Source: Flagellimonas taeanensis
GTDB lineage: Bacteria > Bacteroidota > Bacteroidia > Flavobacteriales > Flavobacteriaceae
Direction of reading: 5' to 3'
Length of the DNA: 64,000 bases
NCBI RefSeq assembly: GCF_003584105.1
Contig: NZ_QXFO01000024.1
Span: 186,001 to 250,000 of the forward strand
The notes beneath the pieces were generated by a model. It did no database searches, was not told where the DNA came from, and saw only the letters and a list, made by a program, of their open reading frames with translations. Of this stretch, positions 1-64,000 are shown one piece after another; positions within the stretch are counted from its first letter, which is position 1; each line of letters opens with the position of its first letter. The position numbers and the translations under genes are program-made.

Positions 1-71
1 GAGTGACCGCCATGATCAAAGAAAGCCTGAAGCTTTACAAACCTTATTTAGAAACTATTAGAACCAAGTAA
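1..71 (+). CDS. nqrC: NqrC, C-terminal end only (Na+-NQR subunit C)
   Basis: Only the last 22 codons lie in the window, in the frame ending with TAA at 69-71 (ends ...YLETIRTK). It stops one base before the ATG of nqrD. The position immediately before nqrD-nqrE-nqrF is the invariant place of nqrC in NQR operons, so the identity rests mainly on gene order. NqrC is the periplasm-facing subunit that carries a covalent FMN attached by ApbE, and an apbE gene lies 3 kb downstream here. The tail is too short for domain recognition. Confidence 0.8.
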   Translation, partial: VTAMIKESLKLYKPYLETIRTK

Positions 72-72
72 T

Positions 73-720
73 ATGGCGCTACTATCAAAAAAAGATGCGA
101 ATCTGATATTGGATCCCTTGGCGGACAACAACCCTATCACCATTCAAGTATTGGGTATCTGCTCCGCTTTGGCAATTACCGCCGAGCTCAAGGCTTCCGT
201 GGTAATGGCAATATCCGTAATGTTTGTCCTTGCCATGGGGAATGTGGTCATCTCATTGATGCGTAACATTATCCCGTCAAAAATCAGGATCATTGTGCAA
301 TTGGTGGTTGTGGCCACCTTGGTGATCATTGTGGACCAAGTGCTCAAAGCCTTTGCCTACGAGCTCAGCAAGACCCTATCGGTCTTTGTGGGGCTTATCA
401 TCACCAACTGTATCATCATGGGGCGTTTTGAGGCCTTTGCCTTGGGTAACGGGCCATGGAAATCTTTCTTGGATGGTATAGGAAACGCGGCAGGATACGG
501 TATCATACTGGTCATTGTCGGATTTTTCAGGGAACTTTTGGGTTCTGGGACCCTGTTTGGGTTCAAGGTACTTGGAGATCCCGTGACAAAGACGGGCCTA
601 TATTCCATCGGGTACGAGAACAATGGTTTCATGATCATCCCGCCGGCTGCATTGATCGTAGTGGGCATCATCATCTGGGTACAACGTTCCAGAAACAGGT
701 CATTAATAGAAGAAGCATAA
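73..720 (+). CDS. nqrD: Na+-translocating NADH:quinone reductase subunit D
   Basis: A 215-residue integral membrane protein, close to the usual length of the family (about 210). It has about six hydrophobic segments. Cys30 and Cys113 lie in the symmetrical transmembrane half-helices where NqrD and NqrE jointly bind an intramembrane iron-sulfur centre in Vibrio cholerae NQR. NqrD is part of the electron path from cytosolic NqrF to the quinone site and of the Na+ pump. It starts one base after nqrC and is followed after 11 bases by nqrE, so all are one transcription unit. Confidence 0.97.
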   Translation: MALLSKKDANLILDPLADNNPITIQVLGICSALAITAELKASVVMAISVMFVLAMGNVVISLMRNIIPSKIRIIVQLVVVATLVIIVDQVLKAFAYELSKTLSVFVGLIITNCIIMGRFEAFALGNGPWKSFLDGIGNAAGYGIILVIVGFFRELLGSGTLFGFKVLGDPVTKTGLYSIGYENNGFMIIPPAALIVVGIIIWVQRSRNRSLIEEA

Positions 721-731
721 ACTGAGGAAAC

Positions 732-1475
732 ATGATAGAGCATTTAGAACTTTTTTTCAAGTCGATCTTCATAGACAACATGGTGTTCGCGGTTTTTTTG
801 GGAATGTGTTCCTATTTGGCCGTGTCCAAGAAAGTGTCCACTGCCGTAGGCTTGGGGGCCGCCGTAATATTCGTTTTGGGTGTTACCGTGCCGCTCAACT
901 GGTTGCTGGACCAATATTTACTGAAGGATGGGGCCTTGGTTTGGTTAGGGCCTGAGTATGCCGATTACAACCTCAGCTTCCTTTCGTTCATCCTTTTCAT
1001 CGCCACTATTGCCACCATGGTGCAATTGGTGGAGATTGTGGTCGAAAAATTTTCACCTTCCCTATACAACTCATTGGGTATTTTCTTGCCCCTGATCGCT
1101 GTGAACTGTGCCATTTTGGGAGGTTCCCTGTTCATGCAGGCCCGTGAGATCCCGAACTTGGGATTGGCACTGAATTATGGGGTGAGCTCAGGGATAGGAT
1201 GGTTCTTGGCCATTTTGGCCATTGCTGCCATTCGTGAAAAAATCAGATATTCCAATGTGCCCGCACCATTGCGTGGCCTAGGGATTACCTTTATCATTAC
1301 GGGGTTGATGGGTATTGGTTTCCAGAGTTTTGGAGGAATGCTCACAGGTGACAATGAACCGCCTGAAGAGCCTACTGCGACCACTACCGTGGAGGCCAAA
1401 GAAGAAAAAGAGATCAAAAAGGAACTGGAGGACGAAGAAAAAACAGTCTCCTATAACGAAGTTATAAACAAGTAA
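732..1475 (+). CDS. nqrE: Na+-translocating NADH:quinone reductase subunit E with acidic C-terminal tail
   Basis: A 247-residue membrane subunit of NQR. Residues 1 to about 203 are the NqrD/RnfA-type membrane core, with Cys26 and Cys126 in the positions of the intramembrane iron-sulfur ligands. Residues about 206-247 are an added hydrophilic tail, very rich in Glu and Lys (EAKEEKEIKKELEDEEK), which the roughly 200-residue proteobacterial NqrE lacks. The tail follows the last membrane helix; which side it faces cannot be read from the sequence. nqrF starts 2 bases after the stop. Confidence 0.95.
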   Translation: MIEHLELFFKSIFIDNMVFAVFLGMCSYLAVSKKVSTAVGLGAAVIFVLGVTVPLNWLLDQYLLKDGALVWLGPEYADYNLSFLSFILFIATIATMVQLVEIVVEKFSPSLYNSLGIFLPLIAVNCAILGGSLFMQAREIPNLGLALNYGVSSGIGWFLAILAIAAIREKIRYSNVPAPLRGLGITFIITGLMGIGFQSFGGMLTGDNEPPEEPTATTTVEAKEEKEIKKELEDEEKTVSYNEVINK

Positions 1476-1477
1476 AG

Positions 1478-2788
1478 ATGATTTTAGCCGCAAGTACCGG
1501 AGGTACCATTCTGATTACCGTAGTAGCCTTTTTGGTTTTGTTGTTGTTGTTGGTGGCATTGTTGCTTTTTACAAAAGAAAAATTGTCCCCTTCAGGTCCT
1601 GTTACCATCACCATCAACGGTGAGAAAAAGATAGAGGTAGGGTCAGGAAGTTCGCTTCTTTCCACCTTGGGGAACCAAAAAATATTCCTGCCTTCCGCTT
1701 GTGGAGGGGGTGGAACCTGTATCCAATGTGAATGCCATGTGCTATCGGGCGGAGGTGAGGCATTGCCTACCGAAACCCCCCATTTCTCGAAAAAGGAATT
1801 GCAACACGGGGCGAGATTGGCCTGTCAGGTGAAGGTAAAACAGGATATGGAGATTACCATTCCTGAAGAGGTCTTTGGAATCAAAAAATGGAATGCCAAA
1901 GTGGTCAGGAACTATAATGTGGCCTCTTTCATCAAGGAGTTTGTGGTGGAGATTCCCGAAGAAATGAACTATAAGGCAGGGGGCTACATCCAGATCGAGA
2001 TACCCCCATGTGAGGTGAAATATTCGGATATCGATATTACGGCCCACCCAGAGGAACATGAAACCCCGGACAAGTTCAAGAATGAATGGGACAAGTTCAA
2101 TCTATGGCCCTTGGTCATGAAGAATCCGGAAACTGTGGAGCGGGCCTATTCCATGGCCTCTTACCCTGCCGAAGGAAGGGAAATCATGTTGAACGTACGT
2201 ATCGCGACACCGCCATGGGACCGGTCCAAAAATGGGTGGATGGATGTCAACCCCGGAATCGCTTCCTCTTATATCTTTGGGTTGAAGCCAGGCGACCCCG
2301 TGGTGATTTCAGGTCCGTTCGGTGAGTTCTTCATCAACGAATCCGAAGCCGAAATGCTCTATGTTGGTGGTGGGGCCGGAATGGCGCCGATGCGTTCACA
2401 TTTGTACCATCTGTTCAAGACTCTACGGACTAATAGAAAAGTGACCTATTGGTATGGTGGACGTTCCAAGAGGGAGTTGTTCTATATTGACCACTTCAAG
2501 AAATTGGAAAATGAATTTCCGAACTTTAAGTTCTACATGGCACTTTCCGAGCCTTTGGAAGAGGACAACTGGAAAGTAAAGAAAGACATCAATGATGAGG
2601 CAGGTGATGGTTTTGTTGGGTTCATCCACAATTGTGTTATCGAAAATTATTTGAATCACCATGAGACTCCCGAAGATATTGAGCTCTATTTCTGTGGACC
2701 ACCCTTGATGAACAAGGCGGTAGAGAAAATGGGCCAGGATTTTGGTATTCCAGATGAGAATATCAGGTTCGATGACTTTGGAGGATAG
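1478..2788 (+). CDS. nqrF: Na+-translocating NADH:quinone reductase subunit F
   Basis: The 436-residue NADH-oxidising entry subunit of NQR. An N-terminal membrane anchor (about residues 5-31) is followed by a ferredoxin domain with the 2Fe-2S ligands Cys75, Cys81, Cys84 and Cys116. The FAD-binding motif RAYSMASYP is at 222-230 and the NADH-binding loop GGGAGMAPMRS at 297-307. The protein passes a hydride from NADH through FAD and the 2Fe-2S centre to the NqrD/E centre. It is the last subunit gene of the operon; two hairpins follow before the next gene. Confidence 0.98.
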   Translation: MILAASTGGTILITVVAFLVLLLLLVALLLFTKEKLSPSGPVTITINGEKKIEVGSGSSLLSTLGNQKIFLPSACGGGGTCIQCECHVLSGGGEALPTETPHFSKKELQHGARLACQVKVKQDMEITIPEEVFGIKKWNAKVVRNYNVASFIKEFVVEIPEEMNYKAGGYIQIEIPPCEVKYSDIDITAHPEEHETPDKFKNEWDKFNLWPLVMKNPETVERAYSMASYPAEGREIMLNVRIATPPWDRSKNGWMDVNPGIASSYIFGLKPGDPVVISGPFGEFFINESEAEMLYVGGGAGMAPMRSHLYHLFKTLRTNRKVTYWYGGRSKRELFYIDHFKKLENEFPNFKFYMALSEPLEEDNWKVKKDINDEAGDGFVGFIHNCVIENYLNHHETPEDIELYFCGPPLMNKAVEKMGQDFGIPDENIRFDDFGG

Positions 2789-2818
2789 ACCAAAAGTTGA
2801 AAACTTGACCTCAAACAC

Positions 2819-2843
2819 TTGCCCCGAAATTGGTTTCGGGGCG
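2819..2843 (+). repeat. GC-rich hairpin behind nqrF
   Basis: A 9-base-pair perfect stem (GCCCCGAAA / TTTCGGGGC) with a 4-base loop, 30 bases after the nqrF stop. No T-run follows, so it is not a classical terminator by itself. It may protect the 3' end of the long nqr message. Confidence 0.5.
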
Positions 2844-2870
2844 GTCAACGAGGGGAATATATAAAAACCG

Positions 2871-2897
2871 ACCGATGCCCAAAGCATCGGTTTTTTG
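2871..2897 (+). terminator. Intrinsic terminator between nqrF and the following gene
   Basis: The stem ACCGATGC / GCATCGGT with a 5-base loop is followed by a run of T. It ends only 7 bases before the ATG of the next gene at 2904. No promoter is visible between it and that ATG, so it should act as an attenuator that lets part of the transcription pass into the next gene and apbE. Confidence 0.75.
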
Positions 2898-2903
2898 TTA
2901 CTT

Positions 2904-3263
2904 ATGGGAAGAGAATTGACAGAACAGGAACTGCACAACCTGGCCATGAACATAGTGGGACGGGAACTGGAGGCCGATGGCTTTGAGTTTATGGCCATCA
3001 ACAGTAAATTGAAAAAGAATCCCCAATACGTATGCCTCAAGGAAAAATTGCTGCACTTTATCGTGGTGCGCAATGTGGAGTTTCCGCTGGACCCAAGGGA
3101 ATATGATGCTGAATTGATGCAGATCGTGAAGGACCATGCCCTGAAATTCGAAGCAAAGACCTTTTATGCCGGGGTAGGACTTTCCAATGCTGAGGACAGG
3201 GGGCTACCGTTGTATCTGGATGAAGAGTATATTGTGGACTACCAAGGATTGATTGAGATATAG
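2904..3263 (+). CDS. Small conserved NQR-associated protein
   Basis: A 119-residue soluble protein with no signal peptide or membrane segment. A TTG at 2895 is also in frame, but it lies in the T-run of the terminator, so the ATG at 2904 is preferred. From memory, small proteins of this kind at this locus in Flavobacteriia are sometimes mislabelled as NQR subunit F, although this one has none of the flavin, iron-sulfur or NADH motifs of NqrF. The place between nqrF and apbE suggests a role in NQR assembly or maturation. That is inference; the function is unknown. Confidence 0.8.
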   Translation: MGRELTEQELHNLAMNIVGRELEADGFEFMAINSKLKKNPQYVCLKEKLLHFIVVRNVEFPLDPREYDAELMQIVKDHALKFEAKTFYAGVGLSNAEDRGLPLYLDEEYIVDYQGLIEI

Positions 3264-3266
3264 ACC

Positions 3267-4268
3267 ATGAAAAAGACATTCATTTTAGGGGTGTCCCTAT
3301 TGTTTTTATGCTGCACGAAAGGGCAATGGACCAAAAACCAAAATTGGGGCAATGCACTGGGCACTACGTATTCCATCATTTATATTTCAGATAGTGAATT
3401 GGACTACCAACAAGAGATCGATTCTGTTTTCCAAGTGGTGAACCAATCTATGTCCACCTACATTCCCACATCGGACATCTCCAAGATCAATGCAGGAGAC
3501 TCCACCATTGTTGTGGATGAAATGTTCAGGGAAGTTTTTGAGATTTCGAACAAGGTACACAAGGCCTCAAACGGCTATTTTGACCCCACTGTGGGCGTTT
3601 TGGCCAATGCGTGGGGGTTTGGTCCCGGAGAACAGCTAGAACTGGACAGCCTGCGGGTAGATAGCCTCTTGGCTTATGTGGGATGGGACAAAGTGGCCAT
3701 CAATAAGGACAATACCATATTTAAGGCACATCCTGCCATCCGTTTTGACTTTAATGCCGTGGCCAAAGGCTATGCCATAGACCGATTGGGGGCCATGTTG
3801 GATGCCAAGGGCATAAAGAACTATCTGGTGGAAGTGGGGGGAGAAGTACTGGCAAAAGGAACCAACCTGGTTTCTGAAAAACAATGGACCGTGGGCATAG
3901 ACGACCCGCAAGTCGAGGAGGGCCGCCAACTCAAGCAGATAGTTTCCCTTAAGGATAGGGCCATGGCCTCTTCGGGCAACTACCGAAAATTCAGGGTGGA
4001 CCCTGAAACGGGAAAGAAATATGTGCACACCATCAACCCCAAAACGGGATACACCAAAAGTTCCAATGTATTGGCTACCAGCGTCGTTGCGAACACCTGT
4101 GCGTTGGCCGATGCCTTTGCCACGACCTTTATGGCCATGGATTTGGAAGAGTCCCAAAAGATTCTTGGGGACCACGGAGAATTGGAAGCTTACATCATTT
4201 ATTTGGATGAAGAGGGAAATACCAACGAATATATGACTCCCGGGTTCAAAACGTTGGTTGCACAATGA
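3267..4268 (+). CDS. apbE: FAD:protein FMN transferase
   Basis: A 333-residue ApbE-family enzyme that cleaves FAD and attaches FMN to Thr/Ser of target proteins, in NQR the NqrB and NqrC subunits. An N-terminal hydrophobic segment ends at Cys15-Cys16, so it is probably an exported lipoprotein, though the lipobox is weak. Motifs of the family are present: NAVAKGYAID (163-172), VGGE (190-193), HTINPKTG (254-261), and a metal-binding Asp282 in ADAFATTFM. It starts 3 bases after the small protein, and the placement beside nqr strongly supports the NQR-maturing role. Confidence 0.95.
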   Translation: MKKTFILGVSLLFLCCTKGQWTKNQNWGNALGTTYSIIYISDSELDYQQEIDSVFQVVNQSMSTYIPTSDISKINAGDSTIVVDEMFREVFEISNKVHKASNGYFDPTVGVLANAWGFGPGEQLELDSLRVDSLLAYVGWDKVAINKDNTIFKAHPAIRFDFNAVAKGYAIDRLGAMLDAKGIKNYLVEVGGEVLAKGTNLVSEKQWTVGIDDPQVEEGRQLKQIVSLKDRAMASSGNYRKFRVDPETGKKYVHTINPKTGYTKSSNVLATSVVANTCALADAFATTFMAMDLEESQKILGDHGELEAYIIYLDEEGNTNEYMTPGFKTLVAQ

Positions 4269-5033
4269 TCATTTCCGCACCAAAGGAATGATCTCCCCTT
4301 TGGCCAATCGGTACCGTTCCACGGCTTCCTTTGGAAGAACGGAAGTGTAATCCACTTCCTCGACTGTGAATCCCACGCTGCGGAGTTTGTCAAAATAGTC
4401 CCTTCCGTAAATACGCACATGGTCGTATTGTCCAAAGATTTTGGCCCGCTCCTTTTTATCGGTGATGGTGTCGTCCTCAAAGGTCCTTTCCCGTTTTAGG
4501 TCCTGCGGAATCTGGAAAATGCCCCACCCTCCCGGTTTCATCACCCGAAAGAGTTCCTGCATCGCTTTGGTATCGTTGGGGATATGCTCCAATACATGGT
4601 TACAAAGGATCACATCAAAACTATGGTCGGCAAAGGGCAGGTTGCAGATGTCCGCTTTCACATCCGCCAAAGGCGAATTGAGGTCGGTCGTGGTATATTC
4701 GATGTTTTTCAGCCTTCTGAACCTTTTGTAAAAGGCCTGTTCAGGGGCAAAGTGCAAAACTTGGTGCGTTTTGGTGAAGAAATCCGTTTCGTTTTTGAGA
4801 TAAAGCCAAAGCAGGCGGTGCCTTTCCAAGGAGAGCGTGGAAGGAGAGAGTACATTTTCCCGCGGATTTTCATAGCCGTAAGGAAGGAAGCTCCTGAAAG
4901 TTCTGCCATCAATGGGGTCGGTAAAGTTTTTTCCCTTTAGGGAAAGAGCGATCAAGGGGCGTACCCAATAACTCAATCTAATTAGAAGGGGTCTTGGAAT
5001 AAGATTGAGAAGGTATTTAAAAATTTTTGACAC
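4269..5033 (-). CDS. Class I SAM-dependent methyltransferase
   Basis: A 254-residue Methyltransf_11-type protein. The SAM-binding glycine loop is unusual: motif I reads HFAPEQ (94-99) instead of the common D-x-G-x-G. The later motifs are clear (FADHSFDVILCNHVLEH at 134-150, then a PGG turn). The N-terminal 35 residues are basic and hydrophobic and may contact the membrane. The substrate cannot be read from the sequence. The gene is convergent with apbE, and the two stop codons are directly adjacent with no spacer. Confidence 0.85.
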   Translation of the reverse strand: MSKIFKYLLNLIPRPLLIRLSYWVRPLIALSLKGKNFTDPIDGRTFRSFLPYGYENPRENVLSPSTLSLERHRLLWLYLKNETDFFTKTHQVLHFAPEQAFYKRFRRLKNIEYTTTDLNSPLADVKADICNLPFADHSFDVILCNHVLEHIPNDTKAMQELFRVMKPGGWGIFQIPQDLKRERTFEDDTITDKKERAKIFGQYDHVRIYGRDYFDKLRSVGFTVEEVDYTSVLPKEAVERYRLAKGEIIPLVRK

Positions 5034-5056
5034 GAATTACACAAATTTACACGAAT
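5025..5056. repeat. Short tandem-like flank of the GxxExxY gene
   Basis: Repeats of ACACGAATT / ACACAAATT / ACACGAATG lie directly at the 3' end of the GxxExxY gene. A related AATT-and-ACTAATT-rich stretch sits at its 5' end (about 5440-5475). Such flanks are not seen at neighbouring genes and may mark the borders of a dispersing unit. Confidence 0.4.
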
Positions 5057-5059
5057 GAC

Positions 5060-5434
5060 TTAAAGTAAAACTCTCTTATACGTAAGTTGATCCTCGCCAA
5101 AATTCACAATCAAGCCCAGCTTCATTTGGGATGCAGCCAAGTAATTCATGGTTTGCTTGATATGGCCACTGGATATTTTTTCTATGGCCTTTAATTCCAG
5201 AATAATTTTGTCATCCACTATAAAATCGGCATAATATTGATGCTTCAGTGTTTTGCCCTTATACTCAATATTGAATTTGACCTCTCTTTGAAAAGGGACT
5301 CCGTTGGACTTGAGCTCAATTTCAAGAGCATCGCCATAAACAGCTTCACTGAATCCCTTGCCAAGTTCATTATGGACATTCATACATAGACCAATGACAA
5401 AGTAGGACTCGTGTTTATAAATGATTTGGGACAT
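5060..5434 (-). CDS. GxxExxY protein (PD-(D/E)xK nuclease fold)
   Basis: A 124-residue protein with the defining motif G27-F-S-E30-A-V-Y33. Asp70, Glu80 and Lys82 fit the D...ExK core of the PD-(D/E)xK nuclease superfamily. The family is widespread, sporadic, often present in several copies per genome, and has no established function. The gene stands alone and is flanked on both sides by short repeat-like AT-rich stretches, unlike its neighbours, which suggests lateral arrival. The ATG at 5434 gives the normal family length. Confidence 0.9.
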   Translation of the reverse strand: MSQIIYKHESYFVIGLCMNVHNELGKGFSEAVYGDALEIELKSNGVPFQREVKFNIEYKGKTLKHQYYADFIVDDKIILELKAIEKISSGHIKQTMNYLAASQMKLGLIVNFGEDQLTYKRVLL

Positions 5435-5474
5435 TTATTGGAGTAATTGGTGAAATTAGTGTCAATTCTTTACA

Positions 5475-6293
5475 CTAAAGTACCAATTTTTTGCTCCGGA
5501 ATTCATCCTCTTCATCACTGGTGATGCCCAGGGCATCATAGATGTATTGATAGGTGGAAAGTAGTTCCGGTTTTCCGTCGACCAAAGCCACATCGTGTTC
5601 AAAGTGTGCACTGGGCTTGCCGTCCGCGGTGAGAATGGTCCATCCGTCCTTCAGCTGTTTGATGCGCCTTGTTCCCATGTTGATCATGGGTTCTATGGCG
5701 ACCACCGTACCATTGACGAATTTTTTCCCACGCCCCCTTTTTCCATAGTTGGGCATTTGGGGATCTTCATGGAGTTCTCTTCCCAAGCCGTGGCCCACCA
5801 GTTCGCGTACCACACCATAGCCATGGTCCTCACAGTACTTTTGGATGGCGTAGCCCACATCGCCCACTCGGTTCCCTTCCTTGAATTCCCGAATACCGAT
5901 ATATAGAGACTCCTTGGTCACCCGCAGTAGCTTTCTGGTCTCCTCGGCCACTTCGCCCACCTCAAAAGTGTAGGCATGGTCCCCGTAATAACCATTTTTG
6001 AGTGCACCGCAATCCACGGATACAATATCGCCTTCCTTCAAGGGGTCATTGTTTGGAATGCCGTGTACCACTTGGGCATTGGGGCTCCAGTTCAGGGTAT
6101 TGGGAAAATCGTACATGCCCAAAAATCCAGGAACTGCCCCTTGTTCCCTGATGAATTCTTCGGCCATTTTATCCAGATGCAAGGGATTGGCCCCCGGTTT
6201 GATTTCCTTGGCCAACATGCCCAAGGTCCTGGAGACCACTAAGGCACTTTCACGCATCAATTCGATTTGCTCTGCTGTCTTGACTTGAATCAT
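5475..6293 (-). CDS. map: Type I methionine aminopeptidase
   Basis: A 272-residue enzyme that removes the initiator methionine from new proteins in the cytoplasm. The dinuclear metal ligands of the M24 fold are all present: Asp94, Asp105, His168, Glu201 and Glu232. The substrate-positioning His77 is in VHGIP. The C-terminus runs about 20 residues past the last ligand region. It lies 44 bases downstream of gpmI on the same strand, so the two may be cotranscribed. Confidence 0.97.
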   Translation of the reverse strand: MIQVKTAEQIELMRESALVVSRTLGMLAKEIKPGANPLHLDKMAEEFIREQGAVPGFLGMYDFPNTLNWSPNAQVVHGIPNNDPLKEGDIVSVDCGALKNGYYGDHAYTFEVGEVAEETRKLLRVTKESLYIGIREFKEGNRVGDVGYAIQKYCEDHGYGVVRELVGHGLGRELHEDPQMPNYGKRGRGKKFVNGTVVAIEPMINMGTRRIKQLKDGWTILTADGKPSAHFEHDVALVDGKPELLSTYQYIYDALGITSDEEDEFRSKKLVL

Positions 6294-6337
6294 AGCTGCA
6301 AAGATAAATTGATTCTATGGAATTTGCCCATCTTTGT

Positions 6338-7855
6338 CTAAACGAGTGGTTTTTGTGTCATCGCTTCAGGCTGTGCCACTCCCATCAGTTTTAGGATGGT
6401 CGGGGCAATGTCCCCTAGAACACCACTTTTTATCTGCTTCAGTTCCTTGTCCACCAAGATCAAAGGTACCGGGTTGGTGGTGTGGGCCGTGTTGGGGCTG
6501 CCATCCGGATTCACCATGGTGTCACAGTTGCCATGATCGGCAATGACAATGGAGGTATATCCATTTTCCAATCCTGCGGTAATGACATCCTTGGCACATT
6601 CATCTACCGTTTCACAGGCCTTGATGGCCGCTGACATGACTCCGGTGTGGCCCACCATGTCGGGGTTGGCAAAATTAAGGCAGACAAAGTCCACCTCACC
6701 TTTTTGGAGTTCAGGGATGATGGCATCGCGTATCTCGTAGGCACTCATTTCCGGTTGGAGGTCGTAGGTGGCCACCTTTGGTGATGGACAGAGGATGCGT
6801 TGTTCCCCTTTAAAGGGTTCCTCGCGTCCGCCGTTGAAGAAAAAGGTCACGTGTGGGTATTTCTCCGTTTCCGCAATCCGGATCTGTTTTTTTCCATTTT
6901 TGGAGAGTACTTCTCCCAAGGTTTCCTTGATGTTGTCCTTGTCATAGATGACTTTGACCCCTTTGAAGGATTCGTCATAGTTGGTCATGGTGACATAATA
7001 CAGGTCCATTTTGTGCATGTTCTGCTCATGGAAATCCTGTTGGCTCAATGCCTGGGTAAGCTCCCTGCCACGGTCGGTCCTGAAGTTGAAGAAGATGATT
7101 ACGTCCCCTGGTTGGACTTTGGCCAAAGGCTCTGCATTGGCATCTGTTAGCACCAAGGGTTTGATGAACTCGTCGGTGACCCCTTCGTCATAACTTTCCT
7201 GCATGGCCTTGCCGATGTCCTGTATCTTTTCTCCTTCGGCGTTCACCACTACATCATAGGCCAGTTTTACCCGTTCCCATCGTTTGTCCCGGTCCATGGC
7301 GTAGTACCTTCCGATGACCGTTGCTAGTTTGGTGCTTTTATCTGAACAGAAGTTGACCAGATCGACCAAAAAACCTTTCCCGCTTTTGGGGTCAACGTCC
7401 CTGCCATCGGTGAAGGCATGAACGAATGCATTCTTGACACCGCTTTCATCGGCGGCCTTGATCAGTGCTTTTAGGTGGTCTATGTGGCTGTGTACGCCTC
7501 CATCGCTCACCAGGCCAAGAAAATGTACCGCTTTGTTGTTGCCTTTGGCAAAAGCAAAGGCCTCCTGGATCACTTTTTCGTTTTTCAGGGTATCCTCCTT
7601 CACGGCCTTGTTGATCTTGGCCAGGTCTTGGTACACGATCCTGCCTGCGCCCAAGTTCATATGTCCCACTTCGCTATTGCCCATTTGTCCTTCGGGCAGA
7701 CCAACGTTCATACCATCGGTGAGCAGGTCCGCATTGGGGTATTGGGTATAGAGTGAGTCCACAAATGGGGTGTTTGCCTGTGCTATGGCGGAAACTTTGG
7801 GGTCTGGGGATTTCCCCCAACCGTCCAATATCATTAAAATGACCTTCTTGTTCAT
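6338..7855 (-). CDS. gpmI: 2,3-bisphosphoglycerate-independent phosphoglycerate mutase
   Basis: A 505-residue metalloenzyme of the alkaline phosphatase superfamily that interconverts 3- and 2-phosphoglycerate in glycolysis. Visible motifs are Asp11 in MILDGWG, the phospho-accepting Ser61 in MGNSEVGHMN, DGGVHSH and DGRD in the transferase insert, and the metal-binding NPDMVGHTG and IADHGNCD near the C-terminus. Length is normal for the family. An exact -7 promoter box lies 20 bases upstream of the start. Confidence 0.98.
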   Translation of the reverse strand: MNKKVILMILDGWGKSPDPKVSAIAQANTPFVDSLYTQYPNADLLTDGMNVGLPEGQMGNSEVGHMNLGAGRIVYQDLAKINKAVKEDTLKNEKVIQEAFAFAKGNNKAVHFLGLVSDGGVHSHIDHLKALIKAADESGVKNAFVHAFTDGRDVDPKSGKGFLVDLVNFCSDKSTKLATVIGRYYAMDRDKRWERVKLAYDVVVNAEGEKIQDIGKAMQESYDEGVTDEFIKPLVLTDANAEPLAKVQPGDVIIFFNFRTDRGRELTQALSQQDFHEQNMHKMDLYYVTMTNYDESFKGVKVIYDKDNIKETLGEVLSKNGKKQIRIAETEKYPHVTFFFNGGREEPFKGEQRILCPSPKVATYDLQPEMSAYEIRDAIIPELQKGEVDFVCLNFANPDMVGHTGVMSAAIKACETVDECAKDVITAGLENGYTSIVIADHGNCDTMVNPDGSPNTAHTTNPVPLILVDKELKQIKSGVLGDIAPTILKLMGVAQPEAMTQKPLV

Positions 7856-7874
7856 GTGATGGAAATTATGTTTT

Positions 7875-7882
7875 CAAAAATA
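7875..7882 (-). promoter_or_regulatory. Predicted -7 promoter box of gpmI
   Basis: Reads TATTTTTG on the minus strand, an exact match to the Bacteroidota TAnnTTTG -7 box, 20 bases before the gpmI start codon. No TTG is seen at the usual -33 distance. Confidence 0.4.
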
Positions 7883-7921
7883 TTGAATATCCGTTATAAG
7901 TAATGATCTCTTTTACGTGTC

Positions 7922-7995
7922 ATTCCGAATTTATTTCGGAATCCCATAGCATAGAAAATCAGTAATTCAATGAGAACCTGAAACAAGTTCAGGTT
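7922..7995. repeat. Two inverted repeats in the gpmI-ankyrin intergenic region
   Basis: The 370-base region 7856-8225 holds no gene. It contains two perfect 8-bp hairpins: ATTCCGAA / TTCGGAAT at 7922-7942 and AACCTGAA / TTCAGGTT at 7975-7995. Both belong to a style of short intergenic palindrome (TCATTCCGAAT..., CCTGAAACAAGTTCAGG) that is abundant in many bacterial genomes. The rest is AT-rich and probably carries the promoter of the ankyrin gene. Confidence 0.6.
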
Positions 7996-8225
7996 GACGA
8001 AAGTTTTGTTTCTGATAAAATCAGGACAATCCACAAAAATAAAATGATCTGCTTGGATGCCCTAGGGTTTCCCTAATTTTCTGATTGCGAAATTGTTAAT
8101 TATTTTATGTTAAAATTGAAAGGTTGTTAAAATTTAGTTATTTAAGTGTTAATCGTGTAACATCTTGCTTCTAGGGGAGTCTATTTTTACAGAAGTTATA
8201 ATTCATTAATCAAAAAACAATCATC

Positions 8226-8606
8226 ATGAAAAAAGCAATTTTTGCAGTAGCTGCATTGTGCATGCTAGCAGTGACCGGCGTTTCCGCCAACGAACTTCCT
8301 TCCAATGAAAATCCGAACCTTACCACAACAGTTCCAGAACTCAGCAGCTTTTGCAAGGCTGTGATGCAGGGCGACGTTGAGACCGTGAAAAAACTTATTG
8401 AACTTGGAGAGGATGTGAACCAAAAATCCTTGGGCATGGCCCCTGTGCATTATGCAGCACGGTACAACAAGGCAGAGGTACTGCAGGTGCTCATTGACAA
8501 TGGAGCCAACCTAAAACAGCGCTGTGACAAGGGCTATTCGGTAAAGAAACATGCCGAGTTGTCCAATGCCACTGATGTACTGGCTCTTTTGGAAACCGCT
8601 ATGTAA
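8226..8606 (+). CDS. Secreted small ankyrin-repeat protein
   Basis: A 126-residue protein with a clear Sec signal peptide (positive n-region, hydrophobic h-region, cleavage near Ala-Asn at about residue 22). The mature part is about 100 residues with two to three ankyrin repeats (about residues 43-125), seen as the pattern GDVETVKKLIELGEDVN, APVHYAARYNKAEVLQVLIDNGANL. Ankyrin repeats bind proteins; the partner is unknown. It is a single-gene unit, with a long AT-rich leader in front and a strong terminator behind. Confidence 0.85.
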   Translation: MKKAIFAVAALCMLAVTGVSANELPSNENPNLTTTVPELSSFCKAVMQGDVETVKKLIELGEDVNQKSLGMAPVHYAARYNKAEVLQVLIDNGANLKQRCDKGYSVKKHAELSNATDVLALLETAM

Positions 8607-8634
8607 AAGAAAAAAGAGTTTATTCGTCCAAACA

Positions 8635-8668
8635 AAAAGGCCCATCCTTAAGGATGGGCCTTTTTTTG
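8635..8668 (+). terminator. Terminator of the ankyrin gene
   Basis: A palindromic stem of 11 bp or more (AGGCCCATCC, TTAA turn, GGATGGGCCT) is followed by seven T. A-rich sequence on the other side would let it work in both directions, which suits the convergent small gene at 8716. Confidence 0.92.
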
Positions 8669-8715
8669 CCTCATTTTACCTAGTTTAGTGTTCTTGCAAA
8701 AGAGTATGTTTTGGC

Positions 8716-8883
8716 TCAGAATTCAAAGCCTGTAAAAGCCCTGTACAAAAATGCATATACCGCCATGAACAGCATAACCGCACAAAAGATGGAGTACCCT
8801 TTCAAAAAAAGTACCACAAAGCTTGGTTTACAATCGTCAAATGCCTCAAAATAGAGGTGCTTAAAGTGTAATAGTGTTCCCAT
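8716..8883 (-). CDS. 55-residue single-pass membrane protein, possibly DUF6747-like
   Basis: A 55-residue open frame on the minus strand, starting MGTLLHFKHLYFEAF and ending RAFTGFEF. It has one strong transmembrane segment (about residues 30-49) after a short charged N-terminal helix. The layout and the end motif (YAFLYRAFTGFEF) resemble a family of small membrane proteins in Flavobacteriaceae that I recall as DUF6747; that assignment is from memory. The gene fills an otherwise empty 400-base gap and converges on the ankyrin terminator. Its function is unknown. Confidence 0.7.
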   Translation of the reverse strand: MGTLLHFKHLYFEAFDDCKPSFVVLFLKGYSIFCAVMLFMAVYAFLYRAFTGFEF

Positions 8884-9005
8884 AATGTGTTCTCTCGTTT
8901 AGATAGCACAAATGGGTAAGCAAATGCATGTTGTAGGATTTGGGGTTACCTCAAAGATAGTGAAATCTAATGACTTGTGTCCTTTTCTCGATGAACGTGT
9001 CGATT

Positions 9006-9770
9006 CTATCGACCTGAATATTTGGCTATGGCTTCCTTGATCTTTTCGATTCTATTTTCCGGGTCGGGGTGGGTGCTCTGAAACTCGGGGACCCGATTGG
9101 GCCCTGCTGCCGATTTTAAAATTTCCATCACCTGGATCATTTCATGGGGGTCATATCCAGATTCAATCATGAACAGCACGCCAAGGTCATCGCTCTCCAG
9201 TTCGTCGCCACGCCCATTTTTCAACAAGGTGTTCTGTCCAATACCACTCACCACACTTCCCATATCGCCACCCACGGATGCGCCAGTGGCCAATGTCTGC
9301 CAAAATCCGCTCTCGGCAATACGTTCCGCAGAGTGCCTGCCGATCACATGACCTATCTCGTGCCCCAGTACGCCGGCCAATTGGGCCTCGTTGAGTTGGG
9401 AGAACAGGGCATAAGTGATGAAAATTTGCCCGCCCGGAAGGGCAAAGGCATTAATGGTGCGGTCGTCTGCCAGCAAATGGAAATCATATCTATATGGAGT
9501 CTCCTTGGCAATGCTGTTCTGGACAAGCCGGTTGCCCACCTTGTCCACGAGGTTCTGCAAACGCTCATCGGGATATAGCCCTCCGTGCTGTTGCGCCATT
9601 TCGGGTGCGCTCTGCAGCCCAATGGCAATTTCCTGTTCCGTGGTCATGTCAATGTTCTGGACCCTCCCGGTATAGGGGTTTTCTTCTTGGTTGCTACAGC
9701 GACGGATAAAGGCAAAGGCCACAATGGCAAGGCCAACCAAGATTCGGATCCTCCAACTCCCTCTTCTCAT
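9006..9770 (-). CDS. M48 family zinc metalloprotease
   Basis: A 254-residue membrane-anchored or exported protease with a single N-terminal hydrophobic segment (about residues 8-22). The zinc motif HEIGH is at 137-141 and the third ligand Glu192 lies in ELESDDLG. It has the compact form of periplasmic M48 peptidases of the BepA/LoiP type, without the C-terminal TPR of BepA. Such enzymes degrade misfolded envelope proteins; that role here is inferred from family. It is transcribed alone. Confidence 0.93.
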   Translation of the reverse strand: MRRGSWRIRILVGLAIVAFAFIRRCSNQEENPYTGRVQNIDMTTEQEIAIGLQSAPEMAQQHGGLYPDERLQNLVDKVGNRLVQNSIAKETPYRYDFHLLADDRTINAFALPGGQIFITYALFSQLNEAQLAGVLGHEIGHVIGRHSAERIAESGFWQTLATGASVGGDMGSVVSGIGQNTLLKNGRGDELESDDLGVLFMIESGYDPHEMIQVMEILKSAAGPNRVPEFQSTHPDPENRIEKIKEAIAKYSGR

Positions 9771-9846
9771 GGTGTTCGTGTTTAGCGGTAGTTGAAGATA
9801 CGAAAAAAGGGCTATAAAAATGTGCAGTGCATTTTGAAGATTCTTT

Positions 9847-9929
9847 GGCTTGAAATTCTAGTTCTCGATACGATTTTCATTGGTTTCGACTTCACTCAAC
9901 CATCAAAAATCACTCGAACTGACAAATTT
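9847..9929 (+). repeat. Direct repeat, copy 1
   Basis: About 80 bases containing TTCTCGATACGATTTTCATT, then TGGTTTCGACTTCACTC and a tail ending ACTGACAAATT. Copy 2 lies at 11009-11092 in the same orientation with only a few mismatches. The two copies bracket the M15 peptidase gene. Confidence 0.85.
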
Positions 9930-9948
9930 TAATCAAAATGCGCAATGG

Positions 9949-10683
9949 CTACAAAAGTTTTGGGTTGATGTCCAAAATATGGTCTTGGACATAGGTCCGT
10001 ACAAACCCGGCCGTGAAGTGCTCAATGCCCAGAAACTCTTCCTGGAGCAACAGTTTCATAACATTCAACCTGCGGTATGCGGTGAGCATGGGAATGGAAA
10101 TGGGCGCATAGCTATAGTGCCAAGGCTCATATTTGAAGCCCCTTCGTCTGGGGTCATTGGTATAGACCAGATAAAACCCGAACTTTTCCGAGTTCTCGTC
10201 CAACCATAGCTTTAGCCCCTCGTAAGGTCCCCCGTTTTCAAATTTTCTGGGGACCAGCACATCTCCCGATGCTTTGGGATAACCATCTATGATGTCGATG
10301 TCGGTACCCCAGTGATGTCTGCTGGTGCCGGGGATGGTGGAATATTCAATGATCTTGTCGATGGCCTTTAGGGGGGACAGTCGCTCGTCCTCGGTATAGC
10401 TAAGGTATTTACGCTCCCAAATGCCCTCCTGTCGGTAAAAATCCCTGAAACTGGAAACGATCTTGATGTCGAACCCGGCTGAATAGGCGGCCTTTTTCAT
10501 CTCCAAAAAGGAATCGTGTGCCGCTTTCCTCAGGTTGATGCCTTCTCCGAAAAGTTCCACCTTGGCCTTTCCCATGAGCTCTTCGGTGGTGTATTCGTCA
10601 TTGGTCGGAAAAGGAAAAAATGGGGGCAGGGCACAGGCCAGGCCCGATACGGAGGTGGTTTTTAAAAAAGTCCTTCTTTTCAT
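9949..10683 (-). CDS. M15 family peptidase (VanY-type carboxypeptidase) with Tat-like signal
   Basis: A 244-residue protein with an N-terminal RRTFLK motif followed by a mild hydrophobic stretch, a Tat-type export signal. The M15B zinc site is complete: S121-x-H123-x-x-G-x-D-x-D130 and E186-P-W-H189. Enzymes of this kind trim D-Ala or L-Ala/D-Glu bonds in peptidoglycan peptides in the periplasm. The gene is isolated and lies between two copies of an 80-base direct repeat. Confidence 0.92.
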   Translation of the reverse strand: MKRRTFLKTTSVSGLACALPPFFPFPTNDEYTTEELMGKAKVELFGEGINLRKAAHDSFLEMKKAAYSAGFDIKIVSSFRDFYRQEGIWERKYLSYTEDERLSPLKAIDKIIEYSTIPGTSRHHWGTDIDIIDGYPKASGDVLVPRKFENGGPYEGLKLWLDENSEKFGFYLVYTNDPRRRGFKYEPWHYSYAPISIPMLTAYRRLNVMKLLLQEEFLGIEHFTAGFVRTYVQDHILDINPKLL

Positions 10684-10739
10684 CGTAGATACGTTATGCC
10701 GTTGTTCGGTTATTTAGCTATTGGGTCAATGTTTGTTGT

Positions 10740-10886
10740 GCTGGATGCATGAGATCAGTTCTCTACTCTTGTTTCTTTTGTCTTTCGTCATTTTTCGTGG
10801 TTCTGTTTTCTCATTTCTTGAACCTGAAGTTGGACTTGGGTTTTCTACTCCTTCGACTTACTTCGACTACGCTCAGGGTGCCAGCT
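10740..10886 (-). repeat. Degenerate dispersed intergenic element, member A
   Basis: The 461-base gap 10684-11144 has no gene. Read on the minus strand, 10886-10740 begins CACCCTGAGCGTAGTCGAAG and runs through a purine-rich stretch (GACGAAAGACAAAAGAAACA) to CTGATCTCATGCATCCAGCA. The same order of motifs, with many differences, occurs on the plus strand at 15948-16080. Confidence 0.65.
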
Positions 10887-11008
10887 CAGTGTGGCCGTTG
10901 TTCATGGACCATAGAACCTCCTCCCATCAAACAACGTAAAAATCGCAATAATCTGTCAATGGAGCCAAAAAGAGATCAAAATTTATCCATATATAGGACG
11001 GGATATTC

Positions 11009-11092
11009 GGCTTGAAGTTGTGGTTCTCGATACAATTTTTCATTGGTTTCGACTTCGCTCAACCATCAAAAATCACTCGAACTGACAAATTC
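11009..11092 (+). repeat. Direct repeat, copy 2
   Basis: Near-identical to 9847-9929, from GGCTTGAA through TTCTCGATAC to ACTGACAAATT, with a one-base length difference in a T-run. It lies directly at the 3' end of the T9SS-domain gene. Confidence 0.85.
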
Positions 11093-11144
11093 CAACCACA
11101 ACCCATAATAGATTGCCCTAGCTGTGGAATGGGTTCTTTGGAAA

Positions 11145-12350
11145 TCAGCGATCCAGGAAGAGGAAGCCGGTGTATTGCAGGTTGAGGTCGTCCAGGGTGA
11201 CCAGGTAATAATAGATTCCTTCGGGAAGGCCAACGTCCTGGCTCATGACGAAGCTCCCGGTGTTGGAATCACCTCTGAACTCGTTGGTGTAGTTGATTTT
11301 TTCAAAAACCTTTTGGCCCAATCGGTTAAAGATACGCAGGCTGTTGTTGGGCGACTCGTCCATATTGTCAATGACCAGAAAATCGTTCACGCCATCGCCG
11401 TTGGGACTGAGGAAATAGTTGCCCAAGGTAGGGTTGTTCACCGCAAAAGTGTCCGTGGGCAAAGGAATGGTGCCAAAGGTAATGGCCGCATAATCACTGG
11501 GCACAAAGGTTTCCGAGGTCACAAAACCCTCGGTCACATCACCGCTGATGGCGGAATTACCGATGATGACCCATTGGTTGGAAGACTTGCTCCAGCCCAC
11601 CACGATTATCGCCTCCAAAGTAGCATTGGGAATCAGGCCCAAAGCACTTCGGGTGTTCCAGCTGATGGTCGCTTTAGCGGGTACATCGCTCTGAAAGATC
11701 CAAAATTCCCGATTGGTGACGGTGCCGATGTCCCTTACCTTTTCCTCCACATCAAAAGCGCCCGGAACGGACAGGGGTGTGGAAGGGTCCTCGAAAAAAT
11801 AGGCACATACGGCCAGGGGCGTACTGCCCTCCGATTCCATCGTCAAGGTCCGGAGTTGGTGATGATCCCCAACGGGAAACCGAAAAAAGTCGCGGTTGTT
11901 CACGGCGGCAAAGCCGGTGACCTTGGAGTCGTCGTTCTCGCTGGCGGAAAAACCATGCTCCATAAAGTTGAGGTAGACCGTCTGATCATCGGTAGGGGTG
12001 TTCACGTTGCCCTCAATAAAGTTGGCATTGTTTTGCACCTGTACGGGAATATGCAAAAAGATTTCGCTAGTGGCCATAAACTCCACATCCCTGAACGTGG
12101 GGATGGTGTTGCCCCTTACCTGAATGGAACTGTTGCCATAGAAGCCCACCAAGCCTTCGTTCTGCTCAAAGGGGGCATTGTTGGTAAAGTTGGTGTGCAG
12201 GCCCAGGCCACTGTTGGAACCGCCAAAATGTACCCGCATGTTGCCGGCATGGTGCAGGGCGCTTTGCGCCACTGCAAAATGGGCGAACAATAGGAATGCT
12301 ATGAGGTGGAGGGGTTTCAAGATTAAAATGCTATTACAGTGAAATGCCAA
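11145..12350 (-). CDS. Secreted protein with T9SS type B C-terminal sorting domain
   Basis: A 401-residue protein with a Sec signal peptide (cleavage after about residue 28, AVAQ). The last about 90 residues are the gliding-motility-associated / T9SS type B sorting domain (CHU_C), with LSPNGDGVND, IFNRLGQKVFE and PEGIYYYLV, so it should leave the cell by type IX secretion. The middle is beta-rich and unassigned. Its start lies 28 bases inside the upstream gene, which indicates translational coupling and a shared job for the two proteins, probably at the cell surface. Confidence 0.9.
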   Translation of the reverse strand: MAFHCNSILILKPLHLIAFLLFAHFAVAQSALHHAGNMRVHFGGSNSGLGLHTNFTNNAPFEQNEGLVGFYGNSSIQVRGNTIPTFRDVEFMATSEIFLHIPVQVQNNANFIEGNVNTPTDDQTVYLNFMEHGFSASENDDSKVTGFAAVNNRDFFRFPVGDHHQLRTLTMESEGSTPLAVCAYFFEDPSTPLSVPGAFDVEEKVRDIGTVTNREFWIFQSDVPAKATISWNTRSALGLIPNATLEAIIVVGWSKSSNQWVIIGNSAISGDVTEGFVTSETFVPSDYAAITFGTIPLPTDTFAVNNPTLGNYFLSPNGDGVNDFLVIDNMDESPNNSLRIFNRLGQKVFEKINYTNEFRGDSNTGSFVMSQDVGLPEGIYYYLVTLDDLNLQYTGFLFLDR

Positions 12351-13852
12351 TCAGAGTCTGAAAGAGAGGTGCCTTCATAAATTTGTACCTCAAATGAGTT
12401 TGCAGTTTGATTAGTTACTTGAATTGATCTTGCTCCAAGATTACTAGAAGTAGTTAATTGCACTATAAAATCTGACGGTGTTGTGCTTAAAATAATTTCA
12501 TAAGAACCACCTGTGTTATTAGCAAAATTGTTAATTCCAAAATTTGTTCCAAGAGCTCCTGATATGATTTTTCCCATAGCAATAACAGGATTGGTAACCG
12601 TCACATTAAATTCTTGGCCGGAGGGGGTTACTGTGATTCCTTCACCTTCGGTGACAGTTATACCATCCACATAGGCCTTCGTTGCGGCATCCTGAGGGTC
12701 GGTCGGGTCCAGGACATCGGTGATGGCACTGTTGCCCGCACTTGGGTCAATGGCTATCACATCGGCAAGGTTCTGTGCCTCGGTAAATGTACTGTTGATG
12801 ACATATGGAGTGGCGGCGGTTCCGTTTCCGGTGATATTGATGTCGGTTCCATTGTTGAGGATGGTCTCCGACCCATTGGCGGCATTGTTGGTTATCTCGG
12901 TGTCCACATAGGCCTTCGTTGCGGCATCCTGAGGGTCGGTCGGGTCCAGGACATCGGTGATGGCACTGTTGCCCGCACTTGGGTCAATGGCTATCACATC
13001 GGCAAGGTTCTGTGCCTCGGTAAATGTACTGTTGATGACATATGGAGTGGCGGCGGTTCCGTTTCCGGTGATATTGATGTCGGTTCCATTGTTGAGGATG
13101 GTCTCCGACCCATTGGCGGCATTGTTGGTTATCTCGGTGTCCACATAGGCCTTCGTTGCGGCATCTTGTGCTGCGGTTGGGTTTTGCAAATCTTTAATTT
13201 GCTGGTTTCCTGCACTGGGGTCTACAGCAATGACGTCGGCGAGATCCTGAGATTCGGTGATGCTGATATCCGCTTCGTTGATCAGGGTCCATGCGCTGCC
13301 ATTCCATTGGAAAAGGTCGCCATTGGCACCTCCATCTTGCAAATGGGAGAGTCCTACGGATCGAGGGGCCAAATCTTGGCTGCCCACGGAACCGTTTTGG
13401 ATTTTGTCCCCGTTCACTGCCGAAGGGGCAATATTGGCCCCGTTGATGATGCCCACCTCAAAATTATAGTTGATACTGCCGTCCGGGTTGGGCGTTTCCG
13501 TGATCACCACGGTATTGTCCAATGCATTGGGGTTGATCGGCCGCATATGGTCCGCCCGGGTGCTCACCGTAAAGGAATTGTCCAGTTCCTCACAAATGTT
13601 GACCCACTCCGTTCCCGTATAGTAGTGTAGGCAGTCGTGGTCGGTATTATAGACCAACGCACCGCGCAAGGGGGAAATGGCATTCATTTGGAGGTCATTT
13701 ACCCGCGTGATGACGAGCACACGCGAGGTACTTTCCAATTCCAGTACAGAGGAATTGTTGAGGTTTTGTGGATTGTCGCCAATCTTGACCTGTGCGGTCA
13801 GAGTATGGGTCATCAGTAGGGCAATGACCAAGTAGCTAATGTACGTTTTCAC
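12323..13852 (-). CDS. Repetitive secreted fibre-like protein
   Basis: A protein of about 509 residues with a signal peptide (LVIALLMTHTLTAQ). A GTG at 13852 is chosen as start because it puts a lysine next to the hydrophobic core; an ATG at 13888 would add 12 acidic residues in front. After an N-terminal domain (VLELESTSRVLVITRVND) come repeats of about 79 residues with the linker QDAATKAYVDTE, familiar from tail-fibre-like and other trimeric surface proteins. Two repeats are identical in DNA. The C-terminal 90 residues are beta-rich. It probably forms a surface fibre or adhesin; the target is unknown. Confidence 0.82.
   Translation of the reverse strand: MKTYISYLVIALLMTHTLTAQVKIGDNPQNLNNSSVLELESTSRVLVITRVNDLQMNAISPLRGALVYNTDHDCLHYYTGTEWVNICEELDNSFTVSTRADHMRPINPNALDNTVVITETPNPDGSINYNFEVGIINGANIAPSAVNGDKIQNGSVGSQDLAPRSVGLSHLQDGGANGDLFQWNGSAWTLINEADISITESQDLADVIAVDPSAGNQQIKDLQNPTAAQDAATKAYVDTEITNNAANGSETILNNGTDINITGNGTAATPYVINSTFTEAQNLADVIAIDPSAGNSAITDVLDPTDPQDAATKAYVDTEITNNAANGSETILNNGTDINITGNGTAATPYVINSTFTEAQNLADVIAIDPSAGNSAITDVLDPTDPQDAATKAYVDGITVTEGEGITVTPSGQEFNVTVTNPVIAMGKIISGALGTNFGINNFANNTGGSYEIILSTTPSDFIVQLTTSSNLGARSIQVTNQTANSFEVQIYEGTSLSDSDWHFTVIAF
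12666..13165. repeat. Perfect 237-bp tandem duplication inside the fibre gene
   Basis: Units 12666-12902 and 12903-13139 are identical base for base, and identity continues for 26 bases into a third, divergent unit starting at 13140. Each unit encodes 79 residues, so the frame is kept. Absence of even silent differences points to recent duplication or ongoing gene conversion. Confidence 0.95.
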
Positions 13853-13924
13853 AGTGTTAGTATTTGAGGATTCGCTAACGTAATCCACAAAACTAATCTT
13901 ATATCATTATTTTTTGACCATTTC

Positions 13925-14125
13925 CCGTCCAAATGCGAAGTTCAGGGGTGAACGGAGTTCGGGTTGCGGGTTGTGGGTGGGGCAAAAGACGAGAGACAAG
14001 GGATGAGAAACATGAAACAAGAGACAGCAAACTCCAAGCCTTACACTTGAAACCAAGAAACCATAGCCAAGACTGCTAAGCTGCGTACCGCCTACTGCAA
14101 TCTACTGCCTGCCCACTGGACGTAT
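13925..14125 (+). repeat. Degenerate dispersed intergenic element, member B
   Basis: The gap of about 450 bases before 14335 holds no gene. Its first half is low-complexity and purine-rich (GAGACAAGGGATGAGAAACA, GAAACAAGAGAC) and resembles the core of the elements at 10740 and 15948. The second half carries the promoter of the next gene. Confidence 0.45.
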
Positions 14126-14254
14126 AATTAACAAAAGTTTAGAACCCCTACATTTTTTTATATGGGCTTCAAGGGTTTTCTTTAACTTGTGCTTGAGGTG
14201 TTATGGCAAAGAGCTGTCGGCACAATTGTCATTTTAGGGGTGGTCGGGCCACTT

Positions 14255-14282
14255 TTGGACGGCTGATTTTGCCGTATCTTTG
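14255..14282 (+). promoter_or_regulatory. Predicted promoter of the surface-protein gene at 14335
   Basis: TTG at 14255-14257 and TATCTTTG at 14275-14282 with a 17-base spacer match the Bacteroidota TTG / TAnnTTTG promoter. The start codon follows 52 bases later. Confidence 0.65.
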
Positions 14283-14334
14283 ATGACAAGCCTCGGTTTA
14301 GGCCCCAAAAGGGCATCAATCTAAAATACAAACA

Positions 14335-15075
14335 ATGAAAAATATTCTTTTGGTCGTGTTCTCCTTTCTGTTCTCTGCTACATCGCTGGCACAGGACGAT
14401 CGCCAATTGCTCCGTGGAAAGGTACTGTACCGAAACACCAATGTGCCCAATGAGAACGTGATCAACTCTACCTCGGGCGAGGCCACCATCACCAACGATG
14501 ATGGGGAGTTCACTATTGCGGTGAAAGTGGACGATCAAGTGGTGTTCACGGCGGTGAACTACCAATTGATGGTGGTGAAGATCACCCCGGAGATCTTACA
14601 GAACAACCGATTGGTGGTGGAGGTGACCGAAAAGGTGACCGAACTGGACGAAGTGATCGTGACCCCCGAGAACCAAGAGGGCTTTCTTCGGGTAAAGAAC
14701 GAGGATTTTAAGCAGTTCGACTACGAAATAGACAGGGGCACCGAGGTGGTGAACGTCGCGGAATCGCAAACCGTTCGGGGCATGCAGAACGGCCTCAATT
14801 TTGTAAACATCTTCAAGGCCCTTTTCAAATCCCGCGAAGTGGATGGTCAGGAAAGGGAGCCACTAAAAGTGAGCGAGGTGCTCAGGCATGTGTATGACGA
14901 TGAGTTTTTTGTGGTGGACCTGAAACTTCCGCAGGACAAGATAGATGCCTTTTTGCTCTATTGTGATGATAAGATACCCTCCCAGACCCTTCTCAGAAAG
15001 GATAACGAGTTCCAACTGATTGATTTTCTGGTCACACAGAGCAAGGAGTATTTGGAAACCTTGAATGAGGAATGA
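14335..15075 (+). CDS. Carboxypeptidase-regulatory-like domain protein
   Basis: A 246-residue exported protein with a signal peptide ending near TSLAQ. Residues about 26-100 form a CarboxypepD_reg-like beta-sandwich (LRGKVLYRNTNVPNENV, TNDDGEFTIAV), ending in the LDEVIVTP segment typical of TonB-dependent receptor plug extensions, although no receptor barrel follows. The rest is helical and unassigned. The stop overlaps the ATG of the next gene (ATGA), and the next gene encodes a paralogue, so the two are translationally coupled. Confidence 0.85.
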   Translation: MKNILLVVFSFLFSATSLAQDDRQLLRGKVLYRNTNVPNENVINSTSGEATITNDDGEFTIAVKVDDQVVFTAVNYQLMVVKITPEILQNNRLVVEVTEKVTELDEVIVTPENQEGFLRVKNEDFKQFDYEIDRGTEVVNVAESQTVRGMQNGLNFVNIFKALFKSREVDGQEREPLKVSEVLRHVYDDEFFVVDLKLPQDKIDAFLLYCDDKIPSQTLLRKDNEFQLIDFLVTQSKEYLETLNEE

Positions 15076-15881
15076 AGCATTTTTTTCTTCCTTTGCTGTG
15101 CTTCGTGGGCTTTTTTGCCACCGCCCAGGATGGGCCTGTGAAAGCATTGAGGGGAAGGGTCACCAGTGCCGATAAGGATGTGGTAGGGGTGGTGGTCCAG
15201 AACATCAGCTTGGAGCAGGCGGTGATCACCGACATGGATGGCAACTTTACCATCAATGTGCAATTGGGCGACACGTTGGTCTTCTCAGCGGTCCATTACC
15301 AGAGAAAAATAGTACCCGTGACCGAAGTGCTGTACAAAACCAGTTTTGTGGAAGTGCCCATGGAAGAGTTCGTCAACGAGCTGAAAGAAGTGGTGGTACG
15401 ACCCTATAACCTTTCGGGGGACTTGAGCCAAGACTTGGACAAACTGACCTTGGAAAAGGATGTGAGTGCATCGGCCCTGGGTCTGCCCAATGCAAACGTA
15501 AAGCCCCTGACCCAAAGTGAACGGTTGCTTCGGGAAGCATCGTCCATGACCATGACGGCAGGCGGCGGTGTTGGCGGAGCAGGGGGTGGAATGTCGCTCA
15601 ATCCCATCATCAATGCCATCAGCGGACGTACCAAAATGTTGAAGAACCGGGTGAAAGTGGACAATACCTACGCTAGGACCCAACGCGTACAGGATTTTTA
15701 TGTGGATTCCCTGTTTGTGATGACCTTGAAGATTCCTATGGAAAAATTGGACGACTTTATGTATTTCTGTGAGGTGGACGAGACGTTCCAGCAAACAGTC
15801 GATACCCACGACAAGTTGAAAATTTGGGACTTCATGGTGGAGAAGAGCCGTGCTTACCGTAAGAACAACAATTTGGACTGA
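15072..15881 (+). CDS. Carboxypeptidase-regulatory-like domain protein, paralogue
   Basis: A 269-residue exported paralogue of the previous protein, with a signal peptide (FFATAQ cleavage) and the same beta-sandwich (LRGRVTSADKDVVGVVV, TDMDGNFTINV, LKEVVVRPYN). A Gly-rich linker (about residues 158-172) separates it from a C-terminal helical part that is shared with the upstream protein (LKIPMEKLDDFMYFC against LKLPQDKIDAFLLYC). The function is unknown. From memory, this pair next to a DUF6702 protein and an M1 peptidase is a recurring order in Flavobacteriaceae. Confidence 0.85.
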   Translation: MKHFFLPLLCFVGFFATAQDGPVKALRGRVTSADKDVVGVVVQNISLEQAVITDMDGNFTINVQLGDTLVFSAVHYQRKIVPVTEVLYKTSFVEVPMEEFVNELKEVVVRPYNLSGDLSQDLDKLTLEKDVSASALGLPNANVKPLTQSERLLREASSMTMTAGGGVGGAGGGMSLNPIINAISGRTKMLKNRVKVDNTYARTQRVQDFYVDSLFVMTLKIPMEKLDDFMYFCEVDETFQQTVDTHDKLKIWDFMVEKSRAYRKNNNLD

Positions 15882-15947
15882 AGTTTTGTGGTGTTGGAAG
15901 CCGGGAGTCAGAAGTCGGATATCTGATGTCGAATTGCCAACCATAGC

Positions 15948-16080
15948 TGTCACCCTGAGCGTAGTCGAAGGGGCGAAAAATTCAAGTCCAAGTTCTAGAA
16001 CAGAGAAAATGGACGAAAAACAAAGGAAGCAAGAGCCAAGAACTGACCTCGAGCATCCAATACCAAGCACAATAACCAAT
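15948..16080 (+). repeat. Degenerate dispersed intergenic element, member C
   Basis: The 337-base gap 15882-16218 holds no gene. It contains CACCCTGAGCGTAGTCGAAG, then TTCAAGTCCAAGTTC, a purine-rich stretch (GACGAAAAACAAAGGAAGCA) and CTGACCTCGAGCATCCAATA. The same motif order occurs inverted at 10886-10740. Confidence 0.65.
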
Positions 16081-16218
16081 AACTCAGTAACAAAGTAATA
16101 AGCTGACATATAGTACTTGGTCTGGTTTCTTATGTCTTGAAAAAGTTGTTTTGGCAAACAAATTGCAGATAACCCTATAAAACTGTAACATTGCCCTAAT
16201 AATAACGTCAGATATACC

Positions 16219-16737
16219 ATGATGAAGCGGAAAATTGCAAAAGTATTGGTCTCGCCTTTGGCAATGGCCCTTTTTTTGTCCTTCACCACCGCACATAAAT
16301 TCTATGTGAGCGTCACCAACATGGTCTATGCCGAGGAGGAGGATGCGTTTCAGATCACTTCCCGTATTTTTATAGACGACTTGGATGCCCTTTTGGCCGA
16401 ACGCTATGGCATCAAGGCCAAGTTGGCCACCCCGGACGAGGCCAAGGTGGCCGATGAATACATTGAAAAGTACCTACGGGCCAAATTTCTGGTCCTATTC
16501 AACGGGGAAGCGGCCCAATACAACTTCTTGGGAAAGCGGTACGATAACGATGTGGTCATTTGCTATCTGGAAATTCCGAAAGTAAAGCTATCCTCTATCA
16601 CGACCATGACTGTGGAGAACGAAGTGCTCACCGACCTGTTTGACGAACAGAAGAACGTGGTCCATGTGAAATGGAAGGGGAACAAAAAGAGTTTCGTGCT
16701 GATGAAGAGCAATAATAAAGGAATGTTAAACTTATAA
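16219..16737 (+). CDS. DUF6702 family exported protein
   Basis: A 172-residue protein with an N-terminal signal segment (about residues 8-26, ending near the conserved HKFYVS start of the mature domain). The mature part has the pattern of DUF6702: ITSRIFIDDLDALL, EKYLRAKF, and a C-terminal NVVHVKWKGNKKSFVL followed by a short tail. The family is restricted to Bacteroidota and has no known function. It lies directly in front of an M1 peptidase gene, a common neighbour, so the two may act together at the envelope. Confidence 0.88.
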   Translation: MMKRKIAKVLVSPLAMALFLSFTTAHKFYVSVTNMVYAEEEDAFQITSRIFIDDLDALLAERYGIKAKLATPDEAKVADEYIEKYLRAKFLVLFNGEAAQYNFLGKRYDNDVVICYLEIPKVKLSSITTMTVENEVLTDLFDEQKNVVHVKWKGNKKSFVLMKSNNKGMLNL

Positions 16738-16741
16738 CGCT

Positions 16742-16774
16742 TTGTTAACAATTGGTTAAAATGCGTTATTTTTC
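16742..16774 (+). promoter_or_regulatory. Possible promoter of the M1 peptidase gene
   Basis: TTG at 16742-16744 and TATTTTTC at 16767-16774, with a 22-base spacer, lie just after the DUF6702 stop. The -7 box differs from TAnnTTTG only in the last base. Confidence 0.35.
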
Positions 16775-16791
16775 ACCCTCATAAAATCAAA

Positions 16792-19113
16792 TTGAAAATG
16801 AACAGAATCAAACATTACGTAGCATCCCTGCTCTTTCTTTTTGGTGCCATGGCCATGGCGCAGGAAGGAGAGGCAAAAAAAGAACGGGAGCCAGGACACT
16901 ACAACCAAAGTAGGTTCAAACAATTGTACGAGGAGTTCTCCACTCCCAACACCTATCGCTCGGCTTCGGGCGCTCCGGGACCAGACTACTACCAGCAACA
17001 GGCAGATTATGTCATGAACGTGGAACTGGACGACAAAAATGCCAAACTCTATGGTGAGGAGACCATCACCTATCACAACAATTCACCGGACAACCTGGAG
17101 TTCCTTTGGGTACAGTTGGATCAAAACGTACGTGCCAAAGACTCCAAATCCCCATTGAGGGACGGTAATGGTGTGAACATTGCCTACACTGCGGGCAATT
17201 TTACCGAAACCTATATCAGTGAGCCTTTCGATGGAGGGTTCAACATCGAGTGGGTGAAGGATGCCAGTGGTAAGCCATTGTCCTACACCATCAACCAGAC
17301 CATGATGCGGGTAAACATTCCCCAAGCCCTTAAAAGCGGGGAGAAGATTTCCTTTTCCATCAAGTGGTGGTACAATATTCCCGATCACACCGTAAACAGG
17401 GCCCGTTCTGGATATGAGTACTTCCCCAAGGACGGTAATCGTGCTTATGTGATCGCACAGTTCTTCCCTAGGATGGCAGTCTATAGCGATGTGGAAGGAT
17501 GGCAAAACCATCAGTTTTGGGGAAGTGGCGAGTTTGCCCTGCCTTTTGGAAACTACGATGTGAGCATCACCGTGCCTGCTGACCATATTTTGGATGGCAC
17601 CGGGGTATTGCAGAACAGGGAGGATGTGTTCTCCAAAGAAATGATGAAACGTTACAAGGAAGCCACCAAGTCGTATGACAAACCGGTGATCATTGTGACC
17701 CAAGAAGAAGTGGAAGCTGCGGAAAAAGGTTTTTCCACGGATAAAAAAACATGGAAGTTCAAGGCGACCAATGTCAGGGACTATGCCTTTGCCTCTTCGC
17801 GCAAGTTCATTTGGGACATGCAGGCCGTCAAAATAGGCGGAAAGGACGTTATGGCCGTTTCCATGTACCCCAAGGAAGGAAACCCATTGTGGGAAGACAT
17901 GTCCACCAAGGCCGTGGTTCAGACCCTGCAGACCTATTCAAAACATACGTTTGACTACCCTTACCACAAGGCAATTTCCGTACATGCCAAGAACCAAGGG
18001 ATGGAATACCCCATGATCTGCTGGAACTATGGACGCCCCAATGAGGACGGTACCTATTCCGATAGGGTGAAATACGGTATGATCAGTGTGATTATCCACG
18101 AAGTGGGACACAACTTCTTCCCTATGATCGTCAACTCCGACGAGCGTCAGTGGGGATGGATGGATGAGGGTCTTGATACCTTCATGCAGTACTTGGCAGA
18201 GCAGGATTTTGGAAAAACCTACCCGGACATCATTGCCCCGAACGGAAAATATCCATCCCAAAGGGGTGAACCAGCTGCCATTGTGCCCTACATGAGTGGT
18301 GACCAAAACTTTATCTCCCCCATCATGTCCAACCCCGAGAACGTGTACCAATTGGGACCCAATGCTTATGCCAAACCAGCTACTGCACTGAACATCTTGA
18401 GGGAAACGGTAATGGGCAAGGAATTGTTCGATCATGCCTTCAAGACTTACGCACAACGTTGGATGTTCAAGCACCCCACTCCTGAGGATTTCTTCCGTAC
18501 CATGGAAGACGCATCCGCAGTGGACTTGGATTGGTTCTGGAGAGCTTGGTTCTACACCACTGATTATGTGGACATAGGGGTCAAAGGGGTCAAAAAATAC
18601 TATGTGACCAACAAACCTACCAAAGAAATGGAGAAATATATGGCCGATAGGAATCTTACCGAGGCCGACCTTCCCCCATTGGTGTACTTGGCAGAAGAGG
18701 ATAGCGAGGACTATATGCCTGAGCTGAAGGGAAAATCCCCAACAGAGACTTCACAGAACTTGAAGGAGTTTATGATGGACAACATGACCGAGGCCGAAAG
18801 GTCTCAAGTGAAGGAACCCAAATATTTCTATGAGATCACTTTTGACAAGCCGGGAGGTGTTCCCATGCCATTGATCGTGGAATATACCTATGCCGATGGC
18901 AGCAAGGAAAATGTGACCTATCCTCCAGAAATCTGGAGAAAGAACGACGCCGAAGTCAAAAGGGTCGTTGCTTCACAGAAAGAATTGGTGGGCATCGTGG
19001 TGGACCCCAAACTGGAAACCGCCGATATCGATACCACCAACAACTCCTGGCCCAAGAAAGACGAGAAGTCAGACTTTGATAAGTTCAAGGAGAGTATTAA
19101 AGGAGAAAAATAG
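16792..19113 (+). CDS. M1 family metallopeptidase (gluzincin aminopeptidase)
   Basis: A 773-residue exported zinc aminopeptidase. The signal peptide ends at AMAMAQ; an ATG at 16798 would serve equally well as start. The zinc site is His436-Glu-x-x-His440 with the third ligand Glu459 after the standard 18-residue gap. The usual GxMEN exopeptidase motif appears as GMEYPM. Hydrophobic and charged C-terminal linkers follow the catalytic part. It probably degrades peptides in the periplasm or at the surface. A strong terminator follows. Confidence 0.93.
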   Translation: MKMNRIKHYVASLLFLFGAMAMAQEGEAKKEREPGHYNQSRFKQLYEEFSTPNTYRSASGAPGPDYYQQQADYVMNVELDDKNAKLYGEETITYHNNSPDNLEFLWVQLDQNVRAKDSKSPLRDGNGVNIAYTAGNFTETYISEPFDGGFNIEWVKDASGKPLSYTINQTMMRVNIPQALKSGEKISFSIKWWYNIPDHTVNRARSGYEYFPKDGNRAYVIAQFFPRMAVYSDVEGWQNHQFWGSGEFALPFGNYDVSITVPADHILDGTGVLQNREDVFSKEMMKRYKEATKSYDKPVIIVTQEEVEAAEKGFSTDKKTWKFKATNVRDYAFASSRKFIWDMQAVKIGGKDVMAVSMYPKEGNPLWEDMSTKAVVQTLQTYSKHTFDYPYHKAISVHAKNQGMEYPMICWNYGRPNEDGTYSDRVKYGMISVIIHEVGHNFFPMIVNSDERQWGWMDEGLDTFMQYLAEQDFGKTYPDIIAPNGKYPSQRGEPAAIVPYMSGDQNFISPIMSNPENVYQLGPNAYAKPATALNILRETVMGKELFDHAFKTYAQRWMFKHPTPEDFFRTMEDASAVDLDWFWRAWFYTTDYVDIGVKGVKKYYVTNKPTKEMEKYMADRNLTEADLPPLVYLAEEDSEDYMPELKGKSPTETSQNLKEFMMDNMTEAERSQVKEPKYFYEITFDKPGGVPMPLIVEYTYADGSKENVTYPPEIWRKNDAEVKRVVASQKELVGIVVDPKLETADIDTTNNSWPKKDEKSDFDKFKESIKGEK

Positions 19114-19133
19114 CGAAAATTTAACTATTTAGG

Positions 19134-19161
19134 GCCCCGTGATTTCACGGGGCTTTTTTTA
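19134..19161 (+). terminator. Terminator of the M1 peptidase gene
   Basis: A GC-rich stem (GCCCCGTGA / TCACGGGGC) followed by seven T, about 20 bases after the stop codon. Confidence 0.92.
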
Positions 19162-19193
19162 TTTTCCTACCAAGTTCTCATTATATTTGTTGT

Positions 19194-19472
19194 ATGTATT
19201 TTCTATTCATAAGCGGTGCGGAGATATTTTTCATCCTATTCATAGTGGTGATGGTCTTTGGTGCCGACAAAATTCCAAGTATAGCCAAGGGACTTGGCAA
19301 GGGAATGCGCCAGTTGCGGGATGCCACGGACGATATCAAACGTGAGATTCAGAAAAGTGCCGAAAAACAGGGCATCGATACCGATTTCACCAAGGATATC
19401 CGCAATGAGCTGAACGAGGTGAAAAAGAATGTGGACGAAGTGACCGGCTCCATCAAAAGAAGCTCCAAATAA
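19194..19472 (+). CDS. tatA: TatA/TatB-type twin-arginine translocase component
   Basis: A 92-residue protein with a short N-terminal transmembrane helix (about residues 8-22), the FG hinge (FGADKIPSIAKG) and a long amphipathic helix followed by a charged tail, the typical TatA/TatB layout. It forms part of the export channel for folded proteins with RR signal peptides. Two likely Tat substrates are encoded in this window (10683 and 50999). tatC is not next to it. The PAP2 gene starts 3 bases later. Confidence 0.88.
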   Translation: MYFLFISGAEIFFILFIVVMVFGADKIPSIAKGLGKGMRQLRDATDDIKREIQKSAEKQGIDTDFTKDIRNELNEVKKNVDEVTGSIKRSSK

Positions 19473-19475
19473 TCC

Positions 19476-20048
19476 ATGCTTGAAAAATTGCTCCAATGGG
19501 ATCGGGATACTTTTGTCTATCTCAACAGTTTGGGCATTGAAAAATATGATGCTTTTTGGTCCACGGTGACCCATATTGCCACATGGACACCCCTTTTCGT
19601 TCTTTTTTTGGTGTTACTCTATATGAAATTTCCCAAAAAGGATGCCCTTTATAAATTCTTGACGGTATTGGGATTGGTAATTTTTGTCACTGCCATTACC
19701 CATTTCACCAAAATTTCAGTGGCACGGTTACGGCCTAATAACACGGAGGAGATCAACACCCTGATCCGGATATTGAAGACCCCGACAGACTATAGCTTTT
19801 TCTCGGGGCACGCCTCCAGTTCCTTTTCCATTGCCATGTTGATGTACCTTTTTTTGCGGGCAAAGCTGAAGTGGGCCCTCCTTTTCTTCATTTGGCCCAT
19901 TCTTTTTACCATGAGCCGCATTTACGTCGGTGTCCACTTTCCCATTGATATCATTGTAGGAACGGTGGTGGGCCTACTGTCCGGTTGGCTGTTCCATGCG
20001 CTATACAAACGCTTTATAACACCCTACTCAGCGTCAGTCCATCCCTGA
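19476..20048 (+). CDS. PAP2-family membrane phosphatase
   Basis: A 190-residue polytopic membrane protein with the three PAP2 signature blocks: K-x6-RP (KISVARLRP), SGH (FFSGHASS) and S-R-x5-H-x3-D (SRIYVGVHFPID). The family removes phosphate from lipid phosphates such as undecaprenyl pyrophosphate or phosphatidic acid at the outer face of the inner membrane; the substrate is not fixed by sequence. It is coupled to the tatA-like gene and its 3' end overlaps the convergent O-methyltransferase gene by 35 bases. Confidence 0.93.
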   Translation: MLEKLLQWDRDTFVYLNSLGIEKYDAFWSTVTHIATWTPLFVLFLVLLYMKFPKKDALYKFLTVLGLVIFVTAITHFTKISVARLRPNNTEEINTLIRILKTPTDYSFFSGHASSSFSIAMLMYLFLRAKLKWALLFFIWPILFTMSRIYVGVHFPIDIIVGTVVGLLSGWLFHALYKRFITPYSASVHP

Positions 20049-20655
20049 TGGGCAATAATACCGTTTCTACCCTCGGGTCATCCTTGAGCTTTTGGTTATA
20101 GGCCAGAAGGGCCGCAGTGGCCTTGTCGGATTTTTCAATGGGTTCCACCACCTTGCCAGACCATAGCACATTGTCGGAGAGAATGACACTGCCCGGTCTT
20201 GTTTTTTGGATCACGGCCTCAAAATAGGCATCATAGTTTACCTTTTGTGCATCAATAAAGACCAAGTCAAAAGTCTGTTCCAGTTGTGGTACCAAGTTCA
20301 GTGCATCGCCCGTATGTTGGATGATTTGTGGACCATACCCGCTCCTGTCAAAATACTTCCGCTGGATCAGTCGTAGCTCTTCGTTCACCTCAATGGTGTG
20401 CAATTGCCCCCCTTTTTCCAATCCTTCGGCCAAGCAGAGCGCCGAATATCCCGTGTAGGTCCCGATTTCCAAAATATATTTTGGGGCGATGATCTTGGAC
20501 AGCATACTGAGTACCCTTCCCTGAAAATGCCCTGTGATCATTCGGGGCTGTACTACTTTGAGGTGGGTTTCGCGGGTCAGTTCCCGCAACAGTTCGGGTT
20601 CCGGTTCCGAATGGTCGGCAATATAACTTTCCAACAAAGGGGAGAGGAAATGCAT
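20014..20655 (-). CDS. O-methyltransferase (Methyltransf_3 / CCoAMT type)
   Basis: A 213-residue class I methyltransferase, from the ATG at 20655; one at 20661 adds two residues. Motif I is LEIGTYTGYSALCLAEGL and the metal- and substrate-binding part DLVFIDAQKVNYDAYFE contains the conserved Asp pair. The C-terminal VLWSGKV motif is typical of COMT-like enzymes. It probably methylates a hydroxyl of a small aromatic compound with SAM and a divalent metal; the substrate is unknown. Its 3' end overlaps the PAP2 gene from the other strand. Confidence 0.92.
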   Translation of the reverse strand: MHFLSPLLESYIADHSEPEPELLRELTRETHLKVVQPRMITGHFQGRVLSMLSKIIAPKYILEIGTYTGYSALCLAEGLEKGGQLHTIEVNEELRLIQRKYFDRSGYGPQIIQHTGDALNLVPQLEQTFDLVFIDAQKVNYDAYFEAVIQKTRPGSVILSDNVLWSGKVVEPIEKSDKATAALLAYNQKLKDDPRVETVLLPIRDGLTLSRVL

Positions 20656-20721
20656 GGTCAAGTTTTCGCAAAAATAGGGAAAAGAAGTACATTCGACATG
20701 GATTCACGAATTTGGAAGATG

Positions 20722-21183
20722 ATGTCAAAAACGATACATATAAGGAGGGGCACCTTGGAAGATCTGCCCACACTGCTGCAATTTGAACAAGAGATCATTA
20801 GGGCGGAACGCCCATTCGATGTCACCATCAAGGAAGGCCACGTAAGCTATTATGACCTGGCCCAGATGGTACAGGATACCGAAGCCCATGTGGTCGTGGC
20901 CGAAGCTGATGGAAAGCTTGTGGCGTCCGGCTATGCCATCCCAAAGAAGGCGAGGCACTATCTGGACCACGATTGGTATGCCTATTTGGGGTTCATGTAC
21001 ACCGACCCAGAATACCGAGGGTTGGGCATCAATGCGAAAATTGTGGATGAATTGAAGCAGTGGTCGGTCCAAAAAGGGTTCAAGGAAATACGGTTGACCG
21101 TTTATAGCGATAATCTTCCTGCCATCAAGGCCTATGAAAAAGTAGGATTTAAAAAACATATCATCGAAATGCGGTTGGAGTGA
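20722..21183 (+). CDS. GNAT family N-acetyltransferase
   Basis: A 153-residue acetyltransferase. The acetyl-CoA binding motif A is YRGLGINAKIVDELKQW, and motif B near the C-terminus is YSDNLPAIKAYEKVGF. An ATG at 20698 is also in frame, but a near-match promoter box (TACATTCG, 20688-20695) just before it makes the ATG at 20722 more likely. The substrate is unknown. The stop overlaps nothing functional; kynU begins 56 bases later. Confidence 0.88.
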   Translation: MSKTIHIRRGTLEDLPTLLQFEQEIIRAERPFDVTIKEGHVSYYDLAQMVQDTEAHVVVAEADGKLVASGYAIPKKARHYLDHDWYAYLGFMYTDPEYRGLGINAKIVDELKQWSVQKGFKEIRLTVYSDNLPAIKAYEKVGFKKHIIEMRLE

Positions 21184-21214
21184 CTTCCCAAGCCAGATTT
21201 AATCCCACAAATCG

Positions 21215-21222
21215 TATTTTTG
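21215..21222 (+). promoter_or_regulatory. Predicted -7 box of kynU
   Basis: TATTTTTG, an exact TAnnTTTG box, 17 bases before the chosen ATG at 21240. It supports that start over the GTG at 21180, which would lie upstream of the transcript. Confidence 0.5.
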
Positions 21223-21239
21223 AAGCAAAGCAAAAACAC

Positions 21240-22508
21240 ATGACATTCCAAAATACGCTGGAATTCGCACAGCAACTTGATGCAGCGGACCAGCTTTCCA
21301 AATACAGACAAGGGTTCCACTTTCCGCAGGTAAATGGCAGGGATGTCATCTATTTCACCGGAAATTCCCTCGGTTTACAGCCCAAGCGCACCCAAGCGTA
21401 TGTGGATGAGGTGATGAAAGATTGGAGGGAACTGGCGGTGGAAGGTCATTTTTATGCCGAAAAACCTTGGTGGGACTATCATGAACGATTGGCGAAAGGA
21501 TTGGCAAAAGTGGTAGGTGCACGGCCCAAGGAGGTTTCAGTGATGAATACGCTTACCGTGAACCTGCACCTTTTGATGGCTTCCTTCTATAGGCCGACCG
21601 CAAAACGGTTCAAGATCATCTGTGAGGAGAAGGCCTTTCCGTCGGACCAGTACATGTTGCAAAGCCAGGCCCGTTTCCATGGATGGGACCCCAAGGAAGC
21701 CATCATTGAGGTGAAGAAAAGGGATGGGGAACATGCTTGGCGAACGGAGGACATCGTTGCAAAGATCAATGAGGTGGGTGATGAACTCGCTTTGGTACTG
21801 ATGGGTGGGGTGAATTACTACAACGGGCAAGTGCTGGACATGCAGGCCATCACCGCAGCGGGAAAGGCCGCTGGAGCCTTTGTGGGCTGGGATTTGGCAC
21901 ATGCTGTAGGTAATGTGAAGCTACAGTTGCACGATTGGGGCGCGGACTTTGCCGCTTGGTGCAGCTACAAATATATGAACAGCGGTCCTGGGAATGCCTC
22001 GGGTATTTTTGTCCATGAACGACATTTGGACAAGGAAGATATCCCTCGTTTTGAGGGATGGTGGGGAAACAAAAAGGAGACCCGCTTTTTGATGAAGCCT
22101 GAGTTCGACCCCATTGCTTCTGCCGATGCTTGGCAGTTGAGCAATCCGCCCATACTGTCATTGGCCCCCTATTTGGCCTCTTTGGAACTGTTCGATGAGG
22201 TGGGGATGGATGCCTTGATCGAAAAACAACGAATCATCGTGGCCTATCTGGAATTTATTCTCCATGAGATAGACAAGCAGGTGGACAGCACTTTTGAGAT
22301 CATCACCCCAGCAGAAAGGGGCTGTCAACTTTCCGTGTTTCTGCATGGTGAGGGCAGGGCCTTGTTTGATTACTTGATGAAGCAGGGGGTGATCACCGAT
22401 TGGCGGGAACCCAATGTGATACGCTTGGCCCCGGCTCCCTTCTATTGCTCCTATGAAGATATGTACCGTTTTGGGCAGATTTTGAAACAAGGCATACTGA
22501 ACAAATAA
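21240..22508 (+). CDS. kynU: Kynureninase
   Basis: A 422-residue PLP enzyme that splits kynurenine or 3-hydroxykynurenine into anthranilate or 3-hydroxyanthranilate and alanine. Family motifs include YFTGNSLGLQPK near the N-terminus, DLAHAVGN, and the PLP-binding Lys244 in SYKYMNSGPG. The ATG at 21240 matches the usual N-terminus. A kynurenine 3-monooxygenase gene lies 12 kb away, so the cell most likely runs the tryptophan-to-quinolinate route for NAD synthesis or tryptophan use. An MFS gene follows at 44 bases. Confidence 0.96.
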   Translation: MTFQNTLEFAQQLDAADQLSKYRQGFHFPQVNGRDVIYFTGNSLGLQPKRTQAYVDEVMKDWRELAVEGHFYAEKPWWDYHERLAKGLAKVVGARPKEVSVMNTLTVNLHLLMASFYRPTAKRFKIICEEKAFPSDQYMLQSQARFHGWDPKEAIIEVKKRDGEHAWRTEDIVAKINEVGDELALVLMGGVNYYNGQVLDMQAITAAGKAAGAFVGWDLAHAVGNVKLQLHDWGADFAAWCSYKYMNSGPGNASGIFVHERHLDKEDIPRFEGWWGNKKETRFLMKPEFDPIASADAWQLSNPPILSLAPYLASLELFDEVGMDALIEKQRIIVAYLEFILHEIDKQVDSTFEIITPAERGCQLSVFLHGEGRALFDYLMKQGVITDWREPNVIRLAPAPFYCSYEDMYRFGQILKQGILNK

Positions 22509-22552
22509 GCATTGACCACTCTTTATATGAACCCAACCAACCGATTATCTTT

Positions 22553-23701
22553 ATGAAGTCCCTAAAATTGATTCTGTCCAATCCAAGGTATTTTGGAGCA
22601 GCATGGGTTTTTACCAGCATCAATATCTGGTTTGGTACCTGGGCCATATACATCCCCACCGTAAAAGAGAAGTTGGGCATAGATAAAGCGGACTTGGGAA
22701 TTGCTTTGTTTTGTCTGTCCCTTGGCGTGTTTACCATTATTCCAATGGCATCCAAGCTCATCAACCGAATTGGTGTGGGCAGGGCTTCTTGGATCGGTGT
22801 TGTAGGGGTTACCGCTACGGCCATGTTGCCGCTCATGGCCCCCAATTATTACTTGTTGATGGCGGCACTGTACCTATTTGGGGCGGGCAATGGTTTTATT
22901 GATATTGCGATAAACACCTTGGTCACGGAGATCGAAAAAGAGGACAAGCAAAATTTCATGTCGGCGGCCCACGGCTTTTTCAGTCTGGGTGGTATTTTGG
23001 TGGGATTGGGCAGTTTTCTGATTCCTGTTATTGGGAGCCCTGTGCTGCACATGGGCATTACGGTGGTGCTGGTGTTTATCCTCAACCTCTATTTTAGAAA
23101 ACATTACATCCACATCGTTGCAGCTCCCGTGGAGAAAGAACCGTTTAGTCTTAAACTTTTCAAGCCTTTGCTGCTGTTGGGGATCATAGGTTTTGTTTCT
23201 TTTGGGAGCGAAGGTGCCATTATTGACTGGAGCGGGCTTTACCTTAAAGAAATGACCATGGCCCCCGAGATGCTGATTGGCATGGGATTCTTGGCATTTT
23301 CCACAACCATGACCTTGGGCCGATTTCTTGGGGATGGGATCAGTTCTAAAATTGGACCCATAAAAATTGTGGGGCTAGGTGCCTTTATAGCCGCTTTGGG
23401 CTATTTGTTGGTACTGACGCAGCACACCACATTGTCCATTATTGGGTTTGCTTTCAATGGCCTTGGATTTTCGGTCATTGTCCCCGAATTGTTCCGAATA
23501 GGCGGTAATGTAAAGGGAGTGGACTCTTCCCAAGGAGTTGCCTTTATTGCAGGGTCGGGTTATATTGGTTTTTTGTTGGGGCCTGTCATTCTCGGGTTCA
23601 TTGCAGAAAGTGCTTCGTTGAAGTATAGTTTTATGCTGTTGTTGTGTATGGCCCTATTGGTTATGGGAATCACCTTTTTTCTCGGTAAGAAGCGAAAATG
23701 A
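22553..23701 (+). CDS. MFS transporter
   Basis: A 382-residue membrane protein with about 12 hydrophobic helices and a major facilitator layout. It resembles the compact FucP/YbjJ-like group of sugar or small-molecule porters by overall length and helix pattern. The substrate cannot be read from the sequence. It may be cotranscribed with kynU, but there is no further sign that it carries kynurenine or tryptophan. It converges on the CDF transporter gene with 26 bases between the stops. Confidence 0.88.
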   Translation: MKSLKLILSNPRYFGAAWVFTSINIWFGTWAIYIPTVKEKLGIDKADLGIALFCLSLGVFTIIPMASKLINRIGVGRASWIGVVGVTATAMLPLMAPNYYLLMAALYLFGAGNGFIDIAINTLVTEIEKEDKQNFMSAAHGFFSLGGILVGLGSFLIPVIGSPVLHMGITVVLVFILNLYFRKHYIHIVAAPVEKEPFSLKLFKPLLLLGIIGFVSFGSEGAIIDWSGLYLKEMTMAPEMLIGMGFLAFSTTMTLGRFLGDGISSKIGPIKIVGLGAFIAALGYLLVLTQHTTLSIIGFAFNGLGFSVIVPELFRIGGNVKGVDSSQGVAFIAGSGYIGFLLGPVILGFIAESASLKYSFMLLLCMALLVMGITFFLGKKRK

Positions 23702-23727
23702 TTGGCATAAATATGTAGCAAGCTAAA

Positions 23728-24633
23728 TTAATTTTTGCCATCGGCTGATGGGGCCTCTACCGTACAGGTGTCCGGTTCAATATGGATCAAAACATGTCCC
23801 AAATTGGGGATTTCTTTTCTCAAATGGTCTTTGAGCTGATGGGCAATGTAGTGACCTTCCTTTACAGAAATCTCTGCATCCACAATGGCATGCAGGTCCA
23901 CATGGTATTTCATTCCGGCTTTTCGGATAAAACATTTTTCCGTCCCGACAACACCTTTGACCTTGATGGATTCTTCCCTGATCTCTTCCAAAAGATCATC
24001 ATATAGGTGCTCGTCCATGATTTCCCCTAGGGCAGGTCTAAAAATCAGATAGCTGTTGTAGAGAATAAAGGCTGACGCCAAAAGGGCCGCCCAGTCGTCT
24101 GCCGTTTCATACCCCTTGCCAAACAGGAGTGCAATCGAAATCCCGATAAAGGCCATTACCGAGGTTATGGCGTCACTTCGGTGGTGCCAGGCATCCGCCT
24201 TTAGGGAGGAACTGTTGGTTTCCTTGCTCTTCTTTATGACGATCCGGAATGAGATTTCCTTCCACAGAATGATGCCGCCAAGTACGAGCAATGTCCAAGG
24301 TTTAGGGATTTTGTGGGGGGTCCGGATGTTTTGGATGCTCTCGTAGGCTATCACCGTCGCCGAGGTGACAAGAAAGGCAACCACCAAGAAGGTGATCAGG
24401 GGTTCTATTTTTCCATGTCCGTAGGGGTGGTTTTCGTCCGCTGGCCGTTTGGCATATTTGAGTCCGAACAGCACAAGGAGGGAAGAGAAGATGTCCGTTG
24501 TGGACTCGATGGCATCTGCGATCAGCGCATAGGAATTTCCAAAGAATCCGGCCAGCCCTTTGATCAATGCCAAACTGGTATTTCCAATGATGCTGAAATA
24601 GGTGGTTCGAATTGCGGTATGTTCGTTGTTCAT
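23728..24633 (-). CDS. Cation diffusion facilitator transporter
   Basis: A 301-residue CDF-family metal efflux protein with about six membrane helices and a cytosolic ferredoxin-like C-terminal domain. The start at MNNEHTAIR is chosen because it follows the upstream stop by 8 bases. The second-helix metal motif is E-S-T-T-D, where other members have HxxxD or DxxxD; the fifth-helix motif is the usual H-x-x-x-D (HHRSD). Metal choice is therefore uncertain (Zn, Fe, Mn or Co). Confidence 0.93.
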   Translation of the reverse strand: MNNEHTAIRTTYFSIIGNTSLALIKGLAGFFGNSYALIADAIESTTDIFSSLLVLFGLKYAKRPADENHPYGHGKIEPLITFLVVAFLVTSATVIAYESIQNIRTPHKIPKPWTLLVLGGIILWKEISFRIVIKKSKETNSSSLKADAWHHRSDAITSVMAFIGISIALLFGKGYETADDWAALLASAFILYNSYLIFRPALGEIMDEHLYDDLLEEIREESIKVKGVVGTEKCFIRKAGMKYHVDLHAIVDAEISVKEGHYIAHQLKDHLRKEIPNLGHVLIHIEPDTCTVEAPSADGKN

Positions 24634-24641
24634 TCCGTTTT

Positions 24642-25295
24642 TTACTTCCAAGGTCCGTTTGTCCGAATGTTCCCTAGTTCGCCGTTTGGATGGATTCGGT
24701 ATAGCCCTCCTGCACAGCCCAGACATAGGTTCTCGGCCTTGTCCTTCAAAAAGCTCATGGTCGATTTGGGAACATCGTAGTGCACAAATTTATTGTTTTC
24801 AAATGCATAGACCCCATTGCTCGTTGTGCTGATCCATATTTGGTCAGCGTTGTCCTTGTACAGGGTAAAGACATCACTGTTGTTCAGTCCTTCAATTTCG
24901 GGAAAATGGATGAACTTTTCACCATCATATTTGTTCAATCCGCCTTTTCCCAACCGTTTGTTGACATCTGTGTTGTCCTTTTCGGCCACTCTTGTTCCAA
25001 TCCAAATAATTCCTTCTTTGTCTTCAACAATGGATTGGACGTTGTTGGAATTCAGACCCTCATTGATGGTGAAGTGGGCAAAAATAGTTCCATCAAATTT
25101 GCTCGCCCCATAGTCATCCCTGCCCAACCAGAGGTTGTCCTTGGAATCTTGGAAGGTCTCAACGACATAATCTCCAATCTGAAGGCCATCCTCCTGATCG
25201 GCCTTGGTTTCCATTTCAGCAGTTTCGGCTTTTGTTTTAGGGGAGTTGCAGGAAACCCATACGCAGGCCAGCATAAAGAGTAAGCCGTATTTCAT
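24642..25295 (-). CDS. Two-component-regulator-propeller lipoprotein
   Basis: A 217-residue lipoprotein with lipobox VWVSC (Cys16). After a Glu/Lys-rich linker come four to five repeats of about 40 residues with D-x-W-(I/L)-G and KFDG/KYDG turns (DNLWLGRDD, GIIWIGTRV, DQIWISTTS), the beta-propeller repeats usually found in the sensor part of Bacteroides hybrid kinases. No kinase domain follows, and the blade number is too low for a closed propeller, so it may be truncated or multimerise. It lies 8 bases before the CDF gene. Confidence 0.82.
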   Translation of the reverse strand: MKYGLLFMLACVWVSCNSPKTKAETAEMETKADQEDGLQIGDYVVETFQDSKDNLWLGRDDYGASKFDGTIFAHFTINEGLNSNNVQSIVEDKEGIIWIGTRVAEKDNTDVNKRLGKGGLNKYDGEKFIHFPEIEGLNNSDVFTLYKDNADQIWISTTSNGVYAFENNKFVHYDVPKSTMSFLKDKAENLCLGCAGGLYRIHPNGELGNIRTNGPWK

Positions 25296-25364
25296 TTGGG
25301 AGCTGTTTTTTGATTGGATGAATGGTCACACATAACCATCTTCAAGTTAGTGTTTTTTCAGTCT

Positions 25365-25778
25365 TTATTTGCCAAACGCTTGAAAGTCCCTTTTCATGCC
25401 ATCTTCGGAAGGTCTAAGTAAAATCAGGTAAAGGATGAGCAAGAGGCCTAGTGCCACAAGCTCTGGTTTCAGAAAAAGAATCAAAAATGCGGCCCCTTCT
25501 ATCAGTGCCCATCGAATAATGAGTGCGGTTTGGTAGGTTGCCAATTTTTCTTCCAAGGGCAACTTGGTATCCACCTTTTGCAATTGTTGCCTATACATGA
25601 GCTGTCCCACAAAAATGGCGGCCATGGGGATCAATACATAAAGGAAGGTGGTGGCATCGGTTTCGGGTATTTTTAAAAAATCCCTGGATCCAAGGTCTCC
25701 CAGAAAAAAGTAAGCCAATGCTATTCCCAATATTTGTCCGATGTGGATTGTTTTTAGTGCTTTTAGTCGTTGTTCCAT
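25365..25778 (-). CDS. Four-helix membrane protein of unknown function
   Basis: A 137-residue protein with about four transmembrane helices: HIGQILGIALAYFFL, FLYVLIPMAAIFVGQL, and a C-terminal pair (ALIEGAAFLILFL, LVALGLLLILYLILL). I do not recognise a named family, though the pattern recalls small membrane proteins common in Flavobacteriaceae. It lies between the propeller lipoprotein and the ECF42-like sigma factor on the same strand with 50-70 base gaps. Confidence 0.8.
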   Translation of the reverse strand: MEQRLKALKTIHIGQILGIALAYFFLGDLGSRDFLKIPETDATTFLYVLIPMAAIFVGQLMYRQQLQKVDTKLPLEEKLATYQTALIIRWALIEGAAFLILFLKPELVALGLLLILYLILLRPSEDGMKRDFQAFGK

Positions 25779-25827
25779 GGCTGGTCCTCTTGAAGTGGAG
25801 TTATGTGTTCGGCTTTTTCTGTGTCGC

Positions 25828-27054
25828 CTACATCTTTTGGATTTTGCTCTTGATCAATATTTTCTCCGGTTCGGTCTTGCAAAGCTCCAACGCCTTGTTC
25901 AATGCAGATAGTGCTTTTTCCCTATCCGTCTCTCTATGTAGTTCACTCACAAGTACGTAAAAAAAGTGATTGTCCTCCAAATTCAATTTCTCGGCTTCTT
26001 TCAGGGCCTGTTCATTTCCTTTCACTTTTGCCAGTGCCATCAGTCTGTTCATGGCCCCAACGGGTGTAGTATCTATCGTAAGGAGTTGGTCATACAGTTT
26101 TAAGATGCTCTCCCATTTTTCCTTGTGGTCTTGTTTGACGGTATGCCAGTAAGCTATGCTTGCCTCAAGGTAATATTTGGAGACCACTTCCCATTTGGAG
26201 GCCTGCTGTAGGTAGTGAAACCCTTTTTCAATGAGCGTTTTGTCCCAAAGACTCGCATCTTGGTCCTGATACAAAATGATTTCTCCCTTTTCCGATAGTC
26301 TTGCGTCCAATCGGGAGGCGTGAAAACACATCAGGGACATCAGTGAATTGCTCGAATGGTTGTTCGTAAGGTCATTTTGAAGTAGGAGGTACACCAAATT
26401 CATGGCTTCCAGACACAGTTCCTTTCGTATCAGGGAATTGTTGCTCTCGGAATAATAGCCTTCACTGAACAGCAGGTACATGGCCCGCAGAACGGTGTCC
26501 AATCTCATTTGTAGTTGACCATCATCCGGGAGGGCCATCCGGATGTTCTCCAAACGCAATTTTTCCTTTGCCCGTTGCAGTCGTTTGGTAATGGTTTCTT
26601 TGGTGGTCAAAAAGGCATCGGCGATTTCGTCAATCCCAAACCCGCACAATACCCTCAACGCCAAACTGATCTGGGATTTTTGGGAAATGGAAGGGTGACA
26701 GATAGTGAAGAGCATTTGCAATTGGCTGTCGGTGATGCTTTTGTGGGATAGGTCTATTTCCAATCTATCCCATGGTTTTTCACCTGTTTTCAGCTCGTTC
26801 AAGATTTTGTCCCGGAATGTCTTGTTCCTGTTGAGGTGGTTTTTGGCCTTGTTCTTTGCCACGGTGTATAGCCAAGCTGTGGGATTTTCGGGAATGCCTT
26901 TGTAGGGCCAGGTTTCGACGGCCATCAAAAAGGTTTCGCTGGTGAGGTCTTCGGCAATTTCGATATGTTCAATACCAAAATAGCGGGAAAGTACGGTCAC
27001 GATCTTCCCGTATTCCGACCTGAACAGGTTTGGTATGATATCAGTTTTGCCCAT
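25828..27054 (-). CDS. ECF42-type RNA polymerase sigma factor with C-terminal TPR-like domain
   Basis: A 408-residue sigma factor, twice the length of common ECF factors. Residues about 10-175 hold sigma-70 regions 2 (IEIAEDLTSETFLMAVETW) and 4 (LCGFGIDEIADAFLTTKETI). The rest is the DUF6596/TPR-like extension of group ECF42, which is thought to control activity in place of an anti-sigma factor. The gene in front encodes a YciI/DGPF protein, the known genomic partner of ECF42. A terminator-like hairpin lies directly before the ATG. Confidence 0.93.
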   Translation of the reverse strand: MGKTDIIPNLFRSEYGKIVTVLSRYFGIEHIEIAEDLTSETFLMAVETWPYKGIPENPTAWLYTVAKNKAKNHLNRNKTFRDKILNELKTGEKPWDRLEIDLSHKSITDSQLQMLFTICHPSISQKSQISLALRVLCGFGIDEIADAFLTTKETITKRLQRAKEKLRLENIRMALPDDGQLQMRLDTVLRAMYLLFSEGYYSESNNSLIRKELCLEAMNLVYLLLQNDLTNNHSSNSLMSLMCFHASRLDARLSEKGEIILYQDQDASLWDKTLIEKGFHYLQQASKWEVVSKYYLEASIAYWHTVKQDHKEKWESILKLYDQLLTIDTTPVGAMNRLMALAKVKGNEQALKEAEKLNLEDNHFFYVLVSELHRETDREKALSALNKALELCKTEPEKILIKSKIQKM

Positions 27055-27076
27055 AAAAAAACCCCATTTATGGGGC
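27055..27076 (-). terminator. Terminator-like hairpin touching the sigma factor start codon
   Basis: On the minus strand: GCCCCAT, short turn, ATGGGG, then seven T that run straight into the ATG of the ECF42-like gene. It would stop part of the transcripts coming from the DGPF gene. Confidence 0.65.
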
Positions 27077-27089
27077 TTTGCTTTACATT

Positions 27090-27431
27090 TTAATGTGATA
27101 TGATCTGCCGTACCTCCACAGTGTTGCCCTCGCCTTGCAAAACGGGTGCTCCTTTCGCAAACTCCGCAGCTTCGTCCGCCGATTCCGCTCTAACGGTAAT
27201 GTATCCGCCCAGGGTTTCCTTGATGTCCCCGAACGGGCCATTGGTGACCATCTTGTTGTGGTCTACCACTTTGGCATCATCAAAGAGCAGTCCAGTACCG
27301 CCAATAAATTTGTTTTGGGCGGCAATGCTGTCCACCCATTCCATTTGTTGCTTCATCCATTGCTGCATTTGCTCTGGGGAAACCTTGCCGTTTGCATTTT
27401 CGTGCCTGAAAATAAGAATGAACTCTTTCAT
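27090..27431 (-). CDS. YciI-like (DGPF) protein, ECF42 partner
   Basis: A 113-residue alpha/beta ferredoxin-like protein of the YCII/DGPF family. The signature is NGPF at residues 67-70 in place of DGPF, in VTNGPFGDIKETLGGY. ECF42 sigma factors regulate promoters of such genes in other bacteria, which fits the order DGPF then sigma factor here. The biochemical role is unknown. It starts with MKEFILIFRHEN, the standard family N-terminus. Confidence 0.93.
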   Translation of the reverse strand: MKEFILIFRHENANGKVSPEQMQQWMKQQMEWVDSIAAQNKFIGGTGLLFDDAKVVDHNKMVTNGPFGDIKETLGGYITVRAESADEAAEFAKGAPVLQGEGNTVEVRQIISH

Positions 27432-27568
27432 TGTTTTGGATTTTTAGGGTTAATGAATCTTCGTCTTATATTTCAATGACAATCGGGATGGATCAAAGTG
27501 GACATTTTTTTTCAATTATTTTTTTGAGAGGTGCTTTTTGGTCATGGTTTCGTTTTCTTGGCCAATGT

Positions 27569-28327
27569 TCACGGCGCTGGTTTGCCCCAATTTTGAAGTC
27601 GGTCAAGATAAAGGTAGCTCTCCACAAACTTTCGGTGTTCTGGGCTCGTCATGATTTCGAGGAGTTCCAATGCGGATATGTAGCTGGCCAAATTGCCGTT
27701 GGAGGACAGAAATTTGCCATCCTTCACATAAGTGACCAAGCTGTCATCCTCGACTTTCAGGTTGGGGTAGTCTTTTTGGAGCTGCTCACCACCACCGATC
27801 CAGGTAACGATCTTATGCCCGTCTGCAATCCCAGATGCCCCTATGAGCTGTGCCCCGGCACAATTGCTGACCATATATTCGGTTTCTTTGTTCTTTTTAC
27901 TGATGAAATTTACGATCTTATCGTTGTGGACCTGGGCATACATGTCATAGGCACTGGGCACGAACAGTACTTTCAGTTTTGGGGCGTTCTCAAATGTATA
28001 ATCAGGGACAAGTCTCAGCCCTTCTTCAGTGGTGATGGGGTTTTTGGTCTCGGCAATGGTGACGACATTGAAGATTTGGGTTCCATCCTCCATAGGTTTG
28101 GCAAATACATCGGATGTGGCCACTACTTCGCTTTGGAGCACTCCATTGTACATCAATAGGCCAATGGTGGGCAGATTGGGGTCAAAGGACTTCAAATGTT
28201 TGGTAAGGGTGTCGGAGGCCAACTCCTTTGGTTCCTGGACCTCGGTTTTTGTATTGGCCTTATCGGAATTACAACTCGATACCATCACAGCAATAACAAG
28301 GGGTGCTAAAATTCCAAATCTTCTCAT
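27569..28327 (-). CDS. DJ-1/PfpI-family lipoprotein
   Basis: A 252-residue protein with lipobox VSSC (Cys19) and a hydrophilic linker to about residue 50. The rest is a DJ-1/PfpI glutamine-amidotransferase-like domain with the elbow cysteine in SNCAGAQLIGASG. Most family members are cytosolic, so the lipid-anchored form is notable. Isonitrile hydratase-like or amidase-like activity is possible but not shown. It is transcribed alone on the minus strand. Confidence 0.88.
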   Translation of the reverse strand: MRRFGILAPLVIAVMVSSCNSDKANTKTEVQEPKELASDTLTKHLKSFDPNLPTIGLLMYNGVLQSEVVATSDVFAKPMEDGTQIFNVVTIAETKNPITTEEGLRLVPDYTFENAPKLKVLFVPSAYDMYAQVHNDKIVNFISKKNKETEYMVSNCAGAQLIGASGIADGHKIVTWIGGGEQLQKDYPNLKVEDDSLVTYVKDGKFLSSNGNLASYISALELLEIMTSPEHRKFVESYLYLDRLQNWGKPAP

Positions 28328-28538
28328 TTTTTTGTGCGGATTTTACGCTTTTTGTTGTGGTTAAATTCTTTGTGTTGAGTTCTTTCGAACCTATTTGGAA
28401 GAATGAATAGTGTCCGCTTGATATCAAAGATAGTTCATTGCAGGATTTTTGAAGGGAAATACGGTTACAATGAATTGTAGCCGTGATTGTTCGCCAGTAT
28501 TTTAATTCAAAGGACTTGCCGTTGAACTTTGTTGAAGT

Positions 28539-29009
28539 TCAATCATTTTTTAGTTTTTCGGCCACCCCGTCATAGTATTCTTGCGTCACAACCTCAGTCC
28601 ACGTGGTGGGTTGTTCTCCGCTATATAAAGCCAAATACGTTACATCACTAAATTTGGTGGAGGAATGCCAGTGTTCGATATCTTTTCCACATTTGATCAC
28701 ATCCCCTTTTTTCAGGATTACAGGCTCATTTCCCTTCTCCTGATAATAAGCATTTCCCTCTACAATGATCAATACCTGGGCAGAACTATGTTTGTGCCAG
28801 TCCAAAGTGGAGTTGGCCTTAAAGGTTGCTTTTGTGATGTTATAGCCCAATTCGCTGTCATCGTGAATAATGGCATTCAACCAAGCTTCCCCTATGTAAT
28901 GGGTGTTCGGCGCTTTTGTGCCCTCTGTCAGATAGGAGTGGACTTGATATGCTGAATTTTGGGAGAATACGGATACGGAAATAAACAGAAAGAAAATTAT
29001 TTTTTTCAT
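28539..29009 (-). CDS. Secreted cupin-domain protein
   Basis: A 156-residue protein with a Sec signal peptide (FLFISVSVFSQ, cleavage near residue 17). The mature domain is a single cupin barrel with metal ligands in DWHKHSSAQVLIIVEG and a second motif around GDVIKCGKDIEHWHSS. Such small periplasmic cupins bind a metal and an unknown small molecule. The C-terminus carries EYYDGVAEKL, seen in quercetin-dioxygenase-like relatives. Confidence 0.85.
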   Translation of the reverse strand: MKKIIFFLFISVSVFSQNSAYQVHSYLTEGTKAPNTHYIGEAWLNAIIHDDSELGYNITKATFKANSTLDWHKHSSAQVLIIVEGNAYYQEKGNEPVILKKGDVIKCGKDIEHWHSSTKFSDVTYLALYSGEQPTTWTEVVTQEYYDGVAEKLKND

Positions 29010-29073
29010 CGGATATCTTTTAGAGTTGTTGTTTTACTCAATTAATTGGATTTCAATCCTTGCGTACAGGCAA

Positions 29074-29553
29074 TTACGAATAGCCATTATTGGCAGTAGT
29101 TTTTAATTCAGTCAGTTTTTTATAGTCAGAAATTGGGAATTCGTGCCTCCACTTTTCTTTATATCCTTCAATTCCGTTTTCGTCTAATATTCTTTTTATT
29201 GAATCAAATGCGTTAGAGAAGAAACCTTTTAAAGTTGTTTCACCTTTAAACAGTGATACATATTTATCCGTATCAATCACATATTCAGTTGCGTAATCCT
29301 CATACCATTTTAATTCAATCGAAACTTTGTTGGAATCAATTTTTTCAATCACTAATTGGTGTTCTCCAGGTTCGTCATAGAAGGGAATCGCGACCCTTTT
29401 TCGGTCGGTCAAAAGTCCGATTATTGCATTGATTATCGAATTCAAAGTATCGTGAAGATATGAGGCATTAAATTCAGTCGAAAAATCTCTTGATTTAAGC
29501 ATTCCAATTGCCCAACCGTTTTCTTTTAATATGTAGTCAAATTCAATTTTCAT
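29074..29553 (-). CDS. AT-rich orphan protein, likely acquired
   Basis: A 159-residue soluble protein with no recognised domain, signal or membrane segment. It is clearly richer in A and T than its neighbours and uses AT-ending codons, which suggests transfer. The sequence begins MKIEFDYILKENGWAIG and has a mixed alpha/beta pattern, like small immunity or orphan proteins. The flanks (GTACGACGCACAACTTG upstream, GCGTACAGGCAATTACGAA downstream) look unlike the surrounding DNA and may be cassette borders. Confidence 0.7.
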   Translation of the reverse strand: MKIEFDYILKENGWAIGMLKSRDFSTEFNASYLHDTLNSIINAIIGLLTDRKRVAIPFYDEPGEHQLVIEKIDSNKVSIELKWYEDYATEYVIDTDKYVSLFKGETTLKGFFSNAFDSIKRILDENGIEGYKEKWRHEFPISDYKKLTELKTTANNGYS

Positions 29554-29668
29554 CTGGTTGAGTCAGTACGACGCACAACTTGTTTATATGGATGTATTGG
29601 GTCATCCGTTATGTTTTTTGGGGAACTTAAAAAATAGTTTGGACGCTGTTGGCCCAAAAACAAAACGC

Positions 29669-30349
29669 CTATTCCATACTGACCGATAGTCCGGAAAAGT
29701 ACAATTTCGTGCCACCTTCGGGGCGGTTGTGCTGCTGTGCCAGCTCCAGTCCTTCAATAGTCACGTAATCTTCCCACGTGGAGACCAGATTGGGCTCCTC
29801 TTGGTTGGATTTTCTATACGCCCATTCCCGGATGATATGATCGTCCTTAAAATAAAGGTCATAGGCATCGCCCGGGGTATAGCCGCCCTCGTTCTTGTAC
29901 ACAATGGTCAGTTTTTGCATCTGCTCCCCGCTTATGGGCGCAGTGGCCTCGGGAGTGTGCTCATAAGTATAGTTTTTGGCATCCCACATCAGGTTGAAGG
30001 GGGCCAAAAGCCAGTACCGGTCGTTGATGAACCCACTATTGGTCTTATAGGCAATGGAATCCATGCTCCCCTTATTGTAGACCAAGGTGTCCGGCCCGGA
30101 AATGGCGGTCACTTCGTTCAGTTTGGGTCTCCAGGCCCAACTGCGCTCAAAGTGCATGGAATCCCTGTCCACATTGAAGGTAAAGGTGATCTCCTTCACC
30201 GATTTCCAGTTTTGGAAACCATGCGCATCCGCCACCAGTTCGGGGACGGTTTTTTCAGGTTCCACAGTCTCTTCCGTTTTTTTGGTTTCGGTTTTGCAGC
30301 CTATCAAAAGGATCAGGGAGCACATTCCAACGAGGTAAACAGTCTTCAT
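29669..30349 (-). CDS. Lipoprotein of unknown function
   Basis: A 226-residue lipoprotein with lipobox LLIGC (Cys18) and a Thr/Glu-rich linker to about residue 40. The mature part has alternating beta strands (VKEITFTFNVDRDS, MQKLTIVYKNEGGY, DAYDLYFKDDHIIREW), a fold like the outer-membrane lipoprotein carrier (LolA/LolB) type, but no family is certain. It lies alone, divergent from the ECF sigma factor at 30435. Confidence 0.78.
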   Translation of the reverse strand: MKTVYLVGMCSLILLIGCKTETKKTEETVEPEKTVPELVADAHGFQNWKSVKEITFTFNVDRDSMHFERSWAWRPKLNEVTAISGPDTLVYNKGSMDSIAYKTNSGFINDRYWLLAPFNLMWDAKNYTYEHTPEATAPISGEQMQKLTIVYKNEGGYTPGDAYDLYFKDDHIIREWAYRKSNQEEPNLVSTWEDYVTIEGLELAQQHNRPEGGTKLYFSGLSVSME

Positions 30350-30384
30350 ATCTGGTTTTTAACCAAATATACCTGAAATTCCCC

Positions 30385-30392
30385 TATTTTTG
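30385..30392 (+). promoter_or_regulatory. Predicted -7 box of the ECF sigma operon
   Basis: TATTTTTG, an exact TAnnTTTG box, 42 bases before the GTG start. A 9-codon open frame lies between it and the sigma gene. Confidence 0.45.
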
Positions 30393-30408
30393 CGCCCCTT
30401 TTTGAAGG

Positions 30409-30438
30409 ATGGCACAAATTAAATCGACCCCGGAGTGA
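30409..30438 (+). CDS. Possible 9-residue leader peptide before the ECF sigma gene
   Basis: ATG at 30409 opens a short frame encoding MAQIKSTPE, with its TGA at 30436-30438 overlapping the GTG start of the sigma gene (GTGA). This would couple translation of the sigma factor to the leader. There is no proof of translation. Confidence 0.35.
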   Translation: MAQIKSTPE

Positions 30439-31064
30439 CTTTTTTTAAAAAACTGTTTCTAATCGTCATAAGTAACCCCGACAAAACGTTTTTGGAAGCA
30501 GAAGATCTTTATGCCCATCTGTCGGATGAGGAATTAGTGGAACAGATTGTTGCGAGCAATGATCCCTTATTGTTCGAGAAGTTGTACGATCGTTATGCCA
30601 AGATGGTGTACAACAAATGCTATGGATTTGCAAAATCCGATGATGAAGCCGAGGATTTGACCCAGGATGTTTTTCTACAACTTTTCATTAAACTGAGGAC
30701 GTTCAAGGGAAAATCCAAGTTTTCCACATGGCTCTATTCTTTTACCTATAACTTTTGCGTCAACTATGTCAACCGGAACAAGCAGCGGAAAATGCGTGAT
30801 CTATCCGTACAGGTTGAAGAAACGGAATATAAGCTTACGGAAGATGTTCCCGATGAAAGCTTATATGAAATGAAGGCGGACAGACTCAAAAAAGCCCTGG
30901 AGTTGATCACTGCCGAGGATAAGTCCATATTGCTCTTGAAATATCAGGACGGTGCCAGCATAAAGGATATGGTGGAGTTGATGGATATAGGGGAGAGCGC
31001 CGTGAAAATGCGGTTGAAGAGAGCTAAGGAAAGATTATTGGAAATCTACAATACCCAGGAATAG
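30435..31064 (+). CDS. ECF-family RNA polymerase sigma factor
   Basis: A 209-residue sigma-70 factor. Region 2 contains YDRYAKMVYNKCYGFAKSDD and EDLTQDVFLQLF; region 4 is near LKYQDGASIKDMVELM and SAVKMRLKRAKERL. The N-terminal 40 residues precede region 2 and start with GTG at 30435, since no ATG is available before region 2. The next gene, a 62-residue protein, starts on the base after its stop codon, so the two are coupled. No typical anti-sigma factor is near. Confidence 0.92.
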   Translation: MTFFKKLFLIVISNPDKTFLEAEDLYAHLSDEELVEQIVASNDPLLFEKLYDRYAKMVYNKCYGFAKSDDEAEDLTQDVFLQLFIKLRTFKGKSKFSTWLYSFTYNFCVNYVNRNKQRKMRDLSVQVEETEYKLTEDVPDESLYEMKADRLKKALELITAEDKSILLLKYQDGASIKDMVELMDIGESAVKMRLKRAKERLLEIYNTQE

Positions 31065-31253
31065 ATGGCAAAGCAACACAAAAACCCGTTCAAAGAGTTG
31101 GAGGCCTCGCTAAGGGAGGCCCCACCCGGTATGAAAAAGAAGGTAATGAACGACATAGCGGCCGCAAAGCTGATCATGGACATGGCCTCTTTGTTTTCCA
31201 TCAATTTGGGAAGTGCCTTGCGAAAACTTTTTAGAACACTGGGAGAGAACTGA
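31065..31253 (+). CDS. 62-residue protein coupled to the ECF sigma factor
   Basis: A 62-residue basic protein that starts directly after the sigma stop codon. The central part (KKKVMNDIAAAKLIMDM) is a probable amphipathic helix, followed by SINLGSALRKLF. There is no full transmembrane segment. I do not recognise a family. Its tight linkage suggests a regulator of the sigma factor or a membrane-surface peptide linked to the following channel gene; both are inferences. Confidence 0.75.
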   Translation: MAKQHKNPFKELEASLREAPPGMKKKVMNDIAAAKLIMDMASLFSINLGSALRKLFRTLGEN

Positions 31254-31290
31254 GAACCTAACAACAACACTATATAAACAAACAACAACT

Positions 31291-32118
31291 ATGGAAACAA
31301 TCAACAATTGGACGAACATTACGTTTGATTCCTTATCGGCCATGGGCAAGGAAATAGCATTGGTTTTTCCCAAGATCATTGGGGCCATTGTAATCATGCT
31401 ACTGGGATGGCTGGTCATTAAAATAGTCCTGTTCCTGTTGGGAAGGATCTTGAGACTGGCCAAGGTGAACCTTCTTAATGATAGGATAAATGGTATGGGG
31501 CTCACAAGCAAAGGTGATTTTAAGATCGATGTGGCCAAGATTGTCCTCGGCTTTGTCAAATGGCTCTTGATCTTGGTGTTTTTGATCGTGGTCGCAGATA
31601 TCCTCAATTGGCATATCATATCGGTCGAGATTGGTAACCTGTTGCATTACCTGCCCCGTTTCTTCAGTGCACTTGCCTTGCTCATGATCGGGTTCTACAT
31701 TGGGAACTTTGTCAAGAATACCGTAAAGCGGCTGTTCGATTCCCTGGAGTTCGGAGGCAGTCACTTGGTGAGCAACCTATTGTTCTACGTCATTGTCATC
31801 TTTATGTCCGTCACCGCACTCAACCAAGCGGGGGTGGACACCACCATCATCACCAATAATATTACCATGATCATGGGGTCCTTCCTTTTGGCCTTTGCGC
31901 TGGGGGTCGGTCTTGGTTCCAGGGAGATCATTGCGGATATCCTGAGGTCTTTCTATACCCGAAAAACCTATGCGGTAGGGGACATCATTGTGATCGGGGA
32001 TGATGAGGGCACCATAGAATCCATAGACAACAATAGCCTCACTTTGGTCACAGAAAGGGGTAAATTCGTCATCCCGATAAAGGATGTGGTGTCCCAAAAA
32101 GTGGAGATACGCTCCTAA
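31291..32118 (+). CDS. MscS-type mechanosensitive ion channel protein
   Basis: A 275-residue membrane protein with about five hydrophobic helices and a short C-terminal MscS-like beta domain (TYAVGDIIVIGDDEGTIESI). The pore-helix glycines and alanines appear in LLAFALGVGLGSREIIADIL. The ATG at 31291 follows an A-rich leader and gives a normal N-terminal helix. Channels of this kind release solutes on hypo-osmotic shock. It is downstream of an ECF sigma factor, so it may be part of an envelope-stress unit. Confidence 0.88.
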   Translation: METINNWTNITFDSLSAMGKEIALVFPKIIGAIVIMLLGWLVIKIVLFLLGRILRLAKVNLLNDRINGMGLTSKGDFKIDVAKIVLGFVKWLLILVFLIVVADILNWHIISVEIGNLLHYLPRFFSALALLMIGFYIGNFVKNTVKRLFDSLEFGGSHLVSNLLFYVIVIFMSVTALNQAGVDTTIITNNITMIMGSFLLAFALGVGLGSREIIADILRSFYTRKTYAVGDIIVIGDDEGTIESIDNNSLTLVTERGKFVIPIKDVVSQKVEIRS

Positions 32119-32193
32119 ACCGACCATTGTGGCAAACCTGTGGCGAGATTTCCTTGGAATTTGATTATTTTTGAGGTTCACAACAATTAAAAA

Positions 32194-32742
32194 ATGAGTT
32201 CAAAAAAAGGAAAGGTTCAAGAATTGATCCAAGAGAAGTTGCTCGATGAGCGCAAGATATTTTTATGGGGCCAAGTGGATGATGATTCTGCCAAGCACGT
32301 CATAGACCGTTTGCTCTATTTGGATCTTCAAAACCATAAGGAGATCCAATTGATCATCAACAGCCCAGGAGGTTATGTGACCTCGGGCTTTGCCATTTAT
32401 GACACCATCAAGCAGATCAAAAGCCCGGTTTCCACCGTTTGTAGCGGACTCGCTGCCTCCATGGGGTCCATTCTTTTGTCCGTGGGCGAAAAGGGGAGAA
32501 GGTTTATCCAGCCCCACGCACGTGTGATGATCCACCAACCCAGTGGCGGTGCAAGGGGACAGGCCTCTAACATCGAGATACAGGCCAAGGAAATTATCAA
32601 GACCAAGGAACTGGGAGCCCGGATCTTGGCGGATAACTGTGGGCAGTCGTTTGAAAAGGTCATGAAAGATTTTGACCGTGATTACTGGCTGGGCGCCGAA
32701 GAATCTGTTGAGTACGGCATTGTGGATCAGATTTTGAAATAG
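32194..32742 (+). CDS. clpP: ATP-dependent Clp protease proteolytic subunit
   Basis: A 182-residue ClpP-family serine protease. The triad is intact with the standard spacing: Ser89 (AASMGS), His114 (IHQPSGG) and Asp163 (DRDYWLGAEE). It is somewhat shorter than the usual 194-220 residues and begins without a propeptide. It stands alone without clpX. Flavobacteria often have another clpP beside tig and clpX, so this may be a second, specialised ClpP; that other copy is not in this window. Confidence 0.92.
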   Translation: MSSKKGKVQELIQEKLLDERKIFLWGQVDDDSAKHVIDRLLYLDLQNHKEIQLIINSPGGYVTSGFAIYDTIKQIKSPVSTVCSGLAASMGSILLSVGEKGRRFIQPHARVMIHQPSGGARGQASNIEIQAKEIIKTKELGARILADNCGQSFEKVMKDFDRDYWLGAEESVEYGIVDQILK

Positions 32743-32763
32743 AATCCATAAATACTAAAAGGG

Positions 32764-32802
32764 AAAAAGTCCTTCGCAAATTTTTGAGAAGGACTTTTTT
32801 CA
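32764..32802 (+). terminator. Terminator of clpP
   Basis: Stem AAAAGTCCTTC / GAAGGACTTTT with a 12-base loop and a T-run, about 20 bases after the clpP stop. Confidence 0.88.
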
Positions 32803-32954
32803 TATATATGGACGCCGAAGCGGGATATTTGTTATATATACGGTGGTCTCCGAGCAAAGGGATTTCCAAGGAATGTTAAAAATTCTTAAACATGGCCGTG
32901 GTGGATTCCATCAACCTTTCATAGGCTTGGACAAGAATTGTATAAAGCCATAAG

Positions 32955-32989
32955 TTGCAGGGAACGCAAATGAAAAATCCGTATTTTTG
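32955..32989 (+). promoter_or_regulatory. Predicted promoter of kmo
   Basis: TTG at 32955-32957 and an exact TATTTTTG at 32982-32989, with a 24-base spacer that is a little long. Start codon 34 bases downstream. The 14-base string around the -7 box equals the one before kynU. Confidence 0.45.
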
Positions 32990-33022
32990 AAGCTTAACTA
33001 GAATTGGCCCAGTTGGGCATTT

Positions 33023-34372
33023 ATGGCACAGACTCCCAAAAATATCGCCATCATCGGTTCCGGATTGGTGGGCTCGCTCTTGGCAATTTATCTTCGAAAA
33101 AAAGGACACTCCGTCACGGTTTTTGACAGGAGACCCGATATCAGGACCATCAAATTTTCGGGTCGATCCATCAACCTGGCCATGAGCAATAGGGGATGGC
33201 GCTCCTTGGAACAAGTAGGTCTTGAGGCAAAAATCAAGGAAATAGCGATTCCTTTGGACAAGCGTGCCATGCACGTGAACGACAAGCCGGTGTATTTTCA
33301 GAAATATGGTAAGGAAGGGGAGGCCATTTGGTCCATTTCCCGAGGGATCCTGAACAAGCGCATGATCGATTTGGCGGAAGAGGAAGGTACCGAGTTCCGC
33401 TTCAATGAAAAAGTATGGGACATTGACCTTCCCACGGCACGACTATATACGGGCGAATCCGAAAAAGGGGAATGGAAGGAATATCAGTATGACCTCGTGT
33501 TTGGATGCGATGGCGCCTTTTCAAGGGTCAGGCATAAGATGCAGCGCCAGAGCAGGTTCGATTATTCCCAAGATTTTATTGATGTGGGCTATAAGGAACT
33601 GACCATTCCAGCCAATGAGGACGGCACCCACAAATTGGACAAAAACTCCTTCCACATATGGCCAAGAGGCCAGTTTATGCTCATCGCCATGCCCAATGTG
33701 GATGGCAGCTTCACCTGTACCCTCTTTTTACCTTTTGAAGGGAAAGTGTCTTTCGAGAGCATTGCAACGGAAGACGATGCCCGCGTATTTTTCAAGGAAT
33801 ATTTCCCCAATGTGCAAAAAGATATCGAGAACCTGACCAAGGATTTCTTCAACAACCCTACAAGTGCCATGGTCACCATGAAGTGCTATCCGTGGACCTA
33901 TTGGAACAAAGTGGCCCTGGTCGGGGATTCCGCGCATGCGATTGTACCCTTTTACGGACAGGGCATGAACGCTGGCTTTGAGGACATTTATAGGCTCGAT
34001 AAGTTGATGGAATCCCACGGGGACGATTGGGATACCATTTTTTCAACCTATCAAAAAGAGCGCAAGCCCAATGCAGATGCGATTGCGGAGCTGAGTTACA
34101 GAAATTTTGTGGAAATGAGCAGTAAAACGGCCGACCCCAAATTTCTATTGCAAAAAAAGATAGAGAAGCATTTTGCGGCAAAACATCCCGAGAAGTGGGT
34201 GCCGGTCTATAGTAGGGTCACTTTTTCCGAAAGACCTTATGCGGAGGCATTGGCCATTGGGGACCAGCAGGAAAAGATCATGAAGGAGGTGATGGGAATG
34301 TCCCTTATCGAAGAAAAATGGGACTCCCAGGAAGTGGAGGACAAGATATTGGAACTGCTGGGGGAGGAATAA
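33023..34372 (+). CDS. kmo: Kynurenine 3-monooxygenase
   Basis: A 449-residue FAD-dependent aromatic hydroxylase that converts L-kynurenine to 3-hydroxykynurenine with NADPH and O2. The FAD dinucleotide motif is IAIIGSGLVGSLLA (residues 8-21). SGRSINLAMSNRG is a strong signature of kynurenine monooxygenases, and the second FAD motif GDSAHAIVPFYGQGMNAGFED is complete. Together with kynU at 21240 it makes 3-hydroxyanthranilate, the precursor of quinolinate and NAD. It is monocistronic, with its own promoter and terminator. Confidence 0.96.
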   Translation: MAQTPKNIAIIGSGLVGSLLAIYLRKKGHSVTVFDRRPDIRTIKFSGRSINLAMSNRGWRSLEQVGLEAKIKEIAIPLDKRAMHVNDKPVYFQKYGKEGEAIWSISRGILNKRMIDLAEEEGTEFRFNEKVWDIDLPTARLYTGESEKGEWKEYQYDLVFGCDGAFSRVRHKMQRQSRFDYSQDFIDVGYKELTIPANEDGTHKLDKNSFHIWPRGQFMLIAMPNVDGSFTCTLFLPFEGKVSFESIATEDDARVFFKEYFPNVQKDIENLTKDFFNNPTSAMVTMKCYPWTYWNKVALVGDSAHAIVPFYGQGMNAGFEDIYRLDKLMESHGDDWDTIFSTYQKERKPNADAIAELSYRNFVEMSSKTADPKFLLQKKIEKHFAAKHPEKWVPVYSRVTFSERPYAEALAIGDQQEKIMKEVMGMSLIEEKWDSQEVEDKILELLGEE

Positions 34373-34395
34373 AGCAAAACAGAAACCAACAAAAA

Positions 34396-34422
34396 AGCCA
34401 CCCAAAGGGTGGCTTTTTTTTA
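34396..34422. terminator. Bidirectional terminator between kmo and the coiled-coil gene
   Basis: Stem GCCACCC / GGGTGGC with AAA loop, A-run before and eight T after, so it can act on both convergent transcripts. Confidence 0.9.
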
Positions 34423-34437
34423 TCTGGTGGAATGCAA

Positions 34438-35217
34438 TTAAAACTTAGCGAAAAGTTCTTGCATTTTTTCCTGTTCTTCCTCGGCCAAAAGCGGGTCGAC
34501 CAAAATCCTACCACTGTGCTCATCGGTGATGATCTTCTTGCGGGAAGCGATCTCTACCTGTACTTGTGGGGGGATGGTGAAGAAAGAACCTCCTGAGGCT
34601 CCACGCTCCACAGCAACTACAGCAAGACCGTTTTTCACATTGTGGCGTATCCTTTTATAGGCTTGTACCAATCTGTCCTCGATCTTGTCCTCGTATTCCT
34701 CTGATTTTTTCAAAAGGGCTTTTTCCTCTTTTTCGGTTTCGGCCAAAATAGCGTCCAATTCCCCTTTTTTATGCTTTAGGTGTCCCTCACGCTCGGTCAG
34801 TTTGTCCTTGGTTTGGGCAATCACCTCTTTTTTCTGCTCAATCTGCGCCTTGAACTCCTTGATGTTCTTTTCGGCCAGTTGGATCTCCAGTTCTTGGAAC
34901 TCCACTTCCTTGGTCAACGAATTGAACTCACGGCTGTTCCTGACGTTCTTTTGCTGCTCGTTGTATTTTTTGATAAGTGTTTTGGACTCATCGATAAGGT
35001 TTTTCTTGGCAGTGATCTCAAAATTGATGGTCTCAAGATCGGTCTTCAACTTGTCCAACCTAGTCCTAAGGCCATGGACCTCATCCTCCAAATCCTGTAC
35101 TTCCAAAGGCAGTTCGCCCCTTATGTTGCGTATTTCATCAACCCTGGAATCGATAAGCTGCAAATCGTACAGAGCTCTCAATTTTTCCTCCACGGTGCTT
35201 TCTTTCTTGTTCGCCAT
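34438..35217 (-). CDS. Coiled-coil protein of the C4 zinc-ribbon (COG1579) family lacking all cysteines
   Basis: A 259-residue protein. Residues about 10-190 form a long antiparallel coiled coil rich in Glu and Lys. The C-terminal 50 residues align with the zf-RING_7 ribbon (GGSFFTIPPQ, SGRILVDP), where family members normally carry two CxxC pairs. Here every ligand cysteine is replaced and the whole protein has no cysteine. It lies 5 bases downstream of a Nif3-like gene, the usual partner across bacteria. Function is unknown; DNA or ribosome contacts have been suggested for relatives. Confidence 0.88.
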   Translation of the reverse strand: MANKKESTVEEKLRALYDLQLIDSRVDEIRNIRGELPLEVQDLEDEVHGLRTRLDKLKTDLETINFEITAKKNLIDESKTLIKKYNEQQKNVRNSREFNSLTKEVEFQELEIQLAEKNIKEFKAQIEQKKEVIAQTKDKLTEREGHLKHKKGELDAILAETEKEEKALLKKSEEYEDKIEDRLVQAYKRIRHNVKNGLAVVAVERGASGGSFFTIPPQVQVEIASRKKIITDEHSGRILVDPLLAEEEQEKMQELFAKF

Positions 35218-35222
35218 ATAAT

Positions 35223-36317
35223 TTATAGATACTTGATGGGATTCGTAATACTCTCTGATAAAGCGACTGCAAAATTAGGAATTTTTTTTGTAAGATGATC
35301 AACCAATAAATCTTTTGTAAACTGCTCAGTTTCAAAGTGCCCAATATCGGCGATGACGATTTGGTCCTCGGCTTCAAAAAACTGGTGGTATTTAATGTCG
35401 GCCGTAATGAAAACATCGGCCCCGGCACGCTTTGCCGCAGCTATGGCAAAGGCACCACTGCCCCCCAGAACGGCCACTTTCCTGACCTTTTTGCCCAACA
35501 GCCGGGTGTGCCTCACCACAGAAGCCCCCATCCGCTCTTTGACCAATAGTAAAAAATCCCTTTCGTTCATCTCATGTTCCAAAGTGCCTACCATGCCCAT
35601 GCCCATGTCTTGGTTGGTGTTTTCCAAGGTGACCACTTCATGGGCCACTTCTTCATAAGGATGGGCCTCAAAAAGGGCCTCCAATATTTTCTTTTCCTTT
35701 TCAAAAGTATAGATCACATTGATCTGCGTTTCCTTTTCAAAATGTACCTCCCCAATTTTTCCCACAGCAGGATTGGCATTGCTGCCCGCTTTGAAGCTCC
35801 CGGTGCCCTCGAGACTATAGCTGCAGTTACTGTATTTGCCGATTTCACCTGCCCCAACGGCAAAAAGCGCATCTTTCACCTTTTCGGCATCTTTCAAAGG
35901 GGCATAGGTGGTCAGTTTTTTTATGGCACCTTTTCTAGGAATGAGGATCTTAGGATGTTTGATGTCCAAAACCTCGCAGATTTTCGCATTGACCCCCATA
36001 ATGCTATTGTCCAGGGCAGTGTGCATGCTGTAGATGGCGATGTTGTGGGTAACGGCCTTCATCACCACTCGTTCCACATAGGTACTCCCGGTAAGTTTTT
36101 TGAGGCCACTGAAGATGATGGGGTGGAAGCTCACGATCATGTTGTATTGCTTCTCGATGGCTTCGTCCACTACATTTTCAAGGGTATCCAGCGTCACCAA
36201 CACGCCCTTCACGGGCATGTTCGGGTTTCCCACCAATAGTCCCACGTTGTCAAAATCCTCGGCATGTGCCAAGGGAGCGAGCTCTTCCAGTATTTTTGTG
36301 ATGTCCTGTACGGTCAT
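35223..36317 (-). CDS. Nif3-like dinuclear metal centre protein
   Basis: A 364-residue NIF3/DUF34 protein. The N-terminal part (DFDNVGLLVGNPN, FHPIIFSGLKKL) and C-terminal part (GGSGAFAIAAAKRAGADVF, IADIGHFETEQF) supply the dimetal-site residues. Between them (about residues 135-235) lies the PII-like insert (TYAPLKDAEKVKDALFAVGA) typical of the long bacterial form. It is often named GTP cyclohydrolase I type 2, but that activity is not generally proven. It precedes the cysteine-free coiled-coil gene by 5 bases. Confidence 0.93.
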   Translation of the reverse strand: MTVQDITKILEELAPLAHAEDFDNVGLLVGNPNMPVKGVLVTLDTLENVVDEAIEKQYNMIVSFHPIIFSGLKKLTGSTYVERVVMKAVTHNIAIYSMHTALDNSIMGVNAKICEVLDIKHPKILIPRKGAIKKLTTYAPLKDAEKVKDALFAVGAGEIGKYSNCSYSLEGTGSFKAGSNANPAVGKIGEVHFEKETQINVIYTFEKEKKILEALFEAHPYEEVAHEVVTLENTNQDMGMGMVGTLEHEMNERDFLLLVKERMGASVVRHTRLLGKKVRKVAVLGGSGAFAIAAAKRAGADVFITADIKYHQFFEAEDQIVIADIGHFETEQFTKDLLVDHLTKKIPNFAVALSESITNPIKYL

Positions 36318-36364
36318 TTTAAAATTCTTAATCGCCTAAAGATAAAATATTATATTTTCGTTCA

Positions 36365-37363
36365 ATGCAGCAATTGCTCCGTAAAATAGCATTCCCGTTT
36401 TCCCTGATCTATGCCTTGGTGGTCCACCTAAGAAATGCACTCTACGATGTAGGGGTATTTACTTCCATTTCCTATGGAACGCCCACTATTTGTGTAGGCA
36501 ACCTGAGTGTTGGGGGCACGGGCAAGACCCCGATGACGGAATATCTGATCCGTATGCTACAGGGCCAAAGGGTGGCCGTGTTGAGCAGGGGATACAAAAG
36601 AAAGTCCGAAGGATTTTTATTGGCCACACCACACACAGGGGTTTTGGACCTTGGGGATGAACCCTATCAATTAAAAAAGAAGTTTCCGGAAGTGGCCGTT
36701 GCTGTGGATGCGGACAGGCGAAACGGCATAGCCCAACTGGAAGAGTACGTAAGACCCGAAGTGATCATCTTGGACGATGCTTTTCAACACAGGCGGGTGA
36801 AACCTGCGTTTTCCATCCTTCTTACCATGCACAGTGCGCTCTTTGTGGATGATTGGTATTTGCCCACAGGAAATTTGAGGGATGCCAAAAAAGAGGCCCA
36901 GAGGGCAGATGTGATCATTGTGACCAAATGTCCGGCCAGTCTATCCAGTGCCGAACGGGAGCAAATTGCAAAGAGGTTGAGGGCCAATGCCAATCAGAAA
37001 GTGCTTTTTGCCACTTTGGAATACCACAACGAGGTGACCGATGGGGGGCAACAAAGGATGGAATTGTTGGAACTGAAGGGGAAACAGGTCGCCTTGGTCA
37101 CTGGAATAGCATCCCCACAACCTTTGGTGACGCATTTGAACTCTATGGGAATCCAGTTCGAACATTTTGAGTATGGGGACCATCATCATTTCACGGATAA
37201 AGAAATCCAACAGTTCAAAGACCATGAAGTGGTATTGACCACGGAGAAAGATTTTGTGAGGCTCGAAGGTAGATTGAAAAATCTCTTTTATGTGCAGATT
37301 GCCCACAGTTTTGATGCCAAGGATAGGGCCATACTGGAAAAGATGGTCAAAAATGTGGTTTAG
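36365..37363 (+). CDS. lpxK: Tetraacyldisaccharide 4'-kinase
   Basis: A 332-residue lipid A enzyme that phosphorylates the 4' position of the disaccharide precursor at the inner membrane. An N-terminal hydrophobic anchor (about residues 8-21) is followed by the P-loop VGNLSVGGTGKTP (44-56). The Walker B region is VIILDDAFQHRRV. Length matches the family. It is divergent from the Nif3 gene, with only 47 bases between starts, and its stop overlaps the stop of the convergent sensor-kinase gene. Confidence 0.95.
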   Translation: MQQLLRKIAFPFSLIYALVVHLRNALYDVGVFTSISYGTPTICVGNLSVGGTGKTPMTEYLIRMLQGQRVAVLSRGYKRKSEGFLLATPHTGVLDLGDEPYQLKKKFPEVAVAVDADRRNGIAQLEEYVRPEVIILDDAFQHRRVKPAFSILLTMHSALFVDDWYLPTGNLRDAKKEAQRADVIIVTKCPASLSSAEREQIAKRLRANANQKVLFATLEYHNEVTDGGQQRMELLELKGKQVALVTGIASPQPLVTHLNSMGIQFEHFEYGDHHHFTDKEIQQFKDHEVVLTTEKDFVRLEGRLKNLFYVQIAHSFDAKDRAILEKMVKNVV

Positions 37364-39564
37364 ATAGAGCGGATGGACCCTTGCATTTTGCTCTTGAAGA
37401 TGTTCTCACCGATTTTCTGGTAGAAGACCTCTGGCTTGAAAGGTTTGGTCACCACATCGTTGCAGCCTGCTTGATAGAAACTCTCCAAGCTGTCATCCAA
37501 AGAAATGGCGGTCAGGGCTATGATGGGGATGTCCTGGTTGAATTTTCTGATCTGACGCGTGGCTTCCTCACCACTTATGCCGGGCATGTGGATGTCCATC
37601 AAAATGGCATCGTAGGTGTTGGTCTTGGCCAAATCGATGGCCTCGTTCCCATTGTTGGCGATATCGCAGCTGATCTCTTTTTTGTTGAGCATTTTTTTGG
37701 TGATGACCTGGTTGATCTTGTTGTCCTCAACAACCAAAACATGTAGCCCGCTGAAATCAAATTCTTCCGGATTCAGTTCAAAGGCCAGTTCGTCCAAGGC
37801 CTTGCTGTCACATTTTAGGTCCATTTCAAAGAAGAAGGAGCTACCATGTCCCAGTTCACTTTCCAGATGGATGGTACTGCCAAATAGACCCAAAAGACTT
37901 TTAACGATGGTGAGGCCGAGACCAGTGCCCCCATACTCGCGGTTGATCTGGATGGATCCCTGTTCAAAGCTGTCAAAAATGTGCTGTTGCTGTTCATCGG
38001 AAATCCCGATACCGTTGTCCCTCACCTCAAAATACAGTTTCACTTGGTCCTCTTCCTTTCTGAGCAGTTTGGCGATGACCTCTACCTTGCCATTTTTGGT
38101 AAATTTTAGGGCATTGCCCACCAAGTTCATGAATATCTGGGAAAGTTTTATGGGGTCTCCAAGAAGCTGTGTCGGTATGTTGGGGTCATAATCCAGGATC
38201 AACTTGGTCTTTTTCTCGTTGGCATTCTGTTGGAGTGAGTCCACAACATCCGTGAGCACTTTGTTCAATTTGAATTCTATGCTCAGAGGCTCCAACTTGT
38301 CGGCATCGATTTTGTTGATCTGCAGGATGTCATTGATGAAGTTCAATAGGTATTCCCCAGAGAATTTCAACGACTTCAAATGTTCTTTTTGGTGCTCCGA
38401 AGGGTTTTCTTCCAAAAGCAGGTGGGTGAGTCCGGTCACGGCATAGAGTGGCGTTCGGAGTTCATGGGTCACGGTGGACAAGAAATTGGTTTTGGCCTCC
38501 ATGGCGGAAACTGCGGCGTCCCTGGCCAACTCCAGTTCTTTGTTTTTGGTGTACAGAAGATCGTTCGTCTTCAATTTGATCTGGTTGTTCCTGAAAAGGG
38601 ACACGGCCAATAGGGAGATAATGGTCAAAAACGCCGATGTCAAAATAGCGGTGATTTCCGAACGGTTCTTGGATTCGCTCAGTTCCTCATTTTTGGCCTG
38701 TAGCTTGTTCAGTTCGATCATTTGGTGTTCAAAACGGATCTTGTCGGCGGTGGCAATATCCAGTTTGGCTTTTTCTATGTTGAAAATGGAGTCCTTTATG
38801 CGTTCCAGTTTCTTGTTGTAGAACAGGGATTCATCGTAGCGCCCTGTTTTTTCATAGATGATGGACAATTGCTCATAGGCGTTTTTTACTTCCTTGGAAA
38901 ACCCGTGTTTCTCGGCCAGTTCCAAGGTGGCCTTCGAGTGGATAATGCCTTCGTCCAGATCGTTGAGGATGATACTGATGTTGGCCAATTGGAGATTGGC
39001 CTTGGTGGCGAGGTAGGCCCGTTCCTTATCGTCTGAGTTGACGATCAATGCGTTCAGGTTTTTGATGGCGTTCTCATAGTTGGTGATGTTGGTGTAGATG
39101 TACGCCTCCAAAAGAAGTATGTTGTTGCCAAGGTTCCTGTTGTTACTGAGCTTTCTGGATTCTTCAAGCAATTTCAGGGACTGGAAATTGTTCCCTTCAT
39201 CAAAACGTAGTGCAGCTTCCAAATAGAGGTGGAAGGCCTGCCCGTAGGAATAGGAAATGTCCCGGAGGAGGATATTGGCCCGGTCCCAATAAAAAAGGGC
39301 GGTTTCCCTATCACCTTCTTCGAGGAACAAGCGTGAATATTGGTGGTAAATGTCGAGCAGTAATTTGGCATCTTCATTGCTTTCCGCAATATTGGCGGCC
39401 TCGTCAAGGGTTTCCAGTGCCTTGTCCACTTTGTTCTGGTGCCTATAGTCCATGAACTTATCGAAAATGGACTGTATCTTACTGGTGGAGCTGGTATCGT
39501 TTTGACCAAAAGATGCTTGCGTGCATATCATAATGCACAATATAAGAAGCGTTTTTACGCCCAT
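37360..39564 (-). CDS. Hybrid sensor histidine kinase with TPR sensor region
   Basis: A 734-residue protein. The start MGVKTLLIL is chosen because it gives a clean signal sequence and lies 23 bases after the gap stop. A periplasmic region (about 25-300) is built of TPR-like helices, then one membrane helix (about 304-324) and a short coil. HisKA with His367 (THELRTPLYA), HATPase_c with Asn484, DNGIG (516-520) and GTGLGL, and a C-terminal receiver with Asp657 follow. No output domain is fused, so it must pass the phosphate to a separate regulator. Its signal is unknown. Confidence 0.94.
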   Translation of the reverse strand: MGVKTLLILCIMICTQASFGQNDTSSTSKIQSIFDKFMDYRHQNKVDKALETLDEAANIAESNEDAKLLLDIYHQYSRLFLEEGDRETALFYWDRANILLRDISYSYGQAFHLYLEAALRFDEGNNFQSLKLLEESRKLSNNRNLGNNILLLEAYIYTNITNYENAIKNLNALIVNSDDKERAYLATKANLQLANISIILNDLDEGIIHSKATLELAEKHGFSKEVKNAYEQLSIIYEKTGRYDESLFYNKKLERIKDSIFNIEKAKLDIATADKIRFEHQMIELNKLQAKNEELSESKNRSEITAILTSAFLTIISLLAVSLFRNNQIKLKTNDLLYTKNKELELARDAAVSAMEAKTNFLSTVTHELRTPLYAVTGLTHLLLEENPSEHQKEHLKSLKFSGEYLLNFINDILQINKIDADKLEPLSIEFKLNKVLTDVVDSLQQNANEKKTKLILDYDPNIPTQLLGDPIKLSQIFMNLVGNALKFTKNGKVEVIAKLLRKEEDQVKLYFEVRDNGIGISDEQQQHIFDSFEQGSIQINREYGGTGLGLTIVKSLLGLFGSTIHLESELGHGSSFFFEMDLKCDSKALDELAFELNPEEFDFSGLHVLVVEDNKINQVITKKMLNKKEISCDIANNGNEAIDLAKTNTYDAILMDIHMPGISGEEATRQIRKFNQDIPIIALTAISLDDSLESFYQAGCNDVVTKPFKPEVFYQKIGENIFKSKMQGSIRSI

Positions 39565-39587
39565 CCATTTGTGTTGCAAACCTGAGG

Positions 39588-40598
39588 TCAAACGTAGTCT
39601 TTCTTTATAAGCAAAGCTATTAAATCGATAATTCTGGAGCAATATCCAGTTTCATTGTCATACCATCCGATAATCTTTACCATTTTGCCTATCACGGAGG
39701 TCATCAATGAATCAAACGTACAAGAATGATAACTATTGTTTATGTCGATGGAAACAATGGGGTCTTCGGTGTAATGCAGTATGTTTTTTAACTCATTTTC
39801 GGCATAGTCCTTAAAGGTAGCATTTATTTCGGCAATGGATGTTTCCCTTTTCACATTAAAGGTGATATCGGTAAGTGAACCATTGGGAACGGGTATTCTT
39901 ATGCCGCATCCACCGATGACATTGGACAGTTCGGGGAAAATACCCGTCAGTGCCTTTGCTGCTCCGGTGGTCGTAGGGATGATGGATTGCGATGCTGCCC
40001 TGGCCCTTCTGAGGTCCCGGTGCGGGGCATCGTGGAGGTTTTGGTCCGAGGTAAAGGAATGTATCGTGGTGATATAGGCCTGTTCTATCCCACATAGTTC
40101 GTTGATGACCTTGATCATGGGGGCGGCATTGTTGGTAGTACAGGAGGCATTGGAGATGATGTGGTCTTCTGCCTCTATGTGTGATTCATTCACTCCTAAC
40201 ACTACCATTTTGATGGAGTCGTCTTCTGGGGGTACGGAAAGGATCACTTTTTTGGCCCCATTGGTCAAGTGATGCTGTAATTGCTCCCTTTTCTTGAATT
40301 TTCCGGTCGCTTCCACAACGAGGTCCACTTCAAGGCTCTTCCAGTCTATTTCTTTGGGGTGGTTTTGGTTCAATACCTGTACCTGTCGGCCATTTGCGAT
40401 GATGGAGTTGCCCTCTGAACGGATATCCGCATCGAAGGTGCCATGTATGCTGTCGTATTTCAGCAAATGGGCCAAGGTTTTGGCATCGGCAAGGTCGTTG
40501 ATGGCCACCACCTGAATGTTCGGGTGTTTTTCGAGGAGCCTGAAAAGGGTCCTGCCGATACGTCCAAAGCCGTTAATACCTATTCTGATGATTTTCAT
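39588..40598 (-). CDS. gap: Type I glyceraldehyde-3-phosphate dehydrogenase
   Basis: A 336-residue NAD-dependent GAPDH. The N-terminal dinucleotide motif is INGFGRIGR (8-16). The catalytic Cys153 lies in SNASCTTNNAAP and His180 in TTIHSFT. The C-terminal NDNETGY-like region reads WYDNETGYCSR. It sits between lipA and a sensor kinase with gaps of about 24 bases on each side, away from other glycolytic genes, so it may be a second GAPDH with its own regulation; only the genome would show that. Confidence 0.96.
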   Translation of the reverse strand: MKIIRIGINGFGRIGRTLFRLLEKHPNIQVVAINDLADAKTLAHLLKYDSIHGTFDADIRSEGNSIIANGRQVQVLNQNHPKEIDWKSLEVDLVVEATGKFKKREQLQHHLTNGAKKVILSVPPEDDSIKMVVLGVNESHIEAEDHIISNASCTTNNAAPMIKVINELCGIEQAYITTIHSFTSDQNLHDAPHRDLRRARAASQSIIPTTTGAAKALTGIFPELSNVIGGCGIRIPVPNGSLTDITFNVKRETSIAEINATFKDYAENELKNILHYTEDPIVSIDINNSYHSCTFDSLMTSVIGKMVKIIGWYDNETGYCSRIIDLIALLIKKDYV

Positions 40599-40622
40599 GA
40601 TGGGATAGGGGAAGGTTAAGGA

Positions 40623-41498
40623 CTAGTGAATGTGCTTGTGCGCTTTGTAGGATGAGCGGACCAAAGCCCCGCTCTCCACATGTCTGAAGCCCATTTCCAG
40701 TCCAATTTCCTCATATTTTTTAAACTGCTCGGGCAGGATGAACTGTTTTACGGGCAGGTGTTTTTTGGAGGGCTGCAAATATTGGCCAATGGTGACCACG
40801 TCCACATCCGCTCTTCTGAGGTCTTCCATGGTGGTGATCACTTCATGTTCCTCTTCCCCCAAGCCCAGCATAATACCCGATTTGGTGCGATTGGCCCCGT
40901 TCTTTTTCAGGTAGTTCAATACCTCGAGGCTTCTTTCATATTTAGCCTGTATACGTACTTCACGGGTGAGTCGCTTCACAGTTTCCATGTTGTGCGAAAT
41001 GACCTCTGGAGCCACTTCGAGTATTCGGTCCAAGTGGGATTCAATTCCCTGAAAATCAGGAATCAATGTTTCCAAAGTGGTTTCCGGGTTCATCCTTCGT
41101 ACCGCTTTTACGGTCTCTGCCCAGATGATGGATCCCATATCTTTTAGGTCGTCCCTGTCCACAGAGGTAAGCACGGCATGTTTGATGTTCATGATCTTGA
41201 TGGACCGCGCCACTTTTTCGGGTTCTGCCCAGTCCACGCTTTCCGGTCTTCCCGTCTTCACCCCGCAAAATCCACAGGAGCGGGTACAGATGTTGCCCAA
41301 AATCATAAAGGTGGCCGTGCCCTCTCCCCAGCATTCGCCCATATTGGGGCAACTCCCGGAGGTGCATATGGTGTGGAGGTCGTACTTGTCCACAAGCCCC
41401 CTGAGCTGGGTATATTTTTTTCCCGTGGGAAGCTTTACCCTGAGCCATTTGGGCTTTCCTTTGGGAGGCTGTACGTTTTCCGCAACACTTGTGCTCAT
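40623..41498 (-). CDS. lipA: Lipoyl synthase
   Basis: A 291-residue radical SAM enzyme that inserts two sulfur atoms into octanoyl groups on the H protein and 2-oxoacid dehydrogenases. The auxiliary cluster cysteines are Cys45, Cys50 and Cys56 ([12 protein letters not shown]), and the radical SAM cluster is Cys71, Cys75 and Cys78 (CTRSCGFC). The C-terminal RSSYKAH motif holds the serine ligand of the auxiliary cluster. It precedes gap by 24 bases and follows an ECF sigma gene by 62 bases. Confidence 0.97.
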
Positions 41499-41560
41499 AC
41501 AAAGAAATTTGATTTACAAAGATACGAAACTGGGAAGGAAAATGGAGTCGTTGGAACGGC

Positions 41561-42121
41561 TCACTTTTTTTTGATGATCTCGGCCAGGAGTTTTTTGGCG
41601 CGGAGCAATTTTACCTTGACATTGTTTACCGGTTCGTTGAGTTCCTTGGCAATGGCGGCATAGCTCAATTCGTTGAAATAGCGAAGGTTGATGACCTCTT
41701 GGTAGTGGGGCTTCAATTTTTTGATGTCCAACAGCAAATCGGCAAGGTTCTGTTCCGTGATCAAGCGGTCCTCCACCGTGGGGGTTTCGTCAAGAACTTT
41801 TTTTACGGCATCCCCTTGGGATTCCATTTCGTCCAAAAGGCTTCTTTTCCGCTTCCGGATGAGGTCCACATGCAGGTTTTTGGAGATGGCGATGAGCCAA
41901 GTCTTGAATTCGTAGGCATCATCGTAGGTGTCTATTTTGTCGAATGCGCGGGAAAAAGTGCGAATGGTGATGTCCTCCGCATCGTTCTCATTTTTGGTGC
42001 GGAGCAATTGAAAACCGTACACATCGTTCCAAAACGTATCCAAGAGTGTGCTGAAGGCAATTTGGTTTCCTTCCTTTGCCTTCTTTATAATGTTTTTGAT
42101 GGAATCGTCGGTTTTTTCCAA
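41561..42121 (-). CDS. ECF-family RNA polymerase sigma factor
   Basis: A 186-residue sigma factor. Region 2 has LLRTKNENDAEDITIRTFSR, and region 4 has EVINLRYFNELSYAAIAKEL with VKVKLLRAKKLL. No anti-sigma gene is adjacent; the next gene downstream is lipA at 62 bases and a small membrane protein lies upstream. The N-terminal 20 residues are charged. Its target promoters are unknown. Confidence 0.93.
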   Translation of the reverse strand: MEKTDDSIKNIIKKAKEGNQIAFSTLLDTFWNDVYGFQLLRTKNENDAEDITIRTFSRAFDKIDTYDDAYEFKTWLIAISKNLHVDLIRKRKRSLLDEMESQGDAVKKVLDETPTVEDRLITEQNLADLLLDIKKLKPHYQEVINLRYFNELSYAAIAKELNEPVNNVKVKLLRAKKLLAEIIKKK

Positions 42122-42157
42122 AAATATGGCTTTGCCTAGAATATTATATTGATGGGA

Positions 42158-42367
42158 TTATTGCAATCCGGGTACTGAGTCTCTTTTACATTCCTGTTCG
42201 TCGGGCATTTTCCCGCAAAATCCACAAGCCTCACCTTCTTTATTGAGAAAAGGGCTTTCGCTGGCACAGGTGCCTGCGAACTTCCCGTCTTTTTTGCCCC
42301 AAATCTTGATGGCTATCCCAGCGAATGCAAGTGCCAGCAGACCAATGGTCAATAGTGCTAACTTCAT
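42158..42367 (-). CDS. Small membrane-anchored cysteine-rich protein
   Basis: A 69-residue protein from the ATG at 42367; an ATG 18 bases upstream would add six residues. One N-terminal membrane helix (about residues 3-20) is followed by a charged exported tail with four cysteines (TCASESPF, CGFCGK, ECKRD). The CGFC pair could be redox-active or bind a metal. I do not recognise a named family. It lies between an ECF sigma gene and the RskA-type anti-sigma gene on the same strand. Confidence 0.78.
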   Translation of the reverse strand: MKLALLTIGLLALAFAGIAIKIWGKKDGKFAGTCASESPFLNKEGEACGFCGKMPDEQECKRDSVPGLQ

Positions 42368-42424
42368 AATCCAACTTTTATGCAAAGGTACAAAATACCT
42401 GAATAAAAGGGTTGCTTTGGGCTA

Positions 42425-43183
42425 TCAATATGTGATGTTGGCAACGATGTTCTCCACGGTGGGCGAAGTGTTCCCGCCTTCTGGCTCAATGGTGATATAG
42501 CCTATGGCCTTGTCGGCATAAGGAAGTGCAAGGAGCTTGTCCTTTTCATTGAACTGCTTGATCACCCCCAAGTTCACCAGTTCCCCGTTCACCTCGGCCC
42601 ACATCTGGAAGCATTTGTTCTCAGGTAGCTGGGGAACATTGCTCACATTGATGTAAGAAAGTTTCTTTACCGGGTTGATATAGGCGATGGCCTTGAGTTC
42701 CTTGCCCTCTTTTTTACCATTGACCTGATATTTCTTGGTATCGGGGTTGTTGAGGACGATAAACTGGTTTCTCATGTCTTCCAGTTGGTTCTTCATGTCG
42801 TCCTCCAAGTATTTGATCTTGTTGGTGACCAGGGCATTTTCCTCTTGAAGGTTTTTGTTCTGGTTCCAGAAGAACAGGGATGCTCCCGCAAAGACCATTA
42901 TTGCCACGCTGGCGGCAATGGCATACCTGAAGAAGCTTCTGCTGACCATTCTTTCCTTACGGGCACTGCTCAAGATGATTTCCTTAAGGCCCTCAGGGGT
43001 TTTCCTTGCATACATTTTTGCAAAGGTTTCCAGATTTTTCTGGAGCTCATCATAGGTTTCCCTCACTTCGGGATACATGGCGATGTACCTTTCCACTTGT
43101 TGGGATTCTTCTTTTGAAGTGTGTCCCAATAGGTATTTTTCCAGTGAGTCGGATTCTAGAAATATTTTAACTTTTTCTTTCAT
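42425..43183 (-). CDS. RskA-type anti-sigma factor
   Basis: A 252-residue membrane protein. The N-terminal 80 residues are a cytosolic anti-sigma domain (KYLLGHTSKEESQQVERYIA). One membrane helix (about 86-107) leads to a coiled-coil stretch and a C-terminal periplasmic RskA domain (CFQMWAEVNGELVNLGV, GYITIEPEGGNTSPT). It should hold the adjacent SigK-like factor at the membrane until an envelope signal frees it. Its ATG overlaps the stop of the sigma gene (ATGA), so the two are coupled. Confidence 0.93.
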   Translation of the reverse strand: MKEKVKIFLESDSLEKYLLGHTSKEESQQVERYIAMYPEVRETYDELQKNLETFAKMYARKTPEGLKEIILSSARKERMVSRSFFRYAIAASVAIMVFAGASLFFWNQNKNLQEENALVTNKIKYLEDDMKNQLEDMRNQFIVLNNPDTKKYQVNGKKEGKELKAIAYINPVKKLSYINVSNVPQLPENKCFQMWAEVNGELVNLGVIKQFNEKDKLLALPYADKAIGYITIEPEGGNTSPTVENIVANITY

Positions 43184-43746
43184 GACAATAGATTTAAAAC
43201 GATGAGCAAGGCCATTGTTGTGCCGTAGATCTTTCCAAGTTCCCTAAGTCCGATTTTCAGTCTGGATTTGATGGTGCCCAAGGGGATATCCAGTTCCTCA
43301 CTTGCCTCTTGTTGCGTCATTCCCTCAAAAAATAGGGCTTCCAAAACTATTCTGTACTTGGGTTCTATCTTATCCAAGTTTTCTTGGATGTCCAGATGCT
43401 CGGGGCTAATGCCACTCACTCCAAGATTATATACGTCTGAAACGTCGATTTGGACTTCCTTGCTCGCTTTATTGTTCACACTTCGCAGTTTGTCGATGGC
43501 CGTGTTCCTGGTAATGCGGAACAACCAAGTGAACAGCTTGGCTTTTGAGGCATCGTAAGAGTCGGCTTTTTTCCAGATTTTGATGAAACTTTCTTGGAGC
43601 ACATCTTGGGCAAGATCATCGTCCTTGACCACTTTGTGGGCCACCCCATAAAGCGTATCCCCATAGTTTTCATACAGTAGGGCAATGGCCCTATCATCCT
43701 TTTCTGCCAGTAGTGAAACAATGTGTTTCTCAATCAATGTGCTCAT
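43180..43746 (-). CDS. SigK-like ECF RNA polymerase sigma factor
   Basis: A 188-residue sigma factor with region 2 (YGDTLYGVAHKVVKDDDLAQ, VLQESFIKIWKKA) and region 4 (ALFFEGMTQQEASEELDIPL, TIKSRLKIGLREL). It is paired with the RskA-type anti-sigma factor that follows with a 4-base overlap. The last 15 residues are hydrophobic (TTMALLIVLNLLS), which is unusual for a soluble factor. It starts at the promoter-proximal end of the minus-strand group. Confidence 0.94.
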   Translation of the reverse strand: MSTLIEKHIVSLLAEKDDRAIALLYENYGDTLYGVAHKVVKDDDLAQDVLQESFIKIWKKADSYDASKAKLFTWLFRITRNTAIDKLRSVNNKASKEVQIDVSDVYNLGVSGISPEHLDIQENLDKIEPKYRIVLEALFFEGMTQQEASEELDIPLGTIKSRLKIGLRELGKIYGTTMALLIVLNLLS

Positions 43747-43914
43747 TTACGATGCTTTGGGTATTTTTTTTGGGACAAAAAATCTAAAATAGGATTTATA
43801 TCGTACATACTACAACGCTAAGGTAGAAAAAGCATTACTTGTTAGCGTTGGATTGAGCAAGAAAAAGGGGTAAAAACCCTATACGATATATACAATTTTG
43901 GTTAGTTTGGTTTG

Positions 43915-43952
43915 GTATAACCCCCGTTATTGGTTTCAATGCGGGGGTTATT
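43915..43952. terminator. Hairpin at the 3' end of murB
   Basis: Stem ATAACCCCCG / CGGGGGTTAT with a 13-base loop. It lies just past the murB stop on the minus strand, but the T-rich side (TTATTTTAT) is on the plus strand, so the direction is uncertain. Confidence 0.55.
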
Positions 43953-44964
43953 TTATGATGTTCACTTCGGGATGGATGTTTATCCCAAAGTTTTTCTGTA
44001 CTTCCTTTTGTATGTTCTCGGCCAGTTGCAGGATTTCTTTCCCGGTGGCGTTTCCATAATTCACCAACACAAGGGCCTGTTTTTCATGCACCCCGGCATC
44101 CCCGAAACGCTTTCCCTTGAACCCGCTCTGCTCTATGAGCCATCCTGCCGGTATTTTGTACTGATCATCATCCAGTTCATAAAAAGGGGCTTTGGGATGT
44201 GACTTGATGAACTTGTCGAACTTTTTTTTCGAGATCACGGGGTTTTTGAAAAAACTACCGCTGTTGCCCAGTTCCTTGGGGTCGGGCAATTTGCTTTGTC
44301 GAATGGCTATCACTGCATTGGAAATGTCCCTGATAGTGGGGTACACGATGCCATTGTTCTTGAGCTCTTCCTCAATGGCGCCATAACCTGTGTGCAGCAC
44401 GTGGTCTTTTTTGGTCAATCTGAGGTTTACGGAGGTGATAATGTATTTGTTCTTGGCCCCGTTCTTAAAAATGGAATCCCTGTACCCAAATTCACAATTT
44501 TCCTTATCGAAAGCGACCAATTCACCGGTTTCCACATCCATTGCGGTGCAGCTTACAAAGATGTCTTTCAGTTCCACACCATAAGCGCCAATGTTCTGTA
44601 TGGGTGCAGTCCCCACATTGCCAGGGATAAGGGATAGATTTTCCAGCCCGCCATACCCCCTGTCCAAGCTCCACATGACCAGATTGTGCCAATTTTCACC
44701 GGCCATGGCCTTGATTTCAACGGTTTCCCCATTTTCTTCGGTGATGGAGATGCCCTTCAGGGCGATGTGCATCACAAGGGCATCAATGTCCTTGGTGAGC
44801 AACATATTGCTTCCTCCACTGATGATGAACCTTTTGGGATATGCCGTCAGCTCCAGTACCTTTTGTAGCTGTGCCAATCCGGTTATCTCCACAAAAAAGC
44901 GTGCCTTTACATCAATACCAAAGGTATTGTAGCTCTTGAGGGATATGTTCTCCTGTATGGTCAC
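43948..44964 (-). CDS. murB: UDP-N-acetylmuramate dehydrogenase
   Basis: A 338-residue FAD enzyme that reduces UDP-GlcNAc-enolpyruvate to UDP-MurNAc in peptidoglycan synthesis. The FAD domain has RFIISGGSNMLL and LIPGNVGTAPIQNIGAYG; the catalytic serine lies in GNSGSFFKNP. It has the compact type I length. The ATG overlaps the stop of the aminotransferase gene upstream (ATGA), so they are one unit. Confidence 0.97.
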   Translation of the reverse strand: MTIQENISLKSYNTFGIDVKARFFVEITGLAQLQKVLELTAYPKRFIISGGSNMLLTKDIDALVMHIALKGISITEENGETVEIKAMAGENWHNLVMWSLDRGYGGLENLSLIPGNVGTAPIQNIGAYGVELKDIFVSCTAMDVETGELVAFDKENCEFGYRDSIFKNGAKNKYIITSVNLRLTKKDHVLHTGYGAIEEELKNNGIVYPTIRDISNAVIAIRQSKLPDPKELGNSGSFFKNPVISKKKFDKFIKSHPKAPFYELDDDQYKIPAGWLIEQSGFKGKRFGDAGVHEKQALVLVNYGNATGKEILQLAENIQKEVQKNFGINIHPEVNIIK

Positions 44965-46154
44965 TTGGTGTTGTACTCCTTTAAGGCCCTGCCCAAAATG
45001 TGGACGGCCTTTACAAGTTGCTCTTTTTTCAGGACATAGGCAATCCTGATCTGGTTTTTTCCCAATCCGGGAGTGGCGTAAAAGCCTGCTGCCGGGGCTA
45101 CCATGACCGTGTTTCCGTCCAGTTCAAATTTTTCCAACAACCACTGCGCAAAATCATCGGCATCGGCAATGGGCAATTCCACCACACAATAAAAAGCGCC
45201 TTGCGGCACGGCCACTTTTACACCTTCCAATTGTTGGAGCTCGGAGATGAGTACGTTTCTACGGGAAACATATTCTTCAATGACATCATCAAAGTAGTCT
45301 TGGGGGGTTTCCAATGCGGCCTCGCTGGCTATCTGGGCAAAAGTAGGGGGGGACAACCTCGCTTGGGCAAATTTCAATGCGGTCTGGATGACTTCCCTGT
45401 TCTTGGAAACGATACATCCGATGCGTGCCCCGCACATGCTGTACCTTTTGGAAACGGAATCCACCACAATGGCGTGTTCTTCTAGGCCATTGACCTGCAA
45501 AATGGAATAGTGTTGTCTTCCTTCATAGGTGAACTCGCGATAGACCTCGTCCGCAATAAGGAAAAGGTCGTGCTTCTTCACCAAGGTGGCCAGTTGTTCT
45601 ATTTCTTCCTTACTATAAAGGTATCCTGTAGGGTTCCCTGGATTACAGATCAGGATGGCCTTCGTCTGTGGGGTGATGAGTTTTTCGAATTCAGCGATGG
45701 GGGGGAGGGCAAAATTGGTATCGATGGAAGAGGCAATGGGCACCACCTTTACTCCTGCTGCAGTGGCAAAACCATTGTAGTTGGCATAAAAGGGTTCCGG
45801 GATGATGATCTCGTCCTCGGCATCCATGATGGTTCCCATGGCAAAGGAAAGGGCTTCCGAGCCTCCCGTGGTCACGATAATGTCCTTGGCGGTGACGCGG
45901 ATGTCCTTTTTTTCATAATAGGCCGCTATCTTTTCCCGATAGGTTTCCGAACCTTCGGTCATGCTGTAGGCCAAAACCTCAATTTTATGGTTCCGGACAG
46001 CATCCAAAGCCACTTTCGGGGTCTTGATGTCAGGTTGACCTATATTCAGGTGGATGACGTGGATCCCTCTCTTCTTTGCAGCTTCGGCATAGGGGACCAA
46101 TTTTCGGATCGGGGAGGCAGGCATTTGCCTTCCTTTTTCGGAGATACTTGGCAT
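44961..46154 (-). CDS. PLP-dependent aspartate/aromatic aminotransferase family enzyme
   Basis: A 397-residue class I/II aminotransferase. The PLP lysine is Lys236 in DSVSKRYSMCGARIG; ADEVYREF and NPGNPTG are the usual cofactor and substrate motifs. It is of the MalY/AspC-like prokaryotic Ib group. Aspartate, alanine or aromatic specificity cannot be set from sequence. It is coupled to murB with a 4-base overlap. Confidence 0.94.
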   Translation of the reverse strand: MPSISEKGRQMPASPIRKLVPYAEAAKKRGIHVIHLNIGQPDIKTPKVALDAVRNHKIEVLAYSMTEGSETYREKIAAYYEKKDIRVTAKDIIVTTGGSEALSFAMGTIMDAEDEIIIPEPFYANYNGFATAAGVKVVPIASSIDTNFALPPIAEFEKLITPQTKAILICNPGNPTGYLYSKEEIEQLATLVKKHDLFLIADEVYREFTYEGRQHYSILQVNGLEEHAIVVDSVSKRYSMCGARIGCIVSKNREVIQTALKFAQARLSPPTFAQIASEAALETPQDYFDDVIEEYVSRRNVLISELQQLEGVKVAVPQGAFYCVVELPIADADDFAQWLLEKFELDGNTVMVAPAAGFYATPGLGKNQIRIAYVLKKEQLVKAVHILGRALKEYNTK

Positions 46155-46277
46155 GTGCTAAATTTTAGGCAAAAATGGGAAAACCAGCATTTGAAAACAA
46201 CACATTGCAGGTTTATTTATCTGTTGTCCAAAATGTTAAAATAAGGTAAACGAATCGTCTTATTTTGTATATTTAAT

Positions 46278-47642
46278 ATGTACAATCGACTAGAATTAAG
46301 AATGTTGGGAAAAAAACTTGCTTTTTTTGTGTTTCTTGTGATGGTGCCCTTGTTGGTTTTGGCGCAGGGATATTTCTTGCCCAAAGGACAAAAGTTCGAG
46401 AAAATCAAGTTTGAGCTGATCAACAATCTCATCATCATCCCTGTGGAGATCAATGGGGCCGAGCTTACCTTCATTTTGGACTCTGGGGTCAGCAAACCTA
46501 TCCTGTTCAACCTTTCCCAATCCGATTCCATACCCATCAACAATGTGTCCGAAGTCACCATCAGAGGCCTTGGGACTGGGGAACCTATGAAAGCACTTAG
46601 TTCAAAATCCAACATCTTTCGACTTGGGGATGTGCGGAATTTTTCTCAAGACCTTTATGTGGTATTGGACAGGGAAATCAATTTTTCCACCTCTTTGGGG
46701 ATACCGGTCCATGGAATAATGGGCTATGACCTCTTCAAGGATTTTATCATGGAGGTGAATTATGGTTCGCGCACCATAAAACTCCACAACCCTCAGCTGT
46801 ACAAACACAAAGAAAAAAAGAATTCACAGACACTTCCCATTATCATTCAGGGCAACAAGGCCTATATGGAAGGAACGGTACTGATGAAGGACACGGCCAA
46901 TATTCCCGTCAAACTGCTCGTGGACACAGGTAGTAGTGATGCCCTGTGGCTGTTCCAAGAACCAGAGAAGGGACTGGATATACCGGAAAAAAACTATGAG
47001 GATCATCTGGGTAGGGGACTCAGCGGGGATATTTTTGGAAAACGGAGCAAAATAAATGGGGTCAAAATAGGAGGGTTTGAATTGAAGGAAGCCAAAGTGG
47101 CCTTTCCGTATTGGGAATCCTTTGCCGCATTGGAAAATCTGGGCGACCGTAATGGCAGTGTGGGAGGGGAAATCCTAAAACGGTTCAACATTATCTTTGA
47201 TTATACTCGCGGATTGGTCACCCTAAAAAAGAACGGTAACTTTAAAGAGCCTTTTCAATACAATCTGGCAGGAATTCAACTCCAGCACAACGGACTGCGG
47301 TACATTGCCGAAAGTATTGCCGGGTCCGGCGGAATTGTAAAAGATGACGACTCTACCTTTGGGAATGTCCAAATCCTATTGGAGAACAAGACCAGGCTCA
47401 GTTTGGTGCCGGAGATCATTGTGTCTGGTATTAGGGCCGGAAGCCCAGCTGCAGAGGCCGGACTGCGTGAGGGGGATGTTATTTTGGCCGTCAATGGAAA
47501 GAGCATCCACCGATATAAGCTACAGGAAATCCTCAAAATGATGAACGAAAAAGAAGGTAAGCGCATCAAAGTTCATATCGAGAGATACAACAAGGACCTC
47601 ATGTTCTCCTTTGTGCTCAAGAAGGTCTTCGATGATGACTAA
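46278..47642 (+). CDS. Exported aspartic protease with two active-site motifs and a PDZ domain
   Basis: A 454-residue protein with a signal peptide (FLVMVPLLVLAQ); the ATG at 46302 would give a more standard signal start. It has two retropepsin-like lobes, with ILDSG at 66-70 and VDTGSSDAL at 215-223, so both catalytic aspartates can come from one chain. A PDZ domain fills about residues 375-450 (IRAGSPAAEAGLREGDVILA). This resembles Bacteroidota 'aspartyl protease family' surface proteins. Its substrate is unknown. Confidence 0.9.
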   Translation: MYNRLELRMLGKKLAFFVFLVMVPLLVLAQGYFLPKGQKFEKIKFELINNLIIIPVEINGAELTFILDSGVSKPILFNLSQSDSIPINNVSEVTIRGLGTGEPMKALSSKSNIFRLGDVRNFSQDLYVVLDREINFSTSLGIPVHGIMGYDLFKDFIMEVNYGSRTIKLHNPQLYKHKEKKNSQTLPIIIQGNKAYMEGTVLMKDTANIPVKLLVDTGSSDALWLFQEPEKGLDIPEKNYEDHLGRGLSGDIFGKRSKINGVKIGGFELKEAKVAFPYWESFAALENLGDRNGSVGGEILKRFNIIFDYTRGLVTLKKNGNFKEPFQYNLAGIQLQHNGLRYIAESIAGSGGIVKDDDSTFGNVQILLENKTRLSLVPEIIVSGIRAGSPAAEAGLREGDVILAVNGKSIHRYKLQEILKMMNEKEGKRIKVHIERYNKDLMFSFVLKKVFDDD

Positions 47643-47645
47643 AAA

Positions 47646-47682
47646 AATCCCCGAAAAACAATCGCTTTCCGGGGATAGGGTC
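47646..47682. terminator. Hairpin between convergent genes 46278 and 47699
   Basis: Stem ATCCCCG / CGGGGAT with a 16-base loop. A-run on one side and a weaker T-rich side suggest it serves the minus-strand gene best, but both transcripts end here. Confidence 0.6.
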
Positions 47683-47698
47683 ATAATTTTCTTTTTAC

Positions 47699-48085
47699 TT
47701 ACTTAGCTCCTGGGCCGTTTACATTCCCTTTTATTTTTAGAACCTTGGTAGGAGTGTCCGCATTCGAGGTCACCGTAATGGCCTTTCTGATGGGGCCTAC
47801 CCTGTTGGTATCATATTTCACCTCTATCTTCCCAGTTTTTCCAGGCATGATAGGTTCTTCAGGCTTTTTGGGGATGGTGCAACCACAGCTTGATTTTACG
47901 CTGCTGATCACCAATGGAACATTCCCGGTATTGGTAAATTCAAATACCCGGACACCGTCGCTTCCCTTTTCAATTTCACCGTAATCGATGGTCTCGCTCT
48001 TAAATTCAATCTTAGCAGTTTCCTGGGCATATATCCCTAAAGATAGAAGCCCGACAAACAGCATGAGTACAGTTTTTTTCATCAT
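47699..48085 (-). CDS. DUF1573 exported protein
   Basis: A 128-residue protein from the ATG at 48085 (signal LMLFVGLLSLGIYAQ). The mature part is an immunoglobulin-like DUF1573 domain (FEFTNTGNVPLVI, SSCGCTIPKKPEEPI, PGKTGKIEVKY) with the conserved CGC pair. The family is common in Bacteroidota envelopes and has no proven role. A complete promoter lies 22 bases upstream. Confidence 0.92.
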   Translation of the reverse strand: MMKKTVLMLFVGLLSLGIYAQETAKIEFKSETIDYGEIEKGSDGVRVFEFTNTGNVPLVISSVKSSCGCTIPKKPEEPIMPGKTGKIEVKYDTNRVGPIRKAITVTSNADTPTKVLKIKGNVNGPGAK

Positions 48086-48106
48086 TTTTGGTTTTTGGGT
48101 GAATTT

Positions 48107-48137
48107 CAAATGTAGATGTTTTGTCACCTGCATCCAA
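48107..48137 (-). promoter_or_regulatory. Predicted promoter of the DUF1573 gene
   Basis: On the minus strand: TTG (48137-48135), 20-base spacer, TACATTTG (48114-48107), a full match to the Bacteroidota TTG / TAnnTTTG promoter. The start codon follows 22 bases later and supports the ATG at 48085. Confidence 0.7.
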
Positions 48138-48282
48138 AATTCTTTTGTTATGTAATAACGTTACTTATTTTTGTTTCGTATTTCTGGATTGGCTTCCATC
48201 AGGAGAATTGCATTAAATTAACATTGTGTTTCCCTTCAATAAAGACCAATCCATAGCCATTTAACAAAAACTGTACCGAAAA

Positions 48283-50907
48283 ATGGAGATTCCATCAAAA
48301 TATGAACCCCAAAGGGTTGAAGGGCACTGGTATGCCTACTGGACGGAGCATGGATATTTTAGTTCAAAACCAGATGAAAGGGAGCCCTATACCATCGTGA
48401 TTCCCCCACCAAACGTGACCGGGGTACTGCACATGGGACATATGCTCAACAATACCATCCAAGATGTTTTGATACGAAGAGCAAGACTTTTGGGCAAAAA
48501 TGCCTGTTGGGTGCCAGGAATGGACCACGCTTCCATTGCCACGGAGGCCAAAGTGGTCGCCAAATTAAAGGATGAGGGCATCAACAAAGCCAACCTATCC
48601 AGGGATGAATTCCTAAAACATGCCTGGGACTGGACAAACCAGTATGGTGGTGTTATTCTTCAGCAGTTGAAAAAGTTAGGTTGTTCTTGTGATTGGGACC
48701 GAACCAAGTTCACCATGGATGACGATATGTCAGCCTCGGTAATCAAAGTTTTTGTGGATTTGTACAATAAAGGGTTGGTTTACAGGGGGTACCGAATGGT
48801 GAATTGGGATCCAGAGGCCAAGACCACCTTGTCCGATGAAGAGGTCATCTATGAGGAAAGACAGGGAAATCTGTATTATTTGGCCTATACCATAGAAGGT
48901 TCCGACGAAAAAGTGACCATTGCGACCACCCGCCCGGAGACCATTTTGGGTGATACCGCGATATGCATCAACCCCAATGACGAAAGATATCATCACCTCC
49001 GCGGCAAAAAGGCCATTGTGCCCATCTGTGGTCGTGTGATTCCCATCATTGAGGATGACTATGTGGATATGGAATTCGGGACCGGGTGCCTTAAAGTGAC
49101 CCCGGCCCACGATGAGAATGATAAAAACCTTGGGGACAAACACAATTTGGAGGTCATCGATATTTTCAATGAAGATGCGAGCCTCAACTCCTTTGGACTT
49201 CACTACGAAGGAAAGGATCGTTTTGTGGTCCGAAAGGAAATTGCGAAGGAGTTGGAAGAAAAAGGCTATTTGGTCAAAGTGGAGCAGCACATGAACAAAG
49301 TGGGCACTTCGGAACGGACCAAAGCGGTCATTGAGCCCCGACTATCCGATCAATGGTTCCTGAAAATGGAAGAATTGGCCAAACCGGCCCTCGAAGGTGT
49401 GCTGGAAACGAATGATATCAAACTATATCCATCCAAATTTGACAACACTTATCGCCATTGGATGGAAAATATCCGTGATTGGAACATTTCGCGCCAGTTG
49501 TGGTGGGGACAGCAGATTCCGGCTTACTATTATGGCGATGGGAAGGATGATTTTGTGGTTGCTGAAACGCCTGAAGAAGCACTTAAACTAGCGCAATCCA
49601 AAAATCCAGCAGTCCAACAATCGGACCTACGCCAGGACCCAGACGTACTCGACACTTGGTTTTCCTCATGGCTGTGGCCCATCAGCGTGTTTGGTGGCAT
49701 TTTGGAACCGGACAATGAAGAGGTGGACTATTATTACCCGACCAACGATCTGGTCACTGGCCCCGATATCTTGTTTTTCTGGGTGGCCCGTATGATCATG
49801 GCCGGATATGAGTACCGCGGAAAACGACCATTTGAAAATGTATACCTGACCGGATTGGTTCGGGACAAACAACGCAGGAAAATGTCCAAATCGTTGGGAA
49901 ATTCGCCCGATGCGTTAAAATTAATCGAGGATTTTGGGGCCGACGGCGTTCGTGTGGGACTGCTCTTGAGCTCAGCCGCGGGCAACGATCTGTTGTTCGA
50001 TGAGGCACTTTGCCAACAAGGTTCCAACTTTGCCAACAAGATTTGGAACGCTTTCCGGTTGATAAGAGGATGGGAGGTTGCCGATATTCCACAACCTGAA
50101 GCAGCAAAAGTAGGAGTGGATTGGTACAGGGCCAAGTTTGACCAAACGTTGGTGGAAATAGAGGACCATTTTTCCAAATATCGCATTTCCGATGCCCTGA
50201 TGGCCATCTATAAATTGGTATGGGACGATTTCTGTTCCTGGTTGTTGGAAATTGTGAAACCGGATTACCAGAAGCCCATCGATAGGGCAACATTTGATGC
50301 GGTCATACAGCTATTTGAAGAAAATTTGAAGCTGCTGCACCCATTCATGCCATTTTTGACCGAAGAAGTCTGGCAACACATTGCGGAGCGAACCCCGGAA
50401 GAAGCGTTGATTGTGTCCCAATGGCCAAAACCTGGTAAAGTGGATATAACACTCATCAACGGATTTGATTTCGCTGCCGAGGTGATCTCTGGTATAAGGA
50501 CCATCCGAAAGGAAAAGAGCATTCCCCAAAAAGATGCCTTGGAACTTTTCATGATGAACACGGAAGGAGTGGACAATCAAATGGATGCCATTATTCGGAA
50601 GTTGGGGAACCTGTCCAAATTTGAGGTTGCAAACGCCAGTTTGGATGGTGCACTGACCTTTAGGGTGAAGAGCAACGAGTATTTCATTCCCATCAGTGGG
50701 GCCATCGATGTGGAGGCGGAGATTGCAAAAATCAAGGAAGAACTTAATTATACTAAAGGCTTTTTGAAATCGGTGCAAGGGAAATTGAGCAACGAACGCT
50801 TTGTGAACAATGCGCCTGAACAGGTGGTGGCCATCGAACGAAAAAAAGCTGCCGATGCCGAGGCCAAGATAGAGACTTTGGAAAAAAGCTTGGCCAGTTT
50901 ACAATAA
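48283..50907 (+). CDS. valS: Valyl-tRNA synthetase
   Basis: An 874-residue class I aminoacyl-tRNA synthetase. The HIGH-type motif is HMGH in [12 protein letters not shown], and KMSKS is present as [13 protein letters not shown]. The editing domain ([13 protein letters not shown]) and a C-terminal coiled coil (from about residue 800) are complete. Length is normal. It is transcribed alone, divergent from DUF1573, with a terminator 30 bases after its stop. Confidence 0.98.
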
Positions 50908-50930
50908 CCTTTGGTTATTTGTACGATTTT

Positions 50931-50960
50931 TGAAAAGGGAAGCCAGCTTCCCTTTTTATT
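50931..50960 (+). terminator. Terminator of valS
   Basis: Stem AAAAGGGAAG / CTTCCCTTTTT with a 4-base loop and a T-run. Confidence 0.88.
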
Positions 50961-50998
50961 TTTTTTACTTTGGAATGGATTAGAACCAACACCCTTTA

Positions 50999-52393
50999 TT
51001 GCCCATGAAAAACCTCAATAGAAGAAGTTTTATTCAAAAAACTTCCTTAACGGCTGCAGCTGTGGCGATTGCACCCAATTATTTGCGTGCAGCATCCGAA
51101 AGACCCATTTCATCAGCCTATATGGGCGGTTTTTCCGCTCCAAAGATTGCCAAGGTCCGTGCCGCCTTCATAGGGGTAGGGGCCAGGGGAGGTACTCACG
51201 CCAAGTTCTTTGCAGCCTTGGAAGGTACGGAAGTTGTTGCCATTTGTGACCTCTACGAAGATTTAGTAAAGGAAAAGACGCAGTGGGTAAAAGAAGCAGG
51301 CGGGTCAAACAAGCATAAAAACATAGCGCAATATTGGGGGGATGAAAACCAATGGCGAAAAATGTTGCAGGAGGTACGGCCAGATGTGGTCTTCATTGCC
51401 ACCAACTGGGTGAACCATGCCCCTATGGCCATCGGAGCCATGGAGCAGGGTGCCCATGCCTTTGTGGAGGTTCCCATCGCATTGACCATCCAGGAAATGT
51501 GGGACATTGTGGACACCAGTGAGCGTACCCAAAAACATTGTATGATGTTGGAAAACGTGAACTACAGTCGTGATGAACTCATGTTTTTGAACATGTGCCG
51601 GCAAGGGGTGATCGGTGAGATTTTACATGGTGAGGCCGCCTATATCCATGAATTGCGGTGGCAGATGGAAGAACAGGAAAGGGGAACCGGTTCTTGGCGC
51701 ACCCATCATTATGCCAAAAGAAATGGGAACCTATATCCGACCCACGGCTTGGGACCTGTTGCCCAATACATGAATTTGGCCCGAGGAGAGGATACCTTTG
51801 GCAGTCTAGTTTCCTTCTCCACCCCATCAAGGGGCCGGGAGCTCTATGCGGAAAAGAACTATCCAAAAGACCATAAATGGAACCAATTGGAGTTCAAGGG
51901 TGGGGATTTGAACACTTCCATCATCAAAACGAATTTGGGAAGGACCATTATGGTGCAATGGGACGAAACCAGTCCCAGACCCTATTCCAGATTGAACTTG
52001 ATCCAGGGTACCAAAGGTACATTGGCCGGATTTCCGACCCGTGTCGCACTTGAAGGAGGCGTTGAGGGGTTGACCAAGGACCATCATTCTTGGGTGCAGG
52101 GCGAGCAATTGGAAAAATTATATGAGAAATACGATCACCCACTATACAAAAGGTTGAATGAAGCTGCCAAGGGCAGTGGACATGGCGGAATGGATGGGAT
52201 TATGGTCTATCGTATCGTGGAATGCCTCCAAAAAGGACTTCCCTTGGACCAAAACGTCTATGAAGGTTGTCTCTGGAGTGCCGTTTCGCCATTGAGTGAA
52301 CGCTCCGTGGCCAGTGGGGGCGCTCCACAACCCTTTCCTGATTTTACAAGGGGCAGCTGGAAAGAAACCGTGCCCTTGGACATTATAAGCTGA
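50999..52393 (+). CDS. Gfo/Idh/MocA-family protein of the GH109 type with Tat signal
   Basis: A 464-residue protein. An N-terminal twin-arginine signal (NRRSFIQK at about 7-14) precedes an NAD-binding Rossmann domain (FIGVGARGG). The motif NGNLYPTHGLGPVAQ is strongly typical of glycoside hydrolase family 109, which cleaves alpha-N-acetylgalactosamine by an NAD-assisted redox step. The C-terminal half is the family beta-sheet. It heads a three-gene operon with a GHMP kinase (7-base gap) and a nucleotidyltransferase, which supports amino-sugar release and activation. The sugar is inferred. Confidence 0.88.
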   Translation: MPMKNLNRRSFIQKTSLTAAAVAIAPNYLRAASERPISSAYMGGFSAPKIAKVRAAFIGVGARGGTHAKFFAALEGTEVVAICDLYEDLVKEKTQWVKEAGGSNKHKNIAQYWGDENQWRKMLQEVRPDVVFIATNWVNHAPMAIGAMEQGAHAFVEVPIALTIQEMWDIVDTSERTQKHCMMLENVNYSRDELMFLNMCRQGVIGEILHGEAAYIHELRWQMEEQERGTGSWRTHHYAKRNGNLYPTHGLGPVAQYMNLARGEDTFGSLVSFSTPSRGRELYAEKNYPKDHKWNQLEFKGGDLNTSIIKTNLGRTIMVQWDETSPRPYSRLNLIQGTKGTLAGFPTRVALEGGVEGLTKDHHSWVQGEQLEKLYEKYDHPLYKRLNEAAKGSGHGGMDGIMVYRIVECLQKGLPLDQNVYEGCLWSAVSPLSERSVASGGAPQPFPDFTRGSWKETVPLDIIS

Positions 52394-52400
52394 CCATCAC

Positions 52401-53453
52401 ATGATTCAAATACAAGTTCCGGCACGTATCTGCTTTTATGGGGACCATCAAGATTATTTGGGACTTCCGGTAATTGCAGGTGCCATAGATCGATATATCA
52501 ACATAACGGCCCGGCCCAATGCCGAAGGAAAATTTGTTCTGAAACTCCTTGATCTGGGAGAAGAAGACTTCATTGCCTTGGACGATGACCTAAAAAATGT
52601 CCGGCCCGGTGATTTTTTCCGTTCGGCCATGGCCGTTTTGAAGAATGAAGGGTTTCGTTACAGGCAAGGCTATACCGTCGAAATCTCGGGGAATATTCCG
52701 GTAAATGCAGGTCTTTCCAGTTCCTCGGCCTTGTTGGTGGCCTGGATTCGTTTTTTGGTGGCCATCAATGTTAAATTGGATGAAACAACCGATTTTCAAG
52801 TAGGTAGATGGGCCTATGAAGCCGAAGTAGTTTTCTTCGATTCCCCAGGCGGATTGATGGACCAATATACCATTGCGCAGCGCGGTTTGCTCTACATCGA
52901 TACAGAAAGTGGAAAAAGTGAACGGTTGGTGGGGAACATGGGACAATTGCTGGTGGCGGAATCGGGCTTGGCCAAAAAGACCCTCGAAGTGCTCAAGAAT
53001 GCCCGTGTCTATGCCCAAAACGCGGTCGATGCCGTGAAAAGGAGCCATCCCGAATTTGTTTTGAAGGAATCTGTGTTGGGCGATTATCAAAAATACCTGG
53101 AATCGGTTCCCAATGAATTTCAGGACCATTGGTATGCGGCCATCCATAACTATCAAATCACCCTCGAAGCCAAGGAGGAGTTGCAAAAGGAACTGCCCGA
53201 CCTTCAAAAATTGGGGGATTTGATGAACAGTCACCAAAAAATCCTTCAGGAACAGATCCAGAATACTCCCGCTGAAATGGTGCGGATGATGGAAGCAGCC
53301 AGAAGGGCAGGGGCCATTGGGGCAAAAACCATAGGTTCTGGCGGTGGTGGCTGTATGGTGGCCATGGTCACTGGCGATGTCAAGGAAAAAGTACGGGAAG
53401 CGTTTCTGAATGCCGGTGCCAAAGCAGTGTACGAAGTTGAAATAACAGCATAA
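52401..53453 (+). CDS. GHMP-family sugar kinase
   Basis: A 350-residue kinase. The galactokinase-like N-terminal motif is GDHQDY (14-19, compare GEHTDY). The ATP-binding PVNAGLSSSSAL is at 100-111 and the C-terminal GAKTIGSGGGGCMV is complete. It most likely phosphorylates a free sugar at C1, in this context perhaps GalNAc or another hexosamine. It lies 7 bases after the GH109-like gene and 5 bases before the nucleotidyltransferase gene. Confidence 0.9.
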   Translation: MIQIQVPARICFYGDHQDYLGLPVIAGAIDRYINITARPNAEGKFVLKLLDLGEEDFIALDDDLKNVRPGDFFRSAMAVLKNEGFRYRQGYTVEISGNIPVNAGLSSSSALLVAWIRFLVAINVKLDETTDFQVGRWAYEAEVVFFDSPGGLMDQYTIAQRGLLYIDTESGKSERLVGNMGQLLVAESGLAKKTLEVLKNARVYAQNAVDAVKRSHPEFVLKESVLGDYQKYLESVPNEFQDHWYAAIHNYQITLEAKEELQKELPDLQKLGDLMNSHQKILQEQIQNTPAEMVRMMEAARRAGAIGAKTIGSGGGGCMVAMVTGDVKEKVREAFLNAGAKAVYEVEITA

Positions 53454-53458
53454 CGAAG

Positions 53459-54292
53459 ATGGAAAACAATAGTTTGGTGATCATGGTAGGAGGGGCTTCG
53501 TCCCGAATGAAAAGAAGTCTGTCATCAGATCGGGAAAACAAGGGTGTGATGGATCACATTCCGCATAAAAGCCTTATTCCCGTTGGAAAAAACGGAAAGC
53601 CTTTTTTGTTTTATCTGGTCAGGAATGCCAAGGAGGCGGGTTATGAAAACCTCTATTTGATCACCAGTCCTGGGAATAAGGCTTTCAAAAACCTAGTGGA
53701 CGAAGGTGGTTTGCCATCTGGACTGCAGGTGTTCATAGCCATTCAACAAGTCCCCGGGGAAAGGGAAAAGCCCTTGGGCACGGCGGATGCACTTCAGCAA
53801 TGTTTGGACCAATATCCAGTGCTCAAAAATTCCACTTTCACGGTCTGCAACGGGGACAATTTGTATTCCGTAGGGGCCCTCAAAGATTTGAGGGGTGAAA
53901 GAAAAGCAGCCAATGCACTTATCAGCTATGCCAGTTCCGGATTTGAGTTTACGGACGAGCGTATCTCGAAATTTGCGGTCATGGATATTTCCGAAGATGG
54001 TTTTTTGAAGAAAATTATTGAAAAACCGTCCGCACAGGAGATTCCCAATTATATGGATGATACAGGGGAACTCAGGGTGAGTATGAACATTTTCAGTTTT
54101 TACGGCACGGACATCTATCCCTATTTGCAAAATTGTCCCCTAGATCCGGTCCGGGACGAGAAGGAGTTGCCCAAGGCTGTAGGCAATTTGGTGGTGGACG
54201 ACCCACAAAGTGTGCTCTGTATTCCACGTTTGGAACACATTCCGGACCTGACCGATGCCAACGATATCCAATTATTCAAAAATTTGGAGTAA
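53459..54292 (+). CDS. Sugar-phosphate nucleotidyltransferase
   Basis: A 277-residue NTP-transferase. The nucleotide loop appears as MVGGASSRM, differing from the usual G-x-G-T-R-x, and the substrate motifs KPLGTADALQQC and CNGDN are present. It probably joins a sugar-1-phosphate, made by the adjacent kinase, to a nucleotide, yielding a UDP- or other NDP-sugar. This completes a Leloir-type activation pair. Exact substrate and nucleotide are not fixed. Confidence 0.9.
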   Translation: MENNSLVIMVGGASSRMKRSLSSDRENKGVMDHIPHKSLIPVGKNGKPFLFYLVRNAKEAGYENLYLITSPGNKAFKNLVDEGGLPSGLQVFIAIQQVPGEREKPLGTADALQQCLDQYPVLKNSTFTVCNGDNLYSVGALKDLRGERKAANALISYASSGFEFTDERISKFAVMDISEDGFLKKIIEKPSAQEIPNYMDDTGELRVSMNIFSFYGTDIYPYLQNCPLDPVRDEKELPKAVGNLVVDDPQSVLCIPRLEHIPDLTDANDIQLFKNLE

Positions 54293-54345
54293 CTTCATGG
54301 TGCACAGCCCCATACTTGCAGCGAGTAAAATTTTAAACTTTTGGA

Positions 54346-55614
54346 ATGGAATCGTATGCAACGGCATTGTTATATGCCACTCCCTTTTTTATAGGTCTGG
54401 TACTTTTCGAAGTGCTCTACGGCCGTTTTGTGAAAAACCAGAAGCACAACTTGATGGATACCGTGAGCAGCCTCAGCTCTGGATTGACCAATGTGGTAAA
54501 AGATTCTTTGGGGCTTGTACTCGTCTTGGTCAGCTATCCATTTTTATTGGAACATTTGGCGCTTACCGAGATCAAGGCAAGTTGGCTGGTCTGGGTGGTG
54601 GCCTTCATAGTGCTTGATTTTGCGGGGTATTGGAACCATCGGCTCAGCCACCACATCAATTTTTTCTGGAACCAGCATGTCATTCACCACAGCAGTGAAG
54701 AATTCAATCTGGCCTGTGCCCTTCGGCAGCCCATTTCCAATCTTTTGGGCTATTATGCGCTGCTGTTGATCCCTGCTGCTCTTCTTGGAGTTCCGCATGA
54801 GGTCATCGCTGTTTTGGCGCCCATCCATCTTTTTGCCCAGTTTTGGTACCATACCCAACATATCGGAAAAATGGGATGGTTGGAGTACGTGATCGTTACC
54901 CCTTCGCAGCATCGGGTTCATCATGCCATCAACAAGGAATACATCGACAAGAACCTAGGGCAGATATTTTGCATTTGGGACAGGATGTTCGGAACATTCC
55001 AGGAGGAGTTGGATGAGGTACCGCCCCAATATGGTGTCTTGAAACCTGCCAACACGTGGAATCCCATCATCATCAATTTTCAGCATTTGTGGCGACTTAT
55101 GAAGGATGCATGGCGGACCAAGAGTTATTGGGACAAACTGAGGATTTGGTTCATGCCCACTGGGTGGCGACCTGCGGATGTGAAGGAATCCCATCCGGTG
55201 GAAATCATTGAGGATGTCTATAATTTCGAGAAATACAGGCCTGAAGCATCCAACTCGCTCAAGGCATATGCATTGTTCCAATTAATATTGACCACAGTTC
55301 TGATGCTCTTTATGTTCTACAACTATTCCAATATAGGTTTTGATGGACTTTTGCTGTTCGGGGGCTTTGTTTTTGTCGGGGTCTATGGGTACACGACCTT
55401 GATGGACCGAAAAAAATATGCTGTCTGGATCGAAGTGTTCCGGGGAGTGGCGGGGCTGGCCTTGATTTTCTTCACCAAGGATTGGTTCGGGATCGATTCT
55501 TTTTTGCCAATGGCCAGTTATTCAGTGGCAATCTATTTTTTGATCACCATTTTTGGTGGGGTCTATTTCACCTATTTTGAAAGGCCATATGAGGCGACCA
55601 ATTTGGCGTCTTAA
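54346..55614 (+). CDS. Sterol desaturase / fatty acid hydroxylase-family membrane protein
   Basis: A 422-residue membrane di-iron enzyme. The histidine boxes HRLSHH (98-103), HVIHHS (111-116) and HRVHHA (about 203-208) are complete, as in alkylglycerol monooxygenase and C-5 sterol desaturase families. About seven hydrophobic helices lie around and after them; the C-terminal third holds further membrane helices. It likely oxidises a lipid acyl or alkyl chain. It converges with the acyl-CoA-binding protein gene (4-base overlap). Confidence 0.9.
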   Translation: MESYATALLYATPFFIGLVLFEVLYGRFVKNQKHNLMDTVSSLSSGLTNVVKDSLGLVLVLVSYPFLLEHLALTEIKASWLVWVVAFIVLDFAGYWNHRLSHHINFFWNQHVIHHSSEEFNLACALRQPISNLLGYYALLLIPAALLGVPHEVIAVLAPIHLFAQFWYHTQHIGKMGWLEYVIVTPSQHRVHHAINKEYIDKNLGQIFCIWDRMFGTFQEELDEVPPQYGVLKPANTWNPIIINFQHLWRLMKDAWRTKSYWDKLRIWFMPTGWRPADVKESHPVEIIEDVYNFEKYRPEASNSLKAYALFQLILTTVLMLFMFYNYSNIGFDGLLLFGGFVFVGVYGYTTLMDRKKYAVWIEVFRGVAGLALIFFTKDWFGIDSFLPMASYSVAIYFLITIFGGVYFTYFERPYEATNLAS

Positions 55615-55874
55615 AGTGTCCTTATTTCCGAATTGACAAGTTCAATGTATTTTTCCATGGCCTCTTTTCGGCCCATGTTCTTTGCTTGAAACAATGCATT
55701 GGCCTTAAAGGCATTGATCAATGGTGTCCTGCTGCCTGGATTGTCAAAATTTCGGTTGGCAATCTTGAAGTAGGCATACAGTTTCAATAGAAGATCCGCG
55801 GGCAAGGGCTCGGTGTAGTCGTTTACAAAGGCCACTGCCTCATCAAATTTTTTATGTAAAGCTTCGTCAATCAT
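55611..55874 (-). CDS. Acyl-CoA-binding protein
   Basis: An 87-residue four-helix ACBP. The signature LKLYAYFKIANRN and the C-terminal AMEKYIELVNSEI match the family, which binds long-chain acyl-CoA in the cytosol. Such proteins are rare in bacteria outside Bacteroidota and some other groups. Its start lies inside psd (8-base overlap), so it is coupled to phospholipid synthesis genes. Confidence 0.93.
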   Translation of the reverse strand: MIDEALHKKFDEAVAFVNDYTEPLPADLLLKLYAYFKIANRNFDNPGSRTPLINAFKANALFQAKNMGRKEAMEKYIELVNSEIRTL

Positions 55875-56532
55875 CTTCTCTTCTTACAGATGCAATACAG
55901 GTTTTGGCCCCGGTCACTTTTTGGTTCAGTTTTACGGTGATGTTGCAATTCAAGGGCAATAAAAGATCTACCCTTGATCCAAACTTGATGAAGCCGGCAT
56001 CTTCACCCTGCGTTACTTGTTCGCCCTCTTCCGCATAATTGACAATACGCCTCGCCATGGCACCGGCAATCTGTCGGTACCCGATCTCGCCGAATTTAGG
56101 GGTATGTAGAACTACAGTGGTACGTTCGTTCTCGGTACTGGATTTGGGGTGCCAGGCCACCAAATATTTCCCAGGATGGTATTTGGAATAGGTTACGGTC
56201 CCGCTGGCTGGGTATCGGGTGACATGCACGTTTACGGGTGACATGAAAATGGAGACCTGTCTTCTCCGTTCCTTAAAATATTCAGGTTCGTCCACTTCCT
56301 CTATGACCACGACCTTGCCGTCCACAGGTGCCAAGATCTCATCAAAGTTGGGTGTCACGGGTCTTTTGGGGTTCCTGAAAAACTGGAGGATGGCGATCAG
56401 GATAAAAAGGGCGGCAATCTGTATGGTGAACCGGGCCCATTCCACATCTATCAAATACTGTGCGGCGAATATGGCGGCGACCACAAGAAAAAAAGTAAAA
56501 ATGACTATTTTTTGACCCTCTTTATGAAACAT
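55867..56532 (-). CDS. psd: Phosphatidylserine decarboxylase
   Basis: A 221-residue pyruvoyl enzyme that makes phosphatidylethanolamine. An N-terminal membrane anchor (about residues 10-50) is followed by the catalytic domain; the self-cleavage site is at FGSR (IKFGSRVDLL), where Ser becomes the pyruvoyl group. It is the short archaetidylserine-type form. The start overlaps cdsA by 11 bases. Confidence 0.95.
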   Translation of the reverse strand: MFHKEGQKIVIFTFFLVVAAIFAAQYLIDVEWARFTIQIAALFILIAILQFFRNPKRPVTPNFDEILAPVDGKVVVIEEVDEPEYFKERRRQVSIFMSPVNVHVTRYPASGTVTYSKYHPGKYLVAWHPKSSTENERTTVVLHTPKFGEIGYRQIAGAMARRIVNYAEEGEQVTQGEDAGFIKFGSRVDLLLPLNCNITVKLNQKVTGAKTCIASVRREDD

Positions 56533-57325
56533 AGGAGAAAATATTAAGTATCAAATATGCAAATGGTGAAGCAAACACCAAGCTGTCCAATCGGTCCCAA
56601 ACCCCACCATGACCGGGAAGGATGGCACCACTGTCCTTCACTCCCGCCATACGTTTGAATTTGGATTCCAATAAATCGCCAAGGCTTCCCGCAACCACGA
56701 TCAGGGTGGCCATTGCCATCCATTCCATTAAACTAAGTTTGGTTTCGTACCAAGATAGGATGTATGCGGCCACCAGTGCAAAAATAAGACCTCCTACAGA
56801 ACCTTCAATGGTTTTTTTTGGGGAAACTGCAGGGAACAATTTTGTTCTGCCCAAGGCCCTCCCCACCAAATAGGCAAAAGTATCGTTGACCCAGATCAGG
56901 ATAAAGATACCCATGATCAAAAATTGGGCAAAGGCATCATCCTTATAGGGGATCATAGTCAGGAAGATACATCCGCCACCAATGTAGAAAACGGCAATGA
57001 TGAATTTTTGGAGCTCAGTGAACTCTCTTGGTCTTTTGGAGAAAAGAAAGGCGAGAAGCGCCAAGTCCACCGTTATGGTCAGTAGCATGAGAAGGGTAAC
57101 CAGTGCACCGTCCCGAACAAGATAAATGAATATCCACCACAACGCCAGATAGGCTATAAAGATATAGTATCCCTTAAGCTTTACGATCCGTTTGAATTCG
57201 TACAGGCAAGCCAGTCCAAAAGCCATGAAGAGGAAGTCAAAGGCATCCGAACTTAAAAAAACCGCTCCCAAGAGAAGCACCACATAGATGACCCCCGTTA
57301 TGGAGCGCCTTAAAATTTCTTTCAT
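56522..57325 (-). CDS. cdsA: Phosphatidate cytidylyltransferase
   Basis: A 267-residue polytopic membrane enzyme that makes CDP-diacylglycerol from phosphatidate and CTP. The CDS signature is at the C-terminus: GDLLESKFKRMAGVKDSG followed by LPGHGGVWDRLDSL. SPKKTIEGSVGG is the conserved loop. About eight hydrophobic helices. It starts 3 bases before the LUD-domain gene's stop and leads into psd. Confidence 0.96.
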   Translation of the reverse strand: MKEILRRSITGVIYVVLLLGAVFLSSDAFDFLFMAFGLACLYEFKRIVKLKGYYIFIAYLALWWIFIYLVRDGALVTLLMLLTITVDLALLAFLFSKRPREFTELQKFIIAVFYIGGGCIFLTMIPYKDDAFAQFLIMGIFILIWVNDTFAYLVGRALGRTKLFPAVSPKKTIEGSVGGLIFALVAAYILSWYETKLSLMEWMAMATLIVVAGSLGDLLESKFKRMAGVKDSGAILPGHGGVWDRLDSLVFASPFAYLILNIFSYVS

Positions 57326-57328
57326 GTA

Positions 57329-57937
57329 CTAGTAGTCTTCCAGGAGTAAAAGATAGACATTTTTTGAGGCACTTCCATAGGAAAGGAAATCGTCCTTGTT
57401 CTCCGGTGTGGGTTGAAAATGCTTTAGTGTGGTGATATTGTTGGGAATATCTTTTCTATATTTTTCCTTGATGATCTTGAGTGCCCCGCTGATGGAGTCC
57501 ACCAACTGACTGGTGGTGGCAAACACGATCAAGTTGGAGGGGAGTTCGTCCAATTTCTTTTCCTTGATCTGGTTGGAGCACACCAAAATGGAGCCGTTGT
57601 GGGCGACAAGGTGTTCGCAGGTGGTGAAGAAAATATCACTTTCCTGCCTTTTGTCGGTAAATTCAAGTTTTTCTGAGGCAAAGCGGCTCTCCAGTCTGGG
57701 ATTGAGGGAGTAAAGCATATGGTTTTGCCAGTCGTTCTCCGAAATGATATTTTTCAACGCTTCGGATATTTCTGAAAAATCCTCGCAATAGATGAACTTG
57801 CCCCCGTTTTTCTTGAAATAGATCGTAAACTTTTCGTCAATGGGAATTTTCAGATCGGGCATATGGTCTCCACGGGTTTCCAAAGTTTCCTTGGAAACCT
57901 TTTTTCCTCCTCCGAAAATCTTCTTAAAAACTCCCAT
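57329..57937 (-). CDS. LUD-domain protein
   Basis: A 202-residue protein of the LUD (LutC-like) family. It begins MGVFKKIFGGGKK, a basic start that may bind membranes, and carries CEHLVAHNGSILVCSNQIKE and LIVFATTSQLVDSISGAL. LutB and LutA partners of lactate oxidation are absent, so a lactate role is unlikely. Its position between ftsH and cdsA is, from memory, conserved in Bacteroidota. Function is unknown. Confidence 0.85.
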   Translation of the reverse strand: MGVFKKIFGGGKKVSKETLETRGDHMPDLKIPIDEKFTIYFKKNGGKFIYCEDFSEISEALKNIISENDWQNHMLYSLNPRLESRFASEKLEFTDKRQESDIFFTTCEHLVAHNGSILVCSNQIKEKKLDELPSNLIVFATTSQLVDSISGALKIIKEKYRKDIPNNITTLKHFQPTPENKDDFLSYGSASKNVYLLLLEDY

Positions 57938-57977
57938 TTAACGTATCGAGTGCATTTTTCCTATTTCAGTTTGAACG

Positions 57978-59939
57978 CTATTGATCGTCCAGCTTATCGG
58001 CAGGTTCCAGTTTCTCCTCCTCTTTTTCAAAAGGCCTTCTGCCAAAAATCTTTTCCAAATCGTCCTTAAAGATAACTTCTTTTTCCAAAAGCCTGTCAGC
58101 AAGCTCGGTAAGTTTGTCCTTATTGTCGGCCAATAATTTAATGGCTCTTTGGTATTGCTCTTCTATCATTTTGGAAATTTCCTGATCGATCCGTTGGGCG
58201 GTCTCCTCGCTATATGGCTTGGTAAACCCATATTCGTTCTGGCCGGATGAATCGTAATAGGTAATGTTCCCCAGTTTGTCGTTGAGACCATATATGGTGA
58301 CCATGGCCCTGGCCTGTTTGGTCACTTTTTCCAAATCGCTCAAAGCTCCTGTGGAAATCTTATCGAAGATGACCTTCTCAGCGGCCCTTCCTCCCATGGT
58401 GGCACACATTTCGTCCAACATCTGTTCCGGACGAACGATCAAGCGCTCTTCGGGTAGGTACCAAGCTGCTCCCAACGATTGTCCGCGTGGAACTATGGTG
58501 ACCTTCACCAAAGGTGCGGCATGCTCCAACATCCAGCTTACGGTGGCGTGACCGGCTTCGTGGTATGCAATGGTCTTTTTCTCTTCGGGGGTAATGATTT
58601 TGTTCTTTTTCTCCAAACCACCGACAATCCTGTCCACGGCGTCGAGGAAATCCTGCTTGGTCACCGCCTTTTTCTCTTTACGGGCAGCAATAAGGGCAGC
58701 CTCGTTACATACGTTGGCGATGTCAGCACCTGAGAAACCTGGGGTCTGTTTGGCCAAAAAGTCCAAGTCCAATGTCTCCGCGGTCTTGATGGGGCGCAAG
58801 TGCACCTCAAAAATCTCTTTTCTTTCGTTTAGATCGGGAAGGTCCACATAAATCTGACGGTCAAAACGTCCGGCACGCATCAAGGCTTTGTCCAATACAT
58901 CGGCACGGTTGGTGGCGGCCAATACGATGACGTTGGTATTGGTTCCGAAACCATCCATCTCGGTGAGCAATTGGTTCAAGGTGTTCTCGCGCTCATCGTT
59001 GGAGCCTGTAAAGTTGTTCTTGCCCCTGGCACGTCCAATGGCATCTATCTCATCAATGAAGATGATGGCAGGTGACTTGTCCTTGGCCTGTTTGAAGAGG
59101 TCACGTACCCTAGAGGCACCAACACCCACGAACATTTCCACGAAATCGGAACCGGACAGTGAGAAGAAGGGCACTTTGGCCTCTCCGGCCACGGCCTTGG
59201 CCAAAAGGGTCTTACCTGTTCCCGGAGGTCCTACCAAAAGGGCTCCCTTGGGTATTTTTCCTCCGAGAGAGGTGTATTTATCAGGGTTTTTAAGGAATTC
59301 CACAATCTCTTGCACTTCTTCCTTGGCACCCTCCAATCCAGCCACATCCTTAAAGGATGTGCGGGTATCGGTCTTTTCATCAAATAGTTTGGCCTTGGAT
59401 TTTCCGATGTTGAAGATCTGTCCTCCGGCACCTCCCCCGGCACCTCCTGACATCCTACGCATCAAATAGATCCAAATGGCAATAATCAGCGCAAAAGGTA
59501 ACAAGGACAGCAATAGATCGCCCAGGACATTGGATTCGGTGTCGAATTCCACAATGGTGTCCAGGTTGTTCTCTTTCTTGATCTCCGTGATCTCGTTCTG
59601 GAAAATCTGTAGGTCCCCATAGTCCAGGATATACTGTGGCATTAAACTGGAGGAAGGGAAAAGGGGTTTTTTGGCCACACCCTTGTGCACATCTTTGTTG
59701 AGGGCCTCTTCGGTGAGATACACCTTGGCCTGTCGGGTATTAGTGATGATGACGATCTTGGAGATGTCACCATTGCGTAAAAATTCCTGTAGTTCTGAAG
59801 TCGTGGTTTTCTCGGTACTGGAGAAACTACTTCCTCCAAAGAACTGGAAGCCTATGATCAGGGCGATGACCACGCCGTATATCCACCACGAACTGAAACG
59901 GGGTTTCTTAGGGGTATTTGGATTGTTTTCTTTTGCCAT
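57978..59939 (-). CDS. ftsH: ATP-dependent zinc metalloprotease FtsH
   Basis: A 653-residue membrane protease; [12 protein letters not shown] is chosen as start because it follows the rsfS stop by 5 bases, and an ATG 54 bases further upstream would overlap rsfS. Two membrane helices (about 20-34 and 142-160) flank a periplasmic domain. The AAA module has GPPGTGKT (237-244) and [11 protein letters not shown]; the zinc site HEAGH is at 460-464. It degrades misfolded membrane proteins and regulators. Confidence 0.98.
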
Positions 59940-59944
59940 TTTTT

Positions 59945-60322
59945 TTAAGAATTGTAGCTGCTCTCCACCATCGTTACCTTGGCATCTCCCCAAAGTCCTT
60001 CAATGTCGTAGAATTCCCTGATGTGTTTTTGAAATACATGAACCACCACATTTACATAGTCCATCAATACCCATTCTGCGTTTTCGGAACCTTCAATGTG
60101 CCAAGGCTTGTCTTGGATGGCCTTGCTTACGGTTTTTTGGATAGAGGAAACAATTGCATTGACATGCGTGTTGGAAGTACCGTTGCAGATTATGAAGTAG
60201 TCACAAACTGTGTTTTCGATTTCCCTTAGGTCCAGTAGATTGATATCAACCCCCTTTACGTCTTCTATCCCGTGCAAAATCAAGGCAATCAGTTCATCTG
60301 CGCTGGCTTTCGTTTTCTGCAT
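59945..60322 (-). CDS. rsfS: Ribosome silencing factor RsfS
   Basis: A 125-residue Iojap/RsfS protein that binds ribosomal protein L14 and blocks subunit joining in starving cells. The motifs VKGVDINLLDLREIENTVCD and NGTSNTHVNAI plus WVLMDYVNVVVHVFQ are complete. It starts the minus-strand run rsfS-ftsH-LUD-cdsA-psd-acbP and is divergent from birA. Confidence 0.96.
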   Translation of the reverse strand: MQKTKASADELIALILHGIEDVKGVDINLLDLREIENTVCDYFIICNGTSNTHVNAIVSSIQKTVSKAIQDKPWHIEGSENAEWVLMDYVNVVVHVFQKHIREFYDIEGLWGDAKVTMVESSYNS

Positions 60323-60341
60323 TCAAAAATTTTAGTTTTTA

Positions 60342-60349
60342 CAAAGTTA
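60342..60349 (-). promoter_or_regulatory. Predicted -7 box of the rsfS operon
   Basis: TAACTTTG on the minus strand, an exact TAnnTTTG box, 20 bases before the rsfS start codon. Confidence 0.4.
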
Positions 60350-60404
60350 TATTTTTTTTGTTTTCTTAGCCTTAGTTTTTAACAAATCGATAAGGCGTAC
60401 CACA

Positions 60405-61151
60405 TTGGGAGAACATACTCGGATAATCAAACTTGATGCCACGGATTCCACGAACGTATTCTTAAAGGAACTGTTACAGTCTTCCGGCCCATTGGAAGAT
60501 TACACTACCATAGTGGCCACCAAACAACTTAAGGGTAGGGGACAGATGGGTTCTGCTTGGGAATCTGAAGGAGGTAAAAATTTGACATTCAGTGTTTTAA
60601 AGTGCTTTGATTCGTTGCGGGCAGAGCAGCAGTTTTTGTTGAACATAGGGGTGTCATTAGCGGTCTGCGATGCTTTGGAGGCGTATGAAATACCCAATTT
60701 GAAGGTGAAATGGCCCAACGACATTATGTCAGGTTCCTTTAAAATCTGCGGCATTTTGATCGAGAATGCCCTAAAAGGGCAGTGGGTGCAACATTCGATC
60801 ATTGGGATTGGGCTGAACGTGAACCAAGAACGTTTTGAAAATCTGGACAGGGCGGCCTCCCTAAAATCCATTACTGGCCATTTTTATGATCTGGACGGAC
60901 TTCTGAACCAAATCCTGGAAAAATTACAGGGGCATTTGGATGTTATGGAAGGGAAAACGATGGCCCAACTTTTGCCAAGCTATGAAAAACATCTGTTCAG
61001 GAAGGACAAACCTTCCACTTTTACCGATGCCGATGGCGAACTGTTCATGGGATTCATCCGTGGGGTATCATCCACGGGCAAGCTCGTTGTGGAACTTGAA
61101 GATCGAATCTTCAAGGAATTTGACCTGAAGGAGGTGACTTTGCTCTACTGA
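60405..61151 (+). CDS. birA: Biotin--[acetyl-CoA-carboxylase] ligase
   Basis: A 248-residue biotin protein ligase without an N-terminal DNA-binding domain, so it does not act as repressor. The catalytic motif is KGRGQMGSAWES; KWPNDIM and GIGLNVNQ are further signatures. The first usable start is a TTG at 60405; no ATG lies upstream in this frame before the divergent rsfS promoter region. It modifies biotin carboxyl carrier proteins. Confidence 0.93.
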   Translation: MGEHTRIIKLDATDSTNVFLKELLQSSGPLEDYTTIVATKQLKGRGQMGSAWESEGGKNLTFSVLKCFDSLRAEQQFLLNIGVSLAVCDALEAYEIPNLKVKWPNDIMSGSFKICGILIENALKGQWVQHSIIGIGLNVNQERFENLDRAASLKSITGHFYDLDGLLNQILEKLQGHLDVMEGKTMAQLLPSYEKHLFRKDKPSTFTDADGELFMGFIRGVSSTGKLVVELEDRIFKEFDLKEVTLLY

Positions 61152-61167
61152 ATTGTTGTTTGGTTTC

Positions 61168-61192
61168 AGGGACTTGGCACTTCCCTTTTTTG
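61168..61192 (+). terminator. Weak terminator behind birA
   Basis: Short stem AGGGA / TCCCT with a 9-base loop followed by six T. Confidence 0.5.
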
Positions 61193-61254
61193 AACTTGAT
61201 GTTTGAACTTGAATGAAACACTGTCAGATGTCACTGATCTGCCTTCAACTTCTA

Positions 61255-61647
61255 TTACATTTTGCCCAAGTTTTTGGAAAGGGTCTCCATGAAATTGGTG
61301 ATGGGCGATTTGATCATCATGGCCATCATGGCATTGAACTGACCTTCGAAACTCAATCCGACCTCACTTTCATTTTCACCCAAAGAGGTAATGTCCGCAG
61401 TCAGGGTAAAGGGCAGTTTATCACTGGCAGCGCCCAAGACCACTTTGTTGTTGGGGCTTTGCTCCTTCAACCTAAGAACGATTTCCGGCATGCCCTTTAG
61501 GGCAAATTTGAAGGTGTTTTCATCCAGAACCTCAAACTTGTCGATGTTGTCTGGCATCAGGGTCTCAAAGTTTTTGATGTCCGTGAGGAAGTCAAATATG
61601 TCCTTATCGTTCTTGGATACTTTCTTTTTGGAGGTCTCTATGTGCAT
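61255..61647 (-). CDS. SRPBCC-family protein
   Basis: A 130-residue START/SRPBCC-like protein of the CoxG or polyketide-cyclase type (VSKNDKDIFDFLTDIKNFET, CoxG-like GMPEIVLRLKEQ). It has no signal peptide and a hydrophobic-cavity fold that binds lipids or other small ligands. It lies 9 bases downstream of pyrE on the same strand; a link to pyrimidine synthesis is not known. Confidence 0.85.
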   Translation of the reverse strand: MHIETSKKKVSKNDKDIFDFLTDIKNFETLMPDNIDKFEVLDENTFKFALKGMPEIVLRLKEQSPNNKVVLGAASDKLPFTLTADITSLGENESEVGLSFEGQFNAMMAMMIKSPITNFMETLSKNLGKM

Positions 61648-61656
61648 GGTGTTCGT

Positions 61657-62295
61657 TTATTTCCATTCCTGTGGATTGGATCTCCACTCCAACAGGGTCT
61701 TCAGTTGTGATTCTTTGATGTAATGGGTCTCGGAGGCCTGTTCCACCAAGTGTTCGTAGTCGGAGAGGGTGTGCAGTTCCACACCTTCCTGTTCAAAATT
61801 GGTGGTGGCCACAGGGAAGCCATAAGTGAATATGGCCAACATGCCCTTCACTTTGGCATTTTGGTCTTTAAGGGCCTTAACGGCATTGAGGCTACTTTTT
61901 CCGGTGCTGATGAGGTCTTCGATGACCACAACGGATTGGCCGGATTCAAATTGGCCTTCAATTTGGTTTTGACGCCCATGGGATTTGGGTTCGGGCCTCA
62001 CATAGATGAAGGGAAGTCCTAAGGCTTCGGCCACCAAAATACCTATTCCGATGGCACCTGTGGCCACACCGGCGATGACGTCGGGCTTTCCGTAGAGGTT
62101 TTCCACTTGTTTGGCCATTTCCTCTCTCACAAAATTCCGGATTTCCGGGTAGGAGAGCATAATCCTGTTGTCGCAATAAATTGGGGATTTCCACCCAGAT
62201 GCCCATGTAAAGGGATTTTCGGGTTCCAACTTTATTGCATTAATTTGTAAAAGCAGCTCTGCTGTCTTTTTAGCAATTCCCTTATCTAAAACCAT
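61657..62295 (-). CDS. pyrE: Orotate phosphoribosyltransferase
   Basis: A 212-residue type I phosphoribosyltransferase that joins orotate to PRPP in pyrimidine synthesis. The start MVLDKGIAKK at 62295 is used because the 132-base upstream extension lies inside the divergent NUDIX gene. The PRPP loop is VVVIEDLISTGKSS, and YVRPEPKSHGRQN is the flexible catalytic loop. It is followed by the SRPBCC gene after 9 bases. Confidence 0.96.
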   Translation of the reverse strand: MVLDKGIAKKTAELLLQINAIKLEPENPFTWASGWKSPIYCDNRIMLSYPEIRNFVREEMAKQVENLYGKPDVIAGVATGAIGIGILVAEALGLPFIYVRPEPKSHGRQNQIEGQFESGQSVVVIEDLISTGKSSLNAVKALKDQNAKVKGMLAIFTYGFPVATTNFEQEGVELHTLSDYEHLVEQASETHYIKESQLKTLLEWRSNPQEWK

Positions 62296-62302
62296 TGCGC
62301 AA

Positions 62303-62902
62303 ATGTATGAAGTTTTTGTTAATGAGTCCCCACTGATCTTAACAAACGAGCGCCCAGAAAAGTCCAACGGCAACCTGTTCTCCATGGATGGGGATTCCAT
62401 AATGGAGGCCATTGAGCTTTTGTCCAAAAAAAAATTGAAAAAGGCCTACCTGTACCATCCGGATGGGGATAGGATACTCAAACTTTTCATGCACAAGATA
62501 CCTGTGGTGGTCGCAGGTGGTGGTTTCGTGGTGAACCCAAAGGGAAAGGTGCTTTTCATCCATCGAAATGGAAAATGGGACCTGCCCAAGGGAAAGGTGG
62601 ACAAAGGGGAATCCATTGAAAATGCCGCTATCCGTGAAGTAGAAGAGGAGACCGGGGTGAAAGGCTTGGTGATTGAAAAATTTCTGCGCACCACCTACCA
62701 TGTTTTCAAACGGAATGGGGAATACCAATTGAAACAGACCCATTGGTTTTTGATGTCCACTGACTACAATGGGAAATTGGTCGCCGAGAAGGCCGAAGGT
62801 ATCAAAAAGGTGAAATGGAAAGGCCCTGAAAAAGCAGCGAAGGCCCTTAAAAATTCATACAACAATATCAGGATATTGTTTGACGATCCATTTATTTCCT
62901 AG
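62303..62902 (+). CDS. NUDIX hydrolase-family protein
   Basis: A 199-residue protein with a full Nudix box at 97-119 (G-x5-E-x7-REVEEETGV). It carries an N-terminal extension of about 65 residues, which is unusual for small mutT-like members. It probably cleaves a nucleoside diphosphate linked to another moiety; the substrate is open. The start codon is only 7 bases from that of divergent pyrE. Confidence 0.92.
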   Translation: MYEVFVNESPLILTNERPEKSNGNLFSMDGDSIMEAIELLSKKKLKKAYLYHPDGDRILKLFMHKIPVVVAGGGFVVNPKGKVLFIHRNGKWDLPKGKVDKGESIENAAIREVEEETGVKGLVIEKFLRTTYHVFKRNGEYQLKQTHWFLMSTDYNGKLVAEKAEGIKKVKWKGPEKAAKALKNSYNNIRILFDDPFIS

Positions 62903-64000
62903 CCAATATGCCAGAAGCCTCACTGCCCTTTGCCACCCTGTACACGGGGTAGGAGAGATAGGCTTCCTCCAGATGCACGGAACGTTGGAAAATCCAATCC
63001 AGTTGTGCGTACCAGTTGTTCGCAAAATTGAGGTCCAGTTTCTTTTTGGTCTCAAAATTTTGGCGCAGAATGGAATCTTTCTGTAGCATCTCCAAGGCAA
63101 CATCTTCAAAGACATAGGGCGAAAAACCTTCTTTCTGCTGAAGGAAGGTGTCAAAGAAGTTCCAGTTGAAAAAGGAGTCCACGGCATGTGGTTCCAAGGT
63201 TTCCAAAAGGTACCTTATGCCCGGTTGACGGGTGGGGACTACAAAATCTCCTGGTTTAAAAGTGACTTTTTTGGTCGTTTTTTCAACTTTGGTATTGTAG
63301 TGCAGGTAATGGCCCTCATATGGAGTGTTTCGGGTATCGTATTCCAATATGGTGTAGGTCTCCACGGTGAGCGTAGTGTCCTTGTCCAATTTGAAATATT
63401 GGATCTTGTTGGCATCCAATCTCTCCATCACCTTTTGTTGGCTTTGCCTTATGATGTAGGCATCGGGAACGGGAACAGTGTCGGTGGGGTAATATTGGTC
63501 CTGATATACCACTTCTTTGGTGAAGGGTCTTGTTCGGTCATATTTTAACCGTGGAAGTCCGGTCACCTCGCTCGTAAACCGTTCTGCTTCGTATCCTTTA
63601 AACTGGAGTGTGGAACTTTGCGTGGTGTCCACCTGCCAGTTCAGGTAATATTCGGCAAGGTCCAAGTTTTTTTCCAAGGTCTCCTTGCGCAGGTTCTTTA
63701 TGTTTTCATGTTCTTTTTCCACCACGGCGATCAAGCTTTCCATGATCTCGTATGTGCCATCCACCCTTTGTTTGTAAGGTTTCAGCATGTGGGTTTCCAC
63801 CATCAGTCCCAAGGTGCTCCAAAGTGTGGTATAGCCAGTGGAATATCTGGGATGGTCTATAAATTGGCTAAACCCGAATTCTGGAGGCATGTTGAAAACG
63901 TTGACATAGGGCGTAATGTCCCAATCTTTTTCCGCCAACGATTTTTCTATACCGGGCATGAAAGAATTGTAGAGATATTCCCCAAGATCTCCGCCCAATT
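62892..64000 (-). CDS. M14-family peptidase, C-terminal part (runs off the window)
   Basis: At least 368 residues, with no start codon in the window; the frame is open to the last base. The fragment begins after the N-terminal zinc motif HxxE, which is not visible, and shows ETHMLKPY, where Glu is the catalytic residue of M14 carboxypeptidases, plus the YSTGYTTLWSTLG region. The remaining about 260 residues are beta-rich and typical of long Bacteroidota M14 proteins. Its stop overlaps the NUDIX gene by 11 bases. Confidence 0.85.
   Translation of the reverse strand, partial: LGGDLGEYLYNSFMPGIEKSLAEKDWDITPYVNVFNMPPEFGFSQFIDHPRYSTGYTTLWSTLGLMVETHMLKPYKQRVDGTYEIMESLIAVVEKEHENIKNLRKETLEKNLDLAEYYLNWQVDTTQSSTLQFKGYEAERFTSEVTGLPRLKYDRTRPFTKEVVYQDQYYPTDTVPVPDAYIIRQSQQKVMERLDANKIQYFKLDKDTTLTVETYTILEYDTRNTPYEGHYLHYNTKVEKTTKKVTFKPGDFVVPTRQPGIRYLLETLEPHAVDSFFNWNFFDTFLQQKEGFSPYVFEDVALEMLQKDSILRQNFETKKKLDLNFANNWYAQLDWIFQRSVHLEEAYLSYPVYRVAKGSEASGILARK

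Follow-up and report, generated by a model that had tools for sequence, protein, structure and literature searches.

On the reverse strand of the window analysed here (the whole of a 64,000-nucleotide stretch of the Flagellimonas taeanensis contig NZ_QXFO01000024.1) lie a gene for a fibre-like protein (12323-13852; 509 residues, with a GTG start and a signal peptide recognised by eye) and, directly downstream, a gene for a 391-residue partner (11145-12320) that has the features of a T9SS substrate. Bacteroidota promoters carry the -7 motif TAnnTTTG, and a putative promoter motif that matches it, TAGTTTTG, stands on the same strand at 13888-13895. Followed in the direction of translation, the fibre comprises a constant N-terminal region (approximately residues 1-205; 13238-13852), a diverged half-unit (residues 191-236; 13145-13282), two 237-bp repeat units (12903-13139 and 12666-12902) and a C-terminal tip, the last 110 residues (12326-12655), which differs between species. 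Taking the start nearest the aligned position as the start codon in each relative, the fibre start (13850-13852 in the window) is GTG in 50 of 51 relatives (L135-L185) and TTG in one; a conserved non-ATG start of this kind is unusual and may tune translation.

The preliminary description of this DNA had reported two base-identical units of 79 residues accompanied by a diverged third. Both TRF (period 237, 2.1 copies, 100% matches) and direct base comparison bear out the first part: 12666-12902 and 12903-13139 are the same at every base, exact identity at an offset of 237 spans 263 bases (12666-12928), and each unit contributes 79 residues (fibre residues 237-315 and 316-394) with QDAATKAY at its C-terminal end. 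The third copy is indeed diverged, but amounts to a half-unit only, placed on the N-terminal side of the exact pair: its last 46 residues agree with the unit at 27 positions (28 of 79 when the whole unit length is compared), and of the 79 residues following the repeats only nine match the unit. The one other TRF array in the window is a 19-base tandem repeat of 2.4 copies at 31263-31307. Among 41 intact fibres (those of 40 relatives plus that of the window), exact direct repeats of at least 24 bases occur in 36, of at least 100 bases in 25 and of at least 200 bases in 10, and for those of at least 40 bases (no more than ten counted per gene) the offset is divisible by three in 142 of 142 cases, so that the exact repeats stay in frame. 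Repeats of at least 24 bases by chance are unlikely, being found in none of 51 partner genes, none of the first 600 bases of the same 41 fibres and none of 820 codon-shuffled fibres. Fibre lengths range from 481 to 1050 residues, and repeat periods vary by species.

The assignment of a T9SS sorting domain to the partner, and to the partner only, has stood up well. A CHU_C type IX sorting domain occupies 11154-11414 (Pfam E 3.6e-25; 88.3 bits, cut-off 27), TIGR04131 just misses its cut-off (34.6 bits vs 35) and the C-terminal domain is of the type B kind; in the fibre, neither Pfam nor NCBIfam models detect a C-terminal sorting domain. Elsewhere the genome contains SprA and 12 PorP/SprF matches, none of them beside the partner. 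The 28-base overlap from which joint assembly of the two proteins had been suggested was, by comparison, abandoned as such a sign: it rests on a start at 12350, which appears misplaced, and a TTG at 12320, two bases after the fibre stop, begins MKPLHLIAFLL. In 34 of 40 relatives free of N gaps, alignment puts the partner start at -4 to +7 bases relative to the fibre stop, so the genes abut and the overlap is unsupported. To judge from these alignments, the TTG at 12320 is most likely the partner start. No Pfam family exceeds its cut-off in the window fibre or in eight relatives. The single-chain model of the fibre is poor (mean pLDDT 41, with the repeat region below 50), and a fold search with it, too poor to interpret, returned no PDB match at E<=0.001. 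That of the partner is moderate (mean pLDDT 61) and likewise had no PDB match at E<=0.001; Foldseek gave a weak match to 8glk_D, the NucA substrate chain of a T9SS complex (E 0.06, probability 1.00). For neither protein did a sequence search of solved structures return a match.

Within the genus Flagellimonas/Allomuricauda (also Muricauda; 71 genomes including the window's), every genome has a match to the fibre and 70 have its N-terminal part, the exception being G001, whose partner contig starts partway through the fibre and whose only N-terminal match is weaker and paralogue-like. The partner matches 69 of the 71 at E<=1e-30, with an orthologue in 66, a count that drops three genomes with a paralogue-level match of 40-42% only (G048, G053 and G055) and two that are matchless (G037 and G038); five genomes have the fibre N-terminus and lack a partner orthologue. 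Fibre and partner share one contig in 52 of the 66 (window included), lie on different contigs in 13 and are broken up in G001. In all 51 of the other one-contig regions the two genes are on one strand, so the pairing whose conservation the preliminary description had proposed to check in relatives is conserved across most of the genus, adjacency included. The upstream gene (14335-15075) served as a control and is on the contig of the fibre N-terminus in 70 of the 70 genomes having it, albeit at a distance from that N-terminus shorter than the fibre itself. Runs of N interrupt 11 of the 51 regions, always in the fibre past residue 200, and most resemble scaffold gaps, though one run, of 1,951 bases, may instead be withheld sequence. 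Interrupted fibre reading frames were considered as phase variation and rejected, since those interrupted or gapped coincide with distal runs of N; with gaps and breaks inside the fibre gene in many assemblies, variation is probably under-recorded. A clustering of contig ends upstream of the partner was also dropped, as ends occur downstream too.

Several further copies of these elements were observed. Extra copies of the repeat unit lie near contig starts (C86 and C3 of G006, C1 and C3 of G016, C1 of G046), and other genes with the unit may accordingly break assemblies as well. Search hits in G003, G005, G013 and G020 place a larger fibre-like reading frame (1306-2490 residues) after the partner, and a second partner further downstream. 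In the window's own genome, a paralogous cluster (L007:6939-10803, on contig C15 of G000) holds a fibre-like protein of approximately 312 residues, two secreted-looking proteins and a second T9SS partner that is 45% identical to that of the window.

In a wider sample of the family, 74 of 299 genomes, from 62 of 236 genera, match the partner model, the window and one congener included. Twenty of the 74 were chosen, favouring those with room upstream, and in 20 of 20 the end of a reading frame falls somewhere from 4 bases inside the partner to 170 bases ahead of its start; an N-terminal motif, written as our own regular expression, is present in 16, absent in one and cut by a contig end in three, and exact repeats of at least 100 bases occur in eight of the 17 uncut frames. 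The window tip has matches in 13 of 397 family genomes and 10 of 237 genera including its own (E<=1e-5), and directly precedes the partner gene in seven of the 11 matching genomes outside the genus.

The ends of the fibre-partner locus are constant and its middle is replaced. F. amoyensis GCL-11 (L140) and F. hadalis MT-229 (L145) are 97% identical on the N-terminal side and 94% on the downstream side, with no blastn match at E<=1e-5 between their distal parts; two species pairs with flanks 95-98% identical have 0% and 16% of the distal part in common. Among the 41 fibres, 11 pairs (not independent, six coming from four species) have both flanks at least 80% identical: ten have at most 16% of the distal part in common, five of these none at all, and the remaining one keeps 77-85%, indicating that a common distal part would have been detected. 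In six of nine pairs inspected, homology restarts no more than 8 bases from the fibre stop; in the other three it does so from 35 bases inside to 55 bases past it, and some of the nine retain short distal matches. The tips are distributed largely without regard to the partner tree. Grouped by single linkage, which may join unlike tips, the last 110 residues form three loose families (24, 9 and 8 members) that require 15 changes on the partner-protein tree vs a shuffled mean of 15.35, 150 of 300 shuffles needing no more. Clustering the N-termini at 65% (40 rows, one singleton dropped) gives groups that require 3 changes vs 17.3, and none of 300 shuffles got down to 3. Tips grouped at the 50% level (37 rows, four singletons dropped) require 22 changes vs 25.5, with 4 of 300 shuffles as low, so a weak tree signal is left in them. 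Tip score is uncorrelated with partner identity (Spearman -0.02; p 0.62, descriptive only because pairs are not independent), vs 0.55 for the N-terminus, and similar tips recur with dissimilar flanks, as in L140 and L177 (tip 76%, N-terminus 60%). In two pairs with partners 96% identical (L141/L142 and L161/L169) the fibre N-termini are only 71% and 63% identical, which suggests that replacement occasionally reaches the constant end as well. A silent cassette store was looked for in the window's own genome and not seen: at E<=1e-5 its only matches to the tip are in contigs C4 and C23, and a search with the whole fibre adds just one paralogue. As far as sequence comparison can tell, the swapping of the whole distal part between species is a more important feature of this locus than variation in repeat length.

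That repeat length may vary within a population had nonetheless been proposed, and part of that proposal now has a counterpart in the assembly itself (28 contigs, 4.09 Mb, stated contamination 5.83%). Contig C4 (179,167 bases) corresponds to positions 117651-297054 of C23, the window's contig, with no mismatch either side of the repeat, and the sole difference is that C4 lacks one 237-bp unit. As C4 falls entirely within the span of C23, it resembles an alternative contig more than a chromosomal duplication; ABC transporter domains, one family with 41 matches and none in C4, yielded no pair resembling a second redundant contig. Reads of both repeat numbers would be the simplest reading, giving two repeat-number alleles in one assembly, although C4 may be an assembly product, and it is with that caveat that the fibre combines highly similar tandem units with variation in their number.

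Exchange of tips is familiar from the tail fibres of phages and R-type pyocins, with which the fibre shares a constant N-terminal part, an exchangeable C-terminal tip and matches to tail-fibre families; unlike them, it is encoded by a chromosomal gene, appears by eye to have a signal peptide, is paired with a T9SS protein and matches no phage record. PHROG tail families match the window fibre (best E 2.5e-14) and seven of eight relatives, the best stretches lying mostly past residue 200, though three relatives each match a family with a best stretch that begins at residue 109-139; in the window fibre, Phage_T7_tail from Pfam falls below its cut-off. The fibre shares distal linker or repeat segments with 32 viral contigs, none of which, as listed, matches residues 1-130, and a search of 50,697 phage records gave no fibre match at E<=1e-5. 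With viral matches that are distal only and a constant chromosomal neighbour upstream, the gene does not have the setting of a phage or prophage genome.

The reading we favour, with a confidence slightly better than even, is that of a T9SS-linked, tail-fibre-like surface fibre diversified by replacement of a distal cassette together with repeat slippage. In these marine bacteria the two genes would form a chromosomal module that displays the fibre on the cell. Being a type B-like T9SS substrate, the partner would rely on one of the PorP/SprF proteins for its passage to the surface, and the constant N-terminal region of the fibre would dock to it, directly or with others. The repeats would make up a presumably trimeric shaft, holding the C-terminal tip outward, where it may bind a ligand. 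Recombination would replace shaft and tip as one segment, bounded on one side by the constant N-terminal part and on the other by the constant partner gene; in-frame units would be gained or lost by slippage or unequal recombination, thereby changing shaft length. The weakest step is the passage across the outer membrane of a fibre that has no sorting domain.

Two alternatives bear on how the variation arises. Very fast evolution of the distal part in place, with no exchange, would agree with the rapid turnover of repeats and with periods unlike between species, but would have to leave little or no nucleotide match beside flanks that are 95-98% identical, and like tips recur across species whose flanks are unlike, as in the pair L140 and L177; we regard it as quite improbable. 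The difference between C4 and C23 could, for its part, be a product of assembly rather than a polymorphism, an explanation that concerns only the variation within this assembly: C4 has no unique flank outside the span of C23, and tandem repeats are hard to assemble, as the runs of N in 11 of 51 relatives attest. Against this, the repeat is the only difference across 179 kb, as expected had reads of two repeat numbers split the assembly, and an artefact seems to us somewhat unlikely.

The remaining alternatives concern what the fibre is and where it goes. An origin as the tail fibre gene of a prophage, whole or remnant, would account for the tail-fibre families that match distal segments and for the linker and repeat segments common to the 32 viral contigs, yet the uncovered residues 1-130, the empty search of phage records, the same upstream neighbour in 70 of 70 genus genomes having it and a T9SS substrate as the downstream neighbour make this highly improbable, and it was rejected as the main reading. 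It is a more serious, if still unlikely, proposition that display of the fibre does not run by way of the partner at all, and that the fibre is exported or retained alone with the genes merely co-transcribed. In favour are the missing sorting domain of the fibre and the five of the 71 genus genomes that have the fibre N-terminus without a partner orthologue; the tight spacing of the pair in 34 of 40 gap-free relatives and its persistence in other genera speak against it, and we retain display of the fibre by way of its partner as the preferred reading.

Such a surface fibre would have several partial counterparts among known systems. Periscope Proteins are length-variable surface repeat proteins with near-identical tandem units (PMC8201768), and the fibre resembles them in having such units and a length that varies by repeat number. 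It differs in orientation, with its constant end N-terminal and its variable tip C-terminal where the Periscope Proteins described there carry their ligand domain at the N-terminus and are attached to the wall by the C-terminus (PMC8201768), in that the entire distal part is also replaced, and in that its surface location is only predicted. Fibrillar adhesins likewise combine stalk repeats with a presumed adhesive end (PMC8286594); unlike them, the window fibre and its eight relatives have no known adhesive or stalk domain at the Pfam cut-off. The partner is similar to three orphan substrates of F. johnsoniae, type B substrates reported with PorP/SprF shuttles, in having a type B-like sorting domain and no adjoining PorP/SprF gene (PMC12618676, PMC9143113). 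Unlike those, it is preceded by a fibre gene with no sorting domain, and the accessible sections of these two papers describe no such fibre-substrate pair. Among the top listings of a partial open-licence library, no account was found of a chromosomal T9SS-linked pair with both tip exchange and repeat variation.

A wider interpretation, which we put forward only tentatively and with appreciably less confidence than the model of the locus itself, is that of a family-wide recognition system, in which shaft modules resembling those of tail fibres make up a T9SS-anchored fibre, its tip alleles pass between species as exchangeable cassettes and are selected for diversity, and slippage tunes shaft length within a population; selection might come, for example, from escape from phages or from recognition of kin, partners or surfaces. 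For the T9SS, the locus would raise the question of whether a protein with no sorting domain can reach the surface by way of a partner that has one. If our model is true, many Flavobacteriaceae would hold one fixed chromosomal slot for a surface fibre, whose tip and length would change independently of the neighbouring genes. A fixed slot with a changing tip would make selection on the cell surface testable, whether imposed by phages, by neighbours or by the surfaces of algae and particles.
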